From Fimbriimonadaceae bacterium (GTDB lineage: Bacteria > Armatimonadota > Fimbriimonadia > Fimbriimonadales > Fimbriimonadaceae): a stretch of DNA of 48,216 nucleotides. The notes beneath the pieces were generated by a model. It was not told the DNA's origin and did no database searches. It saw nothing but the letters and a program-made list of their open reading frames with translations. The translations under genes and the position numbers were made by a program. Positions 1 to 48,216 of this stretch are shown in pieces; position 1 is the stretch's first letter, and every line of letters begins with the position of its first letter. The stretch is taken from NCBI GenBank assembly GCA_019638835.1, contig JAHBTC010000006.1:1-48216 (forward strand), given 5' to 3'.

Positions 1-502
1 GTTGTTCCCCGGAGCGCGGATCGAGCAACGTCATAGGTGCGTCAAATTGAAGCGCCAACTGGTTTAGACGGTTCATCTGTTGCTGATTCAAAATGTCTTC
101 CAGCGGATTGCGAGGAGGTTGACCACCCGGTCCGCCAGGTCCACCCTGTTGTCCACCTTGACCTCGTCCGCCACCAAAGCCGCCTTGCTGTCCGCCGCCA
201 CCTTGGCCCGGACCACCCGGGCCACCCGGGCCACCAGGTCCGCCAGGACCGCGAAGTTGGTTGATTTGCTCAATCTGCGCGGCCGTCAAATGAAGTTCTT
301 CCTGAACTGTGCTCATGCGAATGACGAACATGGGGCCCGATTGGCCACCGCCACGTCGCATTCCTCCCGGACCACCCGGACCGCCGGGCCCTTGCTGACC
401 GCCGGGTCCACCAGGGCCGCCCTGCTGCGCCAGCGCAGTGGTTCCGAGCCCTGCGCCAAGGACGAGAATCGCGATTGCGAGAATTGGGGTTGTGCGTTTC
501 AT
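1..502 (-). CDS. Gly-Pro-rich secreted LTxxQ (CpxP/Spy-like) protein, 3' end cut by window edge
   Basis: The reading frame starts at an ATG at 502 and stays open to the left edge, giving 167 codons. Residues 1-26 form a signal peptide (hydrophobic core, ALAQ cleavage region). Two collagen-like GGPGGP blocks (about 27-50 and 85-130) enclose a helical stretch containing LTAAQ (72-76), the LTxxQ motif of periplasmic Spy/CpxP proteins. A second helical stretch resembling the Q..RL.QL.LQ segment of planctomycetal LTxxQ proteins follows near residue 145. It lies 40 bp downstream of a sensor kinase gene on the same strand, so it is probably the last gene of a regulator-kinase-periplasmic-protein operon. 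A role as ligand or output of that kinase is inference. The repeats could also make it a structural, extended surface protein. Confidence 0.72.
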   Translation of the reverse strand, partial: MKRTTPILAIAILVLGAGLGTTALAQQGGPGGPGGQQGPGGPGGPGGMRRGGGQSGPMFVIRMSTVQEELHLTAAQIEQINQLRGPGGPGGPGGPGGPGQGGGGQQGGFGGGRGQGGQQGGPGGPGGQPPRNPLEDILNQQQMNRLNQLALQFDAPMTLLDPRSGEQ

Positions 503-542
503 TGGCTTTTGCCTCTGGCTTTTCTTTCCGAAAGCCTTGACA

Positions 543-2063
543 CTATTCTTCGATTTGTTCATGAGAATTCTGTGAGGATTCCGCTAGTCCCGGAAAAATG
601 ATGAAAAAAGTCGTCCCGGTGCCAACTTGGCTCCTCACTTGAACCTGTGCCCCCATGGAATTGGCGAGCGATCGCACGATACTGAGTCCCAGTCCGTACC
701 CGCCTGTAGCCCGGCTCCGCGAAGCATCTACTCGATAAAACCTTTCAAACAGGTGTTCAATGTGTTCCTTCGGGATGCCCTCTCCACTGTCACGAACCCA
801 TAAAGTGTTTGCGTCTCGACCAATCTCAATCGGCGCATCTGCCGGCGAGTGCGCAACGGAGTTATCGAGCAAGTTTCTCAATATCTGGACGACCGCATCT
901 CGGTTTCCGTGGATCGTCCCCACCGCCGAAACTAAGATTCGAGAATCACCCTCTCGTCCTGCGAGTCGAATCGCTTCCTCTGCGAGCGAAGCGACATCAA
1001 TCTCGCTCAAAGGAAGTGGGTCTGAACTGCTGTCCAGTCGGGCAAGAGCCAAAAGCATTGAGGTCAGTTTAGTCATCGCAGCCGACAACCTCGACACGGT
1101 TCCCAAAGCCTTCTCCTTCTCTTCGGCGGTGGCGGCGGGATGAAGCGCATTCTCGGCAGCTAAGGAGATTGCGGCCAAGGGAGTTCGCAATTCGTGGGCC
1201 GCATCGCTGCTAAACCGACGCTGCTGTTCCAGCGCGGCATGCGTTCGTTCATTTGCTTCCTGTAGCCGTCCGGTCATCGTGTTCAGCGCGTCCGCTAACT
1301 GTCCGATTTCGTCATCCGTTCCGACTGAGATCCTCTCTTTCAAGTCGGGTTGCTCCGCAATCTTTGTCGCGGTTGCTGCAATTGACTGAACGGGACGCAA
1401 CACGAGACGAGCGAGGAGCCAAGCCGCCACTCCCGCCGCCACGATAACGAGAGGAAGCAGACTGAGGGCCGAGTTCCACTGCACTTGCCCGATCAGATCA
1501 AGTGACGAATTCTCTTGGGCGAGTTGCAAGACTTCTCGACCAAACACCGGATTCTCTCTTGGCATAGACAGCATCCGGTATCGCTGATTCCCAATCACGA
1601 CCGTCGTCAATACGGTTTCGCCCTTCAGCGACCTTTCAAACAGATCTCTGTCCAAGGGTTCGGTTTGTCCGGGCGGATTGATAACGCGCCCTTCGGCATT
1701 TAGCACCCGTGATAATCCGCCGAATCCTTCAGGCGGTCCCCGTCGCTGGCCCGGTCCCCCAAAACCCGAGTTCGGATCTCGCGGTTGCCCGGGTTCACGA
1801 AGTTGAACCGGATTCACATTTGGCGCGCCGGAGGCATCGGGCGGTCTCTGACCTTCGTTCGGATTCTGAAACCTTGGTCCACGTCCCTCAGGATCGCGGC
1901 GCATCCCGTTATTCATCTCTTCGGCGCGACGCATCAGGATGTCGTCAAGGATGTCATTGGCAACGTTAGTCGCCTGCACTCCTTGCAGGTAAGCGAACGC
2001 TGCTACCACCCCCAAGAGCACAATCACGTTCCATAAGACTAACTTGAAGCCAAGAGATTTCAT
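543..2063 (-). CDS. Sensor histidine kinase with Gly/Pro-rich periplasmic domain
   Basis: A membrane histidine kinase of 506 aa that should phosphorylate the response regulator encoded just upstream. TM1 is residues 5-28 and TM2 about 199-222. The periplasmic part (29-198) contains a low-complexity Arg/Pro/Gly/Gln stretch at about 55-116. HAMP follows (about 218-272), then HisKA with phosphoacceptor His290 in AAHELRTP, and HATPase with the N box (LRNLLDN, ~395-401), G1 (DSGEGIP, ~425-431), F box (FERFYR) and G2 (GYGLGLSI). I chose the ATG at 2063 because it overlaps the regulator's stop as ATGA and starts directly before TM1. A longer frame to 2195 would lie inside the regulator. The low-complexity loop has the same composition as the neighbouring secreted protein, which hints that the two may touch; this is inference. 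Confidence 0.93.
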   Translation of the reverse strand: MKSLGFKLVLWNVIVLLGVVAAFAYLQGVQATNVANDILDDILMRRAEEMNNGMRRDPEGRGPRFQNPNEGQRPPDASGAPNVNPVQLREPGQPRDPNSGFGGPGQRRGPPEGFGGLSRVLNAEGRVINPPGQTEPLDRDLFERSLKGETVLTTVVIGNQRYRMLSMPRENPVFGREVLQLAQENSSLDLIGQVQWNSALSLLPLVIVAAGVAAWLLARLVLRPVQSIAATATKIAEQPDLKERISVGTDDEIGQLADALNTMTGRLQEANERTHAALEQQRRFSSDAAHELRTPLAAISLAAENALHPAATAEEKEKALGTVSRLSAAMTKLTSMLLALARLDSSSDPLPLSEIDVASLAEEAIRLAGREGDSRILVSAVGTIHGNRDAVVQILRNLLDNSVAHSPADAPIEIGRDANTLWVRDSGEGIPKEHIEHLFERFYRVDASRSRATGGYGLGLSIVRSLANSMGAQVQVRSQVGTGTTFFIIFPGLAESSQNSHEQIEE

Positions 2064-2728
2064 TCTTCGGGAGACTCCATCACGTAACCCATCCCATGAA
2101 CCGTGCGGATGTAGCGCGAATCTGGGTCCACTTTCTTTCGTAATGAAGACATGTGAAAGTTCACCGTATTTGGCAACGCGTCGTCCGTGTTCCAAACGCT
2201 TTCGAGGATGAATTCGCGGGAATACACTCGACCGGGATTTCGGGCCATCGTCGCGATCAACTCAAATTCTCTCGCCGTCAAATGAATCGGCACGCCTGAT
2301 TTGGTGACAGTCTTCGACTGCGTATCCACCGTGATTTCGCCCACGACTAATACGTCTTTCTTTCTTGTGCTTTCACGGCGCCCCACTGCGCGGATCCGTG
2401 CCAAGAGTTCCTCGACGGCGAACGGCTTGACAATATAGTCGTCGGCCCCGGCGTCCAGTCCTTCCACCCGGTCTGGAACGGCGTCGCGGGCTGTCATCAT
2501 GATGATGGGGGTGCGGATGTCCATCCGCCGCAATGACCGGCATACGTCTTGACCGGACCGCCCAGGCAACATCAGATCCAGCAGGATCAATCCGTATGAT
2601 TGTGACGCCGCCATTCGTTCGCCTTCAGGGCCGGTGTCGGCGACCTCCGGATAGTGACCTTCACGGCGGAGGGCCGTCGCCACACCGTCGGCGATATCGG
2701 GATCGTCCTCGATGATGAGGATGCGCAC
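2060..2728 (-). CDS. OmpR/PhoB-family response regulator
   Basis: A DNA-binding response regulator of 222 aa. The receiver domain begins immediately (VRILIIEDD, acidic pair Asp8/Asp9), has phosphoacceptor Asp51 in LLDLMLPG, and the conserved TAR and VKPF segments. The C-terminal half is an OmpR-type winged helix (LTAREFELI, then SSLRKKVDPD and IRTVHGMGY). The start is a GTG at 2728; the frame continues upstream to 2947 but that extension has no family similarity and crosses the divergent osmC-like gene. A TACACT -10-like box ends 6 bp before the GTG, so the transcript may be leaderless. It overlaps the kinase gene by 4 bp (ATGA), implying coupled translation. Confidence 0.95.
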   Translation of the reverse strand: MRILIIEDDPDIADGVATALRREGHYPEVADTGPEGERMAASQSYGLILLDLMLPGRSGQDVCRSLRRMDIRTPIIMMTARDAVPDRVEGLDAGADDYIVKPFAVEELLARIRAVGRRESTRKKDVLVVGEITVDTQSKTVTKSGVPIHLTAREFELIATMARNPGRVYSREFILESVWNTDDALPNTVNFHMSSLRKKVDPDSRYIRTVHGMGYVMESPEE

Positions 2729-2734
2729 AAATTT

Positions 2735-2766
2735 AGTGTAGGCGACAGTTGTGAGAAAGTTGTGAG
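2735..2766 (-). promoter_or_regulatory. Probable autoregulated promoter with 11-bp-period direct repeat
   Basis: On the minus strand CTCACAACT occurs twice (2766-2758 and 2755-2747), giving an 11-bp period, followed after 6 bp by TACACT (2740-2735) as a -10-like element. OmpR/PhoB-family regulators bind direct repeats of about 11 bp overlapping the -35 region, so this is a good candidate site for the regulator encoded directly downstream. The site also lies upstream of the divergent osmC-like gene and could affect it. Binding itself is inference. Confidence 0.6.
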
Positions 2767-2813
2767 GCCTTACGCCGAGTCCGATCTGTTGCTTGGCGTA
2801 GAGTGTTAGTGAA

Positions 2814-3239
2814 ATGGATCGAAAAGGTAGCGCAGTTTGGAACGGAGACTTCAAGAACGGAAGCGGCACGGTTTCTACTGAGTCCGGAGCGATGAAAGAA
2901 ACCCAGTACGGAGTCGGTGCGCGGTTCGAGAACGAGCCCGGCACCAACCCCGAGGAGTTGATCGGCGCGGCCCACGCCAGTTGCTACTCAATGGCCTTGA
3001 GCCTTGGATTGCAGAACGCCGGGCTAACCGCCGAGCGCATCGAGACGACTTCGACTGTGTCCTTGAACAAGGTCGAAGGCGGGTTTGCGATCGACAAGAT
3101 TCACTTGGACGTTGTGGCGTCCGTGCCCGGCGCGAGCGATGCGCAGTTCCAAGAGATTGCGGAAGCGACCAAAGTGGGCTGCCCGGTTTCGAAGTTGCTG
3201 AACGCCTCGATGACGCTGTCGGCGACGCTAAACAGCTAG
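2814..3239 (+). CDS. OsmC family peroxiredoxin
   Basis: A 141-aa OsmC-type protein, a cytoplasmic thiol peroxidase for organic hydroperoxides. The two catalytic cysteines are visible: Cys57 in HASCYSMAL and Cys123 in VGCPVSKLL. The conserved helix start NPEELIGAAHA precedes the first Cys. Length is normal for OsmC. The N-terminus (RKGSAVWNGDFKNGSG) is the usual OsmC beta-strand start. It is divergent from the response regulator gene and probably monocistronic, ending before a hairpin at 3276-3303. I cannot separate OsmC from the close YhfA/Ohr branches with certainty; the spacing and N-terminal motif favour OsmC. Confidence 0.93.
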   Translation: MDRKGSAVWNGDFKNGSGTVSTESGAMKETQYGVGARFENEPGTNPEELIGAAHASCYSMALSLGLQNAGLTAERIETTSTVSLNKVEGGFAIDKIHLDVVASVPGASDAQFQEIAEATKVGCPVSKLLNASMTLSATLNS

Positions 3240-3275
3240 ATCGCCATTCTCGGAATGCGGTTTCAGTAGTGAGTA

Positions 3276-3303
3276 AGCCCGATCCTGAGATCAGGTTCGG
3301 GCT
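3276..3303. terminator. Bidirectional terminator-like hairpin between convergent genes
   Basis: AGCCCGATCCTGA and TCAGGTTCGGGCT form a near-perfect stem of about 13 bp (one mismatch) with a 2-nt loop. It lies between the ends of the convergent osmC-like and anti-sigma genes. There is no strong T-run on either side, so termination strength is uncertain. Confidence 0.55.
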
Positions 3304-3330
3304 ACCATGCGAGTTTGAGCCGATTGGGCT

Positions 3331-4455
3331 CTACTGATTATTCTTCCCTTTGGGCTCGTAGTTGATCGGGATATTTTGCACCGTCTCCCATCGAGCCTGA
3401 TCGAGCATCTCCGACTGGACGCTGCGCGGTAGGTTCGTCTTCGGATCAAGAATGACTCGGAAACGTGCCTGACTTCCACCACGGGGAGTCAGCAAGAGCG
3501 TGTGCCGGTTCTCGCCGAACGCCATCGTCTGATAGGCGGACTGGTCGAAGGAAAAGTGCGGCATACCAATGTGCATTCGCTCCATCGCCTCGTGTAGTTC
3601 CTCCGGAGTCATTTCGCGACCATTGATGGTGCCTTGCATCTCTACATTGCCGTCGGCATCTTTGGTTACGCGGATTCTTTGATCCGTACCATCCCCATCA
3701 ATGACGTGGTTCTCTTCGATTTGCGTCCATTCTCCATGACCTCCCTCGTGCATCTGTCGCAGATGGTCGCGGATCTCTTGCGGAATGCTTTCATCGGCGA
3801 GCAATTCTTCGATGGTTCGACCGCCCGAGAGTTGAGCGTGGATCTTCTCCCTCAACTCTTCCGGAACCTCATCGAGTTCGACGGACATTTCAATCTGGTG
3901 CCCACCGTCCTTCTGGAACGTAAACGCCCGAATCACTCCTCCTCCGTTGGGTAGCTCAATCACACCCGATTCCGGAACTTGAAGCTCCTTGAATCCATTT
4001 CCGTCAAAGAAATAGACCTTCATTTGTCCGCTGCCGTCGGCCGTGGCGTTGGCGACAACGTTGCTCACCTGATGCACTTGAGCCATCGCATCGCGCATCT
4101 TGTCAAAGGTTTTTCCGGGCGAAGTTGCTTCGGCTCTGGGGGCAAGGAAGGCGAAAGCCGTGAACGCGATTGCGCCGGCAATAGGCATTAGAACTGCGGT
4201 TTTCTTCATTGTGAGTGCTCCGCGAATCCAAACTTGGCGACGACGCCACCGTGGACTCGCCATGCGTGTTTCCGTGTGTTCCACAAGTGTCGCAGGAGCG
4301 GAGACACTCCGCGACAACTCATGTTCGAGGTCACGGACAAGTGCGCACTGAGCCGCACATTCCGCACATTCGTCACAGTGCCGCGCCATTTCCGGCGACA
4401 TCGGCGTCGAGGCTGGATTCTTCGCCAACCACTCTTGAACTTCAGGACATTTCAT
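3331..4455 (-). CDS. Transmembrane anti-sigma factor (zinc-binding) with large periplasmic domain
   Basis: A 374-aa protein starting with a zinc anti-sigma (ZAS) motif: His26-x3-Cys30-x2-Cys33 within ARHCDECAEC. This cytoplasmic domain should hold the adjacent ECF sigma factor. A single TM segment (about 84-104) follows, ending near APRAEA. The remaining ~265 residues are periplasmic and beta-rich, opening with KTFDKMRDAMAQVHQV and ending RWETVQNIPINYEP, which resembles LolA/LppX-type folds. An insert rich in Glu and His lies at about 215-255. The ATG at 4455 lies inside the sigma gene, giving a 14-bp overlap and translational coupling. The longer frame (to 4590) has no matching N-terminus. 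The signal sensed is unknown. Confidence 0.85.
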   Translation of the reverse strand: MKCPEVQEWLAKNPASTPMSPEMARHCDECAECAAQCALVRDLEHELSRSVSAPATLVEHTETRMASPRWRRRQVWIRGALTMKKTAVLMPIAGAIAFTAFAFLAPRAEATSPGKTFDKMRDAMAQVHQVSNVVANATADGSGQMKVYFFDGNGFKELQVPESGVIELPNGGGVIRAFTFQKDGGHQIEMSVELDEVPEELREKIHAQLSGGRTIEELLADESIPQEIRDHLRQMHEGGHGEWTQIEENHVIDGDGTDQRIRVTKDADGNVEMQGTINGREMTPEELHEAMERMHIGMPHFSFDQSAYQTMAFGENRHTLLLTPRGGSQARFRVILDPKTNLPRSVQSEMLDQARWETVQNIPINYEPKGKNNQ

Positions 4456-4987
4456 GGACTTCCACCCAGGATTGTTTTTCGATTGGTTCCGGTTCAGGCG
4501 AAAGAGCATGCCGCAACTCAACGAGTGCGGACTGCACTTGCCAGGCCACGGTTCCTTGGGGCTTGCCCAAAATTTCAGCGGCTTCGGCAAAGGTGAACCC
4601 TTCCCCTTTTACCAAAAGGAATGCTTCTCTCTTTTCGGGAGAAAGCTTCCTCATGGCACGGGCGAGATCCAGTCGTTCGGAGACGAGTGTTAGGGCCATG
4701 GTTTCCACAGCCCGATCTGCATCGCCGATTGATTCTTCGCGGCGGCGTTTGCGACAGTGCATTCGCCACTGGTTCACCAGAATCCGGAACAACCACGCCT
4801 TCGGAACCCCGTCTCCGCGATACTGACTTTTTGCGTTCACCGCTTGAGCCAACGTCTCGGCCACCAGGTCTTGGGCGTCGTCGCTATTCCCACAGAGTCG
4901 CAAAGCAAGCCGGAACATCCCATCACCGTAAGCCCTGAATAGGGCTTCGACATCCAGGGGGACCGATTCTCTTCGTTGCGTCTCCAT
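4442..4987 (-). CDS. ECF RNA polymerase sigma factor
   Basis: A 181-aa sigma-70 family extracytoplasmic-function factor. Region 2 spans about 14-80 (FRAYGDGMFRLALRLCG, DAQDLVAETL, then PKAWLFRILVNQWR). Region 4 spans about 113-160 (LSPEKREAFLLV, FAEAAEILGKPQGTVAWQV, the helix-turn-helix). Region 3 is absent, as expected for ECF sigmas. The C-terminal tail overlaps the anti-sigma gene by 14 bp, the usual cognate arrangement. Such pairs normally autoregulate, but I cannot identify the promoter motif in the 53 bp upstream. Confidence 0.95.
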   Translation of the reverse strand: METQRRESVPLDVEALFRAYGDGMFRLALRLCGNSDDAQDLVAETLAQAVNAKSQYRGDGVPKAWLFRILVNQWRMHCRKRRREESIGDADRAVETMALTLVSERLDLARAMRKLSPEKREAFLLVKGEGFTFAEAAEILGKPQGTVAWQVQSALVELRHALSPEPEPIEKQSWVEVHEMS

Positions 4988-5040
4988 AAGTCTTCGATTC
5001 GCGCAACGGCTTTTTTGCCGCTACACCTTAACTGATGCGT

Positions 5041-6150
5041 CTACTTCACTATTTTATGGGGTCCCATCGAAAAAGGCAGTTTTGTCACGATCGAATGGAC
5101 TTTTCGTGCCCAGTCCAGGGCTGAGCCGGTATCGCTGTTGCGAAGGACAATCACCGTCCAGCCCGTGGACTGATTTCGCAAAAACGCTGACGTGAACCCA
5201 AAGGTTTCGCCAGTGTGTTGAATCTCACGCATCCCCTCAAACTCGGAAATGACCCAGCCTCCTCCGTATCCCAAATCCTCATCGCCATACGGTGTGAACT
5301 GCCTCTGAAACACGGCCGGGTTCGTGAACTGAGGTGAACGCATCTCCTGTTCCCACCGCATCAGGTCTCTCAGAGTGGATACAACTCCTCCGGCGGCGAG
5401 AAGCACGTCGGGACGTTCCGGTCGGGCCACAACATATTGACTATCGCGCCAGTGATACGCCACAGCAGTATTGTTTGCGATTGAATCCGAGGAGTAAGCA
5501 TGGGTGCGGCGCATCGCGAGCGGATCGAACAGACGTTTTCGAAGGAGTTCCGCTAAGGACTCGCCCAACCGACGTTGCAGTGCGATTTGTAGCACCGCAT
5601 AACCGAAGTTGTTGTATCGATAAGTGGTTCCAGGAACTTCTGAGAGCGGTTGTCGGCTGACGAGCGATAGAAACTCCTCATCTGTGTATTGCGCGTGATG
5701 ATCGAAAGCATCACCCGGGTCCGCGATGCCCGACCGATGCGAGATGAGGTCGCTCAGCGATATGTCACTCCACGGGCTTGGTAGTTCGGGCACATATAGC
5801 CGAACTGAGTCGGTTAGCGACCACTTGCCATCCACCTCTAACGTCATAGCAACGTAGGCCGTCATCGCCTTGGAGAGCGATGCGATCCTGAAATGGGTAT
5901 CGGAATTGAATCGAGAGCCCGCTTCCAAATTTGCCTTTCCAAAACTCCAGACAAGCGGAGTGCCGATAGGCGGGATCGCGGCAATGGCGGATCCCGGAAT
6001 GTGCTCCTCCGCCATACGACGCCTCACAAAATCGGAGACGTTGTCCTGTTCGACCGTCGCGAACAGCAACATCACCGCGAGCATCACCGCTAAGTATATC
6101 GGGGGAAACTGAGTGACTCCCTTGACAACCGATTCGCAGTCGTGTATCAT
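5041..6150 (-). CDS. Secreted serine hydrolase, beta-lactamase/class C PBP family
   Basis: A 369-aa penicillin-binding-protein-like serine hydrolase. Catalytic motifs are complete: Ser91-x-x-Lys94 (SLSK), Tyr179-Asn-Asn181 (YxN), and His312-Thr-Gly314 (HTG in place of KTG). A hydrophobic segment (16-32) acts as signal peptide or anchor. HTG and the overall layout fit the large 'serine hydrolase/EstB-like' group, acting on D-amino peptides or esters outside the membrane rather than on beta-lactams specifically. The ATG at 6150 is the longest start but falls inside the -10 region of the divergent ArsR gene; the Met at residue 23 is an alternative. It is divergent from the ArsR operon with the palindrome 6157-6170 between them, suggesting shared control. 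Confidence 0.9.
   Translation of the reverse strand: MIHDCESVVKGVTQFPPIYLAVMLAVMLLFATVEQDNVSDFVRRRMAEEHIPGSAIAAIPPIGTPLVWSFGKANLEAGSRFNSDTHFRIASLSKAMTAYVAMTLEVDGKWSLTDSVRLYVPELPSPWSDISLSDLISHRSGIADPGDAFDHHAQYTDEEFLSLVSRQPLSEVPGTTYRYNNFGYAVLQIALQRRLGESLAELLRKRLFDPLAMRRTHAYSSDSIANNTAVAYHWRDSQYVVARPERPDVLLAAGGVVSTLRDLMRWEQEMRSPQFTNPAVFQRQFTPYGDEDLGYGGGWVISEFEGMREIQHTGETFGFTSAFLRNQSTGWTVIVLRNSDTGSALDWARKVHSIVTKLPFSMGPHKIVK
6122..6150 (+). promoter_or_regulatory. Sigma-70-type promoter of the ArsR operon
   Basis: TTGACA (6122-6127, perfect -35), a 17-bp spacer, and TATCAT (6145-6150, 5/6 match to -10). The predicted start of transcription, about 6157, coincides with the first base of a 14-bp palindrome, and the ArsR ATG follows at 6184. 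The promoter overlaps the 5' end of the divergent serine hydrolase gene. Confidence 0.7.
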
Positions 6151-6156
6151 ACCGAT

Positions 6157-6170
6157 TGGTTATATAACCA
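6157..6170. promoter_or_regulatory. Perfect 14-bp palindrome, candidate ArsR operator
   Basis: TGGTTATATAACCA is self-complementary over all 14 bases. It lies at the predicted transcription start of the ArsR operon and just upstream of the divergent hydrolase. ArsR-family dimers bind AT-rich inverted repeats at promoters, so this is a likely operator for autorepression and possibly for the hydrolase; the assignment is inference. Confidence 0.6.
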
Positions 6171-6183
6171 GTCAGTCAGATAT

Positions 6184-6555
6184 ATGGCTTCCGATTCACT
6201 GTCTCTCGTCTTTTCGGCCCTTGCTGATCCGACCCGCCGCGCGATTCTTGAACAGCTCGCCGGTGGCCCTCGATCGGTAGGGGACATCGCGAGCGAGTTC
6301 ACGATGACCGGTCCGGCAATTACGAAGCACTTGAGAGTGCTAGAGAAGGCCGGACTCATTCGGCAGGAGAAGCAAGCGCAATTGCGTCCGCGCACCCTGC
6401 AGGCCAAGCCGCTCAAAGAAGCGCAGGCCTGGATCGAAGACTACCGACAGTTTTGGGAGCAGAGCTTTGACCGACTTGACGCCTACCTCAATGAACTACA
6501 ACGGACCAGTAAGGAATCTGCGGAAGGCAAGAAAGATCAAGAGACTCAACCATGA
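6184..6555 (+). CDS. ArsR/SmtB-family transcriptional repressor (SdpR-like)
   Basis: A 123-aa winged-helix repressor. The N-terminal VFSALADPTRRAILEQLA and SVGDIASEFTMTGPAITKHLRVLEKAGLI show the full ArsR HTH and recognition helix. No cysteine or His-rich metal site is present, and the wing reads QLRPRTLQAKPL, so it is of the metal-independent type that usually controls downstream AHSA1 genes. I chose ATG 6184 because the conserved domain begins there; the upstream extension to 6142 would start within the promoter. Its last four bases overlap the next gene (ATGA). Confidence 0.92.
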   Translation: MASDSLSLVFSALADPTRRAILEQLAGGPRSVGDIASEFTMTGPAITKHLRVLEKAGLIRQEKQAQLRPRTLQAKPLKEAQAWIEDYRQFWEQSFDRLDAYLNELQRTSKESAEGKKDQETQP

Positions 6556-7508
6556 ACAATCCATCCGACACAGTCGCTTTGAACTCTGAAGCCGACCGCA
6601 CCCTTTCCTTCCGTCGCCGTTATGAGGCGCCGATTGAACTGATCCGCGAGGTCTATCGTGACCCAACTCACCTTGACCGATGGTGGGGGCCCGAAGGGTT
6701 TTCCATCACGACTCACGAAATGGACTTCCGAACCGGAGGCCACTGGGCGTTCACGATGCACGGTTCCGACGGCACCGATTATCCGAACTATATCCGGTAC
6801 ACCGAGATGAGCGAGTTTAAAATGTCTTGGGATCACGGCGTGGATGAGAAAGCTGACTGGTTCAAGGGTTCAGTCCAATTTGAAGTGGACGGAGCGGCAA
6901 CCATCCTGACCATGTCAATCCTCTTCCCCACCCTCGAAGCCATGCAGGAATCTATCAACAAGCACGGGGCGCGAGAAGGAATGCACGGAACCCAATGCCG
7001 CCTCGCCGCTCTTCTTGGCGATCTCCAAGGCAAGCCGATTGGTCTCCAAGTCACGACTCCCGATGACTTGAGCATTCGGATGGTGCGCCGATTCGATGCT
7101 CCAAGAGCGATGGTTTACGAGGCACTAGCCAATCCAGAGCAACTCAAACAATGGTGGGGTCCGCACGGATACGTCAATGATGTTATGGAGTCAGAACAAC
7201 GAGTGGGCGGAAAATGGAGAGCGGTGCAACGAAATCCTGAGGGCGAAACCTTTGCTTTTCATGGCGAGATCCTGGCTCTTGACCCGCCGAACGGAATGTC
7301 CCAGACGTTCATCTTTGATCCAATGCCGGAATGCATCTGTACCGAATCGGTGCAACTGATTGAAGATCACGGCAAAACAATCATGGTCGCTCACATGACA
7401 TTCAACTCGCGGGCCGAACGCGACGGTATGTTGGAATCGGGTATGGAGTGGGGCGCAAGCCAATCGTACGAGCGTCTCGATGCCTTCCTCGCGGAGCGAA
7501 CGTCATGA
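6552..7508 (+). CDS. Tandem-domain SRPBCC/AHSA1 protein
   Basis: A 318-aa protein made of two START-like AHSA1 domains, at about 15-155 and 165-315. Each begins with the family signature: RRYEAPIELIREVYRDP with WWGPEGFSITTHEMDFRTGG, and RRFDAPRAMVYEALANP with WWGPHGYVNDVMESEQRVGG. AHSA1 domains bind hydrophobic ligands or act as Hsp90-cochaperone-like folds; most bacterial members have no known ligand. Single-domain proteins of ~150 aa are usual, so this is a fusion or internal duplication. It is coupled by 4-bp overlaps to the ArsR repressor upstream and a second tandem protein downstream. Confidence 0.9.
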   Translation: MNNPSDTVALNSEADRTLSFRRRYEAPIELIREVYRDPTHLDRWWGPEGFSITTHEMDFRTGGHWAFTMHGSDGTDYPNYIRYTEMSEFKMSWDHGVDEKADWFKGSVQFEVDGAATILTMSILFPTLEAMQESINKHGAREGMHGTQCRLAALLGDLQGKPIGLQVTTPDDLSIRMVRRFDAPRAMVYEALANPEQLKQWWGPHGYVNDVMESEQRVGGKWRAVQRNPEGETFAFHGEILALDPPNGMSQTFIFDPMPECICTESVQLIEDHGKTIMVAHMTFNSRAERDGMLESGMEWGASQSYERLDAFLAERTS

Positions 7509-8467
7509 CCGAGCCTTTATCGCTCGAAATCATTCGACGATTTCCCGTCTCGATTCAGCGGGTTTGGGAAGCGTGGACTGACGTGGAGCAGTTTGGCATT
7601 TGGGGTTGCCCAGAAGATTTCCAAATCATCCTGTTCGAAGGGGAAGTGGAACCGGGGAGCGCTTGGCGAAACCGAATGCGTTCGCCGGCAGGAAAGGAGT
7701 ATGTCGCTGTCGGTGAGTATCAGATCGTAGAGTCGCCTTGTCGGCTCGTGTTCTCCCATCAGTGGGAACGCGAGTCGGGGAATCTAAGTCCCGAAACGCT
7801 GGTGACCGTGACGTTGGAAGAGTTCGGTCATGAAACTCAACTTACGTTTCATCAGATCGGATTCGAAGACCCTGAAGACCGAGACTCCCATATTGGTGGC
7901 TGGAGTGGAGCCTTCGAGAATCTGGCAAAACACCTTCACTCACCGATCGTAGTGATTGGCGACTTGGCGAGTGTTTCTATAGAAGATGGCGATCAAGCAA
8001 CTCTGGTTTTTCGCCGAGAGTTTCGGCACGAGCAATCGGTCATCTGGTCGATGATCACGCTCAAAGCCCACTTGGAAAGGTGGGCTCCGTTCTCGCCAAG
8101 TCGAGACCTAAACTACACCGGTCCCGTTGAAATCATGATGACCGACGGCCCCGAATCTGATACGTACCAAGAGATGGTGACGGCTGTTACTGCGCCTTCT
8201 TTGGTTGAGTACACATGGGGTGGCGACCTACTTCGCTGGCAACTCGAATCCGTAGACATGGGGACTGCACTGACTCTTCGAAACCGAGTCAGCAACGCGG
8301 AGTGGCTCTCGCGTGTCGCCGCCGGATGGCACATCTGCCTGCAAGTCATGGATCACCTTGCCGGAGGAAGGGACATTCCCCGTATCGTGGGCGACGAGGC
8401 GAAGAAGCACGGATGGGAAGAGCTTGAGAGTCTCTATCGCGAAAGGTTGGGATTGGCAAAAGACTAG
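7505..8467 (+). CDS. Second tandem-domain SRPBCC protein
   Basis: A 320-aa protein. The first half (about 1-155) is a clear AHSA1-type domain (RRFPVSIQRVWEAWTD, then a Gly-rich EVEPGSAWRNRM strand and a C-terminal helix GGWSGAFENLAKHL). The second half (about 160-320) is a diverged SRPBCC-like domain (FRREFRHEQSVIWSMI, LERWAPFSPSR, ending in a helix VAAGWHICLQVMDHL). The start is ATG 7505, overlapping the previous stop as ATGA. Third gene of the ArsR operon. Its second domain could have lost ligand binding; function unknown. Confidence 0.85.
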   Translation: MTEPLSLEIIRRFPVSIQRVWEAWTDVEQFGIWGCPEDFQIILFEGEVEPGSAWRNRMRSPAGKEYVAVGEYQIVESPCRLVFSHQWERESGNLSPETLVTVTLEEFGHETQLTFHQIGFEDPEDRDSHIGGWSGAFENLAKHLHSPIVVIGDLASVSIEDGDQATLVFRREFRHEQSVIWSMITLKAHLERWAPFSPSRDLNYTGPVEIMMTDGPESDTYQEMVTAVTAPSLVEYTWGGDLLRWQLESVDMGTALTLRNRVSNAEWLSRVAAGWHICLQVMDHLAGGRDIPRIVGDEAKKHGWEELESLYRERLGLAKD

Positions 8468-8544
8468 ATATCCCAATCACCAATCAAATCCTTCCTTTTT
8501 CTAACTAATGGTCATCTAATGGTGAGTCAGGACAATGGCTCATC

Positions 8545-10707
8545 ATGAAACCTTTCGTTTCACGGATTCGAGGTCCCCTCGTTCCCATCGCCGTTCTTGG
8601 CGCAATTATTCTTGGATGTGGAGGTTCTGGCGGCTCATCGGAAACGACAGGTGGTTTTCGTGGCCTAACGATAACACCGACAAACTCCAAAGTAACACTT
8701 CCCGCAAGTCGATCATACGGGTCGTTATCTGAGTTGAGCGTTTGGACCTCTGCCGGTGAGGGCGCGCCCGCTACTTCGGGAGACGTCCAAGTCAAGGTGT
8801 TTAACAACGGCCCTCAATACACGGAGGTCCGCGACGACGACGACAAACTTGTCGCTTCCGGGTTCATCGGTACCGGCCGAACCGAACTAGGATTCGAATC
8901 CACCGCCGAGGTCTTGGTTTACTTTGGCATCGGTGGCCCGCTCCAACGAGGAAGCAATGGTTCGCAAAAAGTCGTGTTGGACAGCGTGAAGAACCTTCCT
9001 GGCTTTAGCGGCGTTGTTACGGCGGTCACCGATAGCTTCAACTCGAAAGGCTACATCGACAACGAAGACACCGCGATCAAGTCAGCCGTGGCCGCAGTGC
9101 GCGATTCAATTTTGACGAGCCGGGAGCGTCGCGAAGCGACGTCTCGGGGCCCGGATGTAGATCCCTCTCGATTTGCCAGTGGACTTGAGATCAACAATTC
9201 GGTCAACGACCAGATTCTTCTGACCAACACGGCGTTTCGACGAGGCTATCTTTGGCTCAAACGAACCGGATACAAAGATTCCGAGGGTGTGACCCACGAC
9301 TTGGATGTTAGCCTCGCGTCGAAAGAGGTAGCGCTGCCAGCACGGTACGGCGGCACGATTGACAGTGCGACCGGGCTGATCAATAGTCAATACAATTGGG
9401 AGCCCGTTACGATGCCGAAGTTTGATGTCACATCGGACTTACCTGGGATTGAGAACGAAGTTGACGTGTTCTATGAGTTGACAACCGTAGGCATTGGATG
9501 GCTACCTGGAGACTTCGACGAACTGACAGGCGCACAGATCACGAAGTGGGAAGAAATCGTCTATCAGACGGTGTACCTGGACTTCTACCTTCCGGTGTTC
9601 GCGAATCTCGTGATCCCGCTCGATGGCGCCGGCATGGATAGTGTCAGTGGCTATGCCGGACAAAGTTCAGCGGCAAGGGCGTTCTTCACCAATGCTCGAA
9701 CCAGTATGCCAAACGTCGCTTCCGAAGTCGCCAAAGGCAACTTTACGACTGGGCTCTCCCAATTCGTCACGTCTTCACAACTCCCAACCGTGGAGAAGAT
9801 GACGGCGGACATCATGATCTCTTGGGGTCGTCAGTTCGGAACCAATCTCTTCAAAGATGAAGAGGAACTTCATAACCGAGTTGGGCGCGCAAGGGTTGCC
9901 ATCAATATGCTGGATCTCGTAGACGCCACCGATGATATGGCACCAATTGGCGATCTCCGGAGCGCAGATCAAGCGAACATCTTCCGCATCACAAGTAGCC
10001 GCTCTGCCGTAAAGATCACGCCCGACGAGGCGGAAGTAGGAATCTCCGAAACGACCGACATTCGAGCAACAATCAAAGACAAGCAAGCGGGGGCGACTTA
10101 CCGATACGAGTGGTCGCTCAATACGACCAACTTCTTCTTGCAGGATGCCGGAGGAAACTCTACAGATGAATCACCGGGAGGAGTTCTGAAGACATCATAC
10201 GACAAGGTGTTCATCGGCAACCTCACGTTTGCGGTTGGGACACCAACAATCACGTGCCGAGTCTATATCGGTGACACTTTCATAGGGACGGCAAACACCC
10301 GCGTGGAATTCAAGGAAAGCGTGAATACGACGCCGGGCCGCTACAAAATCGTGGGCGGAGTTTTCGACAAGGATAACAATGGAACGTTCAATCTTCACTA
10401 CGGATTGGTAGCGGAAGTTGATGTCAAGAAGGATGCAGATCACTACTCAATGGTGGCGGAGTACGAGACTGGCGAGACGATCAAACGGGTGAACTGGGCG
10501 GCGACAAGCCCGCCCTATTGGCCGCTTTACTCGGAACTGAAAGCTGGCCAACCTCCGAACACCTATTGGATCGTGATTGACGGCACGACTACGGCTGGAG
10601 GAAATCTAACGGAAGCCCAAGCAAGAGAGCAACTCGCGAGCGAAATCGCCAGGTTGGAAGTCAAGTACAACGGGATGAAAGTGAAGACCAAGGTCTTCTA
10701 CGATTAG
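8545..10707 (+). CDS. Large lipoprotein of unknown function, paralog A
   Basis: A 720-aa predicted lipoprotein; the lipobox LGAIILGC gives Cys25, followed by a GGSGGSS linker. By eye roughly half of its residues match the protein at 12028-14178 over the full length. The best conserved blocks are NSVNDQI..TNTAFRR, the Trp-rich region near 320-350 (KWEEIVYQTVYLDFYLP) and FANLVIPLDG. Residues ~480-590 look like an Ig/PKD-type beta domain (ATYRYEWSL ... TPTITCRVYIG). A short C-terminal domain (600-720) ends with a helix of about 25 residues. No enzymatic motif is visible. It has its own terminator at 10720-10755. I do not recognise the family. Confidence 0.85.
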   Translation: MKPFVSRIRGPLVPIAVLGAIILGCGGSGGSSETTGGFRGLTITPTNSKVTLPASRSYGSLSELSVWTSAGEGAPATSGDVQVKVFNNGPQYTEVRDDDDKLVASGFIGTGRTELGFESTAEVLVYFGIGGPLQRGSNGSQKVVLDSVKNLPGFSGVVTAVTDSFNSKGYIDNEDTAIKSAVAAVRDSILTSRERREATSRGPDVDPSRFASGLEINNSVNDQILLTNTAFRRGYLWLKRTGYKDSEGVTHDLDVSLASKEVALPARYGGTIDSATGLINSQYNWEPVTMPKFDVTSDLPGIENEVDVFYELTTVGIGWLPGDFDELTGAQITKWEEIVYQTVYLDFYLPVFANLVIPLDGAGMDSVSGYAGQSSAARAFFTNARTSMPNVASEVAKGNFTTGLSQFVTSSQLPTVEKMTADIMISWGRQFGTNLFKDEEELHNRVGRARVAINMLDLVDATDDMAPIGDLRSADQANIFRITSSRSAVKITPDEAEVGISETTDIRATIKDKQAGATYRYEWSLNTTNFFLQDAGGNSTDESPGGVLKTSYDKVFIGNLTFAVGTPTITCRVYIGDTFIGTANTRVEFKESVNTTPGRYKIVGGVFDKDNNGTFNLHYGLVAEVDVKKDADHYSMVAEYETGETIKRVNWAATSPPYWPLYSELKAGQPPNTYWIVIDGTTTAGGNLTEAQAREQLASEIARLEVKYNGMKVKTKVFYD

Positions 10708-10719
10708 CGAGGAAAATCA

Positions 10720-10755
10720 CTGAGGGCGGGCCACGGCCCTGCCCTCAGCGTTTTT
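10720..10755 (+). terminator. Rho-independent terminator
   Basis: The arms CTGAGGGCGGGCC and GGCCCTGCCCTCAG form a strong GC-rich stem (one mismatch) with a very short loop, followed by GCGTTTTT. It lies 13 bp after the lipoprotein stop. Confidence 0.88.
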
Positions 10756-10910
10756 CGGGTAGATTGTTTTCGAGCATAGCGAGAGGGTTTGAGCAATCAC
10801 TCCCCGGCAACCGAGCCTCCACGGGCCACGGTGCTACCGACACAACGGCATGCGCGGTGAATCATCACCGACAAACTTCGTGTCCGCGTGCTCACGGAAA
10901 CGTGAACACT

Positions 10911-11399
10911 ATGAGCAGAGATCCCGGCGAAATGCCACCCCGTCTCCTAGAACGCAAATATAGCGTAAAGACTCTCATCCTTTACGGCCTCTACGGAGAC
11001 GCACTTCTTCACAAGAAAGATGATCGTATACGGTCACTTGAGACCAGTCACAAACTGGTATCAGAGGAACTCCAAGTTCTAAAAACCGCGAAGCAGGTTG
11101 TTGATCGACAACTTGAAGCACTCCAGGGCCAGACCGATCGGATGTACCGAGAACCTTCGAGAACATTTGTGCATGAAGTCGTCAAGAATTACTTGAGGCG
11201 ACTTTACGAACCAACGCACGTATTCCATGTCCAGAATGGATACGTTCGAAGCGTCAATATCCGAAGAGTTGAGCAAGCGTGGCGGGATATTGCGACGCTT
11301 CAGCATCGGATCAGTGGTTCAATCCGCTTCGCGGAGAAAACCCTCTTGTCCGCTGAGCGCCGCCACCGAAAGCGTGCGCGCGTTAGAAACTCACAATAG
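10911..11399 (+). CDS. Hypothetical coiled-coil protein
   Basis: A 162-aa basic protein with no recognised family. Residues ~30-85 form a probable coiled coil (DRIRSLETSHKLVSEELQ, then KQVVDRQLEALQGQTDRM); the C-terminal tail is strongly basic (RRHRKRARVRN). No signal peptide. The ATG at 10911 was chosen over the longer frame from 10764 because the intervening 49 residues look random and start close to the terminator. Its last 9 bp overlap the end of the convergent transporter gene. The basic tail may bind nucleic acid, but this is speculation. Confidence 0.5.
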   Translation: MSRDPGEMPPRLLERKYSVKTLILYGLYGDALLHKKDDRIRSLETSHKLVSEELQVLKTAKQVVDRQLEALQGQTDRMYREPSRTFVHEVVKNYLRRLYEPTHVFHVQNGYVRSVNIRRVEQAWRDIATLQHRISGSIRFAEKTLLSAERRHRKRARVRNSQ

Positions 11400-11804
11400 A
11401 GTCACTACGACGCCCGCGACAATAAGCGCGAGCCCACCGGCCAACTTGGCGTCGACTTTCTCATGCAGAAAAACGACGCCAAGAATCACCGCAAACACAA
11501 AACTCAGCTTGTCAATCGGAGCAACTTTCGCGACGTCTCCGAGTTGCAGCGCACGAAAATAGCAAAGCCATGAGAGGAACGTGGCTACTGCACTCAGCCC
11601 TAAGTAAAGCCAGTTCTGCTTGGAGAGGCTCGCCCAATTTGTTTGCCGCGTGCTGAACGCGAGAATGGCAGAGAACGCTAGGACAAACAGAACTCGGACT
11701 GCAAGGGCCAAGTTTGCGGGCACGTCCTCAACACCTTTTTTTGCGAGAACCGCAGTGGCCCCGGCAAACAGAGCGGAAAGGAGAGCCCAAATCCGAAAAC
11801 TCAT
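11391..11804 (-). CDS. EamA/DMT-family transporter, half-size (single EamA repeat)
   Basis: A 137-aa membrane protein with about five hydrophobic helices: 3-20, 30-50, 63-82, 90-106 and 115-136. The ending FVFAVILGVVFLHEK..., then GGLALIVAGVVVTLL, is the classic EamA repeat end. Most DMT transporters have two repeats (~300 aa); this has one, like the small EamA 'YnfA/undecaprenyl-type' group that works as dimers. Substrate unknown. Start at ATG 11804 (MSFRIWALLSAL); a further Met lies 14 codons upstream. Confidence 0.85.
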   Translation of the reverse strand: MSFRIWALLSALFAGATAVLAKKGVEDVPANLALAVRVLFVLAFSAILAFSTRQTNWASLSKQNWLYLGLSAVATFLSWLCYFRALQLGDVAKVAPIDKLSFVFAVILGVVFLHEKVDAKLAGGLALIVAGVVVTLL

Positions 11805-11965
11805 GCGAATTGGACGTGTCTGTTGAGCGAAAATGACCGTACTCACTTGTTCACGCTCTTAGTTCGGCTACAAGTGAAAACCCGATTTCTTAGCTTGCGC
11901 TTTCGCAAAAGGGGCGACCATACCGGTTGGCATCAGCCTCTCTATTGAACCTATTTCATGGGCAT

Positions 11966-11982
11966 TTCACGGCGATCGTGAA
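11966..11982. promoter_or_regulatory. Short inverted repeat upstream of lipoprotein paralog B
   Basis: TTCACG-5 nt-CGTGAA, 46 bp before the start codon of the second lipoprotein, in the otherwise featureless 223-base gap 11805-12027. Its half-sites resemble those of the palindrome at 30331-30350, but in the opposite relative orientation. Weak candidate operator. Confidence 0.25.
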
Positions 11983-12027
11983 CCAGTAATGGACGAGTAA
12001 TGCTATGACATCTATCCTCATCGTGCT

Positions 12028-14178
12028 ATGAGGCATAAACCCAGGCCCACCATCGGCGTAGCGATGACCGGGCTACTTGCACTTCTAATCATTGCCTGTG
12101 GAGGAAGCGGTGGCGTCGCCACTCCTGAAGAAGGATTCCGCGGATTCACCGAGACTCCCGTGGATGTCGCGGTCTCGCTCCCAGCGGGTGGAGCGGTCCC
12201 CCCGATGACCGAACTGGTCGCTTGGACCTCACTCGGTGAAGAGAAGCCTGACGGGGCCGGCAACGCGAACCTTGAGGTCTATAACGACGGCCCGCAATTC
12301 GCATCCGTGCTCGACGCAAATGGCGAGATGGTCCTTGGCGGCTTCGTTGGTGGAGACCGCAAGTCGCTTGACACAACCTCGACGGCCGAAATGTTCACGT
12401 ACTTTGCTCTCGGTGGTCCACTACACCCCGGACCCGATAGCCAAGAGATCTTCCTGAACGGAATCAAGGAGTTGGTTGGATTCGCAAACGTGATCGCGGC
12501 CGTTGAGGCGTCAATTGCCGCTAACGGATACGTAACTGCTTCTGACCCCGGCGTGAAGGCCGCGATTGATGAGGTACGTAACTCCGCACTCGCGGGCAAA
12601 GGGCGCAATGCCGAAACACGTGGCCCCGAAGTGTCGCCCGAGGGCGGTGCCAGCGGACTCGATATCAACGATTCGGTAGACGATCAGATTCAAATCACGA
12701 ACACCGCTCTTCGCCGCAGTTACGCTTGGCTTGAGCGCACGGGCTATAAAGACGATAATGGCGCGACGCACGAGATGAAGGAAGCGATTCGTGACCTGTG
12801 GATTGACGTGCCGACTCGTTACGGCGGCAAGGTGGACCGGATGACCGGCTTGATCCAGGGCCAATACCCGTGGACGCCAATCGCATCCTCACCTATTCCG
12901 GTTCTTTCTGATCTCGCTTCAGTGGAGAACGAAACCGAGGTCTACTACAAACTCACGACGGTCGGAGTCGGTCGCTACGAGGGCGATTTTGACGACCTGA
13001 CCCCCGAACAGTTCAACAAGTGGAAGGAGATCGTTTATTGGACGGCTTATCTCGACTTCTACATGCCCATTTACGCGAACCTCGTCCTGCCCATGGACGG
13101 GACGGCATTCGATAGTCTTGCTGAGTTCGCTCTGACCAACAGCAATGCCCAACAGTTCATCGCGGGAGCCCAAAACTCCATGCCTGAACTTCTAGACCTC
13201 ACCGCTCGCGGCCAATTCCCCGACGGTCTTCGCTCGTTTGTGACATCGCCCCAAACCGCGACCGTCACTACACCGGTCTCCATGCTCGTCGTCACGGAAT
13301 GGGGACGATCCACAGGCAAAGAATTGTTCTCGGGTGATAAGGAACTCATCAATCGGGTTGGCATCGGTGCCCGTTCGATCGGGATGCAAGACCTTGCATC
13401 TGTCATCCAGTTGATGGCACCTTTTGATAGCTTCGCGAGCGCCGACCAAGCCAATGTCTTCGAGATCACGAGTTCGAGGGCTGCCGTCAAACTCGTGCCC
13501 GAAGCGACCGAGATTGGTATCTCAGACGTCACGGATATCAAGGCCGTCATCAAGAACAAGAGCACCTCCGCCACTTACCGCTATGAGTGGTCCGTGACCG
13601 GTGAGTTCTTCTTGAACGACGGACATGGTGGAAGCACGGATGAGTCTCCGGGTGGAATTCTCAAGTCCGTAGATGACGAAGTGTTCATCGGCAACTTGAC
13701 AAAGAATGCGGGAACTCCAACGGTTACCTGCTCTGTCTACATCGGTAACCAACTCGTGGGCAAGGCGAACACTCGCATCACATTCCGCGAAAACATCAAG
13801 AACCTGAACGCGAAGTTCCGCGTCGAGGGGACAGTAGTGGACAACGATGGCAACGGTTACTGGAACTACCGCACATGGGTGATTGCCGAGGTGTCGAAGT
13901 TCGAAGATGCCGCGCACTACGCATTGACCATTGACGACGCGGATGGCAAGAACATCTTGCGACGGAATTGGTCGCGCGACTACAAGTTTGCCGTGCGCGA
14001 CGAGGAAGTGTGGATGAAACAACCGGAAGGGACTTTCTGGATTGTTTACGACGGCATCAGTTCGGCGTACGGTTTTAGTTCGAGGGAACAAGCCTTAGAG
14101 GACATGGCCGACCGAATAGCATCATTGGAGCGCAAGCACCAAGGTGACGTTCTGGAGGCAAAAGCGTTCCTCGAATAG
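12028..14178 (+). CDS. Large lipoprotein of unknown function, paralog B
   Basis: A 716-aa predicted lipoprotein (lipobox LLIIAC, Cys24, then GGSGGVA). It is collinear with the protein at 8545-10707, from the FRGFTETPVD segment after the lipobox to the C-terminal helix, including DSVDDQIQITNTALRRSY and KWKEIVYWTAYLDFYMP. The Ig/PKD-like region is at about 480-590 and contains GGSTDESPGGILKS, nearly identical in both copies. The two genes are separated by two unrelated genes. ATG 12028 is used; a Met at residue 13 (12064) would give a shorter signal peptide. A strong terminator follows at 14193-14226. Confidence 0.85.
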   Translation: MRHKPRPTIGVAMTGLLALLIIACGGSGGVATPEEGFRGFTETPVDVAVSLPAGGAVPPMTELVAWTSLGEEKPDGAGNANLEVYNDGPQFASVLDANGEMVLGGFVGGDRKSLDTTSTAEMFTYFALGGPLHPGPDSQEIFLNGIKELVGFANVIAAVEASIAANGYVTASDPGVKAAIDEVRNSALAGKGRNAETRGPEVSPEGGASGLDINDSVDDQIQITNTALRRSYAWLERTGYKDDNGATHEMKEAIRDLWIDVPTRYGGKVDRMTGLIQGQYPWTPIASSPIPVLSDLASVENETEVYYKLTTVGVGRYEGDFDDLTPEQFNKWKEIVYWTAYLDFYMPIYANLVLPMDGTAFDSLAEFALTNSNAQQFIAGAQNSMPELLDLTARGQFPDGLRSFVTSPQTATVTTPVSMLVVTEWGRSTGKELFSGDKELINRVGIGARSIGMQDLASVIQLMAPFDSFASADQANVFEITSSRAAVKLVPEATEIGISDVTDIKAVIKNKSTSATYRYEWSVTGEFFLNDGHGGSTDESPGGILKSVDDEVFIGNLTKNAGTPTVTCSVYIGNQLVGKANTRITFRENIKNLNAKFRVEGTVVDNDGNGYWNYRTWVIAEVSKFEDAAHYALTIDDADGKNILRRNWSRDYKFAVRDEEVWMKQPEGTFWIVYDGISSAYGFSSREQALEDMADRIASLERKHQGDVLEAKAFLE

Positions 14179-14192
14179 GAACCGTTGATGAC

Positions 14193-14226
14193 AAAAAGGG
14201 GGCGGAGTCTTGACTCCGCCCCTTTT
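14193..14226. terminator. Bidirectional Rho-independent terminator
   Basis: AAAAAGGGGGCGGAGT-CTTG-ACTCCGCCCCTTTT: a perfect GC-rich stem with an A-run before and a T-run after. It can end both the lipoprotein gene on + and the cyclic-nucleotide-binding gene on -. Confidence 0.92.
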
Positions 14227-14243
14227 CACTTGTACGATAGCGT

Positions 14244-14714
14244 CTAGCCCATCGCGTGAGCCCAAACATCTTGGGTCTTGTCGGCGAGTTGATCAATCAT
14301 TGCGTCGGCGTGACGCAACCGCTGGGCAAGCACACTCGCGATGTTCGCCATCACGATGATGCCGAGTTCTTTGTCCTTCATCATCGCGCCGCGCAGTTGC
14401 TTTAGATTGAACGCACCGACCGTGACCGCGCCCACGCAAACTACATTTGCTGCGCGGGGCCGAGCATCAACCAATGCGATTTCACCCACGATGTTTCCCG
14501 CTTTGATTTCGCCGAGAGCATCGCCGTCATGAGTGGTTACTCGGACCTCACCACTGAGGATTACGAACATCTCTTCGGCCGCATCCCCGCACCGAGCGAT
14601 GACGTGCCCGCTGTTGAAGTTCTGGACTTGTGCGAGCGCACCAATCGTGTTAAGTTGTTCGTCGGTCAGTCCGGTCGCGAGATAGGTGCTCCGCAAGGCG
14701 TCGGCGTCAAGCAT
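14244..14714 (-). CDS. Stand-alone cyclic nucleotide-binding domain protein
   Basis: A 156-aa Crp-like cNMP-binding domain without any DNA-binding or enzyme domain. Visible are the beta-roll (FNSGHVIARCGDAAEEMFVILSG split over ~33-55), GEIKAGNIVGE, and the phosphate-binding cassette GEIALVDARPRAANV, with the Arg and the small residues expected to hold the cyclic phosphate. A C-terminal helix follows (~118-150). Such single-domain proteins may sense cAMP or cGMP and act by protein contact. It is flanked by terminators or gaps and is probably monocistronic. Confidence 0.9.
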   Translation of the reverse strand: MLDADALRSTYLATGLTDEQLNTIGALAQVQNFNSGHVIARCGDAAEEMFVILSGEVRVTTHDGDALGEIKAGNIVGEIALVDARPRAANVVCVGAVTVGAFNLKQLRGAMMKDKELGIIVMANIASVLAQRLRHADAMIDQLADKTQDVWAHAMG

Positions 14715-14786
14715 GGCTCTTCAGTTTACGCGACGGGTTGCGGGTTTGGTTGCGCGTGGCCGTCGGGGCATCCGGTCAAACACTGC

Positions 14787-16499
14787 TCAAAGATGAACCA
14801 ACAGGATGAACTGGTCTATCTGAGCAACCCAAACTTGAGCGAATGTCCGCGGCGCCGTGCGGTAACTCATTCGAGCCTTGACCAATCCACCGGAAAGATA
14901 CGCTGACGGCACAGCCACGGAAAACTGTGTCTTGCTGGGCGCACTTGTCGCGGGTCGCTCATCCACAATATCCCACTTCTGAGTCAACGTGTTGAACATC
15001 TCAATCCGCTGCTGTAGGTTCGCGGCGGAAGCCCCGCCCCACGCCAAAACCTCAAGAGAACTGATGCTACTAGCAGAAACTGCGTAGTAAGCCTCTAATT
15101 GCACCGACTTAACAATACTATTGATTCGGGGTGTCTTTGCTCGAGCAAGGTTTCCGTCATGCAAGAACAAACTCGCTAATGAACCGGAGAGCGGCGTCCC
15201 GACTGACCAACTATAAGTAGTCGGTCTTTCAATCGGGTTGAAGATCGGATTAACATAGGCGTCGGCCTTCCCTACAATCGTATCCGGGTACACCGGATAG
15301 ACCGTCTTATCGCTGATTGCCATCCCCTGATAGTCGCCCAAGAACTTAGCATTCCCGGTGTTATGGAGCGAACTTCGCCACGAGGTCGGCGTCAGCCGAT
15401 TCATGGCGGACCAGCTGATTCCTGCATCATCGCTATAGTAGTAAGTTTGATCCCAAAATCCCTCGGAGCCGCCGTCGGCTTGCCCTGGCGTTGGTGCGGT
15501 GTCCATCGCAAAAAGGTGCAATCTCCCATCCTTCGTGAACTCGATCCACGGGAAGATCATGTCGGAGACTTGATTCAATGTCCGGAATGGCAGTCTCTGT
15601 GAGTTTGTCCACGTTTCGCCTGCATCACTCGAACGGACAGAATACAGGTCCAAGTTCTTCTGCCCATTAACTATGTTCGTCTGATCAACGTAGAGAATAA
15701 CGATTTCGCCCGTCGCAGGGTTGACGGCCATCGCATTGTTTGTGACATTCCTAAAGTTGCCGGGAATCCCATAGTTCTCTACTCCCCAAGAAACCATTCG
15801 CGTCGCTGGTTGAATGGGCGTGGTCCAAGTTTGCCCGCCGTCCATGCTCTTTGTGAACTTGATGCCCCAAAAGCCATCCCAATACGTAAGGAACAACACC
15901 CCGTCTGGACCGACGCGAGGCAGGAAGCCATAGCCAACTCCAAGGCTAAGCGGAGGCGACCAAGTTACTCCCAGATCATCTGACCATATGATCCCTTCGT
16001 TATAAGTGACATAAAGTCGAGTCGTATCCGGCATACCGGGACGGGGGCCTGCCGCCATCCAACCCTTATCCGGCCAAGCGCTCGTCACCGCCACGCGCGA
16101 AGGGCCAAACGCGTTGAGTCCGGGCAGCTTTTGGGCCACATAGATGCACTTAGCACGAGATATGCCGCCCGCGAAGAGGGTGTTAGTCCGGGGATCGTAG
16201 GCCGTCATGGGGTCGGCTTCGAGGCTGTCTTGGAAGCCCGCTGGCGCCCGCACCACCCGATGTTGCCAAGTTTGCCCGCCATCCGACGAAACGCCGAAGG
16301 AGTTGGTGATCGTGCCATCCGTGCGGAAGTCCACAAACCCGGCGAGAATCTCCGATCCATCCGCGGTGGCGGCACCGGTGGTTTCGCTCGCGGACTTACT
16401 CAGGACGTCGAGAGACACCCGGTACTGCGGCCCGATGTTGGGTTCTTGTGCAACAACGACCACCGCAATCGCGAAAAAGATTGGCCAAGCGCGCTTCAT
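14787..16499 (-). CDS. Secreted BNR/Asp-box (sialidase-fold) protein
   Basis: A 570-aa protein with an N-terminal signal peptide (1-18, ending VVVAQ). Five Asp-box motifs (SxDxGxTW type) are visible: SSDGGQTW, SDDLGVTW, SMDGGQTW, SSDAGETW and SDDAGISW. They predict a six-bladed sialidase-like beta-propeller over about 25-430. The C-terminal ~130 residues are beta-rich, of the kind seen in carbohydrate-binding or stalk domains. The Arg triad of true sialidases cannot be established by eye, so hydrolase activity is uncertain. Its ATG overlaps the stop of the TPR lipoprotein gene upstream by 4 bp, so the two are co-translated. Confidence 0.85.
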   Translation of the reverse strand: MKRAWPIFFAIAVVVVAQEPNIGPQYRVSLDVLSKSASETTGAATADGSEILAGFVDFRTDGTITNSFGVSSDGGQTWQHRVVRAPAGFQDSLEADPMTAYDPRTNTLFAGGISRAKCIYVAQKLPGLNAFGPSRVAVTSAWPDKGWMAAGPRPGMPDTTRLYVTYNEGIIWSDDLGVTWSPPLSLGVGYGFLPRVGPDGVLFLTYWDGFWGIKFTKSMDGGQTWTTPIQPATRMVSWGVENYGIPGNFRNVTNNAMAVNPATGEIVILYVDQTNIVNGQKNLDLYSVRSSDAGETWTNSQRLPFRTLNQVSDMIFPWIEFTKDGRLHLFAMDTAPTPGQADGGSEGFWDQTYYYSDDAGISWSAMNRLTPTSWRSSLHNTGNAKFLGDYQGMAISDKTVYPVYPDTIVGKADAYVNPIFNPIERPTTYSWSVGTPLSGSLASLFLHDGNLARAKTPRINSIVKSVQLEAYYAVSASSISSLEVLAWGGASAANLQQRIEMFNTLTQKWDIVDERPATSAPSKTQFSVAVPSAYLSGGLVKARMSYRTAPRTFAQVWVAQIDQFILLVHL

Positions 16500-17167
16500 G
16501 GCCTTGCCCCCTCAACGAGCAAGAGTTCTCGGAACTGCGACGGCACGTTTTGTTTTCGGCGGTCGGCCTCGCCCAGATAGGTCAAGGCGGCAGAATGGTC
16601 GCCGTCAAAATGGGCGGCGATCGCCATCCGCGCGTAAAGGTCCGGATAGTCGGGATTCAAGTCGGCCAGTACCCGCCATGCCTTCAATGCTCCGCCATAG
16701 TCGCTCCGCATCTGGGCCACGGTTCCGCGCAGGAAGTGCGCTCTTTCGCACCTGGGATCAAGGCGAATCGCCGTGGTGAGTGCGGATTCGACCGCTTCCG
16801 GGTCGCCCTTGACAATCATCGCCCGGGCGAGGCCCTCGTAGGCGGGAGCGAACTGAGGGTCGGCGAGGATCGCGTCCCGATAGAACCCGGCTGCCTTGGC
16901 GGGAGTGTTCTCAACGGTGATTGCCCGCTCGGCATTCTCGAACGCGAGATTTGCTTTTCCTCGGTCGGCTCGTCCTGCAGGACGAATCAACTCAATGCCG
17001 TTGCTAGTTAGTTTCAGCCCCTCCAGCGCACTCCCCATTCCCTCGTTTTCTCCCTGCGTCGGGAGTTCGGTGCCGGATTGGGCTACTTCGGCGTTGCGGT
17101 TCGCGCATCCAGAAACGGCAACGCAAGCGATGCCAATCAACAAGATTCGCCAGCCGACTTCCACCAT
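16496..17167 (-). CDS. TPR-repeat lipoprotein
   Basis: A 223-aa predicted lipoprotein (lipobox VAVSGC, Cys21). Residues ~75-205 contain about four tetratricopeptide-like repeats (AAGFYRDAILADPQFAPAY, ESALTTAIRLDPRCERAHF, ALKAWRVLADLNPDYPDLY, AALTYLGEADRR), which would form a helical protein-binding scaffold at the membrane. It is coupled by ATGA to the BNR-propeller gene downstream, suggesting a joint extracytoplasmic function. No SD of note. Confidence 0.88.
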   Translation of the reverse strand: MVEVGWRILLIGIACVAVSGCANRNAEVAQSGTELPTQGENEGMGSALEGLKLTSNGIELIRPAGRADRGKANLAFENAERAITVENTPAKAAGFYRDAILADPQFAPAYEGLARAMIVKGDPEAVESALTTAIRLDPRCERAHFLRGTVAQMRSDYGGALKAWRVLADLNPDYPDLYARMAIAAHFDGDHSAALTYLGEADRRKQNVPSQFRELLLVEGARP

Positions 17168-17301
17168 TTCTGATTGGAAGGATACCTTTTGCGGGGTTCG
17201 GCCTCACTTGTTTTCAGCTCGTAAGAATTGCTGGAATCAAACCACTCCTCCAATCAAAGTTGCATGCTTCACGACATGACTACGCATGGAAGGGAACCTC
17301 T

Positions 17302-17784
17302 TCAGGAAAGCAAGAGACTGTCGAGATCGAGCGGTTCCGTTACCATCTGTAAGTTCCCTTCCACATCCCTCGGCCACTCGGACAGCGGACGATCCCAGTA
17401 CAGTTCAAGCCCGTTTCCATCCGGATCGTTGAGATAGAGAGCCTCGCTTACGCCGTGGTCGGCGGCCCCGGTAAGCGGCACTCCGGCGCGTTGTAGTCGT
17501 CGAAGGGCGTCGGCAAGCGATGCCCGCGTGGGATAGAGGATCGCCGCATGAAAAAGCCCGGTCGTCCCTGGAGCGGGGGCGGCCCCACCCCGGCTCTGCC
17601 AAGTGTTCAAACCGATGTGGTGGTGATATCCGCCGGCGGAAAGGAACGCCGCCTGACTCCCATACCTCTGCTGGATCTGAAAGCCGAGGATGCCCTCGTA
17701 GAAGGCGATGGAGCGTTCTAGGTCAGCAACTTTAAGGTGGACGTGGCCGATGCGGACATCGGGGTGGATGACTGGATAGTTCAT
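17302..17784 (-). CDS. VOC-family (glyoxalase/extradiol dioxygenase-like) protein
   Basis: A 160-aa vicinal-oxygen-chelate protein. The first half has the strand-helix VHLKVADLERSIAFYEGILG with a candidate metal His14/His16. In the middle HHHIGLNTW supplies another His, and NGLELYWDRP supplies the C-terminal Glu ligand. This order matches the CatE/catechol-2,3-dioxygenase branch, whose substrate cannot be told here. The start is ATG 17784; the frame continues 21 codons upstream (to 17847) without family similarity. It stands alone between two gaps, next to tRNA-Val. Confidence 0.88.
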   Translation of the reverse strand: MNYPVIHPDVRIGHVHLKVADLERSIAFYEGILGFQIQQRYGSQAAFLSAGGYHHHIGLNTWQSRGGAAPAPGTTGLFHAAILYPTRASLADALRRLQRAGVPLTGAADHGVSEALYLNDPDGNGLELYWDRPLSEWPRDVEGNLQMVTEPLDLDSLLLS

Positions 17785-17875
17785 GGTTGTTTCTACGCGT
17801 GGAAGCCGGTGCATGGATTTTGGGTCTGCACCCAAGACATCCGGCAAGTTGGGATGTCATACTGAAAGCCCTTAG

Positions 17876-17950
17876 GGGCGGTTAGCTCAGCGGTAGAGCA
17901 CTTCGTTCACACCGAAGGGGTCGCTGGTTCAAATCCAGTACCGCCCACCA
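17876..17950 (+). tRNA. tRNA-Val (anticodon CAC)
   Basis: A complete 75-nt cloverleaf. The acceptor GGGCGGT pairs with ACCGCCC (17940-17946), the D arm contains AGCTCAGCGGTAGAGCA, the anticodon stem CTTCG/CGAAG holds TTCACAC with CAC at 17908-17910, and the T arm contains GGTTCAAATCC. The CCA end is encoded (17948-17950). A T-run (GTTTTTC) follows directly. The 3' end is repeated at 19636-19656. Confidence 0.97.
17930..17950 (+). repeat. attL-like repeat: tRNA-Val 3' end
   Basis: The last 21 bases of the tRNA gene recur at 19636-19656 with a single C-to-T difference, in the same orientation. Integrases commonly use tRNA 3' ends as attB sites and leave such a copy at the far end of the insert. 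Confidence 0.75.
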
Positions 17951-18118
17951 GTTTTTCTTCTATGTGAACGCAGGCCCCGTAACTTTGGTTATGGCGTTAA
18001 TACTAGGGTGACGACTCATAGTTCAGAGTTCGCTCTCCGCGTGATATTCCCATAATCTGACTAAACGTCGGTTGGGCCAAGCACACCACGTACTGATCTT
18101 TACGTTCAAAATAGGCCT

Positions 18119-19444
18119 GTGAACTCGGACGATGCGAACAAAACTATCCTAACTCTTGTTCACCGAGTGCGAAGCCCGGCCGGCGACGATGCGCTCTTTG
18201 CTAACGCGGAGTCAATTGAGGCGAACTCTCACGCCTTTCTCGCAGCTATTCATAAGGGCATGGCGGAGCTGCACATGGAAGCGGTAGTCAACATAATCGA
18301 CATTCAAGAGCGGCTTTTGAAGATCGACCAGGCGAGCGAAGAGGCCAGAACGCTTTCGATTGACTTATTGCCATGGTATCACGTTAACAACGAACTGGCT
18401 TGGACCGGCTTGCAACGTAAGCGACATATCGTAAGGAGAATGTGCGGCTTCAAGCCAAGGCCACGGCTCGCAAAGTCAAACCCAGAGGGTGTATTCAGCG
18501 TCATCGAGGAAATCAACTCTGACCCGCTCAAATTTGCGATGTGGGCTGATGCAACCTCGTTCATTGATGTGAGCGACATTTTGGTCATCGATCCACTCTC
18601 TGGATCTCACACACTTCTGGAAGTAAAGCAACAAGACGAAAGTGTGTGGGCTTTTCCTAGTTCTGTACCGAAAGAGTCACTTCGAGAATTTCAGCTACAT
18701 ATCACCGGTCCGGCGAATAAAGCGGAAGCAAAGACACAAAGGCTAAGACGTCAACTGAAGCGCATGACGCAGATTGAGAAGATTATTGCGACAGACACCG
18801 GGATCGATCCATTTTTAAATCAACCGGTACTTATTGCAGAAAGCAATACTGAAGAAAGATACTTTCACGAGGACCTTGCAGTACTGATGGCTCGGGCAAG
18901 ACTCCACGGACATGCTTTTGATTTGATTGATAACTGTCTTTGGATTGGAGTCTACTATGATCAAGATCCGAGGCAACAACTCGGGTTTGCAGTTAGTGCT
19001 GCTGGCGTATTTAGCGACGGTAGCGAGCATGGCTTCCAAGCGATGATACACTGTGCATTAGCGGAAGCCAGGACATATTCCCAAGTTGCTAGTCACTGGT
19101 TAGCTCTGCCTGTTTTCTCATTTGATTTGTCCGACGAGGATGTGTTTCATCTAGTCTCTGGAATTGCCAATGTAAGGATGTATTTACACTGGGATTTATG
19201 GGCACAGTTTCTTGAATGCTTTGGAGGCAGCTTTCGGTGGTTAAGCGACAAAGAGTATCGGAGCACGACTGAGTATCAGTTGTATAAGACACCTGATAGA
19301 TACACAAATGGCATTCCGTACGTTACCTTTGGGGACACATCTTTTGTACCATCTAGCACGCAGATGATTCGCATCTTTACGGATATGAAACGTCCATCCA
19401 TGTTAGCAGAATTAGCGTTCAAACAATCGCAGATTCTTGAATAA
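18119..19444 (+). CDS. Unrecognised protein with PD-(D/E)XK-like nuclease motif
   Basis: A 441-aa cytoplasmic protein starting at a GTG; no family is recognised. Residues ~130-170 resemble a PD-(D/E)XK nuclease core: an upstream acidic helix (VIEEINSD), then Asp150/Asp153 in DVSDILVID, a short turn (PLSGSHT), and Glu168-Val-Lys170 in LLEVKQQ, the D...ExK pattern. A basic amphipathic helix follows (~205-222, KTQRLRRQLKRM). The rest (230-441) is alpha/beta with hydrophobic strands such as LWIGVYYD, compatible with a specificity or sensor domain. It is the only gene of the tRNA-Val islet and its base composition differs from its surroundings. A restriction or antiphage role fits but is inferred; it could be a nuclease-fold protein of another kind. 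Confidence 0.7.
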   Translation: MNSDDANKTILTLVHRVRSPAGDDALFANAESIEANSHAFLAAIHKGMAELHMEAVVNIIDIQERLLKIDQASEEARTLSIDLLPWYHVNNELAWTGLQRKRHIVRRMCGFKPRPRLAKSNPEGVFSVIEEINSDPLKFAMWADATSFIDVSDILVIDPLSGSHTLLEVKQQDESVWAFPSSVPKESLREFQLHITGPANKAEAKTQRLRRQLKRMTQIEKIIATDTGIDPFLNQPVLIAESNTEERYFHEDLAVLMARARLHGHAFDLIDNCLWIGVYYDQDPRQQLGFAVSAAGVFSDGSEHGFQAMIHCALAEARTYSQVASHWLALPVFSFDLSDEDVFHLVSGIANVRMYLHWDLWAQFLECFGGSFRWLSDKEYRSTTEYQLYKTPDRYTNGIPYVTFGDTSFVPSSTQMIRIFTDMKRPSMLAELAFKQSQILE

Positions 19445-19635
19445 GAGCCCCTTTCGATTGAACGCTCGCGCTTTCGCTTACAGTGAGTAACTCGTCCAGT
19501 ATGGATGCCACCGACTGCTTCACACTTCGCACTTCTGATGTGAGAGAGAATCTGAGGAAAGGCATTGGTATTCCGTATCCGACAGTACACACTAAACCAA
19601 GCTTCACGTCGTGTTGCCCCGAGGTAGCCTGCGTG

Positions 19636-19656
19636 CAAATCCAGTACCGTCCACCA
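19636..19656 (+). repeat. attR-like copy of tRNA-Val 3' end
   Basis: A 21-base copy of the tRNA-Val 3' end including CCA, with one C-to-T change, so it could no longer form the full acceptor stem. Weaker similarity to the T-arm continues about a dozen bases upstream (GAGGTAGCC against GGGGTCGCT). No other tRNA parts are present. Confidence 0.7.
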
Positions 19657-19663
19657 TTAGTTT

Positions 19664-20434
19664 TCAGTTAAGGTGCCCGAACGAGCCGTTCCAAGGTGCC
19701 GCCTGCGGAAAGAGTCGCTCGATGTAGGTAATGCGCGCCGGAATCTGCCGTCGCAATCGCTCCGCAACATCTTGCGGCAGTCGCTCCGGGTGATGCACTA
19801 GGGTCACCGCGAAGAAAGCCGACTCCGTCAGGTCCTCACCTGCCGGCAGCCGGCTCGCATAATCGGTCACGAACCCTGGGTCGCTCTCCTGCGCTGCCTT
19901 CCAACCCCGCGACCCGGCATGTTCCGCATCCCCAGTCGCATGAACGCTTTCGTGAAAGATCGTCTCCTCCAGGTCATGCGTGCTGATCCGCTTGGCCATG
20001 TTCTCAGTGTAAAGAACGATCAGCCCTCGGTCGCTGAATGCGGTGGCGTCCCCGACGTTGATGACCACTCGTTCAACACCTCGCCGCAAAACATGCGGAA
20101 TCCGGCCCAGCCGAATCCCTGCCTGCTCCACGTACTTATTCGATTCGGCTTCGGAACCTACACGGTGATGGACCGCGAAGTGCACCTTCACCTCGTCGCG
20201 ATAAGTGCTCTCAAACTGAAACGCTTCCAGAAAGAGTTCGCCTTCCCCGGTCTTGTCCGGCATTTCGGCCGCGCCTTTCTTCAGGAACGTAGCCTGCTCC
20301 CACAGCGAAATGTCGGACTCGCGAATGAAGTCGAAATCTGTCCCGACCACGGAGCTGGGGTAGAGCGGTGGTGCGGGGTCAGCATTTTGCCCCACCACTA
20401 AGAAGAGGAGAACCGTTCCGATCATTGGATTCAC
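19664..20434 (-). CDS. Secreted putative zinc metallopeptidase (HExxH)
   Basis: A 256-aa protein with a signal peptide (1-15). It contains His161-Glu162-Ser-Val-His165 (IFHESVHATGD), a zinc-binding HExxH helix. About 35-40 residues later DYASRLPAGEDLTES offers Glu200/Glu204 as third ligand, as in gluzincins related to the anthrax lethal-factor fold (ATLF-like). The segment VVINVGDATAF and GLIVLYTENM form the strand preceding the helix in that fold. The ATG at 20434 is used; a second Met three codons later is equally possible. The gene lies just outside the tRNA islet and is divergent from the duplicated channel-gene 5' end at 20482-20528. Peptidase activity is inferred from the motif. Confidence 0.72.
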   Translation of the reverse strand: MNPMIGTVLLFLVVGQNADPAPPLYPSSVVGTDFDFIRESDISLWEQATFLKKGAAEMPDKTGEGELFLEAFQFESTYRDEVKVHFAVHHRVGSEAESNKYVEQAGIRLGRIPHVLRRGVERVVINVGDATAFSDRGLIVLYTENMAKRISTHDLEETIFHESVHATGDAEHAGSRGWKAAQESDPGFVTDYASRLPAGEDLTESAFFAVTLVHHPERLPQDVAERLRRQIPARITYIERLFPQAAPWNGSFGHLN

Positions 20435-20481
20435 TATAACACGGAGACAACTACCTTATGAAGTTTCCCACATCCAGCGGC

Positions 20482-20528
20482 GTGTGCTAGCTTCTTCCCT
20501 GTGACGCCCGGCACCTACAACCGTCGTA
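20482..20528 (+). repeat. Relic copy of the potassium-channel gene 5' end
   Basis: These 47 bases align without gaps to 21346-21392, which hold the leader and first codons of the channel gene. GTGTGCTA, then a GTGACGCC start, encode VTPGTYNRR here versus VTPGSYTRR there. The relic frame stops soon after. The 864-base offset contains the Kelch-like gene. Confidence 0.6.
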
Positions 20529-21183
20529 GGTCTAGTTCATTGATCTTTGACCATGTGGAAGAAACCAGATCGAACAACCATGGCTGATGATTCGGCACTA
20601 GTTGATCATCAACATCAACCAGATTTCCTCCCCAAACGGCAATTGAACTTGATCTCGGCAAGTACAAGGCTGAGTGATTATGTAACCAGCTGGGCTCTTC
20701 GCCCCGTACTGTAATCTCCGATATCATTAGATCTGGGAGGCCCAAGCGGTAGATCGGAGTAGTTCCTGGAAATCGGTCTCCATGATATCCAAGTCGGCCG
20801 ATGATGTAGATCGCCTCCGGATCTCGAATATCGCCAACAAGAGTAGCGGTATGAAAATCGGTGGGAGGAAAGATGTCAACCGGATATCCATAGATTGCAA
20901 CCGATCCGTCCGGAGCCGTGATAATCACATCGTTGTAGATGTAAAAATCGGGGTCATAGGAATCCTCGTGTTCGCCAGCGATCCAAATGTGTCGTTTCGG
21001 TTCCTGAAACCTTTCCACAAGTGTGCAGGTCATGCCAAAGCGCTCAAAACACCAAACTGGGTCACTCCCTCCATGTTCTACTTTGATACTGTATGCTGAC
21101 AATTGGTTCCGCACTGCTTCTTCCCAGAATGATTCGGCCATGCGCTCGGGGTTTGCAGTACCTCTTTTTACTAGTCTGGTCAT
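20515..21183 (-). CDS. Kelch-like hypothetical protein
   Basis: A 222-aa protein of a Kelch-type family. Repeating beta-blade signatures are visible: WIAGEHEDSYDPDFYIYND, then PPTDFHTATLVGD followed by IYIIGRLGY, and HSALYL...IAVWGGN near the C-terminus. No signal peptide. A good ribosome site (AGAGGT) precedes ATG 21183. Its last codons (DLRRL and stop) lie inside the relic of the channel-gene start at 20482-20528, so its present 3' end was created by the insertion or duplication. The region is A+T-richer than its neighbours. Function unknown; Kelch folds usually mediate protein contacts. Confidence 0.8.
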   Translation of the reverse strand: MTRLVKRGTANPERMAESFWEEAVRNQLSAYSIKVEHGGSDPVWCFERFGMTCTLVERFQEPKRHIWIAGEHEDSYDPDFYIYNDVIITAPDGSVAIYGYPVDIFPPTDFHTATLVGDIRDPEAIYIIGRLGYHGDRFPGTTPIYRLGLPDLMISEITVRGEEPSWLHNHSALYLPRSSSIAVWGGNLVDVDDQLVPNHQPWLFDLVSSTWSKINELDLRRL

Positions 21184-21216
21184 GAATAGTTACCTCTTTG
21201 TGAACGAAACATTATT

Positions 21217-21232
21217 ATTGAGTAATCTCAAT
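21217..21232. promoter_or_regulatory. Inverted repeat upstream of Kelch-like gene
   Basis: ATTGAG-TAAT-CTCAAT, perfect 6-bp arms, 34 bp upstream of the Kelch-like ATG in an AT-rich leader. Could be an operator or mRNA hairpin; no regulator is evident nearby. Confidence 0.3.
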
Positions 21233-21345
21233 CAATCGAATTGACGAAGGCATCAAGATTGAGCTTGCATGAAAGCGAACGAAGTTCATAAGTCTCAGTT
21301 TAACATCATCAGGTAAGCGAGTCAAACTCCACGAGCACTAGCCAA

Positions 21346-21392
21346 GTGTGCTAACGTCTCCCTTGTGACGCCAGGCTCCTACACCCGCCGCC
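21346..21392 (+). repeat. Intact copy of the channel-gene 5' end (partner of 20482-20528)
   Basis: Start region of the functional channel gene, aligned base for base with the relic 864 bp upstream (roughly three quarters identical by eye, near-identical around the GTG start). Confidence 0.6.
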
Positions 21393-22399
21393 TCTACATT
21401 GGGGCGCAGAAGCCGGTCCGCGCTCTCCTCATCCGCACCGCGATCATCCTCGCCATCATGGGCGTGGCTTGGCTCATGCTCTGGATCATCCGGGATGGCC
21501 TCGCCGACAACCGGGGCACCCACCCCAACGCCCTGGACGTCCTCTACTTCTCCGTCGTCACCGTCACGACTCTCGGCTACGGCGACATCGTCCCTGTCTC
21601 GCCCGAGGCCCGCGCCATCGTTACCTTCGGTATCACGCCTTTACGCCTCATCGTCTGGGTGCTGCTTGTTTCCACCGCATACGAACTCGTACTCCGCCGC
21701 TCCATCGAGAGAATTGAAATGGAAAGACTCAAGAAAACTCTTCACAACCACATCGTCATCTGCGGATTCGGGGTGAAGGGTCGCTCCGCCGTCCGCGAAC
21801 TCATCGAACGCGGCACACCTCCTGAGCAGATCATGGTGATTGACGAGTCGCCCGCCGCGATCGAAGAAGCAAATCGTCTCGCGGTCAACTTCCTTCTCGG
21901 CAATGCCGCCAGCGAACAAATGCTTCGCGATGCGGCGATTGAGAGGGCCGCTCATGCCATTGTCGTACCCAACAACGACCAAGCCTGCGTCCTCATCTGC
22001 CTCACCATCAAGGAACTCGCGCCGAACGTCAAAATTCGGGCCGCCGCCCGCGAAGACGAAAACATCAAGCTAATCCGTCGAAGCGGCGCAGACACAGTCG
22101 TGGCGCCCTCCGTGAGCGCGGGCCGCCTGCTCGCCTCGGCGACTTCTTCCCCGCATTCGACCAACCTGATTGAGGAGTTGTTCGAACACGGTCAGGGGGC
22201 TGACCTCTATGACCTCCGAGTGGATGAGAAGTACGCTGGCCTCAGTCCGCAGGAACTCACCGATCAGCACGGCATTCTCGTCCTTGAGGTCCGGCCGAAA
22301 ACGGGCGAAACGCTCGAGTTTCACGCTTCGCGCTCTCGTCCGCTGGCCCTGGGCGACAAGATCATTGTCTACAACCCATCGCAGACGAACACCCGTTGA
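21365..22399 (+). CDS. Potassium channel with RCK/TrkA domains
   Basis: A 344-aa two-TM potassium channel. TM1 is about 20-42, the pore loop carries the K+ selectivity filter TVTTLGYGD (Gly71-Tyr-Gly73-Asp74), and TM2 is about 86-108. A cytoplasmic TrkA-N/RCK domain begins at HIVICGFGVKG (NAD-type Rossmann motif, Gly134-x-Gly136-x-x-Gly139), with Asp and Glu residues following the second strand (MVIDES). A TrkA-C domain ends the protein (~265-340). The start is GTG 21365, supported by the relic copy having the same start. A MscS channel gene follows 39 bp later; together they suggest control of ion and osmotic balance. Confidence 0.95.
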   Translation: MTPGSYTRRLYIGAQKPVRALLIRTAIILAIMGVAWLMLWIIRDGLADNRGTHPNALDVLYFSVVTVTTLGYGDIVPVSPEARAIVTFGITPLRLIVWVLLVSTAYELVLRRSIERIEMERLKKTLHNHIVICGFGVKGRSAVRELIERGTPPEQIMVIDESPAAIEEANRLAVNFLLGNAASEQMLRDAAIERAAHAIVVPNNDQACVLICLTIKELAPNVKIRAAAREDENIKLIRRSGADTVVAPSVSAGRLLASATSSPHSTNLIEELFEHGQGADLYDLRVDEKYAGLSPQELTDQHGILVLEVRPKTGETLEFHASRSRPLALGDKIIVYNPSQTNTR

Positions 22400-22438
22400 G
22401 ATCAGCATCGTCAAGCGCCTCGGGCGTAAAGTAACCCT

Positions 22439-23296
22439 ATGACTTGGCAGGAGATCGAAACTTGGGCAAATCAGCCGCTGATCAATATTCAGGGGTTGGA
22501 ACTCAGCGTTGGCATTCTCATCAAGTCGGTTTTGCTCCTCGTGCTCGTCATCGTCGGGAGCAAACTCGTCCGCCGAGTTGCACGCAAGGCTTTGACCCGA
22601 CTTCCAAATGTCGACACCTCCACCGCTGATTCCATCGCGTCGCTCGTTTACTACGCACTCCTCGCGCTTGGTTTGGCGTGGGCTCTGTCAACTGTTGGCT
22701 TCGATGCCACAAGTCTGGCGGTCTTCACGGGTGCTCTCGGGCTTGGCGTCGGTCTGGGCTTTCAGGAGATCGCCAAGAACTTCATTAGCGGCATCATCAT
22801 GCTGATCAATAAGACCATCAAGGTTGGCGATGTAATCTCCGTGAACGACTTGACCGGCAAGGTGGAGGAAGTCGGGATGTACTCCAGTCGGATGCGCACC
22901 GTGTTGGATGCCACGGTGATCATTCCGAACAGCCAAATCCTCAACGACCAGTTCGTCAACTGGACGCACGACCGACCGATTCGCATGGTCGAGATTCCGA
23001 TTGGAGTGCATTACGAGTCGGACCTCGATGAGGTGATGAACATACTCCACGAGTCGGTGAGGGAGATTGAACACTTGCTAGCCGAACCTCCCGCGCGGGT
23101 GCTTCTCCTCAACTACGGCAACTCAAGCGTTGACTTTGCCGTACGCGTTTGGACTGACGAAGTGATGTATTTTCAGCGCGTGATCAGCGTATACAACCTG
23201 GAGGTCTGGCGTCGGTTCAAGAAGTCTGGCGTTGTCATTCCGTACCCGCAGCAAGATGTGTACGTGAAGGAGTGGCCAGGCAAGCAAAGTGAGTAG
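22439..23296 (+). CDS. MscS-family small-conductance mechanosensitive channel
   Basis: A 285-aa inner-membrane channel that releases solutes on hypo-osmotic shock. Three TM helices: 22-42, ~65-88 and the pore helix ~90-125, with the Gly/Ala-rich pore sequence GALGLGVGLGFQEIAKNF typical of MscS. The beta domain follows (IKVGDVISV, GKVEEVGMYSSRMRT, IIPNSQ) and a C-terminal alpha/beta domain ends near VIPYPQQDVY. Length is normal. Probably co-transcribed with the potassium channel upstream. Confidence 0.95.
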   Translation: MTWQEIETWANQPLINIQGLELSVGILIKSVLLLVLVIVGSKLVRRVARKALTRLPNVDTSTADSIASLVYYALLALGLAWALSTVGFDATSLAVFTGALGLGVGLGFQEIAKNFISGIIMLINKTIKVGDVISVNDLTGKVEEVGMYSSRMRTVLDATVIIPNSQILNDQFVNWTHDRPIRMVEIPIGVHYESDLDEVMNILHESVREIEHLLAEPPARVLLLNYGNSSVDFAVRVWTDEVMYFQRVISVYNLEVWRRFKKSGVVIPYPQQDVYVKEWPGKQSE

Positions 23297-23421
23297 GAAT
23301 TCATATCATTTGGTATCCTTCTCTTTCGTCTATGGGCGCTCCCCGCATTAATACCTGACTCGTTCAGTTTATGAAAAAATCTTGACTCTATCTCGCACCT
23401 TTGTGTTAAGATGCAGATCAG

Positions 23422-23433
23422 TTGCGTACGCAA
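23422..23433. promoter_or_regulatory. Perfect 12-bp palindrome in PEP-CTERM gene leader
   Basis: TTGCGTACGCAA, fully self-complementary, 24 bp before the ATG at 23458. A TTGACT element and TAAGAT lie just upstream (23382-23412) but with an unfavourable 19-bp spacer. Candidate operator at or after the transcription start. Confidence 0.4.
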
Positions 23434-23457
23434 TTAACAGGACAAGAGGCGAGAAGA

Positions 23458-24342
23458 ATGGAACGACAGGGCTTCGCATATCGGGTCGCTAGCATGACCG
23501 CATTGATGGCGGTTGCGTCGATCGGGTCCGCCATTGACTTGGCGTATGAGGTGCATTCTCCGCCGTTTGGGGTTGGGTTCAATCACGATCTTCTCGTTGA
23601 AGGCGCTTCGCTTGTCGATGGTGCAGGAAGTCCGACCGCGGTCGGAGATTTCAACTTCTTATTCGGGACGCTGAGTGGTTATGTGGAGGCGTTCTCCGAC
23701 ATGGCGACCGACATAACGGCGGTTGGTTCCGGGCCGCACGACGAGTTTCGGATTGTCTCGCCGACGAGTGGCCTCTTCCGCACGGAAGGTCGTATCGGCC
23801 CGCCCGGTGGACTCTATGAGGGGATTGACCGCGAGTTCACCGGAATGGGACACGGCGACGGGGCGGGAACTTCGATCCCGACAATTTGGTCGGTGGAGAT
23901 CCTTTCGACGGGCGAAGATATCGGCACTCCAGTCCGTGTGGACGTCACCGCAATCATTCAGGGGCGGCTGTTCGCGAACAAGCTCACCCACACGCTGAAG
24001 GACGATGCGTTCGCCTCGTGGAAGGTTTATGCGGAAGGCCTGAAGGTGATCGAAGGGTCATCGGTCATTGTTGACGGCCCTGGAGACATTGAGTTCCATG
24101 ATGACAACCTCTTCAGCCCCGTCACATTTATGTCGGCGGTGGGTGACACTTTCAGTCTTGAAGTTCTTTATGACCTGCGCGTGAACGGAAACACACCCAA
24201 TTCCCTCTCATTCTCCGAAGTCAACTTATCGGAAGTTCACGTCGGTGCGACGGTTGTGCCTGAGCCCGTTTCCGTGATTGGTCTGGCGCTTGGGACGGGG
24301 CTGTTATTGAAACGACGACGAAAAGCCGTCGATTCCAACTGA
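23458..24342 (+). CDS. PEP-CTERM sorting-domain protein 1
   Basis: A 294-aa exported protein with a signal peptide (about 1-27) and the C-terminal tripartite PEP-CTERM signal: VPEPVS, a hydrophobic helix (VIGLALGTGLLL) and basic KRRRK. Such tails are cut by exosortases and anchor or release surface and exopolysaccharide-associated proteins. The middle has beta-rich sequence without a named domain. I chose ATG 23458 (purine-rich GAGGCGAGAAG before it) over a TTG at 23422 that lies in the palindrome. First of four such genes in 8 kb. Confidence 0.85.
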   Translation: MERQGFAYRVASMTALMAVASIGSAIDLAYEVHSPPFGVGFNHDLLVEGASLVDGAGSPTAVGDFNFLFGTLSGYVEAFSDMATDITAVGSGPHDEFRIVSPTSGLFRTEGRIGPPGGLYEGIDREFTGMGHGDGAGTSIPTIWSVEILSTGEDIGTPVRVDVTAIIQGRLFANKLTHTLKDDAFASWKVYAEGLKVIEGSSVIVDGPGDIEFHDDNLFSPVTFMSAVGDTFSLEVLYDLRVNGNTPNSLSFSEVNLSEVHVGATVVPEPVSVIGLALGTGLLLKRRRKAVDSN

Positions 24343-24429
24343 TCTTCGCAAACAGTCATTAGTTTCTATGACTTGCCGTGCGATCGCTTCGCTCTCCAAA
24401 ATTGTGAGGTTCTTTGGAGAGAAATTCAC

Positions 24430-25017
24430 ATGATCAACCGACTTCTTTTGGTCGCGTTTGGCGTTTCGCTCGCATCTGCGTCGGCGCTAGGAACAAATCT
24501 GACACTCACCGCCGTCGCGGATGACACTTTCGTCGCGTACGTCTCAACCAACCCTACCGTAGAGGGCACGCAGTTTCTCTCTCAAGTGAGTACGTGGCAA
24601 GCTGGCACGGTCAATGGCTCGGTTACTTTGACTCCGGGCGTAACAAACTACATCAATATCCGCGCGTTTGACGTTTTTGGGGCTCCCTCGATGCTAATCG
24701 GCCAGTTGTTGCTGGACGACAACGCGTTTGTTTTCAATGACAACAGCAGCAGCATTGTTACAGCGAACGACGTGAACTGGACGGCGAGCCTTGCTGGTTG
24801 GGGCGGCACTCCCACTAGCATCACGGACATCGGCCCGAACGGACAAGGCCCTTGGAGTTTCTTTAACACGTTGCCCGCGAATGCACGGCAGATCTGGACC
24901 CCCGGTGGCGTCTCCGAAGTACGGTACTTCCAAGTACAAGTCAATGCGGTGCCCGAACCGGCGAGCCTCATAGCTCTCGGTCTTGGTGCAGTAGCGCTTC
25001 TCCGGCGTCGTAAGTAA
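24430..25017 (+). CDS. PEP-CTERM sorting-domain protein 2
   Basis: A 195-aa exported protein: signal peptide MINRLLLVAFGVSLASASALG, a beta-rich body (LTAVADDTFVAYVST is a recurring start in PEP-CTERM proteins), and the C-terminal VPEPASLIALGLGAVALL followed by RRRK. ATG 24430 is preceded by GGAGAG at a good distance; the frame extends upstream to 24373 but lacks a signal peptide there. A hairpin terminator at 25035-25072 follows. Confidence 0.88.
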   Translation: MINRLLLVAFGVSLASASALGTNLTLTAVADDTFVAYVSTNPTVEGTQFLSQVSTWQAGTVNGSVTLTPGVTNYINIRAFDVFGAPSMLIGQLLLDDNAFVFNDNSSSIVTANDVNWTASLAGWGGTPTSITDIGPNGQGPWSFFNTLPANARQIWTPGGVSEVRYFQVQVNAVPEPASLIALGLGAVALLRRRK

Positions 25018-25034
25018 GGACACTGTCCGCACTG

Positions 25035-25072
25035 GGCTCGCCTTATCAGTGGATGAGGCGAGCCTGTTTCTA
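25035..25072. terminator. Terminator between convergent genes
   Basis: GGCTCGCCT and AGGCGAGCC form a perfect 9-bp stem with a 12-nt loop, followed on + by TGTTTCTATT. The minus-strand lipoprotein gene ends right beside it, so it may act on both. Confidence 0.7.
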
Positions 25073-26089
25073 TTAGGGAGTGACGATGTCGCCCATCTGC
25101 ACGACTTCGAAGTTTGATCCGGCGATTCCTTTAAGCGAGTTCAAATCGTCATCGTTCCAGCGGGCATCTGGAGCACCCGAGATGAACCAATTGGAGCCAT
25201 TGTCGGCGACCATCATTCCGTACTTCTTCAGGGCCCTTAGGATTACTTGCGTTTGTGCCGGATACGCCGAAATGTCAAACGATGCCTTTAGCCGAACGCG
25301 CATTCCCATTGGCGGGAGATTGGGGTCGGGGTTTGAAGACGCCCAGTGCCGTGCGGGGTGAACGTAAGCCCGCCGAGTTCGCGAGACGGTGAAACGGAGC
25401 GCGTGTTTGATTTCACCTCGGGAAACTTCGTCATAGCGCACCAATCCCGGCAGAATGGGTAGACCCGCCGCATCTGCCGACGTCCAACCCGCCGGACGCA
25501 GAGCGCCAGTTTCGAGGTCGAAAATTGCACCGCTTCCTGCCCGCCAAGTGCCATCCGATTGCGGGTGAGCGTCGAACAGTTCATAGAGTTTGAGGTTGAT
25601 GCGATCGAGTACAAGGACGTGACGGTCTCCCGTGGCCGCGGCCCCTCCTTCGATGGGTGCGTTTGCGGGGATCGGATAGGGGCCAAGGTCACTCTCGTCC
25701 TCGTATTCAAACGTAACTGTCTTTCTTCGTTGGGAGCCGGGAACAACCACATACGGAATGCCGAACGGTCCGCCGTTCCAGTTCGCGCCGAAGTCCGCGT
25801 GAAGATTGATGTTTAGACCGATGCTCGCAATCAGGTTGTCGCTGTTGGGATCAACAGGATTGGCTTCAATGGGTGTATTCCAAGCGTTCGCTGCGGGGAA
25901 GATCGTAACGCCTGCGAGATCGGCATTCGCTTCGCCTTGATCGGTGAAGCCGCCACCCGTTGTTGACGTGGTCCCCGTTGTTGATGATCCACCAGTGTTT
26001 GAGGAACCAATGGAGTTTCCCCCACCTCCACATCCAAGAATCAAAGCAATCGCAAGAAGAACCGGACCCGACACTTTCATATTCTGCAT
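25073..26089 (-). CDS. Secreted lipoprotein, conserved 'ADNGS' family of unknown function
   Basis: A 338-aa predicted lipoprotein: lipobox LILGC (Cys20), then a Gly/Ser/Thr linker of about 30 residues. The body matches a widespread secreted family I know only by its motifs: FPAANAWNTPI, DESDLGPYPIP, APIEGG, GDRHVLVLD, WTSADAAGLPILPGLVRYDE, HALRFTV, and KKYGMMVADNGSNW. The His/Asp-rich conserved positions suggest an enzyme or sugar-binding protein, but no function is established that I can name. ATG 26089 and a Met at codon 4 are both possible starts. Confidence 0.85.
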   Translation of the reverse strand: MQNMKVSGPVLLAIALILGCGGGGNSIGSSNTGGSSTTGTTSTTGGGFTDQGEANADLAGVTIFPAANAWNTPIEANPVDPNSDNLIASIGLNINLHADFGANWNGGPFGIPYVVVPGSQRRKTVTFEYEDESDLGPYPIPANAPIEGGAAATGDRHVLVLDRINLKLYELFDAHPQSDGTWRAGSGAIFDLETGALRPAGWTSADAAGLPILPGLVRYDEVSRGEIKHALRFTVSRTRRAYVHPARHWASSNPDPNLPPMGMRVRLKASFDISAYPAQTQVILRALKKYGMMVADNGSNWFISGAPDARWNDDDLNSLKGIAGSNFEVVQMGDIVTP

Positions 26090-26173
26090 TTTCGGACAAG
26101 GGTGGCTCTCCCCCTGTGATACAGTTCACATTCCGCGAAAACCTCGCACCGGCCCAAGCAGGTAAACCTAAAC

Positions 26174-26962
26174 ATGGCAAACGATTTCACACGACGTGGA
26201 TTCCTTGGGCTCGTCCCCATGTTCGGCGCCCTTCCGTCCATTACGTTGGGTCAGGACGCGCCTGTTGCGCACACTCAGTTCCCCATGCAGGACCCTGCGT
26301 TGGTACAGGAGATCGTTGGGATGTCGCACGCCAACATCGACCGGGTGCGCGAGCTTCTTGCCATGGCACCTGCGCTTGCCCGATGTTGCTACGATTGGGG
26401 ATTTGGCGATTGGGAGTCTCCCTTGGGGGCCGCCTCACATATGGGACGACAGGACATTGCCGAACTGCTGATTGCTCATGGCGCCCGACCGGACATCTTT
26501 GCCTACACAATCCTCGGACAAGTTAGCGCCGTTCGGGCGATCATTGAGGCAAATCCGGGTATTCAGAAGACGCCCGGACCTCATGGGATTACCTTACTGC
26601 GTCATGCCGAGATGGGCGGCGAGATTGCGAAGCCCGTTCATGAGTATCTCACCGAATTGGGTGACGCGGGCATTGGCTTGAAGACTTTGCCAATTACCGA
26701 CGAGGAGAAACAGGTTTATGTTGGAAAGTACCGTTTTGGACCGGGTGAAACGGAAGTGTTAGAGGTCGTAATCAATAACCAAGGCACGCTCGGAATCCGT
26801 CGAGGAGATGGCTTTGCGCGGACTCTCAATTATGTTGAGACGCACGCGTTTTCGCCATCAGGCTCCGCCGAAGTTCGCGTCCGATTTGAAGTTGAAGAGG
26901 AGAAGGCCACGGGGCTCAGTGTCCACTTCCCCATGCCTGTCGCCGTCGCTCGTCGAATCTAA
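26174..26962 (+). CDS. Tat-exported ankyrin-repeat protein
   Basis: A 262-aa protein with a twin-arginine signal (TRRGFLGL near residues 6-13, hydrophobic stretch to ~26). Residues ~50-150 contain ankyrin-type repeats (SPLGAASHMGRQDIAELLI followed by HGARPDI, then VSAVRAIIEANPGIQ and GITLLRHAEMGG). The C-terminal 85 residues form a beta-rich domain (YVGKYRFGPGETEVLEVV) like the DUF3471/lipocalin-type tail found in serine hydrolases and ankyrin proteins. Probably a periplasmic binding protein; function unknown. The next gene follows after 22 bp. Confidence 0.8.
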   Translation: MANDFTRRGFLGLVPMFGALPSITLGQDAPVAHTQFPMQDPALVQEIVGMSHANIDRVRELLAMAPALARCCYDWGFGDWESPLGAASHMGRQDIAELLIAHGARPDIFAYTILGQVSAVRAIIEANPGIQKTPGPHGITLLRHAEMGGEIAKPVHEYLTELGDAGIGLKTLPITDEEKQVYVGKYRFGPGETEVLEVVINNQGTLGIRRGDGFARTLNYVETHAFSPSGSAEVRVRFEVEEEKATGLSVHFPMPVAVARRI

Positions 26963-26984
26963 GGTCCGTGAGGCGAATCGGTAA

Positions 26985-27764
26985 GTGAAGCAGGGTTTCC
27001 TCAAGTCTCCCGCACGATGGGCAGTTTTTGGTTTCTTCTTCGCGGCAGTGATGCTCGCTGGCTGGAAGACTCTCGGCCCGAAACCTTTTCCAGAAGAAAA
27101 CGGGATTGAAGAATCAACGGTCATCGTTCCTCAGGAACAGGCCGCTATGAACGTTCTAATGATCGGGAACAGCCACACAGGATCGGTCTCGCAGATTGTG
27201 AAGAAGATTCTTCAAGCCGAGACCGGCGATACCGTTCGACTTGACACTTACTTTGTGGGGCATCTCGATCAAGATGTCTCTCAAGAAGAAATGCACGAGT
27301 TAGTCGCGGACCCCAGCAACGAAATCGTCATTCTGCAAGCCCAGAAGATCAGTTCCTCCCACCAGATCGACTACAGCACTGAGGCGGCCGAACGACTCGG
27401 GCGGGCGGTAGTCGCGAGAGGCGGTCGGCTGTTCTATTTCTCGGAGTGGAAACGTAAGGGCGTTGAAGAGACCAAGTATTACGAAGACATCTACCAGGGG
27501 ATCGCAGACCGGGCGGGGGGTGAAGTCATTCCGGTCGGCCGCATATTCGATGCTGTCCTTACGAAGTTTCCAGACCTTGACTTGTGGATGTCGGATGGAA
27601 ACCACGCTAACGAATCAGGGAGCGAGATCGCGGCGATTGCGATTGCGTCTTGGTTGATTGGCGAGAAGGTTCAGAGCAAGTCCGATCTAGCCCTTCCAGA
27701 TCAGGTGCGCATCGAAGCCCAAAATGCGGTCCAACAGACTTTGAAAGCCAATTCCCACTCCTGA
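26985..27764 (+). CDS. Membrane-anchored SGNH hydrolase-like protein
   Basis: A 259-aa protein with one N-terminal TM or signal segment (12-27). The nucleophile region VLMIGNSHTG (Gly61-Asn-Ser63) matches block I of SGNH hydrolases, and Asp204-Gly-Asn-His207 (SDGNHAN) supplies the block V DxxH dyad. Block II/III residues are less clear (VILQAQ replaces the usual G..N). Substrates in this family are esters or acetylated sugars. The start is a GTG. A C-terminal helix is present. Could also be an inactive DUF4886-type relative. Confidence 0.72.
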   Translation: MKQGFLKSPARWAVFGFFFAAVMLAGWKTLGPKPFPEENGIEESTVIVPQEQAAMNVLMIGNSHTGSVSQIVKKILQAETGDTVRLDTYFVGHLDQDVSQEEMHELVADPSNEIVILQAQKISSSHQIDYSTEAAERLGRAVVARGGRLFYFSEWKRKGVEETKYYEDIYQGIADRAGGEVIPVGRIFDAVLTKFPDLDLWMSDGNHANESGSEIAAIAIASWLIGEKVQSKSDLALPDQVRIEAQNAVQQTLKANSHS

Positions 27765-27772
27765 ACTTGATA

Positions 27773-27802
27773 TTGACAAGGTCGACCCAATTCGACAATA
27801 AT
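27773..27802 (+). promoter_or_regulatory. Promoter of the AraC-family regulator gene
   Basis: TTGACA (27773-27778, perfect -35), an 18-bp spacer and AATAAT (27797-27802, 5/6). Transcription would start near 27809, before the tandem repeats at 27824-27856 and the ATG at 27868. Confidence 0.6.
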
Positions 27803-27823
27803 GAGTTCGCTAAGCGAGAAACT

Positions 27824-27856
27824 ACCACTAAGTGGCTTTCAGTCACCATTAGTGGT
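27824..27856 (+). promoter_or_regulatory. Two tandem operator-like repeats, 21 bp apart
   Basis: ACCACTAAGTGGCTTTC (from 27824) and ACCATTAGTGGTTTTG (from 27845) are near-copies spaced 21 bp, i.e. two helical turns. Each is itself nearly palindromic (CCACT-A-AGTGG). AraC proteins bind such paired direct repeats; the position downstream of the predicted start suggests autorepression. Confidence 0.5.
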
Positions 27857-27867
27857 TTTGGATTCAC

Positions 27868-28674
27868 ATGAAAGAGAATCTTGTACGAATGGGACTTGAC
27901 ATCCCACCAACGGTCGGCCCGATTTCTGGAGTCGAATTCATGCGCGAATCCATGGCGTTCACTCAAGCCGCTCAGTGGTCTCTACTCATCATCTTCCGTT
28001 TCTCCGGGGATGTGGTAATCAACGGTCGTAGGATACTTTTTGAACCTGGCACCGTGATTATCGTTCCTCCGAAATCACTCGTAAATATTCAGCGTTTCAG
28101 TGAGCCAGGGGCGATCTTCTTCTTAAACTTCGCACCTAGTCCAGAGGCGGAATTTCATCTTGGGGTCCCTATGATTAATTTCATACCGAAAGATGTTCCG
28201 ACCATCGATTCTTGGCTGAGGATTGCCATTGATCGCTTGCTGTTCAATCGAGTCACCGTTCAAGCAACGCTGTGGAACCTCCTTCTCACGATTGGAAAGG
28301 ACTTGACGGAGTGGGAAGAGAGCAATCATGTTCATCGCTTCCGATCGTTCGTTGAAGCGAATCTTGACCGACAGTTCAGTGTAAGTGAAGTCGCAGACGC
28401 GATAGAACTGAGCCACAATCACATGATTCGAATCGTACGAGAGGAACTCGGCGTCACGCCCCAGCAGTTCATTCGGGAGACCAGAATGAGTCGAGCAGCC
28501 GAAATGCTCGTTGCCAGTCCCGCCTCAATTAAGGAGATCGCGATCCGCGTCGGGATTCCCGACCTTCAGCGATTCAATAAGCTAGTCCGAGAAACATTCG
28601 GTGTTTCTCCGCGCACTCTGCGGACTGAGCGATCTGCAGCGAGTCCGTTCCGAAGTGCTGAGCCGAAGAGGTAG
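27868..28674 (+). CDS. AraC-family transcriptional regulator
   Basis: A 268-aa regulator. The N-terminal half has a cupin-like ligand domain (FEPGTVIIVPPKSLVNIQRF). The C-terminal ~100 residues carry both AraC HTH motifs: VSEVADAIELSHNHMIRIV with the linker LGVTPQQFIRETRM, and IKEIAIRVGIPDLQRFNKLV ending FGVSPRTLR. Tandem repeats and a promoter lie directly upstream. The next gene encodes a PEP-CTERM protein, a plausible but unproven target. Confidence 0.92.
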   Translation: MKENLVRMGLDIPPTVGPISGVEFMRESMAFTQAAQWSLLIIFRFSGDVVINGRRILFEPGTVIIVPPKSLVNIQRFSEPGAIFFLNFAPSPEAEFHLGVPMINFIPKDVPTIDSWLRIAIDRLLFNRVTVQATLWNLLLTIGKDLTEWEESNHVHRFRSFVEANLDRQFSVSEVADAIELSHNHMIRIVREELGVTPQQFIRETRMSRAAEMLVASPASIKEIAIRVGIPDLQRFNKLVRETFGVSPRTLRTERSAASPFRSAEPKR

Positions 28675-28799
28675 TTACTGGTTTCAGTTCACGTTTCGTA
28701 GTCTCTGTTGGACCCGGAGTACTTGCGCAGGTCAACTCTCGCGCTTAATGAAGACTCCAGTTGGCGGTCGATCCATTGTCACTGCCCCGGAGAGAAAAA

Positions 28800-29510
28800 A
28801 TGAACCGCAGACCAATTGTCGTCGCTGCTCTCTCACTTTTGTGTGCTGCAGCTTTTGCCACCACTTCAACACTGGGGGCTTCGGCCGATACTCGCATTCT
28901 GGAATTCAATCCGACCCAGAATTTCGGGGCGAGTTTCCTGAGCACGTATAACGACTCCGGAAACGACCAGCGAACACTCATGTCCTTCAGTCTCGCGAGC
29001 ATTCCATCAGGCAATGCCATTAGTTCCGCGACCTTGAGGATTTTCGGAGACAACCAGTTTGGTACCGGTCAAACCACAATTTCCGTTTTCCGACTCACAC
29101 GATCATTCACTGAGGCTCAAGCGACGTGGAACATTGCATCCACGGGAAATTCGTGGACGACTCCTGGAGGCGATGCAGTTGGCACTACCGGGGTATCGAA
29201 TACTAGCCCCTACGCCTCACTTAGTACGAACCAAATGAGCGATACGTGGCTTGAGTTTGACATTACGCAACTCGTAACTGAGTGGCATATGGGCACCCAT
29301 GACAACTATGGGATGCTTATTCAAAGCTCCGTAGGCGGGCGCTATCTGTACACTTCACGCGAAGGAGTCGCCGGTTCCACAGAGTTTGAGAGCAACCTTC
29401 CGGAACTCGTAGTAATTCACGACGCAGTACCGGAGCCCGCTACGATGACAATGTTTGTCATTGGAGCGTTAGCGCTACGGCGACGCATTGTAACCTCGAA
29501 AAAAGCGTAA
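28800..29510 (+). CDS. PEP-CTERM protein 3 with DNRLRE-like domain
   Basis: A 236-aa exported protein: signal peptide (1-28), a DNRLRE-type beta-sandwich (TRILEFNPTQNFGASFL, TLMSFSLASIPSGNAISS, then FTEAQATWNI and LEFDITQLVTEWHMG), and C-terminal VPEPATMTMFVIGALALRRR. DNRLRE domains usually lie on surface structural proteins. ATG 28800 is preceded by GGAGAG; the longer frame to 28761 lacks a signal peptide. It lies 125 bp downstream of the AraC gene on the same strand. The basic tail (RRRIVTSKKA) is slightly longer than usual. Confidence 0.88.
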   Translation: MNRRPIVVAALSLLCAAAFATTSTLGASADTRILEFNPTQNFGASFLSTYNDSGNDQRTLMSFSLASIPSGNAISSATLRIFGDNQFGTGQTTISVFRLTRSFTEAQATWNIASTGNSWTTPGGDAVGTTGVSNTSPYASLSTNQMSDTWLEFDITQLVTEWHMGTHDNYGMLIQSSVGGRYLYTSREGVAGSTEFESNLPELVVIHDAVPEPATMTMFVIGALALRRRIVTSKKA

Positions 29511-29518
29511 TTCATCGT

Positions 29519-29560
29519 CATCTACCTGTCCCGGTATCTCGCAACTGGGACAGGTAGATG
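29519..29560. terminator. Long perfect hairpin between convergent genes
   Basis: CATCTACCTGTCCC and GGGACAGGTAGATG form a perfect 14-bp stem with a 14-nt loop. No T-run follows on either strand, so it may act as an mRNA-stabilising or barrier hairpin rather than a classical terminator. Confidence 0.6.
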
Positions 29561-29574
29561 AGGTAGGTATAGGC

Positions 29575-30222
29575 TCAGTCTTCGTCAAGCGGCTTTAGTG
29601 GACGCCCTTCCGCCGCGCGGATGGCGTCTTCTAATGCCTGATCGTTCTCGTCCTTATGGTCGGGAGTATGGATACCAGTTACGGTGTCGTCATCATCATG
29701 CTTATTGACTTCTTTCGTGGCGGCCGCACCGGCGGCGGTACCAAGAGTCGCGCCTGCAATCGAACCCGCAATTACTCCGACTGGTCCCGCTGCCGCACCG
29801 GCGATTCCGCCGATCACCGCACCACCGACTCCTCCCGCGAGGCCACCCTTTTGAGGGTCTCGCTCCGGGTCGCCGTCAATCCCGTGCGGGCCCGGCTCAA
29901 GAGTTACCTTATCCACCGGAGTGTGCGGGTGCATGTCAGCCTCGGTCATGATGTGACGTTCCTCGTCATCACGTAACCCGGTAACGGGGTCGGTGTGTTG
30001 CTCTTCATCAATCTCGCTCACGGCCGCCCCCGAGGCAACCGCCCCGACAAGACCACCGACGGCGGCCCCAAGAACGGTTCCCGCAGGGCCCGCAAGGGAA
30101 CCAGCGGCCGCCCCCACGGCAGCGCCGCCGATTGCGCCTCCAGCGGTGGCCTTCTCGGCATCATTATTCTCGTCACCGTCAATTTCGACATCAAGGATGC
30201 TTTTTTCTTCGTAATCTTTCAT
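29575..30222 (-). CDS. Double glycine-zipper protein
   Basis: A 215-aa acidic protein with two near-repeat glycine-zipper segments: ~27-65 (TAGGAIGGAAVGAAAGSLAG onward) and ~120-165 (GGLAGGVGGAVIGGIAGAAAG). Both are followed by charged, Asp/His-rich linkers (DPVTGLRDDEERHI, HDDDDTVTGIHTPDH), so the protein arose by internal duplication. Glycine zippers pack into membranes or form oligomers, as in stress and surface proteins. No signal peptide is visible. A strong SD (GGAGG) precedes ATG 30222; the frame runs on to 30276 without use. Function unknown. Confidence 0.85.
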   Translation of the reverse strand: MKDYEEKSILDVEIDGDENNDAEKATAGGAIGGAAVGAAAGSLAGPAGTVLGAAVGGLVGAVASGAAVSEIDEEQHTDPVTGLRDDEERHIMTEADMHPHTPVDKVTLEPGPHGIDGDPERDPQKGGLAGGVGGAVIGGIAGAAAGPVGVIAGSIAGATLGTAAGAAATKEVNKHDDDDTVTGIHTPDHKDENDQALEDAIRAAEGRPLKPLDED

Positions 30223-30330
30223 GATCTGCCTCCGGGCGCAATGCCGAAGCACCGTCCGTGCAAGGTCAGACGACAAGATTCATAAGAATGAGATAAGAGT
30301 GGGACCGAATTCTTGGTCTGAAGCAGACGG

Positions 30331-30373
30331 AATCGTGAAATTTCACGATTGTCAGAGGTTCACTTCGTATACT
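30331..30373 (+). promoter_or_regulatory. Perfect 20-bp palindrome overlapping a -35 region
   Basis: AATCGTGAAATTTCACGATT (30331-30350) is completely self-complementary. A -10-like TATACT lies at 30368-30373, exactly 17 bp after the palindrome, so the palindrome occupies the -35 position and there is no good -35 hexamer. It lies between the divergent glycine-zipper and PEP-CTERM genes. Fits an activator or repressor dimer site controlling one or both. Confidence 0.6.
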
Positions 30374-30407
30374 TGGTCATTCCTCCAGTTGGACGAGGAG
30401 ATTTGAA

Positions 30408-31073
30408 ATGAATCGATACATTGGATTGGGCATTGGAGTCGCGATGTTGACCCCTTCAGCATTCGCAATCTCCTACTTCACCGACTTCGAAAGCGGTGTC
30501 GGGGCAGAGTGGTCCACGAACTCCACGTTCGTTTTCAACGGTACTACTACCCTCGGTAGATTCAGTACGGGAAGTACGCAGTTAACTCTTACAGGGCTGA
30601 ATCTCGGAGAGGTCGTGACCCTATCGTTTGACTTTTACGCGTTAGATTCCTGGGACGGAAACAGCGCTGGCACTGGACCAGATCGGCTCGTCGTAATGAT
30701 GGATAGCACCACGGTGCTGGACTCCACTTTCTCAAACGTAGGGTTTAACAACCAGGACTATCCACAAGCAACGGGATTAGGCAACAACCCTCGGTACACT
30801 AATGCCGATGACTGGGCAATGGACGCTGGAGGAACGTTGCCGAACGGATACTACGGAAATAGCCTTTACCGGTTTGGCGGGTCGCTAAATCCGTCCTTCT
30901 CCACTGTCGCGACCAGCAGCACAATGGTGATCAATTTCACTGACTTTGGGTTGCAAGGAGTTGGGGATGAATCTTGGTCCATAGACAATGTTCGTGTGGC
31001 CTCGGTGCCTGAACCGGCATCTCTCCTCGCGTTGGGACTTGGTGTACTGGTGCTCCGACGACGCAAAAGTTGA
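30408..31073 (+). CDS. PEP-CTERM sorting-domain protein 4
   Basis: A 221-aa exported protein with signal peptide (1-20, PSAFA cleavage) and a beta-rich body of the lectin-like type (FDFYALDSWDG, RLVVMMDSTTVLD, SWSIDNVRV). It ends with the PEP-CTERM signal VPEPASLLALGLGVLVL plus RRRK. A clear SD (GAGGAGA) precedes the ATG. The DSWDGN and VDN motifs occur in Ca-binding PEP-CTERM surface proteins. It is followed by a strong terminator at 31091-31133. Confidence 0.9.
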   Translation: MNRYIGLGIGVAMLTPSAFAISYFTDFESGVGAEWSTNSTFVFNGTTTLGRFSTGSTQLTLTGLNLGEVVTLSFDFYALDSWDGNSAGTGPDRLVVMMDSTTVLDSTFSNVGFNNQDYPQATGLGNNPRYTNADDWAMDAGGTLPNGYYGNSLYRFGGSLNPSFSTVATSSTMVINFTDFGLQGVGDESWSIDNVRVASVPEPASLLALGLGVLVLRRRKS

Positions 31074-31090
31074 ACGACAGAACCGAATGA

Positions 31091-31133
31091 AACCGGAGGG
31101 CGAGCCATCAGGCTCATCCTCCGGTTCGCTTTT
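31091..31133. terminator. Rho-independent terminator
   Basis: AACCGGAGG..GAGCC-ATCA-GGCTC..CCTCCGGTT: a long, nearly perfect stem followed by CGCTTTTG. It separates the PEP-CTERM gene from the minus-strand small gene and can serve both. Confidence 0.85.
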
Positions 31134-31138
31134 GTCGC

Positions 31139-31339
31139 TTACCCTCGATCGCCGACTTCGGGCGGGGGGTTCTGTGTGGGCGGGTTGGGTGGTGTGTCCG
31201 TCGGACGGGTCGTCTCGCCGGGGGAGTGTCGGTCCGGTACCTCTCGGTCTGGCATATCTTCGTTGGGCATGTTCTGTCCGGGGATGCGATCCCCTTCGTC
31301 TCGACGGGGGTCGTTCGGATCCATCATTCGATCTTCCAT
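31139..31339 (-). CDS. Small acidic Pro/Asp-rich hypothetical protein
   Basis: A 66-aa low-complexity protein dominated by Asp, Pro, Arg, Glu and Met (MEDRMMDPNDPRRDE, NMPNEDMPDREVPDRH, then TPPNPPTQNPPPE). No signal peptide or domain; likely disordered. A GGGAGA ribosome site precedes the ATG, and the bidirectional hairpin 31091-31133 lies right after its stop. Both support a real gene. Function unknown. Confidence 0.5.
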   Translation of the reverse strand: MEDRMMDPNDPRRDEGDRIPGQNMPNEDMPDREVPDRHSPGETTRPTDTPPNPPTQNPPPEVGDRG

Positions 31340-31436
31340 TTGGTTTCTCCCGCAGTCGCACTGGCGATCTGCTGTACGAGAGGAAACGCATTGGAACGTA
31401 GGAAAACAATAAGCGTGTAGGACTCGGCAAAAAAAG

Positions 31437-32201
31437 CTAGTTTGCCGCCCCCCGCTTCATATGCGGATTGCGCCCCGCCAAAACCCAGCGATCGTATGGA
31501 TGACCCGCCGAGTTTTCGAGTTCGTCGTCACCGGCATGCATCTGAACGAGCACCGTTTTTCGAATCTGATCGCTACGGTTGGGCATGCTGCCATGCACCG
31601 TGAGGTAGCTGAAAAAGACAACGTCGCCCGGTCGTGCTTCAAGCGGAACGGCGTCTACGAGAGGAAATCGATCTGCCATGGAAATGTCCGAACCGCTGCT
31701 CTCGTTCAGTCTCCCAAGTCGGTGAGTGCCGGGAACAACCCGTAAGCATCCCATTTCATCGGTCGCTTGGGAAACGTGGATTATCGCCGCCACCATCGTA
31801 TCCCCGCGACTGGGGAAGTAACTCCAATCTTGGTGCATCGGGAACGGTGCCCCATTCTCAGCCGGCTTCTGGAAGAGTTTCGTGTGATGTAGCACGATAT
31901 CCGGCCCCAAAATCGCGGTGGCCGCCGCCAAGAAATGTGGATGAAAGAGTGCCTGCGCCCACTTGGAGGAGTAGTACTGGACATTGTGGGTGTGCAAAAC
32001 CACCGTGTCGCTCACGCTCATCTTGTCCATCGCTTCACCTCTCCATCGGGCATTGACATCTTCCCCACTTGCGGTTAGTTGGCGGACGATAGAGTCAAAC
32101 TCATCCTCTAACACCTTGACTTCTTCCGAAGAAAAAACAGACTTTGCAACCGCGAATCCGTCACGGTTGAATTGCTCGCTAAGGTGTTGGAGATCACTCA
32201 T
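31437..32201 (-). CDS. Phytanoyl-CoA dioxygenase (PhyH) family protein
   Basis: A 254-aa Fe(II)/2-oxoglutarate-dependent oxygenase. The iron triad is visible: His123-x-Asp125 (MHQDWSYFP) and distal His203 (VHGSMPNRS). Arg214 (RKTVL) should bind 2-oxoglutarate. N-terminal FNRDGFAVAKSVFS is typical of PhyH. Substrate unknown; the family hydroxylates small molecules. The ATG overlaps the stop of the upstream gene by 4 bp (ATGA). Confidence 0.93.
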   Translation of the reverse strand: MSDLQHLSEQFNRDGFAVAKSVFSSEEVKVLEDEFDSIVRQLTASGEDVNARWRGEAMDKMSVSDTVVLHTHNVQYYSSKWAQALFHPHFLAAATAILGPDIVLHHTKLFQKPAENGAPFPMHQDWSYFPSRGDTMVAAIIHVSQATDEMGCLRVVPGTHRLGRLNESSGSDISMADRFPLVDAVPLEARPGDVVFFSYLTVHGSMPNRSDQIRKTVLVQMHAGDDELENSAGHPYDRWVLAGRNPHMKRGAAN

Positions 32202-32947
32202 CGTTGGTCTTCCACACTATCGGATTGGACACCCGGCTCTTGAATAACGGCGCTACCATGCATGACTTCTTCATCTCCCATTTCATATCGTGATTGGATC
32301 CGCTGCACGATGCCAGAAATCGTGCTCGCGGTGTTGCGAGACGACCGATTGACAACTGCCCTTGTGGCGGCAAAGAGTGCCCCGACAACGCCTACTCCAA
32401 TCGCAAGTTCTGCCATCGGCGGCAACACAAGCTGTTTGAGAAGAATTGCATTGCTCATGAGCATTGCGGTCCCGCCTAATGTGTGCGTGATGAAAGCAAG
32501 TCCATTCGTACGGGAGTGCGCGGTCACCTTCACGACATGATTGCTCTGGGTTACGGTGATTGTCGTCGTTGCCACCCCTCCTCCGGTAGAATTCCACTCG
32601 AACGTGGAACCACGGGTCGAGATCTCTCCCGTTTCACCAAGAGCCTTTCGTATATCCGCAACAATTTCTTCCCAGTCGGCTTCCGTAATCGTGCCTTGAA
32701 AGGCAACCTCCGAGTGAGCCGCAAGCGGTCCACCCCAGAAGCCCTTTCGCCTGACTTGCGGTTCTCGATCAATTTGGGCGATCGCCTGGGCCACGACGGA
32801 CGCATCAAGCCCGATCTCTCGGGCCGCATCCCTCAGGTTTGATTCGGTGATTGATCCTGCCGAACTCGTTTGAGATGCCCCTGCTTGGATCTCGGTGGCT
32901 CGCCGAATCACTTCGGCAACTTGCTTCTCGGTGAATCGGCGTTCCAT
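32198..32947 (-). CDS. Membrane protein with N-terminal EKQVAEVIRRA helical domain
   Basis: A 249-aa protein. Residues ~1-60 form a helical domain (FTEKQVAEVIRRATEIQ ... LRDAAREIGLDASVVAQAI) that recurs at the N-terminus of many bacterial membrane proteins of unknown role. The middle ~75-150 is beta-rich (EVAFQGTITEADWEEIVADI, then TTTITVTQSNHVVKVTAHS). Two hydrophobic segments (about 158-175 and 186-203) follow. The ATG at 32947 starts at the conserved domain; the frame extends to 32980. It is coupled to the PhyH gene. Confidence 0.75.
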   Translation of the reverse strand: MERRFTEKQVAEVIRRATEIQAGASQTSSAGSITESNLRDAAREIGLDASVVAQAIAQIDREPQVRRKGFWGGPLAAHSEVAFQGTITEADWEEIVADIRKALGETGEISTRGSTFEWNSTGGGVATTTITVTQSNHVVKVTAHSRTNGLAFITHTLGGTAMLMSNAILLKQLVLPPMAELAIGVGVVGALFAATRAVVNRSSRNTASTISGIVQRIQSRYEMGDEEVMHGSAVIQEPGVQSDSVEDQR

Positions 32948-33013
32948 GCAGACCGCGCTACCCGCGAAGGACGAGGGCAACAGATATCATCATGACCTAC
33001 TCGCGCAACCCAC

Positions 33014-33028
33014 CGCTACCGGGTAGCG
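33014..33028. promoter_or_regulatory. 15-nt perfect inverted repeat before ATG 33039
   Basis: CGCTACC-G-GGTAGCG lies 10 bp before the start codon, where it could fold in the mRNA and hinder the ribosome or act as an operator in the divergent gap 32948-33038. Confidence 0.35.
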
Positions 33029-33038
33029 TCTGCGGGAT

Positions 33039-33521
33039 ATGGCGTCGCCATCAAAGAATGACCGGTATCTTGCGGCGGCAATTCACGGACTTGGCATCCC
33101 CTTTCCTTGGGGAGCCGCGATCATCGGATTTTTTGTTGCCGGAGCGATGGGCAATCGGTACGCGAAGTACCATGCCGCCAAAGCATTCTTGGGCGAAGTG
33201 GGTGCATTCTTGCTCACCGCAACGATCGTCATCATCTCGCTCGCAATGAGCATCCCGAAGATGGGTCCGATCCTTCAAGGACAGTGGGATCAAGTGGACT
33301 GGTGGGGCATCGTTATCAAATCCGTCGTCGTCTGGCTCGGATTGGCTGCGTTCGGACTCTGGAACACCATCACCTCGATTCGTATGGCGATGCGATGCCT
33401 ACACGACGAGGACTGGGGCAAGAATAAGGGAACCGACAGATGGGCGCGACGACTCGCGGGTGTCTCCGGTGAAGTCCCCGTTTCTGGTCTCACACCTACG
33501 CAATCGAGGGAAACGGTATGA
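33039..33521 (+). CDS. Small membrane protein (DUF4870-like)
   Basis: A 160-aa protein with about three TM segments: 18-37, 50-72 and 90-110. The motif NRYAKYHAAKAFLGEVGAFL resembles the conserved helix of DUF4870-type proteins, where 'H..QA' follows the first TM. C-terminal ~45 residues are soluble. It is the first gene of a short + strand run, overlapping the MmcQ/YjbR gene by 4 bp. Function unknown. Confidence 0.75.
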   Translation: MASPSKNDRYLAAAIHGLGIPFPWGAAIIGFFVAGAMGNRYAKYHAAKAFLGEVGAFLLTATIVIISLAMSIPKMGPILQGQWDQVDWWGIVIKSVVVWLGLAAFGLWNTITSIRMAMRCLHDEDWGKNKGTDRWARRLAGVSGEVPVSGLTPTQSRETV

Positions 33522-33880
33522 GCGACTTAGAGCGGATTCGTTCAATCTGTCTTGCGCTGCCCGGAGCCTATGAGAAAGTCAGTCATGGCTCTCCAGGGTG
33601 GTTTGTTGAGAAGGGCGGTCAGTTCTGTATATACGCGGACAACCATCACAACGTCGGCTTCGTGGCGGCATGGATTCCAGCGCCGCCTGGGATTCAAGAA
33701 GTCCTCATCGCGGAAGATGTAACTCGGTTCTTCCGTCCCCCCTATGTTGGGCCGAGCGGGTGGATCGGGGTTTATCTCAACGAAAGAACAGATTGGGAAG
33801 AGGTGGAAGCCTTCTTAGAAGAAGCGAATCAGATGAAGCAACCGAAGCGACGTTTGGCACCGAAACGGAACTCATTGTAA
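33518..33880 (+). CDS. MmcQ/YjbR family protein
   Basis: A 120-aa member of the MmcQ/YjbR (CyaY-like fold) family. It starts ERIRSICLALPGAYEKVSHG, contains GWFVEKGGQFCIYAD and the typical C-terminal YVGPSGWIGVYLNERTDWEE. The family is often called DNA-binding on structural grounds; the true role is unclear. Coupled to the upstream membrane gene; the DUF817 gene follows after 24 bp. Confidence 0.9.
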   Translation: MSDLERIRSICLALPGAYEKVSHGSPGWFVEKGGQFCIYADNHHNVGFVAAWIPAPPGIQEVLIAEDVTRFFRPPYVGPSGWIGVYLNERTDWEEVEAFLEEANQMKQPKRRLAPKRNSL

Positions 33881-33904
33881 TCCCTGCGGGTTGCTCTCCT
33901 CAAG

Positions 33905-34732
33905 ATGCGAGAGTTTGGGCTCTTCGTTTGTCGGCAAATGCAGTGCGCTCAGTTCGCCATCTTCATCATCCTCGCGGGCGCAGTCGTTCCCTATCTCCCA
34001 CTCGGGCGGTACGACTCGTTGCTCATTCTTTGCCTCTCCTATCAGCTATGGATGATCGTCAGCAAACAGGAGACAGGAAAGGAACTCGTCGCGCTATGTG
34101 GCTTTCATCTCATCGGGATGGGGCTTGAATTTTATAAGGTTCGTCATGGTTCATGGCAGTATCCTTGGCCATCTCTCCTGAAGTTCGCTGACGTCCCAAT
34201 TTTCAGCGGATTCATGTACGCTGCCGTCGCGAGCTATATGCTTCAAGCGTGGAAGAGGCTTTCTCTCGGTTTTTCGGGTTGGCCACCAAAGTGGACCGTC
34301 ATTCTGATTGGATGCGCGATCTACGCGAACTTCTTCCTCAATCGGATGTTCGCTGATCAGCGTTGGATCATCGGCGCAGTCGCTCTTCTTCTCTTCTGGA
34401 GTACCCGCGTTGAGTTCACGGTCACTCGCCGTTGGAGCATTTCTTTCCCGATTGCCATGTTTCTCATCGGCTCATTCATCTATATTGCGGAAAACCTCTG
34501 CACCTTCCTCGGCATTTACCGCTACCCAGACCAAGCTTCGACGTGGTCGTGGGTCGGGGCCGGAAAACTGAGTTCTTGGATCCTTCTTGCCACGATCAGT
34601 GTGCTTCTTGTTGCGTCCGCAAAGCGGGAAACAGTGACAAAAAAAGTAATCGGCCAAGCCACCCGAAATGAGCGGCTCGGCCCGTGCATCCCCCTTGCCG
34701 AATCGGCTAGCGCATCGGTTTCGAGTAAATGA
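33905..34732 (+). CDS. DUF817 family integral membrane protein
   Basis: A 275-aa polytopic membrane protein with about seven TM helices. The DUF817 signatures are clear: GLEFYKVRHGSWQYPW, VPIFSGFMYAAVASYM, YANFFLNRMFADQRW, and FIYIAENLCTFLGIYRYPDQ. Function is unknown for the family. The C-terminal soluble tail overlaps the 3' end of the convergent gene by 26 bp. Confidence 0.88.
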   Translation: MREFGLFVCRQMQCAQFAIFIILAGAVVPYLPLGRYDSLLILCLSYQLWMIVSKQETGKELVALCGFHLIGMGLEFYKVRHGSWQYPWPSLLKFADVPIFSGFMYAAVASYMLQAWKRLSLGFSGWPPKWTVILIGCAIYANFFLNRMFADQRWIIGAVALLLFWSTRVEFTVTRRWSISFPIAMFLIGSFIYIAENLCTFLGIYRYPDQASTWSWVGAGKLSSWILLATISVLLVASAKRETVTKKVIGQATRNERLGPCIPLAESASASVSSK

Positions 34733-36788
34733 TGAGGGCGATGATGATGTTCCCCTTCACCTTCCCGCTCTCGAATGGGATCGTGCCGGAGGCGCGAAGG
34801 TACGTTCCATCCCCCTCCCCGGGGAGTTCCTTTTCTTCCCGGTAGTCAAGCGTGGGAGTTCGCATTCCGTCCAGCAGATTGATGTTGGTCATGATTCCCA
34901 GTGAGTTCTGGGCTTGCCCCTTCACGGCCGGGGTACGAAGTGCCTTTCGTTCGAACTGGTACAGCACATCAAAGACGAAAGATGGACTGAGTTCAATCTT
35001 CTTTGTCGTCGTATCTGCAGCGAGCACAATACTGCCATTGCCCTCCTCCATGAAGTTTGCGGTCAAGTCAATCTGACCTCCCCCTGTCCATGATTCCACG
35101 ATCTTCATGCGATCTTGTTCGCAGTCCGAGGTATCAAGGTCCGAGACGTTCCTGTCATTGAAGTGCCACAACAATTGACCCGAGCCAACGGCATTGTAGA
35201 TCCGTGTCTTCGCGGCTTCCTCCATTTCTCGGCGAGCGGCTTCCATCTGGCTTCGGATGAGTTCCCGCTGGGCTGGCGGAAGGGCCGCCAGCATCGCTGC
35301 ATCGAATTCGGGAAGAGCGATCGCGCCCGTTCCTGACAATTCTAGGCCCGTGATATCAATCTTTCGGTCGATGGATTGTCTTACGAAACCGGTGTTCGTG
35401 AAGTACGAGTAATCACCCTTCACCGTCATAGACATGGTCAGGAACTGATCTGCCGCTTGCCAATCCTTGACATCAAGCGGGAGCGGAGTCCGCCCCTTCC
35501 ACTTCATTCGGTAGAGGGTTTCCATGACCGGCGTGATAAGCCCGACGCCACCGCTTTCAATCCCGATCGCTCCGAGAACGGCGTCCACGAGATCCTGTTG
35601 CATCTCGGTCGCCTTCACCTGCGGGGTCACGTAGATCATGACCTTCTTCATGATCGGCTTTGCCTTGTTCGCATCCAGTGCTTTGGCCCTTGGTCGTCCC
35701 TCAACATCTACTCGCGCGACGCCCTGCGCATCGGTCTTCACCTTCGTGAGATCAACACCGGCGCCACGCGGCAATTGAATCAGGTTCTGGGTGATGTTCC
35801 GTTTGTTTTCGCGGATATCCCAATCTGTTTCGATCCCGGCAAGCGGTCCGGAGTGAGGCATATCAAGGTCAATTCCGGTGGACAACAATAGGAGCCGATT
35901 CTCTTTCAGCCAGTCCGTTGCCTTCGTGCCATCAATGAAGAATTTCATGGCAAGCCGTCGTCGCTCACCCGGCTGAGTGTCAAGCCGTCGGGGCAATGGC
36001 CCGCCGGGAGCCTCTATTGATCCTTCACCCTTCAAGAAAGAGTAGGTCGCGACAAATTTGCAGATGGAGGCAACGGCGTTCGTGTAAGGATCTTGAATGC
36101 CGGCTAGCTTCTCGAGTCCCGTGAGGAAAGTCCCCACCGTCGCATCTTCCGCCCATCCTGGCATCAGCGTGCCTTGCTTCGCCTTTGAGTTTGAGGAGGA
36201 TTGCCCTGTCGCTCCGGCTCCCTTCTTTGCGGCGACCCGGATCTCTTCGCCGACACCACGCATGATCAGGAGTGCCTGAATAGCATCTAACTCCGTGTCC
36301 GCCGTAAACAGCAACGAGTTTTCGTGCACCTTGCCGTGCAACTCCCGAATGAAGGTGAGGAATGGCTCGGTTTTTGTGCTGTAAGGGCGCTCGTTATTCA
36401 GTGCCGCCAGTAGAGGCGCCTGAATCGATGTGTTCGGTAGAAGGTGGTCAATCGCATCTGTCAGGTCACCAAGACGCACAGAGTGACCATTGACGAACAT
36501 ATCAGAATAGGCTCGGACCTCATAGTCAGTCACGGCCAATCCGATTGTTTGGCTGACGGGCGGCTTGATGACATGTCGGTCTTCGCCCCAGATCGCGATT
36601 CCACAGAGCCCCACGGCTTCTGTGAGCAAGGGAACGGCTTCTGATCCTTGTCCGGCATCATAGAGTTTGTCAGCAATTTGGGCCAGACGATTGACGGCTC
36701 CCCCTTCATCGGTGGGAGCTTGGGCGAGAGAAGGCAGCGCCGCGACAAGTGACGCGGCCACGAGAAGTAAGGAGCGATGAAGATTCAT
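34707..36788 (-). CDS. Large secreted protein of unknown function
   Basis: A 693-aa protein with a signal peptide (MNLHRSLLLVAASLVAALPSLAQ). I recognise no named domain. Residues ~30-60 look like a helical pair (AVNRLAQIADKLYDAGQG), ~185-205 is a Gly/Ser linker, ~530-570 is a strongly charged helix (AALPPAQRELIRSQMEAARR followed by EMEEAAK), and the C-terminal part is beta-rich, ending FESGKVKGNIIIALIIYS. It overlaps the DUF817 gene at its 3' end. It is the third gene on the minus strand after the DinB and aminotransferase genes (48-bp gap). Confidence 0.8.
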   Translation of the reverse strand: MNLHRSLLLVAASLVAALPSLAQAPTDEGGAVNRLAQIADKLYDAGQGSEAVPLLTEAVGLCGIAIWGEDRHVIKPPVSQTIGLAVTDYEVRAYSDMFVNGHSVRLGDLTDAIDHLLPNTSIQAPLLAALNNERPYSTKTEPFLTFIRELHGKVHENSLLFTADTELDAIQALLIMRGVGEEIRVAAKKGAGATGQSSSNSKAKQGTLMPGWAEDATVGTFLTGLEKLAGIQDPYTNAVASICKFVATYSFLKGEGSIEAPGGPLPRRLDTQPGERRRLAMKFFIDGTKATDWLKENRLLLLSTGIDLDMPHSGPLAGIETDWDIRENKRNITQNLIQLPRGAGVDLTKVKTDAQGVARVDVEGRPRAKALDANKAKPIMKKVMIYVTPQVKATEMQQDLVDAVLGAIGIESGGVGLITPVMETLYRMKWKGRTPLPLDVKDWQAADQFLTMSMTVKGDYSYFTNTGFVRQSIDRKIDITGLELSGTGAIALPEFDAAMLAALPPAQRELIRSQMEAARREMEEAAKTRIYNAVGSGQLLWHFNDRNVSDLDTSDCEQDRMKIVESWTGGGQIDLTANFMEEGNGSIVLAADTTTKKIELSPSFVFDVLYQFERKALRTPAVKGQAQNSLGIMTNINLLDGMRTPTLDYREEKELPGEGDGTYLRASGTIPFESGKVKGNIIIALIIYSKPMR

Positions 36789-36836
36789 GGGGCTTCCAAC
36801 CAGATACCCGTGATTATGCGAGGATTGAGAAGCTAG

Positions 36837-38093
36837 TTAGCGCAAAATTGACTTAGAAACTGCAAAAACTGAATCTACAAAGATATCCATTTCTTTCAAT
36901 GTCATAAAAATATGGGGCGAAACGCGAATCCCGTCTATTCCCGCATGAACACTGGTTGTTACATGAATGCGATGCTCCCGCAAGAGGACCGAAGCAAAGT
37001 CCCCCCCCGACAACCCTTGCAAGCCAATCGTCATCATTCCGTCATGCCTTGAGCGGTCAAGCGAACTATAGAATCGAATACCCTCCATTTCGCGCAACCG
37101 ATCTTGGATATGTGTTCGGAGGTGAAGCAAGCGATCTGACTTCCGTTTCATCCCGATCCAATCGTGGAAGTCAAACGCTGCTTCGTACGCCAAGAATGTC
37201 GCGAAGGGGAATGTCCCGAACTGTTCAAACTTAGCGATCTGCTCTCGGAACGCCGGGTCGGGCGGCGCAAGCGGCCACAGATCTTTGATCTGATCTTTGC
37301 GAACGAGAAAAACACCAGACCCCACTGGCGCCATCACCCATTTATGAAGGCAGGCCGTCATGAAGTCGGCGTTAGAAGCTTTGAAATCGAATGGACGGAG
37401 CCCGACGGATTGGGCTGTATCAATGAGGACAGGAATTCCCCGATGGTGGCAATGCGAGATAACTTCCTCGAAGGGGATCACGTGGCCCGTGAGGTAGGTC
37501 ACCGAGCAAAGCACAGCTAATCCGACATCTGCGGTCAATGCTCTGAGCCACTTCTCCACATACTCGTGATCGGTGATTCCCCCCGGGGGTACTTCGATGG
37601 TTTCGAGTACCACACCGTCTCGGTCGCGGCGTTGCTCCATCGCGTTCCAAGCCCGAGAATAGTCGTGGTCGGTGCTTACTATCTTTTGACCGGCCTTGAG
37701 GGGAACGCCGAGAATGGCCGTGTGCAATCCGTATGTCGCGTTCGGCGTCAAAGCGACGCATTCAGCGTCGGCGCCCAAAAAAGTTGCGACTCTGGCCTTG
37801 ATTCTCGCAAGTTCCGTCCTCTGTTCTCGATACACGTAAAGGCTAGGGGCGCGGGCCGCCCTTCGCTCCTCTGCAATTTGGGCGTCTAATACGCGATTCG
37901 GAGTTGCGCTCAGCCCGACATGATTCAGAGACAAAACCTCATCAGGAATCGTGAAGGCTCGGCGTACTTCTTCCCAGAACTCTTCGTTAGTAGGCTCACC
38001 AACTTGGGGTGACAGACGTTCCAGATGGCTCCAAGTACGGTCGCCGAAGAAAGCAAAACCTACTCCCGCCGCTATCAGTTCTCGCCTCGTCAT
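36837..38093 (-). CDS. Tat-exported class V aminotransferase-like PLP enzyme
   Basis: A 418-aa PLP enzyme of the aminotransferase class V (isopenicillin-N-epimerase/cysteine-desulfurase-like) group. Lys251 in CLHKWVMAP is the Schiff-base lysine, Asp225 in VLIDTAQSVG contacts the pyridine nitrogen, and LTPNATYGLHTAI binds phosphate. The N-terminus MTRRELIAAGVGFAFFG is a Tat signal, so the folded holoenzyme is exported. This is a known feature of some bacterial relatives. Substrate unknown. It starts 15 bp after the DinB gene stop. Confidence 0.9.
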   Translation of the reverse strand: MTRRELIAAGVGFAFFGDRTWSHLERLSPQVGEPTNEEFWEEVRRAFTIPDEVLSLNHVGLSATPNRVLDAQIAEERRAARAPSLYVYREQRTELARIKARVATFLGADAECVALTPNATYGLHTAILGVPLKAGQKIVSTDHDYSRAWNAMEQRRDRDGVVLETIEVPPGGITDHEYVEKWLRALTADVGLAVLCSVTYLTGHVIPFEEVISHCHHRGIPVLIDTAQSVGLRPFDFKASNADFMTACLHKWVMAPVGSGVFLVRKDQIKDLWPLAPPDPAFREQIAKFEQFGTFPFATFLAYEAAFDFHDWIGMKRKSDRLLHLRTHIQDRLREMEGIRFYSSLDRSRHDGMMTIGLQGLSGGDFASVLLREHRIHVTTSVHAGIDGIRVSPHIFMTLKEMDIFVDSVFAVSKSILR

Positions 38094-38108
38094 ACTTGCC
38101 GCCTGTGC

Positions 38109-39023
38109 TTAGCCCGGAATCCGCGCTGGGTCCGCAAAGAAGATAAAGTCCGTATCGGGGAAGTCTTCCCATCCCTCTCGCTCAGCGAGCCCACGAATGT
38201 GGCCACGATGGTAGTGTCCATGATTCGAGATGTGCGTCATCACGCCCTCGCAGGTCCGCTCGAAAATCTCACCTTCCCAGTTGCCCCGCTCCATGACTCT
38301 GTCCGGCCCAGCACTCGCGAGTGTTTTCGCCCACCAATCGTAAGTCGCTTGGAGAGCTTCCAACGTAGTTCCCGTTGGAGGTGGTTCGAGCCCCCATTGC
38401 GCCGCCGCGACTTCACCCCATCTTCCTGGACAACCACAGGAGTGCTCCAGAATCTGTTCGGCTCTACCAATGAATCGTGAACTTAAATCGTCGCGTATTC
38501 GCCAAGCATTCGCCAAAGCCATCCATCCCCAAAGGTCATGGTGACAGCGAGCATTCAAGAATTGATCTTCCGGCGATGCAACTTCTCCCGTTTGCTCGCG
38601 GACCCAAATCGAGTAATCCGTATCCTTGAACTCTTCGAAGTCGTCGGCGTCGCAGAGGCCGCGCATCTGCCCCCGGTGGTAAGTTCCATGCAGAACAAGG
38701 TGCGCAAGTAACTCCTTGAGGGTGGTCGTTCGTGTGATGCCGTCTCTCTTGCGCACCCACTCAAACTTTGCATCCAAGTCTTCCGACTGTGAGACATCCT
38801 TCCAATAACCGAGAATCCTGCGGTAATCGCCCATCGGCGAGGACTCATGTTTGCCCTGACTTCCTTCCCATCGTGCCCTCCACATTTCGGGCACATCTTG
38901 AATATGACGGAGGATCTGATTTGCTCGGTCTGGGTCGGGAAGTTCAGGAAGGACCTGTTCCCAAGCTTCCGTCGCCCAAAGATCATAGTCAAACCCTCCG
39001 GCCAGATGGCGTCGCAGATTCAC
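38109..39023 (-). CDS. Tandem DinB/YfiT-like metalloprotein
   Basis: A 304-aa fusion of two DinB four-helix-bundle domains. The metal-binding ends are parallel: HLVLHGTYHRGQMRGL (His112/His116), followed by DTDYSIW, and HISNHGHYHRGHIRGL (His268/His272), followed by DTDFIFF. Single DinB proteins have ~150-170 residues, so this is a duplication. DinB family members are metal-dependent, mycothiol/bacillithiol-transferase-like or of unknown function. Not related to the DNA polymerase of the same old name. Confidence 0.88.
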   Translation of the reverse strand: MNLRRHLAGGFDYDLWATEAWEQVLPELPDPDRANQILRHIQDVPEMWRARWEGSQGKHESSPMGDYRRILGYWKDVSQSEDLDAKFEWVRKRDGITRTTTLKELLAHLVLHGTYHRGQMRGLCDADDFEEFKDTDYSIWVREQTGEVASPEDQFLNARCHHDLWGWMALANAWRIRDDLSSRFIGRAEQILEHSCGCPGRWGEVAAAQWGLEPPPTGTTLEALQATYDWWAKTLASAGPDRVMERGNWEGEIFERTCEGVMTHISNHGHYHRGHIRGLAEREGWEDFPDTDFIFFADPARIPG

Positions 39024-39061
39024 AGTGCAAGGTTACTGTCTTGTCAGGTAGGTTTGAGCAA

Positions 39062-39484
39062 ATGGCAGACCTGAAAACGAAACCGACTAATGTTTCGCCC
39101 GATGGATTCTTGGCCGACGTACCAAATCCGAAACGGAGAGAGGATGGCAAGAAAATCATGAACCTCCTCCGAGAAGTGACCGGTGAGGAGCCCGTCATGT
39201 GGGGCCCAAGCATCATCGGATTTGGTTCATACAAGTATCGCTACGATTCCGGTCGAGAAGGTGTCATGTGCCGCATCGGGTTTTCGCCGCGCAAGGCCGA
39301 AACCGTCTTGTACGTTGGTGGGCTTGGCGATGATCGTGAAGCCCTTATCAACGCAATTGGCGATGTGAAACAAAGCGTTGCTTGCATCTATGTCAAGCGC
39401 GTCGACGACCTTGATATGGATGCCCTCCGCGAACTGTTCCGCCGGGGATGGACCGGACGGATTGAAAGCGAAGTCACCGACTAA
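39062..39484 (+). CDS. DUF1801 (YdhG-like) protein
   Basis: A 140-aa DUF1801 protein: RREDGKKIMNLLREVTGEEPVMWGP (split), IIGFGSYKYRYDSGREG, IGFSPRKAETVLYV, and the ending VDDLDMDALRELFRRGW are the family hallmarks. The fold is a CyaY-like alpha/beta sandwich; function unknown. The ATG at 39062 starts the conserved part; the long upstream extension to 38768 is antisense to the DinB gene. Followed 23 bp later by nadB. Confidence 0.92.
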   Translation: MADLKTKPTNVSPDGFLADVPNPKRREDGKKIMNLLREVTGEEPVMWGPSIIGFGSYKYRYDSGREGVMCRIGFSPRKAETVLYVGGLGDDREALINAIGDVKQSVACIYVKRVDDLDMDALRELFRRGWTGRIESEVTD

Positions 39485-39507
39485 GCAAACGGCTAAACTC
39501 ACGGTTC

Positions 39508-41031
39508 GTGCGTTCGGAATCGTTTGACTATCTTGTGATCGGAAGCGGGCTCGCGGGCCTGACATTTGCGCTACATGCGGCGAATCACGGGCGCGTTGCC
39601 GTTCTCACAAAAGCCACCGTAACCGACAGCAACACTAGTTGGGCCCAGGGGGGCATCGCCGCTGCCGTTGGCGAATCAGATAGTTGGGAACTGCACGAGC
39701 GAGATACGCTGGTTGCGGGCGCCGGGCTATGTGATCCGGCCGCAGTTCGTTTTCTCGTCCAGCAAGCCCCAGAGGCAATTGCATGGTTACGCAATCTTGG
39801 CGCTAGATTTGACTTAGAATTGGGACGCGAAGGTGGACATAGCAGACACCGTATCGTTCGCCATGCAGATAAAACAGGTTGGGAGATCGAGCGTGCGGTC
39901 GCGGCAGCAGTTCGGTCTAATCCTGCGATCACTGTCTATGAGAACGCTTTCGTCACCGAGCTCTTGTTGAGTGACGGGCGATGCTCCGGGGTGGCGGCAG
40001 TGCTTGGCGATATGGGCATGCGGTCGTTCAGTGCGCGGGCCGTTATGCTTGCTACTGGAGGATGCGGCAAGGTGTACGCGAAGACAACCAATCCTCGTGT
40101 TGCTACCGCCGACGGAATCGGGCTTGCCGACAAGGTAGGAGCCGAGATTACGGATATGGAGTTCATGCAGTTCCACCCAACGGTGTTGGAGCATCCCCAA
40201 ATGCCGGGATTCCTCGTAACCGAAGCCGTGCGTGGAGCCGGCGGCACACTACGTAACCACCGAGGGGATCGGTTCATGTACGACTACGATGAGCGACTGG
40301 AACTAGCCCCAAGGGACATCGTTGCCCGGGCAATTGAATCAGAAATTCAGCGCCGCGATACGTGGTGCGTCTACCTTGACGCCACTCACCTGCCGGCTGA
40401 AGATCTTCGCGAGGAGTTCCCCACCATCTGGGAAAGGCTTCGCGAACTCGGGATTCGGATGGAGCGCAATTGGATTCCTGTCGTGCCCGCCCAACATTAC
40501 TCTTGCGGCGGCGTCGTAACTGACCTGAACGGAAGCACATCGGTCCCTGGCCTTTACGCGGCCGGCGAAGTTTCTCGAACCGGCGTTCATGGCGCGAACC
40601 GACTTGCGAGTAACAGCTTGTTGGAAGCCCTCGTGTTTGCAAAGTCGGCGGCAGCCCATGCGGAGTCTACGCGGGAACTGACTAATGAGGCACCACAGGC
40701 GAGGTCTTTCCACGCGATCCAGGAAAACGAAGCCATTCGAATTCGGCACCGCCTACAGGCGGTGATGACCAAGCATGTGGGCGTTTTCCGGACCAATGCG
40801 GGCCTCGCTTCCGCAAAAGAGGAAGTTGATCATTTGATCGCGGATTACGCTGGACAGCCGAGCGCTCCATTCTCTGCCTATGCGATTGAATGCGGCAATC
40901 TATTGACCGCGGCAAAGCATGTGGTCGAAGGTGCGATTCGAAGAAAGGTCAATGTCGGATTGCACTTCAACGCGGACCAGGAACGCGCCACACCGGAATG
41001 GGAGACGCCGCTCCCGTCGGTCGAATCGTAA
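39508..41031 (+). CDS. nadB: L-aspartate oxidase
   Basis: A 507-aa FAD enzyme oxidising L-aspartate to iminoaspartate, the first step of de novo NAD synthesis. The Rossmann motif is IGSGLAG (Gly12-x-Gly14-x-x-Gly17). SWAQGGIAAAVGE, HSRHRIVRHADKTGWEIE and YSCGGVVTDLNG mark the succinate-dehydrogenase/NadB family, and GEVSRTGVHGANRLASNSLL closes the FAD site. The C-terminal helical domain is shorter than in SdhA, as in NadB. Start is GTG 39508. nadA and nadC are not in this window. Its 3' end overlaps the convergent gene by 65 bp. Confidence 0.95.
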   Translation: MRSESFDYLVIGSGLAGLTFALHAANHGRVAVLTKATVTDSNTSWAQGGIAAAVGESDSWELHERDTLVAGAGLCDPAAVRFLVQQAPEAIAWLRNLGARFDLELGREGGHSRHRIVRHADKTGWEIERAVAAAVRSNPAITVYENAFVTELLLSDGRCSGVAAVLGDMGMRSFSARAVMLATGGCGKVYAKTTNPRVATADGIGLADKVGAEITDMEFMQFHPTVLEHPQMPGFLVTEAVRGAGGTLRNHRGDRFMYDYDERLELAPRDIVARAIESEIQRRDTWCVYLDATHLPAEDLREEFPTIWERLRELGIRMERNWIPVVPAQHYSCGGVVTDLNGSTSVPGLYAAGEVSRTGVHGANRLASNSLLEALVFAKSAAAHAESTRELTNEAPQARSFHAIQENEAIRIRHRLQAVMTKHVGVFRTNAGLASAKEEVDHLIADYAGQPSAPFSAYAIECGNLLTAAKHVVEGAIRRKVNVGLHFNADQERATPEWETPLPSVES

Positions 41032-42736
41032 CTGAAACCGGCCCCGATTCGGTGGCCGTTCCCTTCAGTAGCCAGCGTCCAGGTGAAACGACGGTTTCGG
41101 CATTCTCTATCTTTGCCGTGCCAATTAACCGAATAGAGCCAGGGTAACCGAGTAGAAGTTCTACGGGGCCAGGTTCTGCGTTCCACGTAAGCGTGACATC
41201 TCCACCGACCACGCTCGTTTCAACCGCTCCGGAAGAGAGGAGTCGTAACGGCGAGAAGAGAGCACGTTCGAGGCTGGTCTCCGACGGAATTGCCGATGCC
41301 CAATCGAAAAGCATCGCCCGCAAGAAAATGAGCGGCGTCTCCCGTTCGGTCGGCTGAGGTTCAATGCCTCGTTTCCGTGCATATACCGGCAGAACCGACT
41401 CGGATGCTAAACCTGCTTGAAGAAGTGCCGCAAATGCGAGATCCATCGGCTTTTCGGAGAGGGCAGCAGCAGCCGAAGTCGCAGCAGAAGCGTTCGCCCG
41501 AATCTTTGGTTCATCGACGGATAGTGTCCAATTTCGTTGGTCCACGCGCCAGAGCAATCCTTCAAGATAAGGATTCGGTGTGTTGCCGGTCACCCGGCCA
41601 AGGGCCTGATGAATCCAGGCAGCGTTCGCCGCTTCCGCAAGTCCTTCCCCTTTCGGGCCAAAAGGAAACATTTGTCCGGTCATCGGCTCTTTGAACATCT
41701 CTACTGAGTCCAAATAGTCGTCAAGGTTCTGTTGAGCCGCCGCCTGTTCGGCCACACCCGCGCGACCGAGCAACAAGCGGAGCGGTAACTCCGCCGGGTC
41801 GTTTGCGTCGGGCCATGGCCCATTCCGGCCCGCAATTGCTCTCCCCTCTCCGGGTGGGTGAACCGGAAACCATGCCGACAACGTATTTTCCTTCGTGAAC
41901 CACTGAGGGCCGTCGCTCAGGTCACCCGCAGTGGAAATGATGGCCGACCGAACTTGGTATCGGGCACCCGACTCGCGGGCTAGAATCAGTGGAACCGGGA
42001 CGCGCAAAGGGGCCGCCGCCTCCCAACGCACGAGAATGCCATCATCCTCCGGTTCGGCAGTCATATTCACTGGTCCAGGATACGGCGCAGTGTAAATAGG
42101 GGCGGATTGCTCTACTTTCTCCGCCGCACGCCCAATCACGTCAAGAAAAGATTGAACGGGTTGGACTCCCGTTGGGAGGCAAAGCCTGAGCCATCCTCGG
42201 TAGGGCTTGACCGTCTCAATTCGCCAATCTCCGCTTTGACCAGTGACAATCCACTGCGTATCCTCGTTGGGCGTGACGAGCATAACTCCCGGTTGCCTGT
42301 CGCGAAACGTCACATAAACCCAACGCGATGGAGCGGATGGAAGATCATGTTCTACGGTCCCTTTTCCCGGGAACGTCAGCCAAGGTCCGGCGATGGAAGA
42401 GACCTTAAACTGAAATCCCGACTCAGAATAGATCTCTGGCCCTGGCGCGAAGACGTTGATTCGAATCTTATCCACCGCAGCCGGTGGGCCCGAAACCAGA
42501 TAAATGGCCTCTTCGGAGCGAATCGAGACCGGACGAGTGGTCGTGAACGGTGTGTCGAACTTGAACCAGTCTGCGCTGGGAAACCGAGCACGAAAACCCG
42601 TCGGTGTGATCTCGAACCCGGCATCTAATGCGATGGGTGAGTAGCCAAACCGTCCGAACGGTTGCGCAATAGAGAAAACGGTGGCGAGAAGGAGGGCCGC
42701 GCTAATCGATGGTCGTGCCCAACAGTTCAAAGCCAA
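40967..42736 (-). CDS. Large secreted protein of unknown function
   Basis: A 589-aa exported protein (signal peptide MALNCWARPSISAALLLATVFSIAQ). N-terminal ~30-210 is beta-rich with repeated Pro/Trp-containing strands (WVYVTFRDRQPGVMLVTP); an Ig/FN3-like segment follows near 215-280 (GPVNMTAEPEDDGILVRWE). A helical Ala-rich central part lies at ~330-480. The C-terminal ~90 residues are again beta-strands. No catalytic motif. It overlaps the upstream outer-membrane gene by 35 bp and nadB by 65 bp at its 3' end, so its sequence is squeezed between neighbours. I do not recognise the family. Confidence 0.75.
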   Translation of the reverse strand: MALNCWARPSISAALLLATVFSIAQPFGRFGYSPIALDAGFEITPTGFRARFPSADWFKFDTPFTTTRPVSIRSEEAIYLVSGPPAAVDKIRINVFAPGPEIYSESGFQFKVSSIAGPWLTFPGKGTVEHDLPSAPSRWVYVTFRDRQPGVMLVTPNEDTQWIVTGQSGDWRIETVKPYRGWLRLCLPTGVQPVQSFLDVIGRAAEKVEQSAPIYTAPYPGPVNMTAEPEDDGILVRWEAAAPLRVPVPLILARESGARYQVRSAIISTAGDLSDGPQWFTKENTLSAWFPVHPPGEGRAIAGRNGPWPDANDPAELPLRLLLGRAGVAEQAAAQQNLDDYLDSVEMFKEPMTGQMFPFGPKGEGLAEAANAAWIHQALGRVTGNTPNPYLEGLLWRVDQRNWTLSVDEPKIRANASAATSAAAALSEKPMDLAFAALLQAGLASESVLPVYARKRGIEPQPTERETPLIFLRAMLFDWASAIPSETSLERALFSPLRLLSSGAVETSVVGGDVTLTWNAEPGPVELLLGYPGSIRLIGTAKIENAETVVSPGRWLLKGTATESGPVSVTIRPTGAASPIPVWRVPGPR

Positions 42737-44726
42737 TCCGCCGCGTTCTCCCGGAATAACTCAGTCCGATTTCCCGGAATCCCAATCGGTAACTCAAGAT
42801 AAATGAGTCGTCCTTGTAGGAAGATCCGGCGAACTGGTCGAAGTAGTAACTGTAGTTTAGCCGCCAGAGGGGGGCGAGACGGTAACTCGCCCGTAGGCTC
42901 ATGTTGTAGCGATCAATATCGAGGCTCTGCGAAAGATATCCAAGGGCATTGAATGAGCCATAGCGGAACAATCCATCGAAAGTAACCCGGTGTCGTCCAA
43001 GAGCCGTTCGTGTAAACGGGTCGTCGCCGTATTCGTATGCCGTATTGACTGAAAGTGAGTTGCTCAGAGTCGAGGAGAGGTTCAATCCGAGTGTGTTCGT
43101 AAACGGTGCGGTGACCCCCTTGCCACCGAGATAGTTGGCCTGATGGGTGACGATGAATACGCTGCCTGGGCCGAGGATAATGGGGTCGCTCAGCGTTCGA
43201 AGTCGAAGCCCGGCAGTTTCTTGCGATTGGCTGATCACGCCGCTGTAACGAGACTGATTCGCGCTGAAGCCGAGGAACGAACGAAATGGCAATCCATCCC
43301 ATCGCCAGGGATCGAGTTCGCCGACGACCGAGTTGAACCAACTCGTGAGCCGTGCGCCACTCAAGTTCTGGTTATAGGAACTGGTGCCAGAAACTTGCAA
43401 GCCATTGAAACTGTGGGTGAGAGAGAAGTTCCCAACAAGGCTCCGGTGCGCCGGCGAGGTGAATTGCGTTTGGATCTGGGTGCGGTCGCTCGGGCGGAAA
43501 CTCTGACGAAGACTCACTCCCCAATCATCTCTTGCGAGCCCGGTAAAGGTTAGACCGCCTTCTTCGTATGTTCCCTCATTCCAGCGCATTTCGTAATCGA
43601 GGAAGGTGCCACCACTGCCGCCAACGCCTGTGCCGTACCGCTCGCCGTAACGGAATCGCAAGGCACTTGACCTGCCGGGCGAGAGCGACAAGTAATGGGG
43701 ATAGTCCACTTGGAAGCTGTTGTTGCTCACAGTGACGTATTGTTCGGTCACGATGGGGTTGGTGGCAAAAACACTGAGCCGATAAAGGGGCAATCGAAGA
43801 ATTGAAGTCTCCTCGATACGCACGTCGGCGTTCTGGAACTGAATCTCTCGGGCCGGGAATGCAACGATGTGGGAAGCCCGAACCTTCGTTATTGAGTTGA
43901 CTACGTCCCGAAACGCTACTTCGCCTTGATCGAGCCTTCGTTCCCGTTCCCCATACTCAGACCGATATAGATCGAAGGTGCGCACGACCCTCGCGGTCTG
44001 CTCAATGGGAACCACGAATCTTGCCGATGGGAGGTATCGCACTTCCGGCACTTCGACCATTGCGCTGGCAACTCCACGGCTTCGATTCAGCACAAAGTTG
44101 ATCTCGCGAAACTCGAACTCGTAATCCTTTGTTTTGAGCACGCCTCGGCGAGCCCGGACTTCATAGCTGGAAACATTGATCTGAAGATCTTCGGCTTCGA
44201 TAACCGTGTCGCGATAGCGCACCCTTGCGGGCGAATCGCTCGTCCCCGTAGCCTCAATAATCCTTTCCTGAAAGGCATAGAATAGGGAACCATCGCCGTC
44301 CACTTCAATATAGTCGCTGCGGGCGTCTAGCGTTTCCTTTGAGTCTAGAAGTTCAATCTCGAAGATCTGGGCAGCGCTGTAGCGTAGAGCAGATGCCCTT
44401 ACCCGAGCGGTGCCGGATACACCACCGGCGCGAAGAATGGTTTGAGCGAGACCGTTGCGGGTTGTGACGAGTGATTCACGAAGTTCCCCAAGGCTAGCCT
44501 CGAAGACGACCTGCGTACCGTCAGGCACCAATCGACCGACACCGTCTCGAATTTCTGCACTAATCGTGGTGGTGGATCGCCCGTCAGCGACCAGTGCGCT
44601 AGGAAAGGCATTGAGATGAATTGTCCCCGTTTGCGCGGCGGCGAGAAGATGGAGGCAATGTACGGCAAAGGCAAGGAGAAGACGACTTCCCCCCTTACCT
44701 TTGCCAACTACTGCCCAATTCGTCAT
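42702..44726 (-). CDS. Ig-like (Big_1) / OstA-like / outer-membrane beta-barrel fusion
   Basis: A 674-aa predicted outer-membrane protein. A signal peptide ends near AAAQ (32). Residues ~35-125 form an invasin-type Ig domain (Big_1: NAFPSALVADGRSTTTISAE, VPDGTQVVFEASLGEL, GLAQTILRAGGVSGTARVRA). Residues ~135-220 read like the OstA/LptA/LptD N-terminal beta-jellyroll (ARVRYRDTVIEAEDLQINV, RARRGVLKTKDYEFEF). From ~330 to the end alternating Tyr/Arg-rich beta-strands predict a barrel (SLRQSFRPSDRTQIQTQF, RLNYSYYFDQF, SFILSYRLGFREIGLSYSG). This resembles LptD, the LPS export pore, with an extra Ig domain. The barrel lacks the paired cysteines of E. coli LptD, so export of LPS is inference. Confidence 0.75.
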   Translation of the reverse strand: MTNWAVVGKGKGGSRLLLAFAVHCLHLLAAAQTGTIHLNAFPSALVADGRSTTTISAEIRDGVGRLVPDGTQVVFEASLGELRESLVTTRNGLAQTILRAGGVSGTARVRASALRYSAAQIFEIELLDSKETLDARSDYIEVDGDGSLFYAFQERIIEATGTSDSPARVRYRDTVIEAEDLQINVSSYEVRARRGVLKTKDYEFEFREINFVLNRSRGVASAMVEVPEVRYLPSARFVVPIEQTARVVRTFDLYRSEYGERERRLDQGEVAFRDVVNSITKVRASHIVAFPAREIQFQNADVRIEETSILRLPLYRLSVFATNPIVTEQYVTVSNNSFQVDYPHYLSLSPGRSSALRFRYGERYGTGVGGSGGTFLDYEMRWNEGTYEEGGLTFTGLARDDWGVSLRQSFRPSDRTQIQTQFTSPAHRSLVGNFSLTHSFNGLQVSGTSSYNQNLSGARLTSWFNSVVGELDPWRWDGLPFRSFLGFSANQSRYSGVISQSQETAGLRLRTLSDPIILGPGSVFIVTHQANYLGGKGVTAPFTNTLGLNLSSTLSNSLSVNTAYEYGDDPFTRTALGRHRVTFDGLFRYGSFNALGYLSQSLDIDRYNMSLRASYRLAPLWRLNYSYYFDQFAGSSYKDDSFILSYRLGFREIGLSYSGRTRRIGFELLGTTID

Positions 44727-44740
44727 TTCTTGAAGTAAGA

Positions 44741-44770
44741 CGGGCCGGAGCGCTTGAACGCCCCGGCCCG
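44741..44770 (-). terminator. GC-rich terminator-like hairpin
   Basis: On the minus strand CGGGCCGGGGCG-TTCAAG-CGCTCCGGCCCG, followed by TCTTACTT. It lies 22 bp after the stop of the 935-aa gene and just before the outer-membrane gene start, so it may end or attenuate transcription between them. Confidence 0.6.
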
Positions 44771-44792
44771 CCTGTCGTTGTGGTGCCGCTTT

Positions 44793-47600
44793 TTAGCGAA
44801 CCACGTTGACCGGCACGATTCTTCGGACTCGTTCACCCGAAGACGTTTCGGCCAGGATCTCTACCCGATAGACGCCGGGAGCGACCGCTCGGTTCGCATT
44901 GTCGCGCAGTTGCCACGTCACCGTGTTTTCACCGGCAGACTCAGCGCGACCTCGGGAGAGCGTGAACACTTCACGTCCAGTCGAGGAAAGGATGCGGACC
45001 GAGACCTGAGCATCAGCCGAGAGCGCGTAGTTGATGGTCAACGGCGCATTGGCGTCTCGCGTCGGTCGGGTCACGACCACGTTGCCGATGACGGCGCGGC
45101 TGGAACCACCCGGCTCAGCAACAAGCGTGAACGATCGGGTACCCGCTTCATTCGCTCGGAAGGTGTAGCCGCTGAGCGATCGTAGGTCACGAACTTCACC
45201 GGTTGCTTTGTCTTCCAATCGGAATCGGACGCCTCGCGGCAGGCTCGGCAAGTTTGGCCACGTGATGGTGTATTCGCCGGGCTCGGTTGCCTTGACTTCT
45301 ACCTTCCACTCTTGACGACCGACTCGGGCCGAGAACGCTCGGGAGAGGTTCATCTCCGTGCCATTGTAGTCACCACGAATGCGGATTTCCGCTGTCTGTC
45401 CCGGAGCCGTCGGTGGCTTGGGCATGGACATCACGCGGGCATCGTTCGTGTCTCGAAGTTGGCCCACATAGTTCTGGCTGTCAATGACACCATTCCCTCG
45501 AACCGCGAGTTGAAGCCGCCAGTTTCGATCGTTTTGAACGAACGGTTCTTCTTCGGATCGACCGGTACCCGGCAGACCTTCAGCGAACACGGGCGGGAAG
45601 ATCAACCGAATCGGTTGGAACCCGTTGTGATAGATCCAGTATCCAACGTGCGGGAGCAACGTACCCGTCGAGGTAGACGTGTAGGCTAGCTGACCTGCGC
45701 CACCGTCGGATCGATCCCAAGACACGAGGCTACTGGAGACGATGCCCTGGCTTACGATCTCGGCCAGCGAGAAAACGGTGCCCGGGTCGTCTGCGTAAAC
45801 CGCATTGAGTTCTCGTAGCGGCACGGCATAGGAATAGGGGTTACCGATCAGGTTCCATCCGGTCTGCAACGTAACCGATGCTCCGCCACGACCCATGTCA
45901 TTGGGCTGGCGAGCATTCGACAGAACGTAGTTTCCAAGATCACTCGTCGGCACCACCCAGTAACCGCGACCTCGCTCTGCACTTTCCGCCGGGCGGAAGG
46001 TGTCGGCAAGAGGATCGAATCGGAATACCTGGAAGTCGATGCCCGTTTGGAGACCAAACACTTGGTCAAACGAACTGTCCTCAAAAGTGTACGGCAGGGT
46101 TACGAGATTCGCGCCTACTGGGAGATCAAGTCGCGGAGTCGCCGATACGTTGATATCGGTGACTAGTTCCTTGTTCTCGCCTGGGGGAGCCGTGACCGTG
46201 ACTCGAATCTGCTTCGTACCTACCGTCTCGTTGTCTACTTCGACGACGTAGTCAACGAAGCCGAGCGCGTTGGCCGCGATCGAACCAATCGTCTTGGTCT
46301 GAGTTTCGCCGGGGGCGAGGGTCATACCATCGGGAAGGAAGATGCGAACCTGAGCATTGTTGAGCGGGACTTCCTTGTCAACGTTCGCGTATTGGTTGTC
46401 GATCCAAACGCGGACGGTGAACGGATTCTGCTCAAACGATTGAGGATCGGCAGGATCGGTGCTGATCAACTTCGGCGCATCCACACAGACGGTGTACGAA
46501 CCTGAGTAATCACTGACAAACGACGTTTGCCGGACGTAGTGGATGACTTCTCGAGTCAGGCCAGCGCCGACCGATTGCGTGGGGAACCGTTGCACGAAGA
46601 CCAAATCACGCAAGAAGATGTCTGCTTCTTCAGCTGGATTCGGATTCGTCGGCGGATCACCGAACACGCGCAGGTTGATGTTGTTGTCAAACGATGTGTA
46701 GACATGGTTTCCGATTCGAACTAGATCGGTTCCCGTCGCGTCCGGAGTTTCTTCCGGCGGTACGTTGTCCACGTGCATTCCGAAGTTGGATCCTTGTCCA
46801 AACATCAAACGCATATTGTCCGGGAAGCGAAGGCTGTTCGATGCATACCGTCGCTCGGTCCGGATCGGTCTTTGACCGGGAAGAATCGCCCAACCGATGT
46901 AGTTATCGGCGGTGTTCTTTGGGTTACCCGAGAGGCTGCCCAGCAAGGAAAACGCTTGGTTAGCTCCCGTCTCCGGGTCGCGGGCAAAACCGCTCATGTG
47001 CATACCGGGGTAGCACGCGAACAGGAGGCCGAGCGGGGCCGCGTCTTCTTGCAGATTGGTCATTCGCCATCGCAGTCGGGCGGCGTCGCCCAAACCTCGA
47101 ACTTCCAACTCAACATCTACATCGGCATCGTTCCAACTCGCGATGATGTAGCGTCGGCTAGCACCGACGAATGTAACGCGCAGGCCGCCATCGCCGAACA
47201 GGGCCGAATCGCCACCGTCATCATCAGTCTTGAGAATGCGTCCGAAAACGTAGTCGCCGACCGGGTCAAACGGTGCGCCCACCGTCAAGGCCATGTTGTT
47301 GTCGTTGTCGCTTTGAATCGTGCCAATATTGCCCACTTGGAACGCCAGGCGTCCCGCCGCATCAAGCGTTCGGGAGTTTGGCGCGTAGCAGGGACCGTTT
47401 TGTCCGCCGTACGTTACCGTTCCACTAGCGCCGACTGAAATCCGCATGAGTTCGGTTTCAACTTGGTTGAAGCCGTAATCAGGGGAGTACGGGGCCGTGT
47501 TCATGGGGTCAATGCACTCAAAGAACCAGCCGTTGCTTTGGGCCGATGAGACGACCGCCAACGCCAGCGATCCGAGCGCCACACCTAACCTGAAATTCAT
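44793..47600 (-). CDS. Large secreted protein with C-terminal FlgD-like Ig domain
   Basis: A 935-aa exported protein: signal peptide MNFRLGVALGSLALAVVSSAQ. N-terminal ~25-360 is a beta-rich unnamed domain with scattered aromatic strands. A conserved-repeat/DUF11-like segment follows at ~365-480 (VRIFLPDGMTLAPGETQTKT ... FVDYVVEVDN). A region near 495-640 has WNLIGNPYSYAVPL and GYWIYHNG, typical of surface 'IGNPY' repeats. The last ~85 residues (ADAQVSVRILSSTGREVFTL ... GVYRVEILAET) are a FlgD-like Ig domain, the usual C-terminus of proteins in secretion systems similar to T9SS. ATG 47600 is used; GTGs at 47612 and 47609 are alternatives. Confidence 0.85.
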   Translation of the reverse strand: MNFRLGVALGSLALAVVSSAQSNGWFFECIDPMNTAPYSPDYGFNQVETELMRISVGASGTVTYGGQNGPCYAPNSRTLDAAGRLAFQVGNIGTIQSDNDNNMALTVGAPFDPVGDYVFGRILKTDDDGGDSALFGDGGLRVTFVGASRRYIIASWNDADVDVELEVRGLGDAARLRWRMTNLQEDAAPLGLLFACYPGMHMSGFARDPETGANQAFSLLGSLSGNPKNTADNYIGWAILPGQRPIRTERRYASNSLRFPDNMRLMFGQGSNFGMHVDNVPPEETPDATGTDLVRIGNHVYTSFDNNINLRVFGDPPTNPNPAEEADIFLRDLVFVQRFPTQSVGAGLTREVIHYVRQTSFVSDYSGSYTVCVDAPKLISTDPADPQSFEQNPFTVRVWIDNQYANVDKEVPLNNAQVRIFLPDGMTLAPGETQTKTIGSIAANALGFVDYVVEVDNETVGTKQIRVTVTAPPGENKELVTDINVSATPRLDLPVGANLVTLPYTFEDSSFDQVFGLQTGIDFQVFRFDPLADTFRPAESAERGRGYWVVPTSDLGNYVLSNARQPNDMGRGGASVTLQTGWNLIGNPYSYAVPLRELNAVYADDPGTVFSLAEIVSQGIVSSSLVSWDRSDGGAGQLAYTSTSTGTLLPHVGYWIYHNGFQPIRLIFPPVFAEGLPGTGRSEEEPFVQNDRNWRLQLAVRGNGVIDSQNYVGQLRDTNDARVMSMPKPPTAPGQTAEIRIRGDYNGTEMNLSRAFSARVGRQEWKVEVKATEPGEYTITWPNLPSLPRGVRFRLEDKATGEVRDLRSLSGYTFRANEAGTRSFTLVAEPGGSSRAVIGNVVVTRPTRDANAPLTINYALSADAQVSVRILSSTGREVFTLSRGRAESAGENTVTWQLRDNANRAVAPGVYRVEILAETSSGERVRRIVPVNVVR

Positions 47601-47635
47601 CCTGTTCACCACTTTAGTTCGATCTGGTAGTCAAT

Positions 47636-47667
47636 GGGGGATGAATGAATTTCGTCACTCATCCCCC
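47636..47667 (-). terminator. Hairpin after the right-edge gene
   Basis: GGGGGATGA and TCATCCCCC form a perfect 9-bp stem with a 14-nt loop, in the 95-base gap between two minus-strand genes. There is no T-run on the minus strand after it, so it is a weaker terminator or an mRNA-end hairpin. Confidence 0.5.
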
Positions 47668-47695
47668 GGTGTCTTCGTCCTTGCTGCTCTCCCTT

Positions 47696-48216
47696 TTACG
47701 GAATGAGCGGCCGATTGATCAGGCGGACTCCGCTAAACAGATAGCGGACACCTGACGGATCTTCGACCGGACCTGGGAAGTCGCCCTGGGCTTTGACACC
47801 GACTCGCCAATAGAGACGTGCCGAACCTGGGAAGACGTTCGCGAGGTTGATCGGGGACGTGCTGATGGTCGCATTTGCGGGCGTCTGTCGGTCGACATCC
47901 GTCCACACGATCTGCGTGCGACCGCGCGGGAACGTGTTCACATCGGAGATCTGAATCACGTATTCCAGTTGAATGACCGGGTTGGCTCCCCGGACCGATC
48001 GGAACTGGAACGAGCGCGGAACCGCAACCGTGTCACCGTCAGCCGGTTGGAGTTGCTCCACTCGGTTCAGCGGGGTTGCGCGTCCTGAGGACGGCGTTCG
48101 CTGAGTCACGAAGTAGCAGAACTCGCTACCCGCCGTACCACCCGTCGTGGTCGTACCCGTTGTTCCACCGGTTGTGGTGCCACCCGTTGTGCCACCAGTG
48201 GTCAAACCACCGGTAC
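47696..48216 (-). CDS. Gly/Thr-rich secreted protein, 5' end cut by window edge
   Basis: The frame is open to the right edge. The first ~25 visible residues are an almost pure Gly/Thr linker (TTGGTTGGTT type), as found after the lipobox in other lipoproteins here. The remaining ~150 residues are beta-rich, with an FN3-like strand pattern (VNTFPRGRTQIVWTDVDR, ARLYWRVGVKAQGDFPGP). The apparent start at 48205 is a TTG inside the linker, so the true start lies outside the window. It is the first visible gene of the minus-strand envelope block, upstream of the FlgD-domain protein. Likely lipoprotein; function unknown. Confidence 0.7.
   Translation of the reverse strand, partial: TGGLTTGGTTGGTTTGGTTGTTTTGGTAGSEFCYFVTQRTPSSGRATPLNRVEQLQPADGDTVAVPRSFQFRSVRGANPVIQLEYVIQISDVNTFPRGRTQIVWTDVDRQTPANATISTSPINLANVFPGSARLYWRVGVKAQGDFPGPVEDPSGVRYLFSGVRLINRPLIP
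48138..48216 (-). repeat. GGTT/ACC-type short tandem repeats coding a Gly/Thr linker
   Basis: On the minus strand GGT/GGC and ACC/ACA/ACG codons alternate imperfectly over ~80 bases, giving repeated TTGG units. Such tracts can vary in length by slippage; here the codon choice is mixed, which lowers that tendency. The repeat continues past the window edge. Confidence 0.6.

Follow-up and report, generated by a model that had tools for sequence, protein, structure and literature searches.

Downstream of the tRNA-Val(CAC) gene in the 48,216-nucleotide stretch of DNA analyzed here (the window), a single gene is flanked by the tRNA gene on one side and by another copy of the tRNA 3' end on the other. 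This arrangement raises the questions of how the intervening segment, here referred to as the islet, came to lie at this site, and what its gene, here referred to as the cargo, encodes.

A tRNA-Val gene and the displaced copy of its 3' end

Using ARAGORN, we found that tRNA-Val(CAC) is the only tRNA gene in the window. Its last 21 bases, CAAATCCAGTACCGCCCACCA, are found again on the same strand as CAAATCCAGTACCGtCCACCA (Table 1), in agreement with the preliminary description of this locus; the two copies differ by one base and at the edge of the T-loop. We reject that the repeat arose by chance, given that a 21-base match allowing up to one mismatch is expected ~3e-8 times within 2 kb and that neither strand of the window has a third site within 5 mismatches. 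Across the 2.74 Mb of the genome, which is a draft assembly in 207 contigs (each species was represented by one genome), a degenerate pattern of the 21-mer with up to 2 mismatches gave one extra match, which is a tRNA-Val-like 3' end on contig C101. The 60 bases that precede the distal copy are no more similar to the 5' part of the tRNA than random DNA is (26% of random segments score at least as high). The distal copy thus represents a 3' fragment rather than a second tRNA gene, and a decayed tandem duplication of the tRNA gene is rejected. Altogether, the locus has the signature of Islander islands, i.e., an intact tDNA with a displaced 3' fragment downstream in the same orientation.

The G+C content of the islet is 47.8%, compared with a mean of 55.2 ± 1.9% for windows of the same size (z = −4, lowest 0.2%), and a recount of positions 19141-19200 gave 22 G+C per 60 bases; both values bear out the initial impression that the DNA between the repeats is richer in A+T than its flanks. 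The islet contains a single full-length gene of 441 codons, as had been noted. The true start of this gene may differ from the GTG because its relatives are longer at the N-terminus. In codon usage, it deviates only mildly, ranking 4th by deviation among 35 open reading frames. The islet had also been described as lacking an integrase; indeed, neither the list of open reading frames nor tblastn with eight recombinases from this and other genomes revealed a tyrosine recombinase in the region 17951-21364. The tblastn matches were at chance level, and we therefore reject a hidden integrase pseudogene, both within the islet and in the flank to its right. Likewise, integration and transfer genes are absent from the islet, and it has no recognizable attP arm sites.

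Table 1. Features of the tRNA-Val(CAC) locus in the window
Feature	Coordinates	Strand	Basis
tRNA-Val(CAC), intact, target gene	17876..17950	+	ARAGORN
Proximal 21-base repeat copy, from T-loop to CCA, putative att core	17930..17950	+	
Islet, 1,706 bp, 47.8% G+C, bounded by both repeat copies	17951..19656		
Cargo open reading frame, 441 aa, GTG start, exact start uncertain, candidate member of a PD-(D/E)XK-like family	18119..19444	+	
Candidate catalytic motif D153-x14-E168-x-K170, codons 153-170	18575..18628	+	Alignment of 9
Distal 21-base repeat copy, 1 mismatch, displaced tRNA 3' fragment, putative outer att site	19636..19656	+	
Right-flank gene, 256 aa, outside the islet	19664..20434	−	

Among 61 genomes, the only relative of the right-flank gene is found in a species of the same genus (G002), at a different locus. 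Further to the right, a K+-channel gene starts at 21365, 3.4 kb behind tRNA-Val(CAC). The first bases of this gene, together with the region upstream of it (21346-21390), recur as a 45-bp repeat (82%; 20482-20526) beyond an A+T-rich Kelch-like gene (20515-21183, minus strand); it looks as if the Kelch-like gene had been inserted at the 5' end of the channel gene with a duplication. Elsewhere in the window, two lipoprotein-like open reading frames of ~720 codons (8545-10707 and 12028-14178) have similar N-termini (GCGGSGG...GFRG) and seem to be paralogues in tandem; no Pfam model matched the second one.

The tRNA-Val locus in related genomes

Based on a single-sequence search and a profile search, the islet gene is present in one of 291 genomes of the phylum and missing from the other 290, including two of the same genus. 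The preliminary description had reasoned that the same gene and repeat in all relatives of the genus, with matching codon usage, would speak for a stable ancestral locus. We found neither the gene nor the 3'-end repeat behind tRNA-Val(CAC) in either of the two same-genus genomes and, because the gene is unique among the 291 genomes, we reject that the islet is such a locus.

For the proposed comparison with an empty site, the repeat is missing in both same-genus relatives; we found no genome in which the same two flanks occur without the islet. A strict empty site is unobtainable because the same-genus relatives have other genes behind tRNA-Val and, in G002, the right-flank gene lies elsewhere. 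Two other genera provide approximate empty sites. In G011, nadB lies ~60 bp behind tRNA-Val(CAC), and nadB is found near tRNA-Val in several genera; in G012, a K+-channel gene that is 71% identical to that of the window starts ~0.45 kb behind tRNA-Val(CAC). The surroundings of tRNA-Val are generally fluid, and the flanking genes differ even among species of the same genus.

In four relatives, a gene for a tyrosine recombinase lies directly behind tRNA-Val(CAC), arguing that this tRNA gene is an integration target. In three of them, which represent three different genera (G003, G004, and G022), the recombinase has 324 codons and starts ~93 bp past the tRNA gene; the proteins of G004 and G022 are ~95% identical, and the G003 copy is frame-shifted. 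The fourth relative (G050), which belongs to another family, has a more distant recombinase at the same place. Related recombinases are also found directly behind tRNA-Val(GAC) in G050 and behind tRNA-Met in G013. Using blastn, we found that the inner sequence of the islet shares nothing with the recombinase islands of G003, G004, and G022. We therefore reject that the islet is the same element as these islands and, because the DNA beside the tRNA is dissimilar, their recombinases cannot be named as the enzyme that moved the islet.

The element of G003, G004, and G022 reads as a recently spreading tRNA-Val element. At all three loci (L043, L033, and L045, respectively), a conserved leader before the recombinase gene repeats GCACTTCGTTCA, which is the sequence of the tRNA anticodon loop, and a CGACCACCA end. 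The genes after the recombinase in G003 and G004 are nuclease-like by eye and have no Pfam match. In G013 (L041), an open reading frame that is DUF2971-like by eye lies at most 0.7 kb behind tRNA-Val(CAC), at the end of a contig.

Tandem copies of tRNA-Val-like sequences were observed in two relatives. In G015 (L040, 9387-9791), a GIY-YIG gene (Pfam E value 2e-17) fills 288 bp behind tRNA-Val(CAC) and is bounded distally by a near-copy of the 3' half of the tRNA, which ends a degenerate tRNA-like sequence. In G022 (L045, 9732-11436), two tRNA-Val(CAC) genes lie 1.6 kb apart, of which the upstream one has changes in the T-loop and stem, and the pair is followed by the recombinase element; this arrangement resembles accretion or a tRNA copy in decay. 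Because both genomes have such copies with DNA between them, this gene does become duplicated within the family, and the repeat of the window could have arisen by local duplication, either by replication slippage or from a decayed tRNA duplication, with the cargo gene entering by ordinary recombination. However, only the 3' 21 bases are repeated in the window, the DNA before the distal copy matches the 5' part no better than random DNA, and the cargo family is borne by mobile elements. We therefore consider a local duplication unlikely.

The cargo protein and its relatives

Searches of Pfam, PADLOC, PHROGs, and NCBIfam gave no match for the cargo protein, and no PADLOC model matched six of its relatives either. 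With this protein alone, initial scans of GTDB and IMG/VR and a tblastn search of phages found nothing. The first relatives came from tblastn against plasmids, with 22-24% identity, up to 85% query coverage, and E values down to 1e-12; with profile-guided scans, we then recovered four further loci in GTDB and eight in IMG/VR. These relatives are real but distant, with about 20-25% identity. A literature search for their accession numbers found none.

In an alignment of nine sequences, about seven of which are clearly distinct, D153, E168, K170, R208, Q212, D271, and C273 are among the invariant residues. Nucleases of the PD-(D/E)XK superfamily have a D and a (D/E)-x-K at neighboring strands with flanking helices. 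The cargo has this pattern: a D followed by E-x-K, conserved in all nine aligned sequences, is located at strands 154-158 and 163-172 of the predicted model. This AlphaFold2 model, which was made from only nine sequences, has a mean pLDDT of 71.8 (the single-sequence fold reached 35.9); around the motif, it is arranged as helix-strand-strand-strand-helix-strand, with the motif in a β hairpin. The cargo thus shares D-x14-E-x-K in a predicted β hairpin, and a helix-strand order like that of the common core, with the PD-(D/E)XK superfamily; however, no family model or solved fold matched it. Searches with the model in Foldseek (PDB and BFVD) and VIA-align gave no convincing match to a nuclease or any other fold, and sequence searches of the PDB also gave none. 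The PD-(D/E)XK fold is therefore a putative assignment. Altogether, the invariant D-x14-E-x-K motif suggests that the cargo is probably a nuclease of the PD-(D/E)XK type.

The genomic settings of the relatives, taken from annotation, open reading frames, and Pfam, point to their carriage by mobile elements, among them plasmids and phage-plasmids of Enterobacterales, together with defense genes. At nine of the loci read, AbiH or Abi_2 is encoded immediately upstream of the relative, as identified by Pfam (PF14253 or PF07751; L130, L132, L138, L142, L146, and L149) or by annotation (L133, L136, and L150). The relative directly follows an Abi_2 protein on Pantoea plasmids and in Erwinia oleae, and it directly follows AbiH on Klebsiella/Enterobacter plasmids with phage-like genes and an integrase and in an E. 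coli Qin-type prophage. At least 80% of the gene is present in 64 of 5,426 complete E. coli genomes; these occurrences seem to be one prophage lineage and are counted as a single case of AbiH linkage. Thus, the Abi linkage represents about three independent settings (AbiH in Qin-type prophages, AbiH on phage-plasmids, and Abi_2 in Pantoea/Erwinia). In other settings, the relative is located 28 bp behind the integrase of a P2-like prophage (this label and "Qin-type" are ours and are based on the neighboring genes), on a Rahnella plasmid with a tyrosine recombinase on one side and a DUF2971 gene on the other, and upstream of a Schlafen/AlbA_2 protein in Albitalea.

In Pseudomonas bubulae (L156), tRNA-Ser(CGA) marks one end of an att-bounded island, in which the relative is the gene closest to the tRNA. 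At the other end, ~9.3 kb away, 25 bp of the tRNA 3' end are repeated (96%) beside a tyrosine integrase. As in the window, a member of the same cargo family comes first behind a tRNA gene, and repeats of the tRNA 3' end form the bounds. However, this island is 9.3 kb long and has an integrase and other genes, the tRNA is a different one, and the cargo is 25% identical over the matched part. The P. bubulae island has the arrangement of the window, with the integrase retained.

No AbiH or other Abi neighbor was found at the window gene or at the Thiothrix, P. bubulae, and Rahnella relatives; the recurrent linkage to defense genes on mobile elements is a property of the relatives, not of the window gene. 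The hypothetical proteins linked to AbiH or Abi_2 (e.g., WP_000982358) in Qin-type prophages, phage-plasmids, and Pantoea plasmids are homologous to the cargo over most of the protein and have the same invariant motif, but they are ~20% identical overall, have a longer N-terminus, and are paired with Abi, whereas the window gene stands alone. Judging by the AbiH/Abi_2 company of its relatives, the cargo has, on balance, probably an anti-phage function. Alternatively, the cargo may be a nucleic-acid enzyme of another kind, or a selfish gene for the maintenance of the mobile element, rather than a defense nuclease, in line with the lack of a clear match in the fold searches and of an Abi neighbor at several relatives. 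Given that D-x14-E-x-K is invariant and that the AbiH/Abi_2 adjacency recurs in unrelated elements, we regard this alternative as the less probable one, albeit one with some weight.

The settings of the relatives also bear on how the gene reached the tRNA. One nuclease-like gene flanked by a tRNA repeat, as well as the G015 GIY-YIG gene between tRNA-Val and its 3'-end repeat, would fit a homing-type spread, in which the nuclease cuts the T-loop region of tRNA-Val and a cassette with a 3'-end copy recombines in without an integrase. However, the relatives occur at many unrelated sites (plasmids, prophages, and tRNA-Ser) beside Abi genes, which fits a defense cargo, and the G015 repeat is part of a longer, degenerate tRNA-like sequence. 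These observations make homing a very improbable origin.

Origin of the islet and its significance

Islander islands consist of a tDNA and a displaced fragment with the island between them, and the finder requires an integrase and at least 2 kb (PMC4383910). The islet shares with them the intact tDNA, the displaced 3' fragment in the same orientation, and the foreign DNA in between. In contrast, Islander islands have an integrase and a length of 2-200 kb, while the islet has no integrase and is 1,706 bp long; surveys of this type would discard it for both reasons. In tDNAs, crossovers commonly fall into two zones, one of which is the T-loop/T-stem side (PMC4383910). A CIME is an element that keeps its att sites and has lost the genes for integration and transfer (PMC5704250). 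The islet likewise has two att-like sites, recognized as sequence, and none of these genes; however, it has one gene only, and any descent from a conjugative or mobilizable element (ICE/IME) or mobilization by a partner would be hypothetical.

Based on the displaced tDNA fragment and the att-like sites without integration and transfer genes, we suggest that the islet is likely what remains of a tRNA-integrated element, CIME-like and without an integrase, in which one probable anti-phage nuclease gene was kept. In the preliminary description, the islet was thought to be decayed or satellite-like and perhaps to keep one defense cargo. This proposal is supported by the presence of the gene in 1 of 291 genomes, the absence of the repeat at tRNA-Val(CAC) in both same-genus relatives, the tyrosine recombinases behind the same tRNA in four relatives, and the settings of the cargo relatives, one of which is the first gene in the Pseudomonas tRNA-Ser island, with others beside AbiH/Abi_2.

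We infer an integrase-mediated origin. According to this model, a mobile element would have integrated site-specifically at the 3' end of tRNA-Val(CAC), and the tRNA gene would have been restored by the tRNA end that the element brought along. The original 3' end would thereby have been displaced 1.7 kb downstream and would later have gained one mismatch. As an effector, the cargo would cut nucleic acid upon infection.

Lacking an integrase, the islet is either decayed or can be moved only in trans by a tyrosine recombinase directed at tRNA-Val. In the first case, a larger tRNA-Val island could have lost its integrase end by deletion, leaving a dead remnant in which the distal repeat is the old outer end. 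The Pseudomonas relative occupies exactly this place in a 9.3-kb island with the integrase at the far end, deletion of the middle and the far end of such an island, sparing the repeat, would yield the structure of the window, and the single mismatch of the distal copy points to age. However, the sequence does not separate a dead remnant from an islet that can be mobilized in trans, and the gene is fully open, arguing that any loss from the islet was not part of a general decay. We therefore propose this special case of the CIME-like remnant only tentatively.

The islet represents a small, clear tRNA-bounded insertion of a type that is missed by finders such as Islander. The cargo may outweigh the islet in importance: it has an invariant nuclease-type motif, and its family is distributed across plasmids, phage-plasmids, prophages, and tRNA islands in Pseudomonadota and present in this distant genome. 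The family is often found beside AbiH/Abi_2, yet no Pfam, NCBIfam, or PADLOC model matched it in the searches run, and this uncatalogued family is the most interesting part of our findings. The copies in E. coli make the defense idea directly testable. We speculate that the cargo could represent an as yet undescribed anti-phage nuclease family, whose members act alone or with AbiH/Abi_2 and are carried by tRNA islands, prophages, and phage-plasmids, and that integrase-less single-gene islets may be a form of defense-gene carriage that island finders discard.
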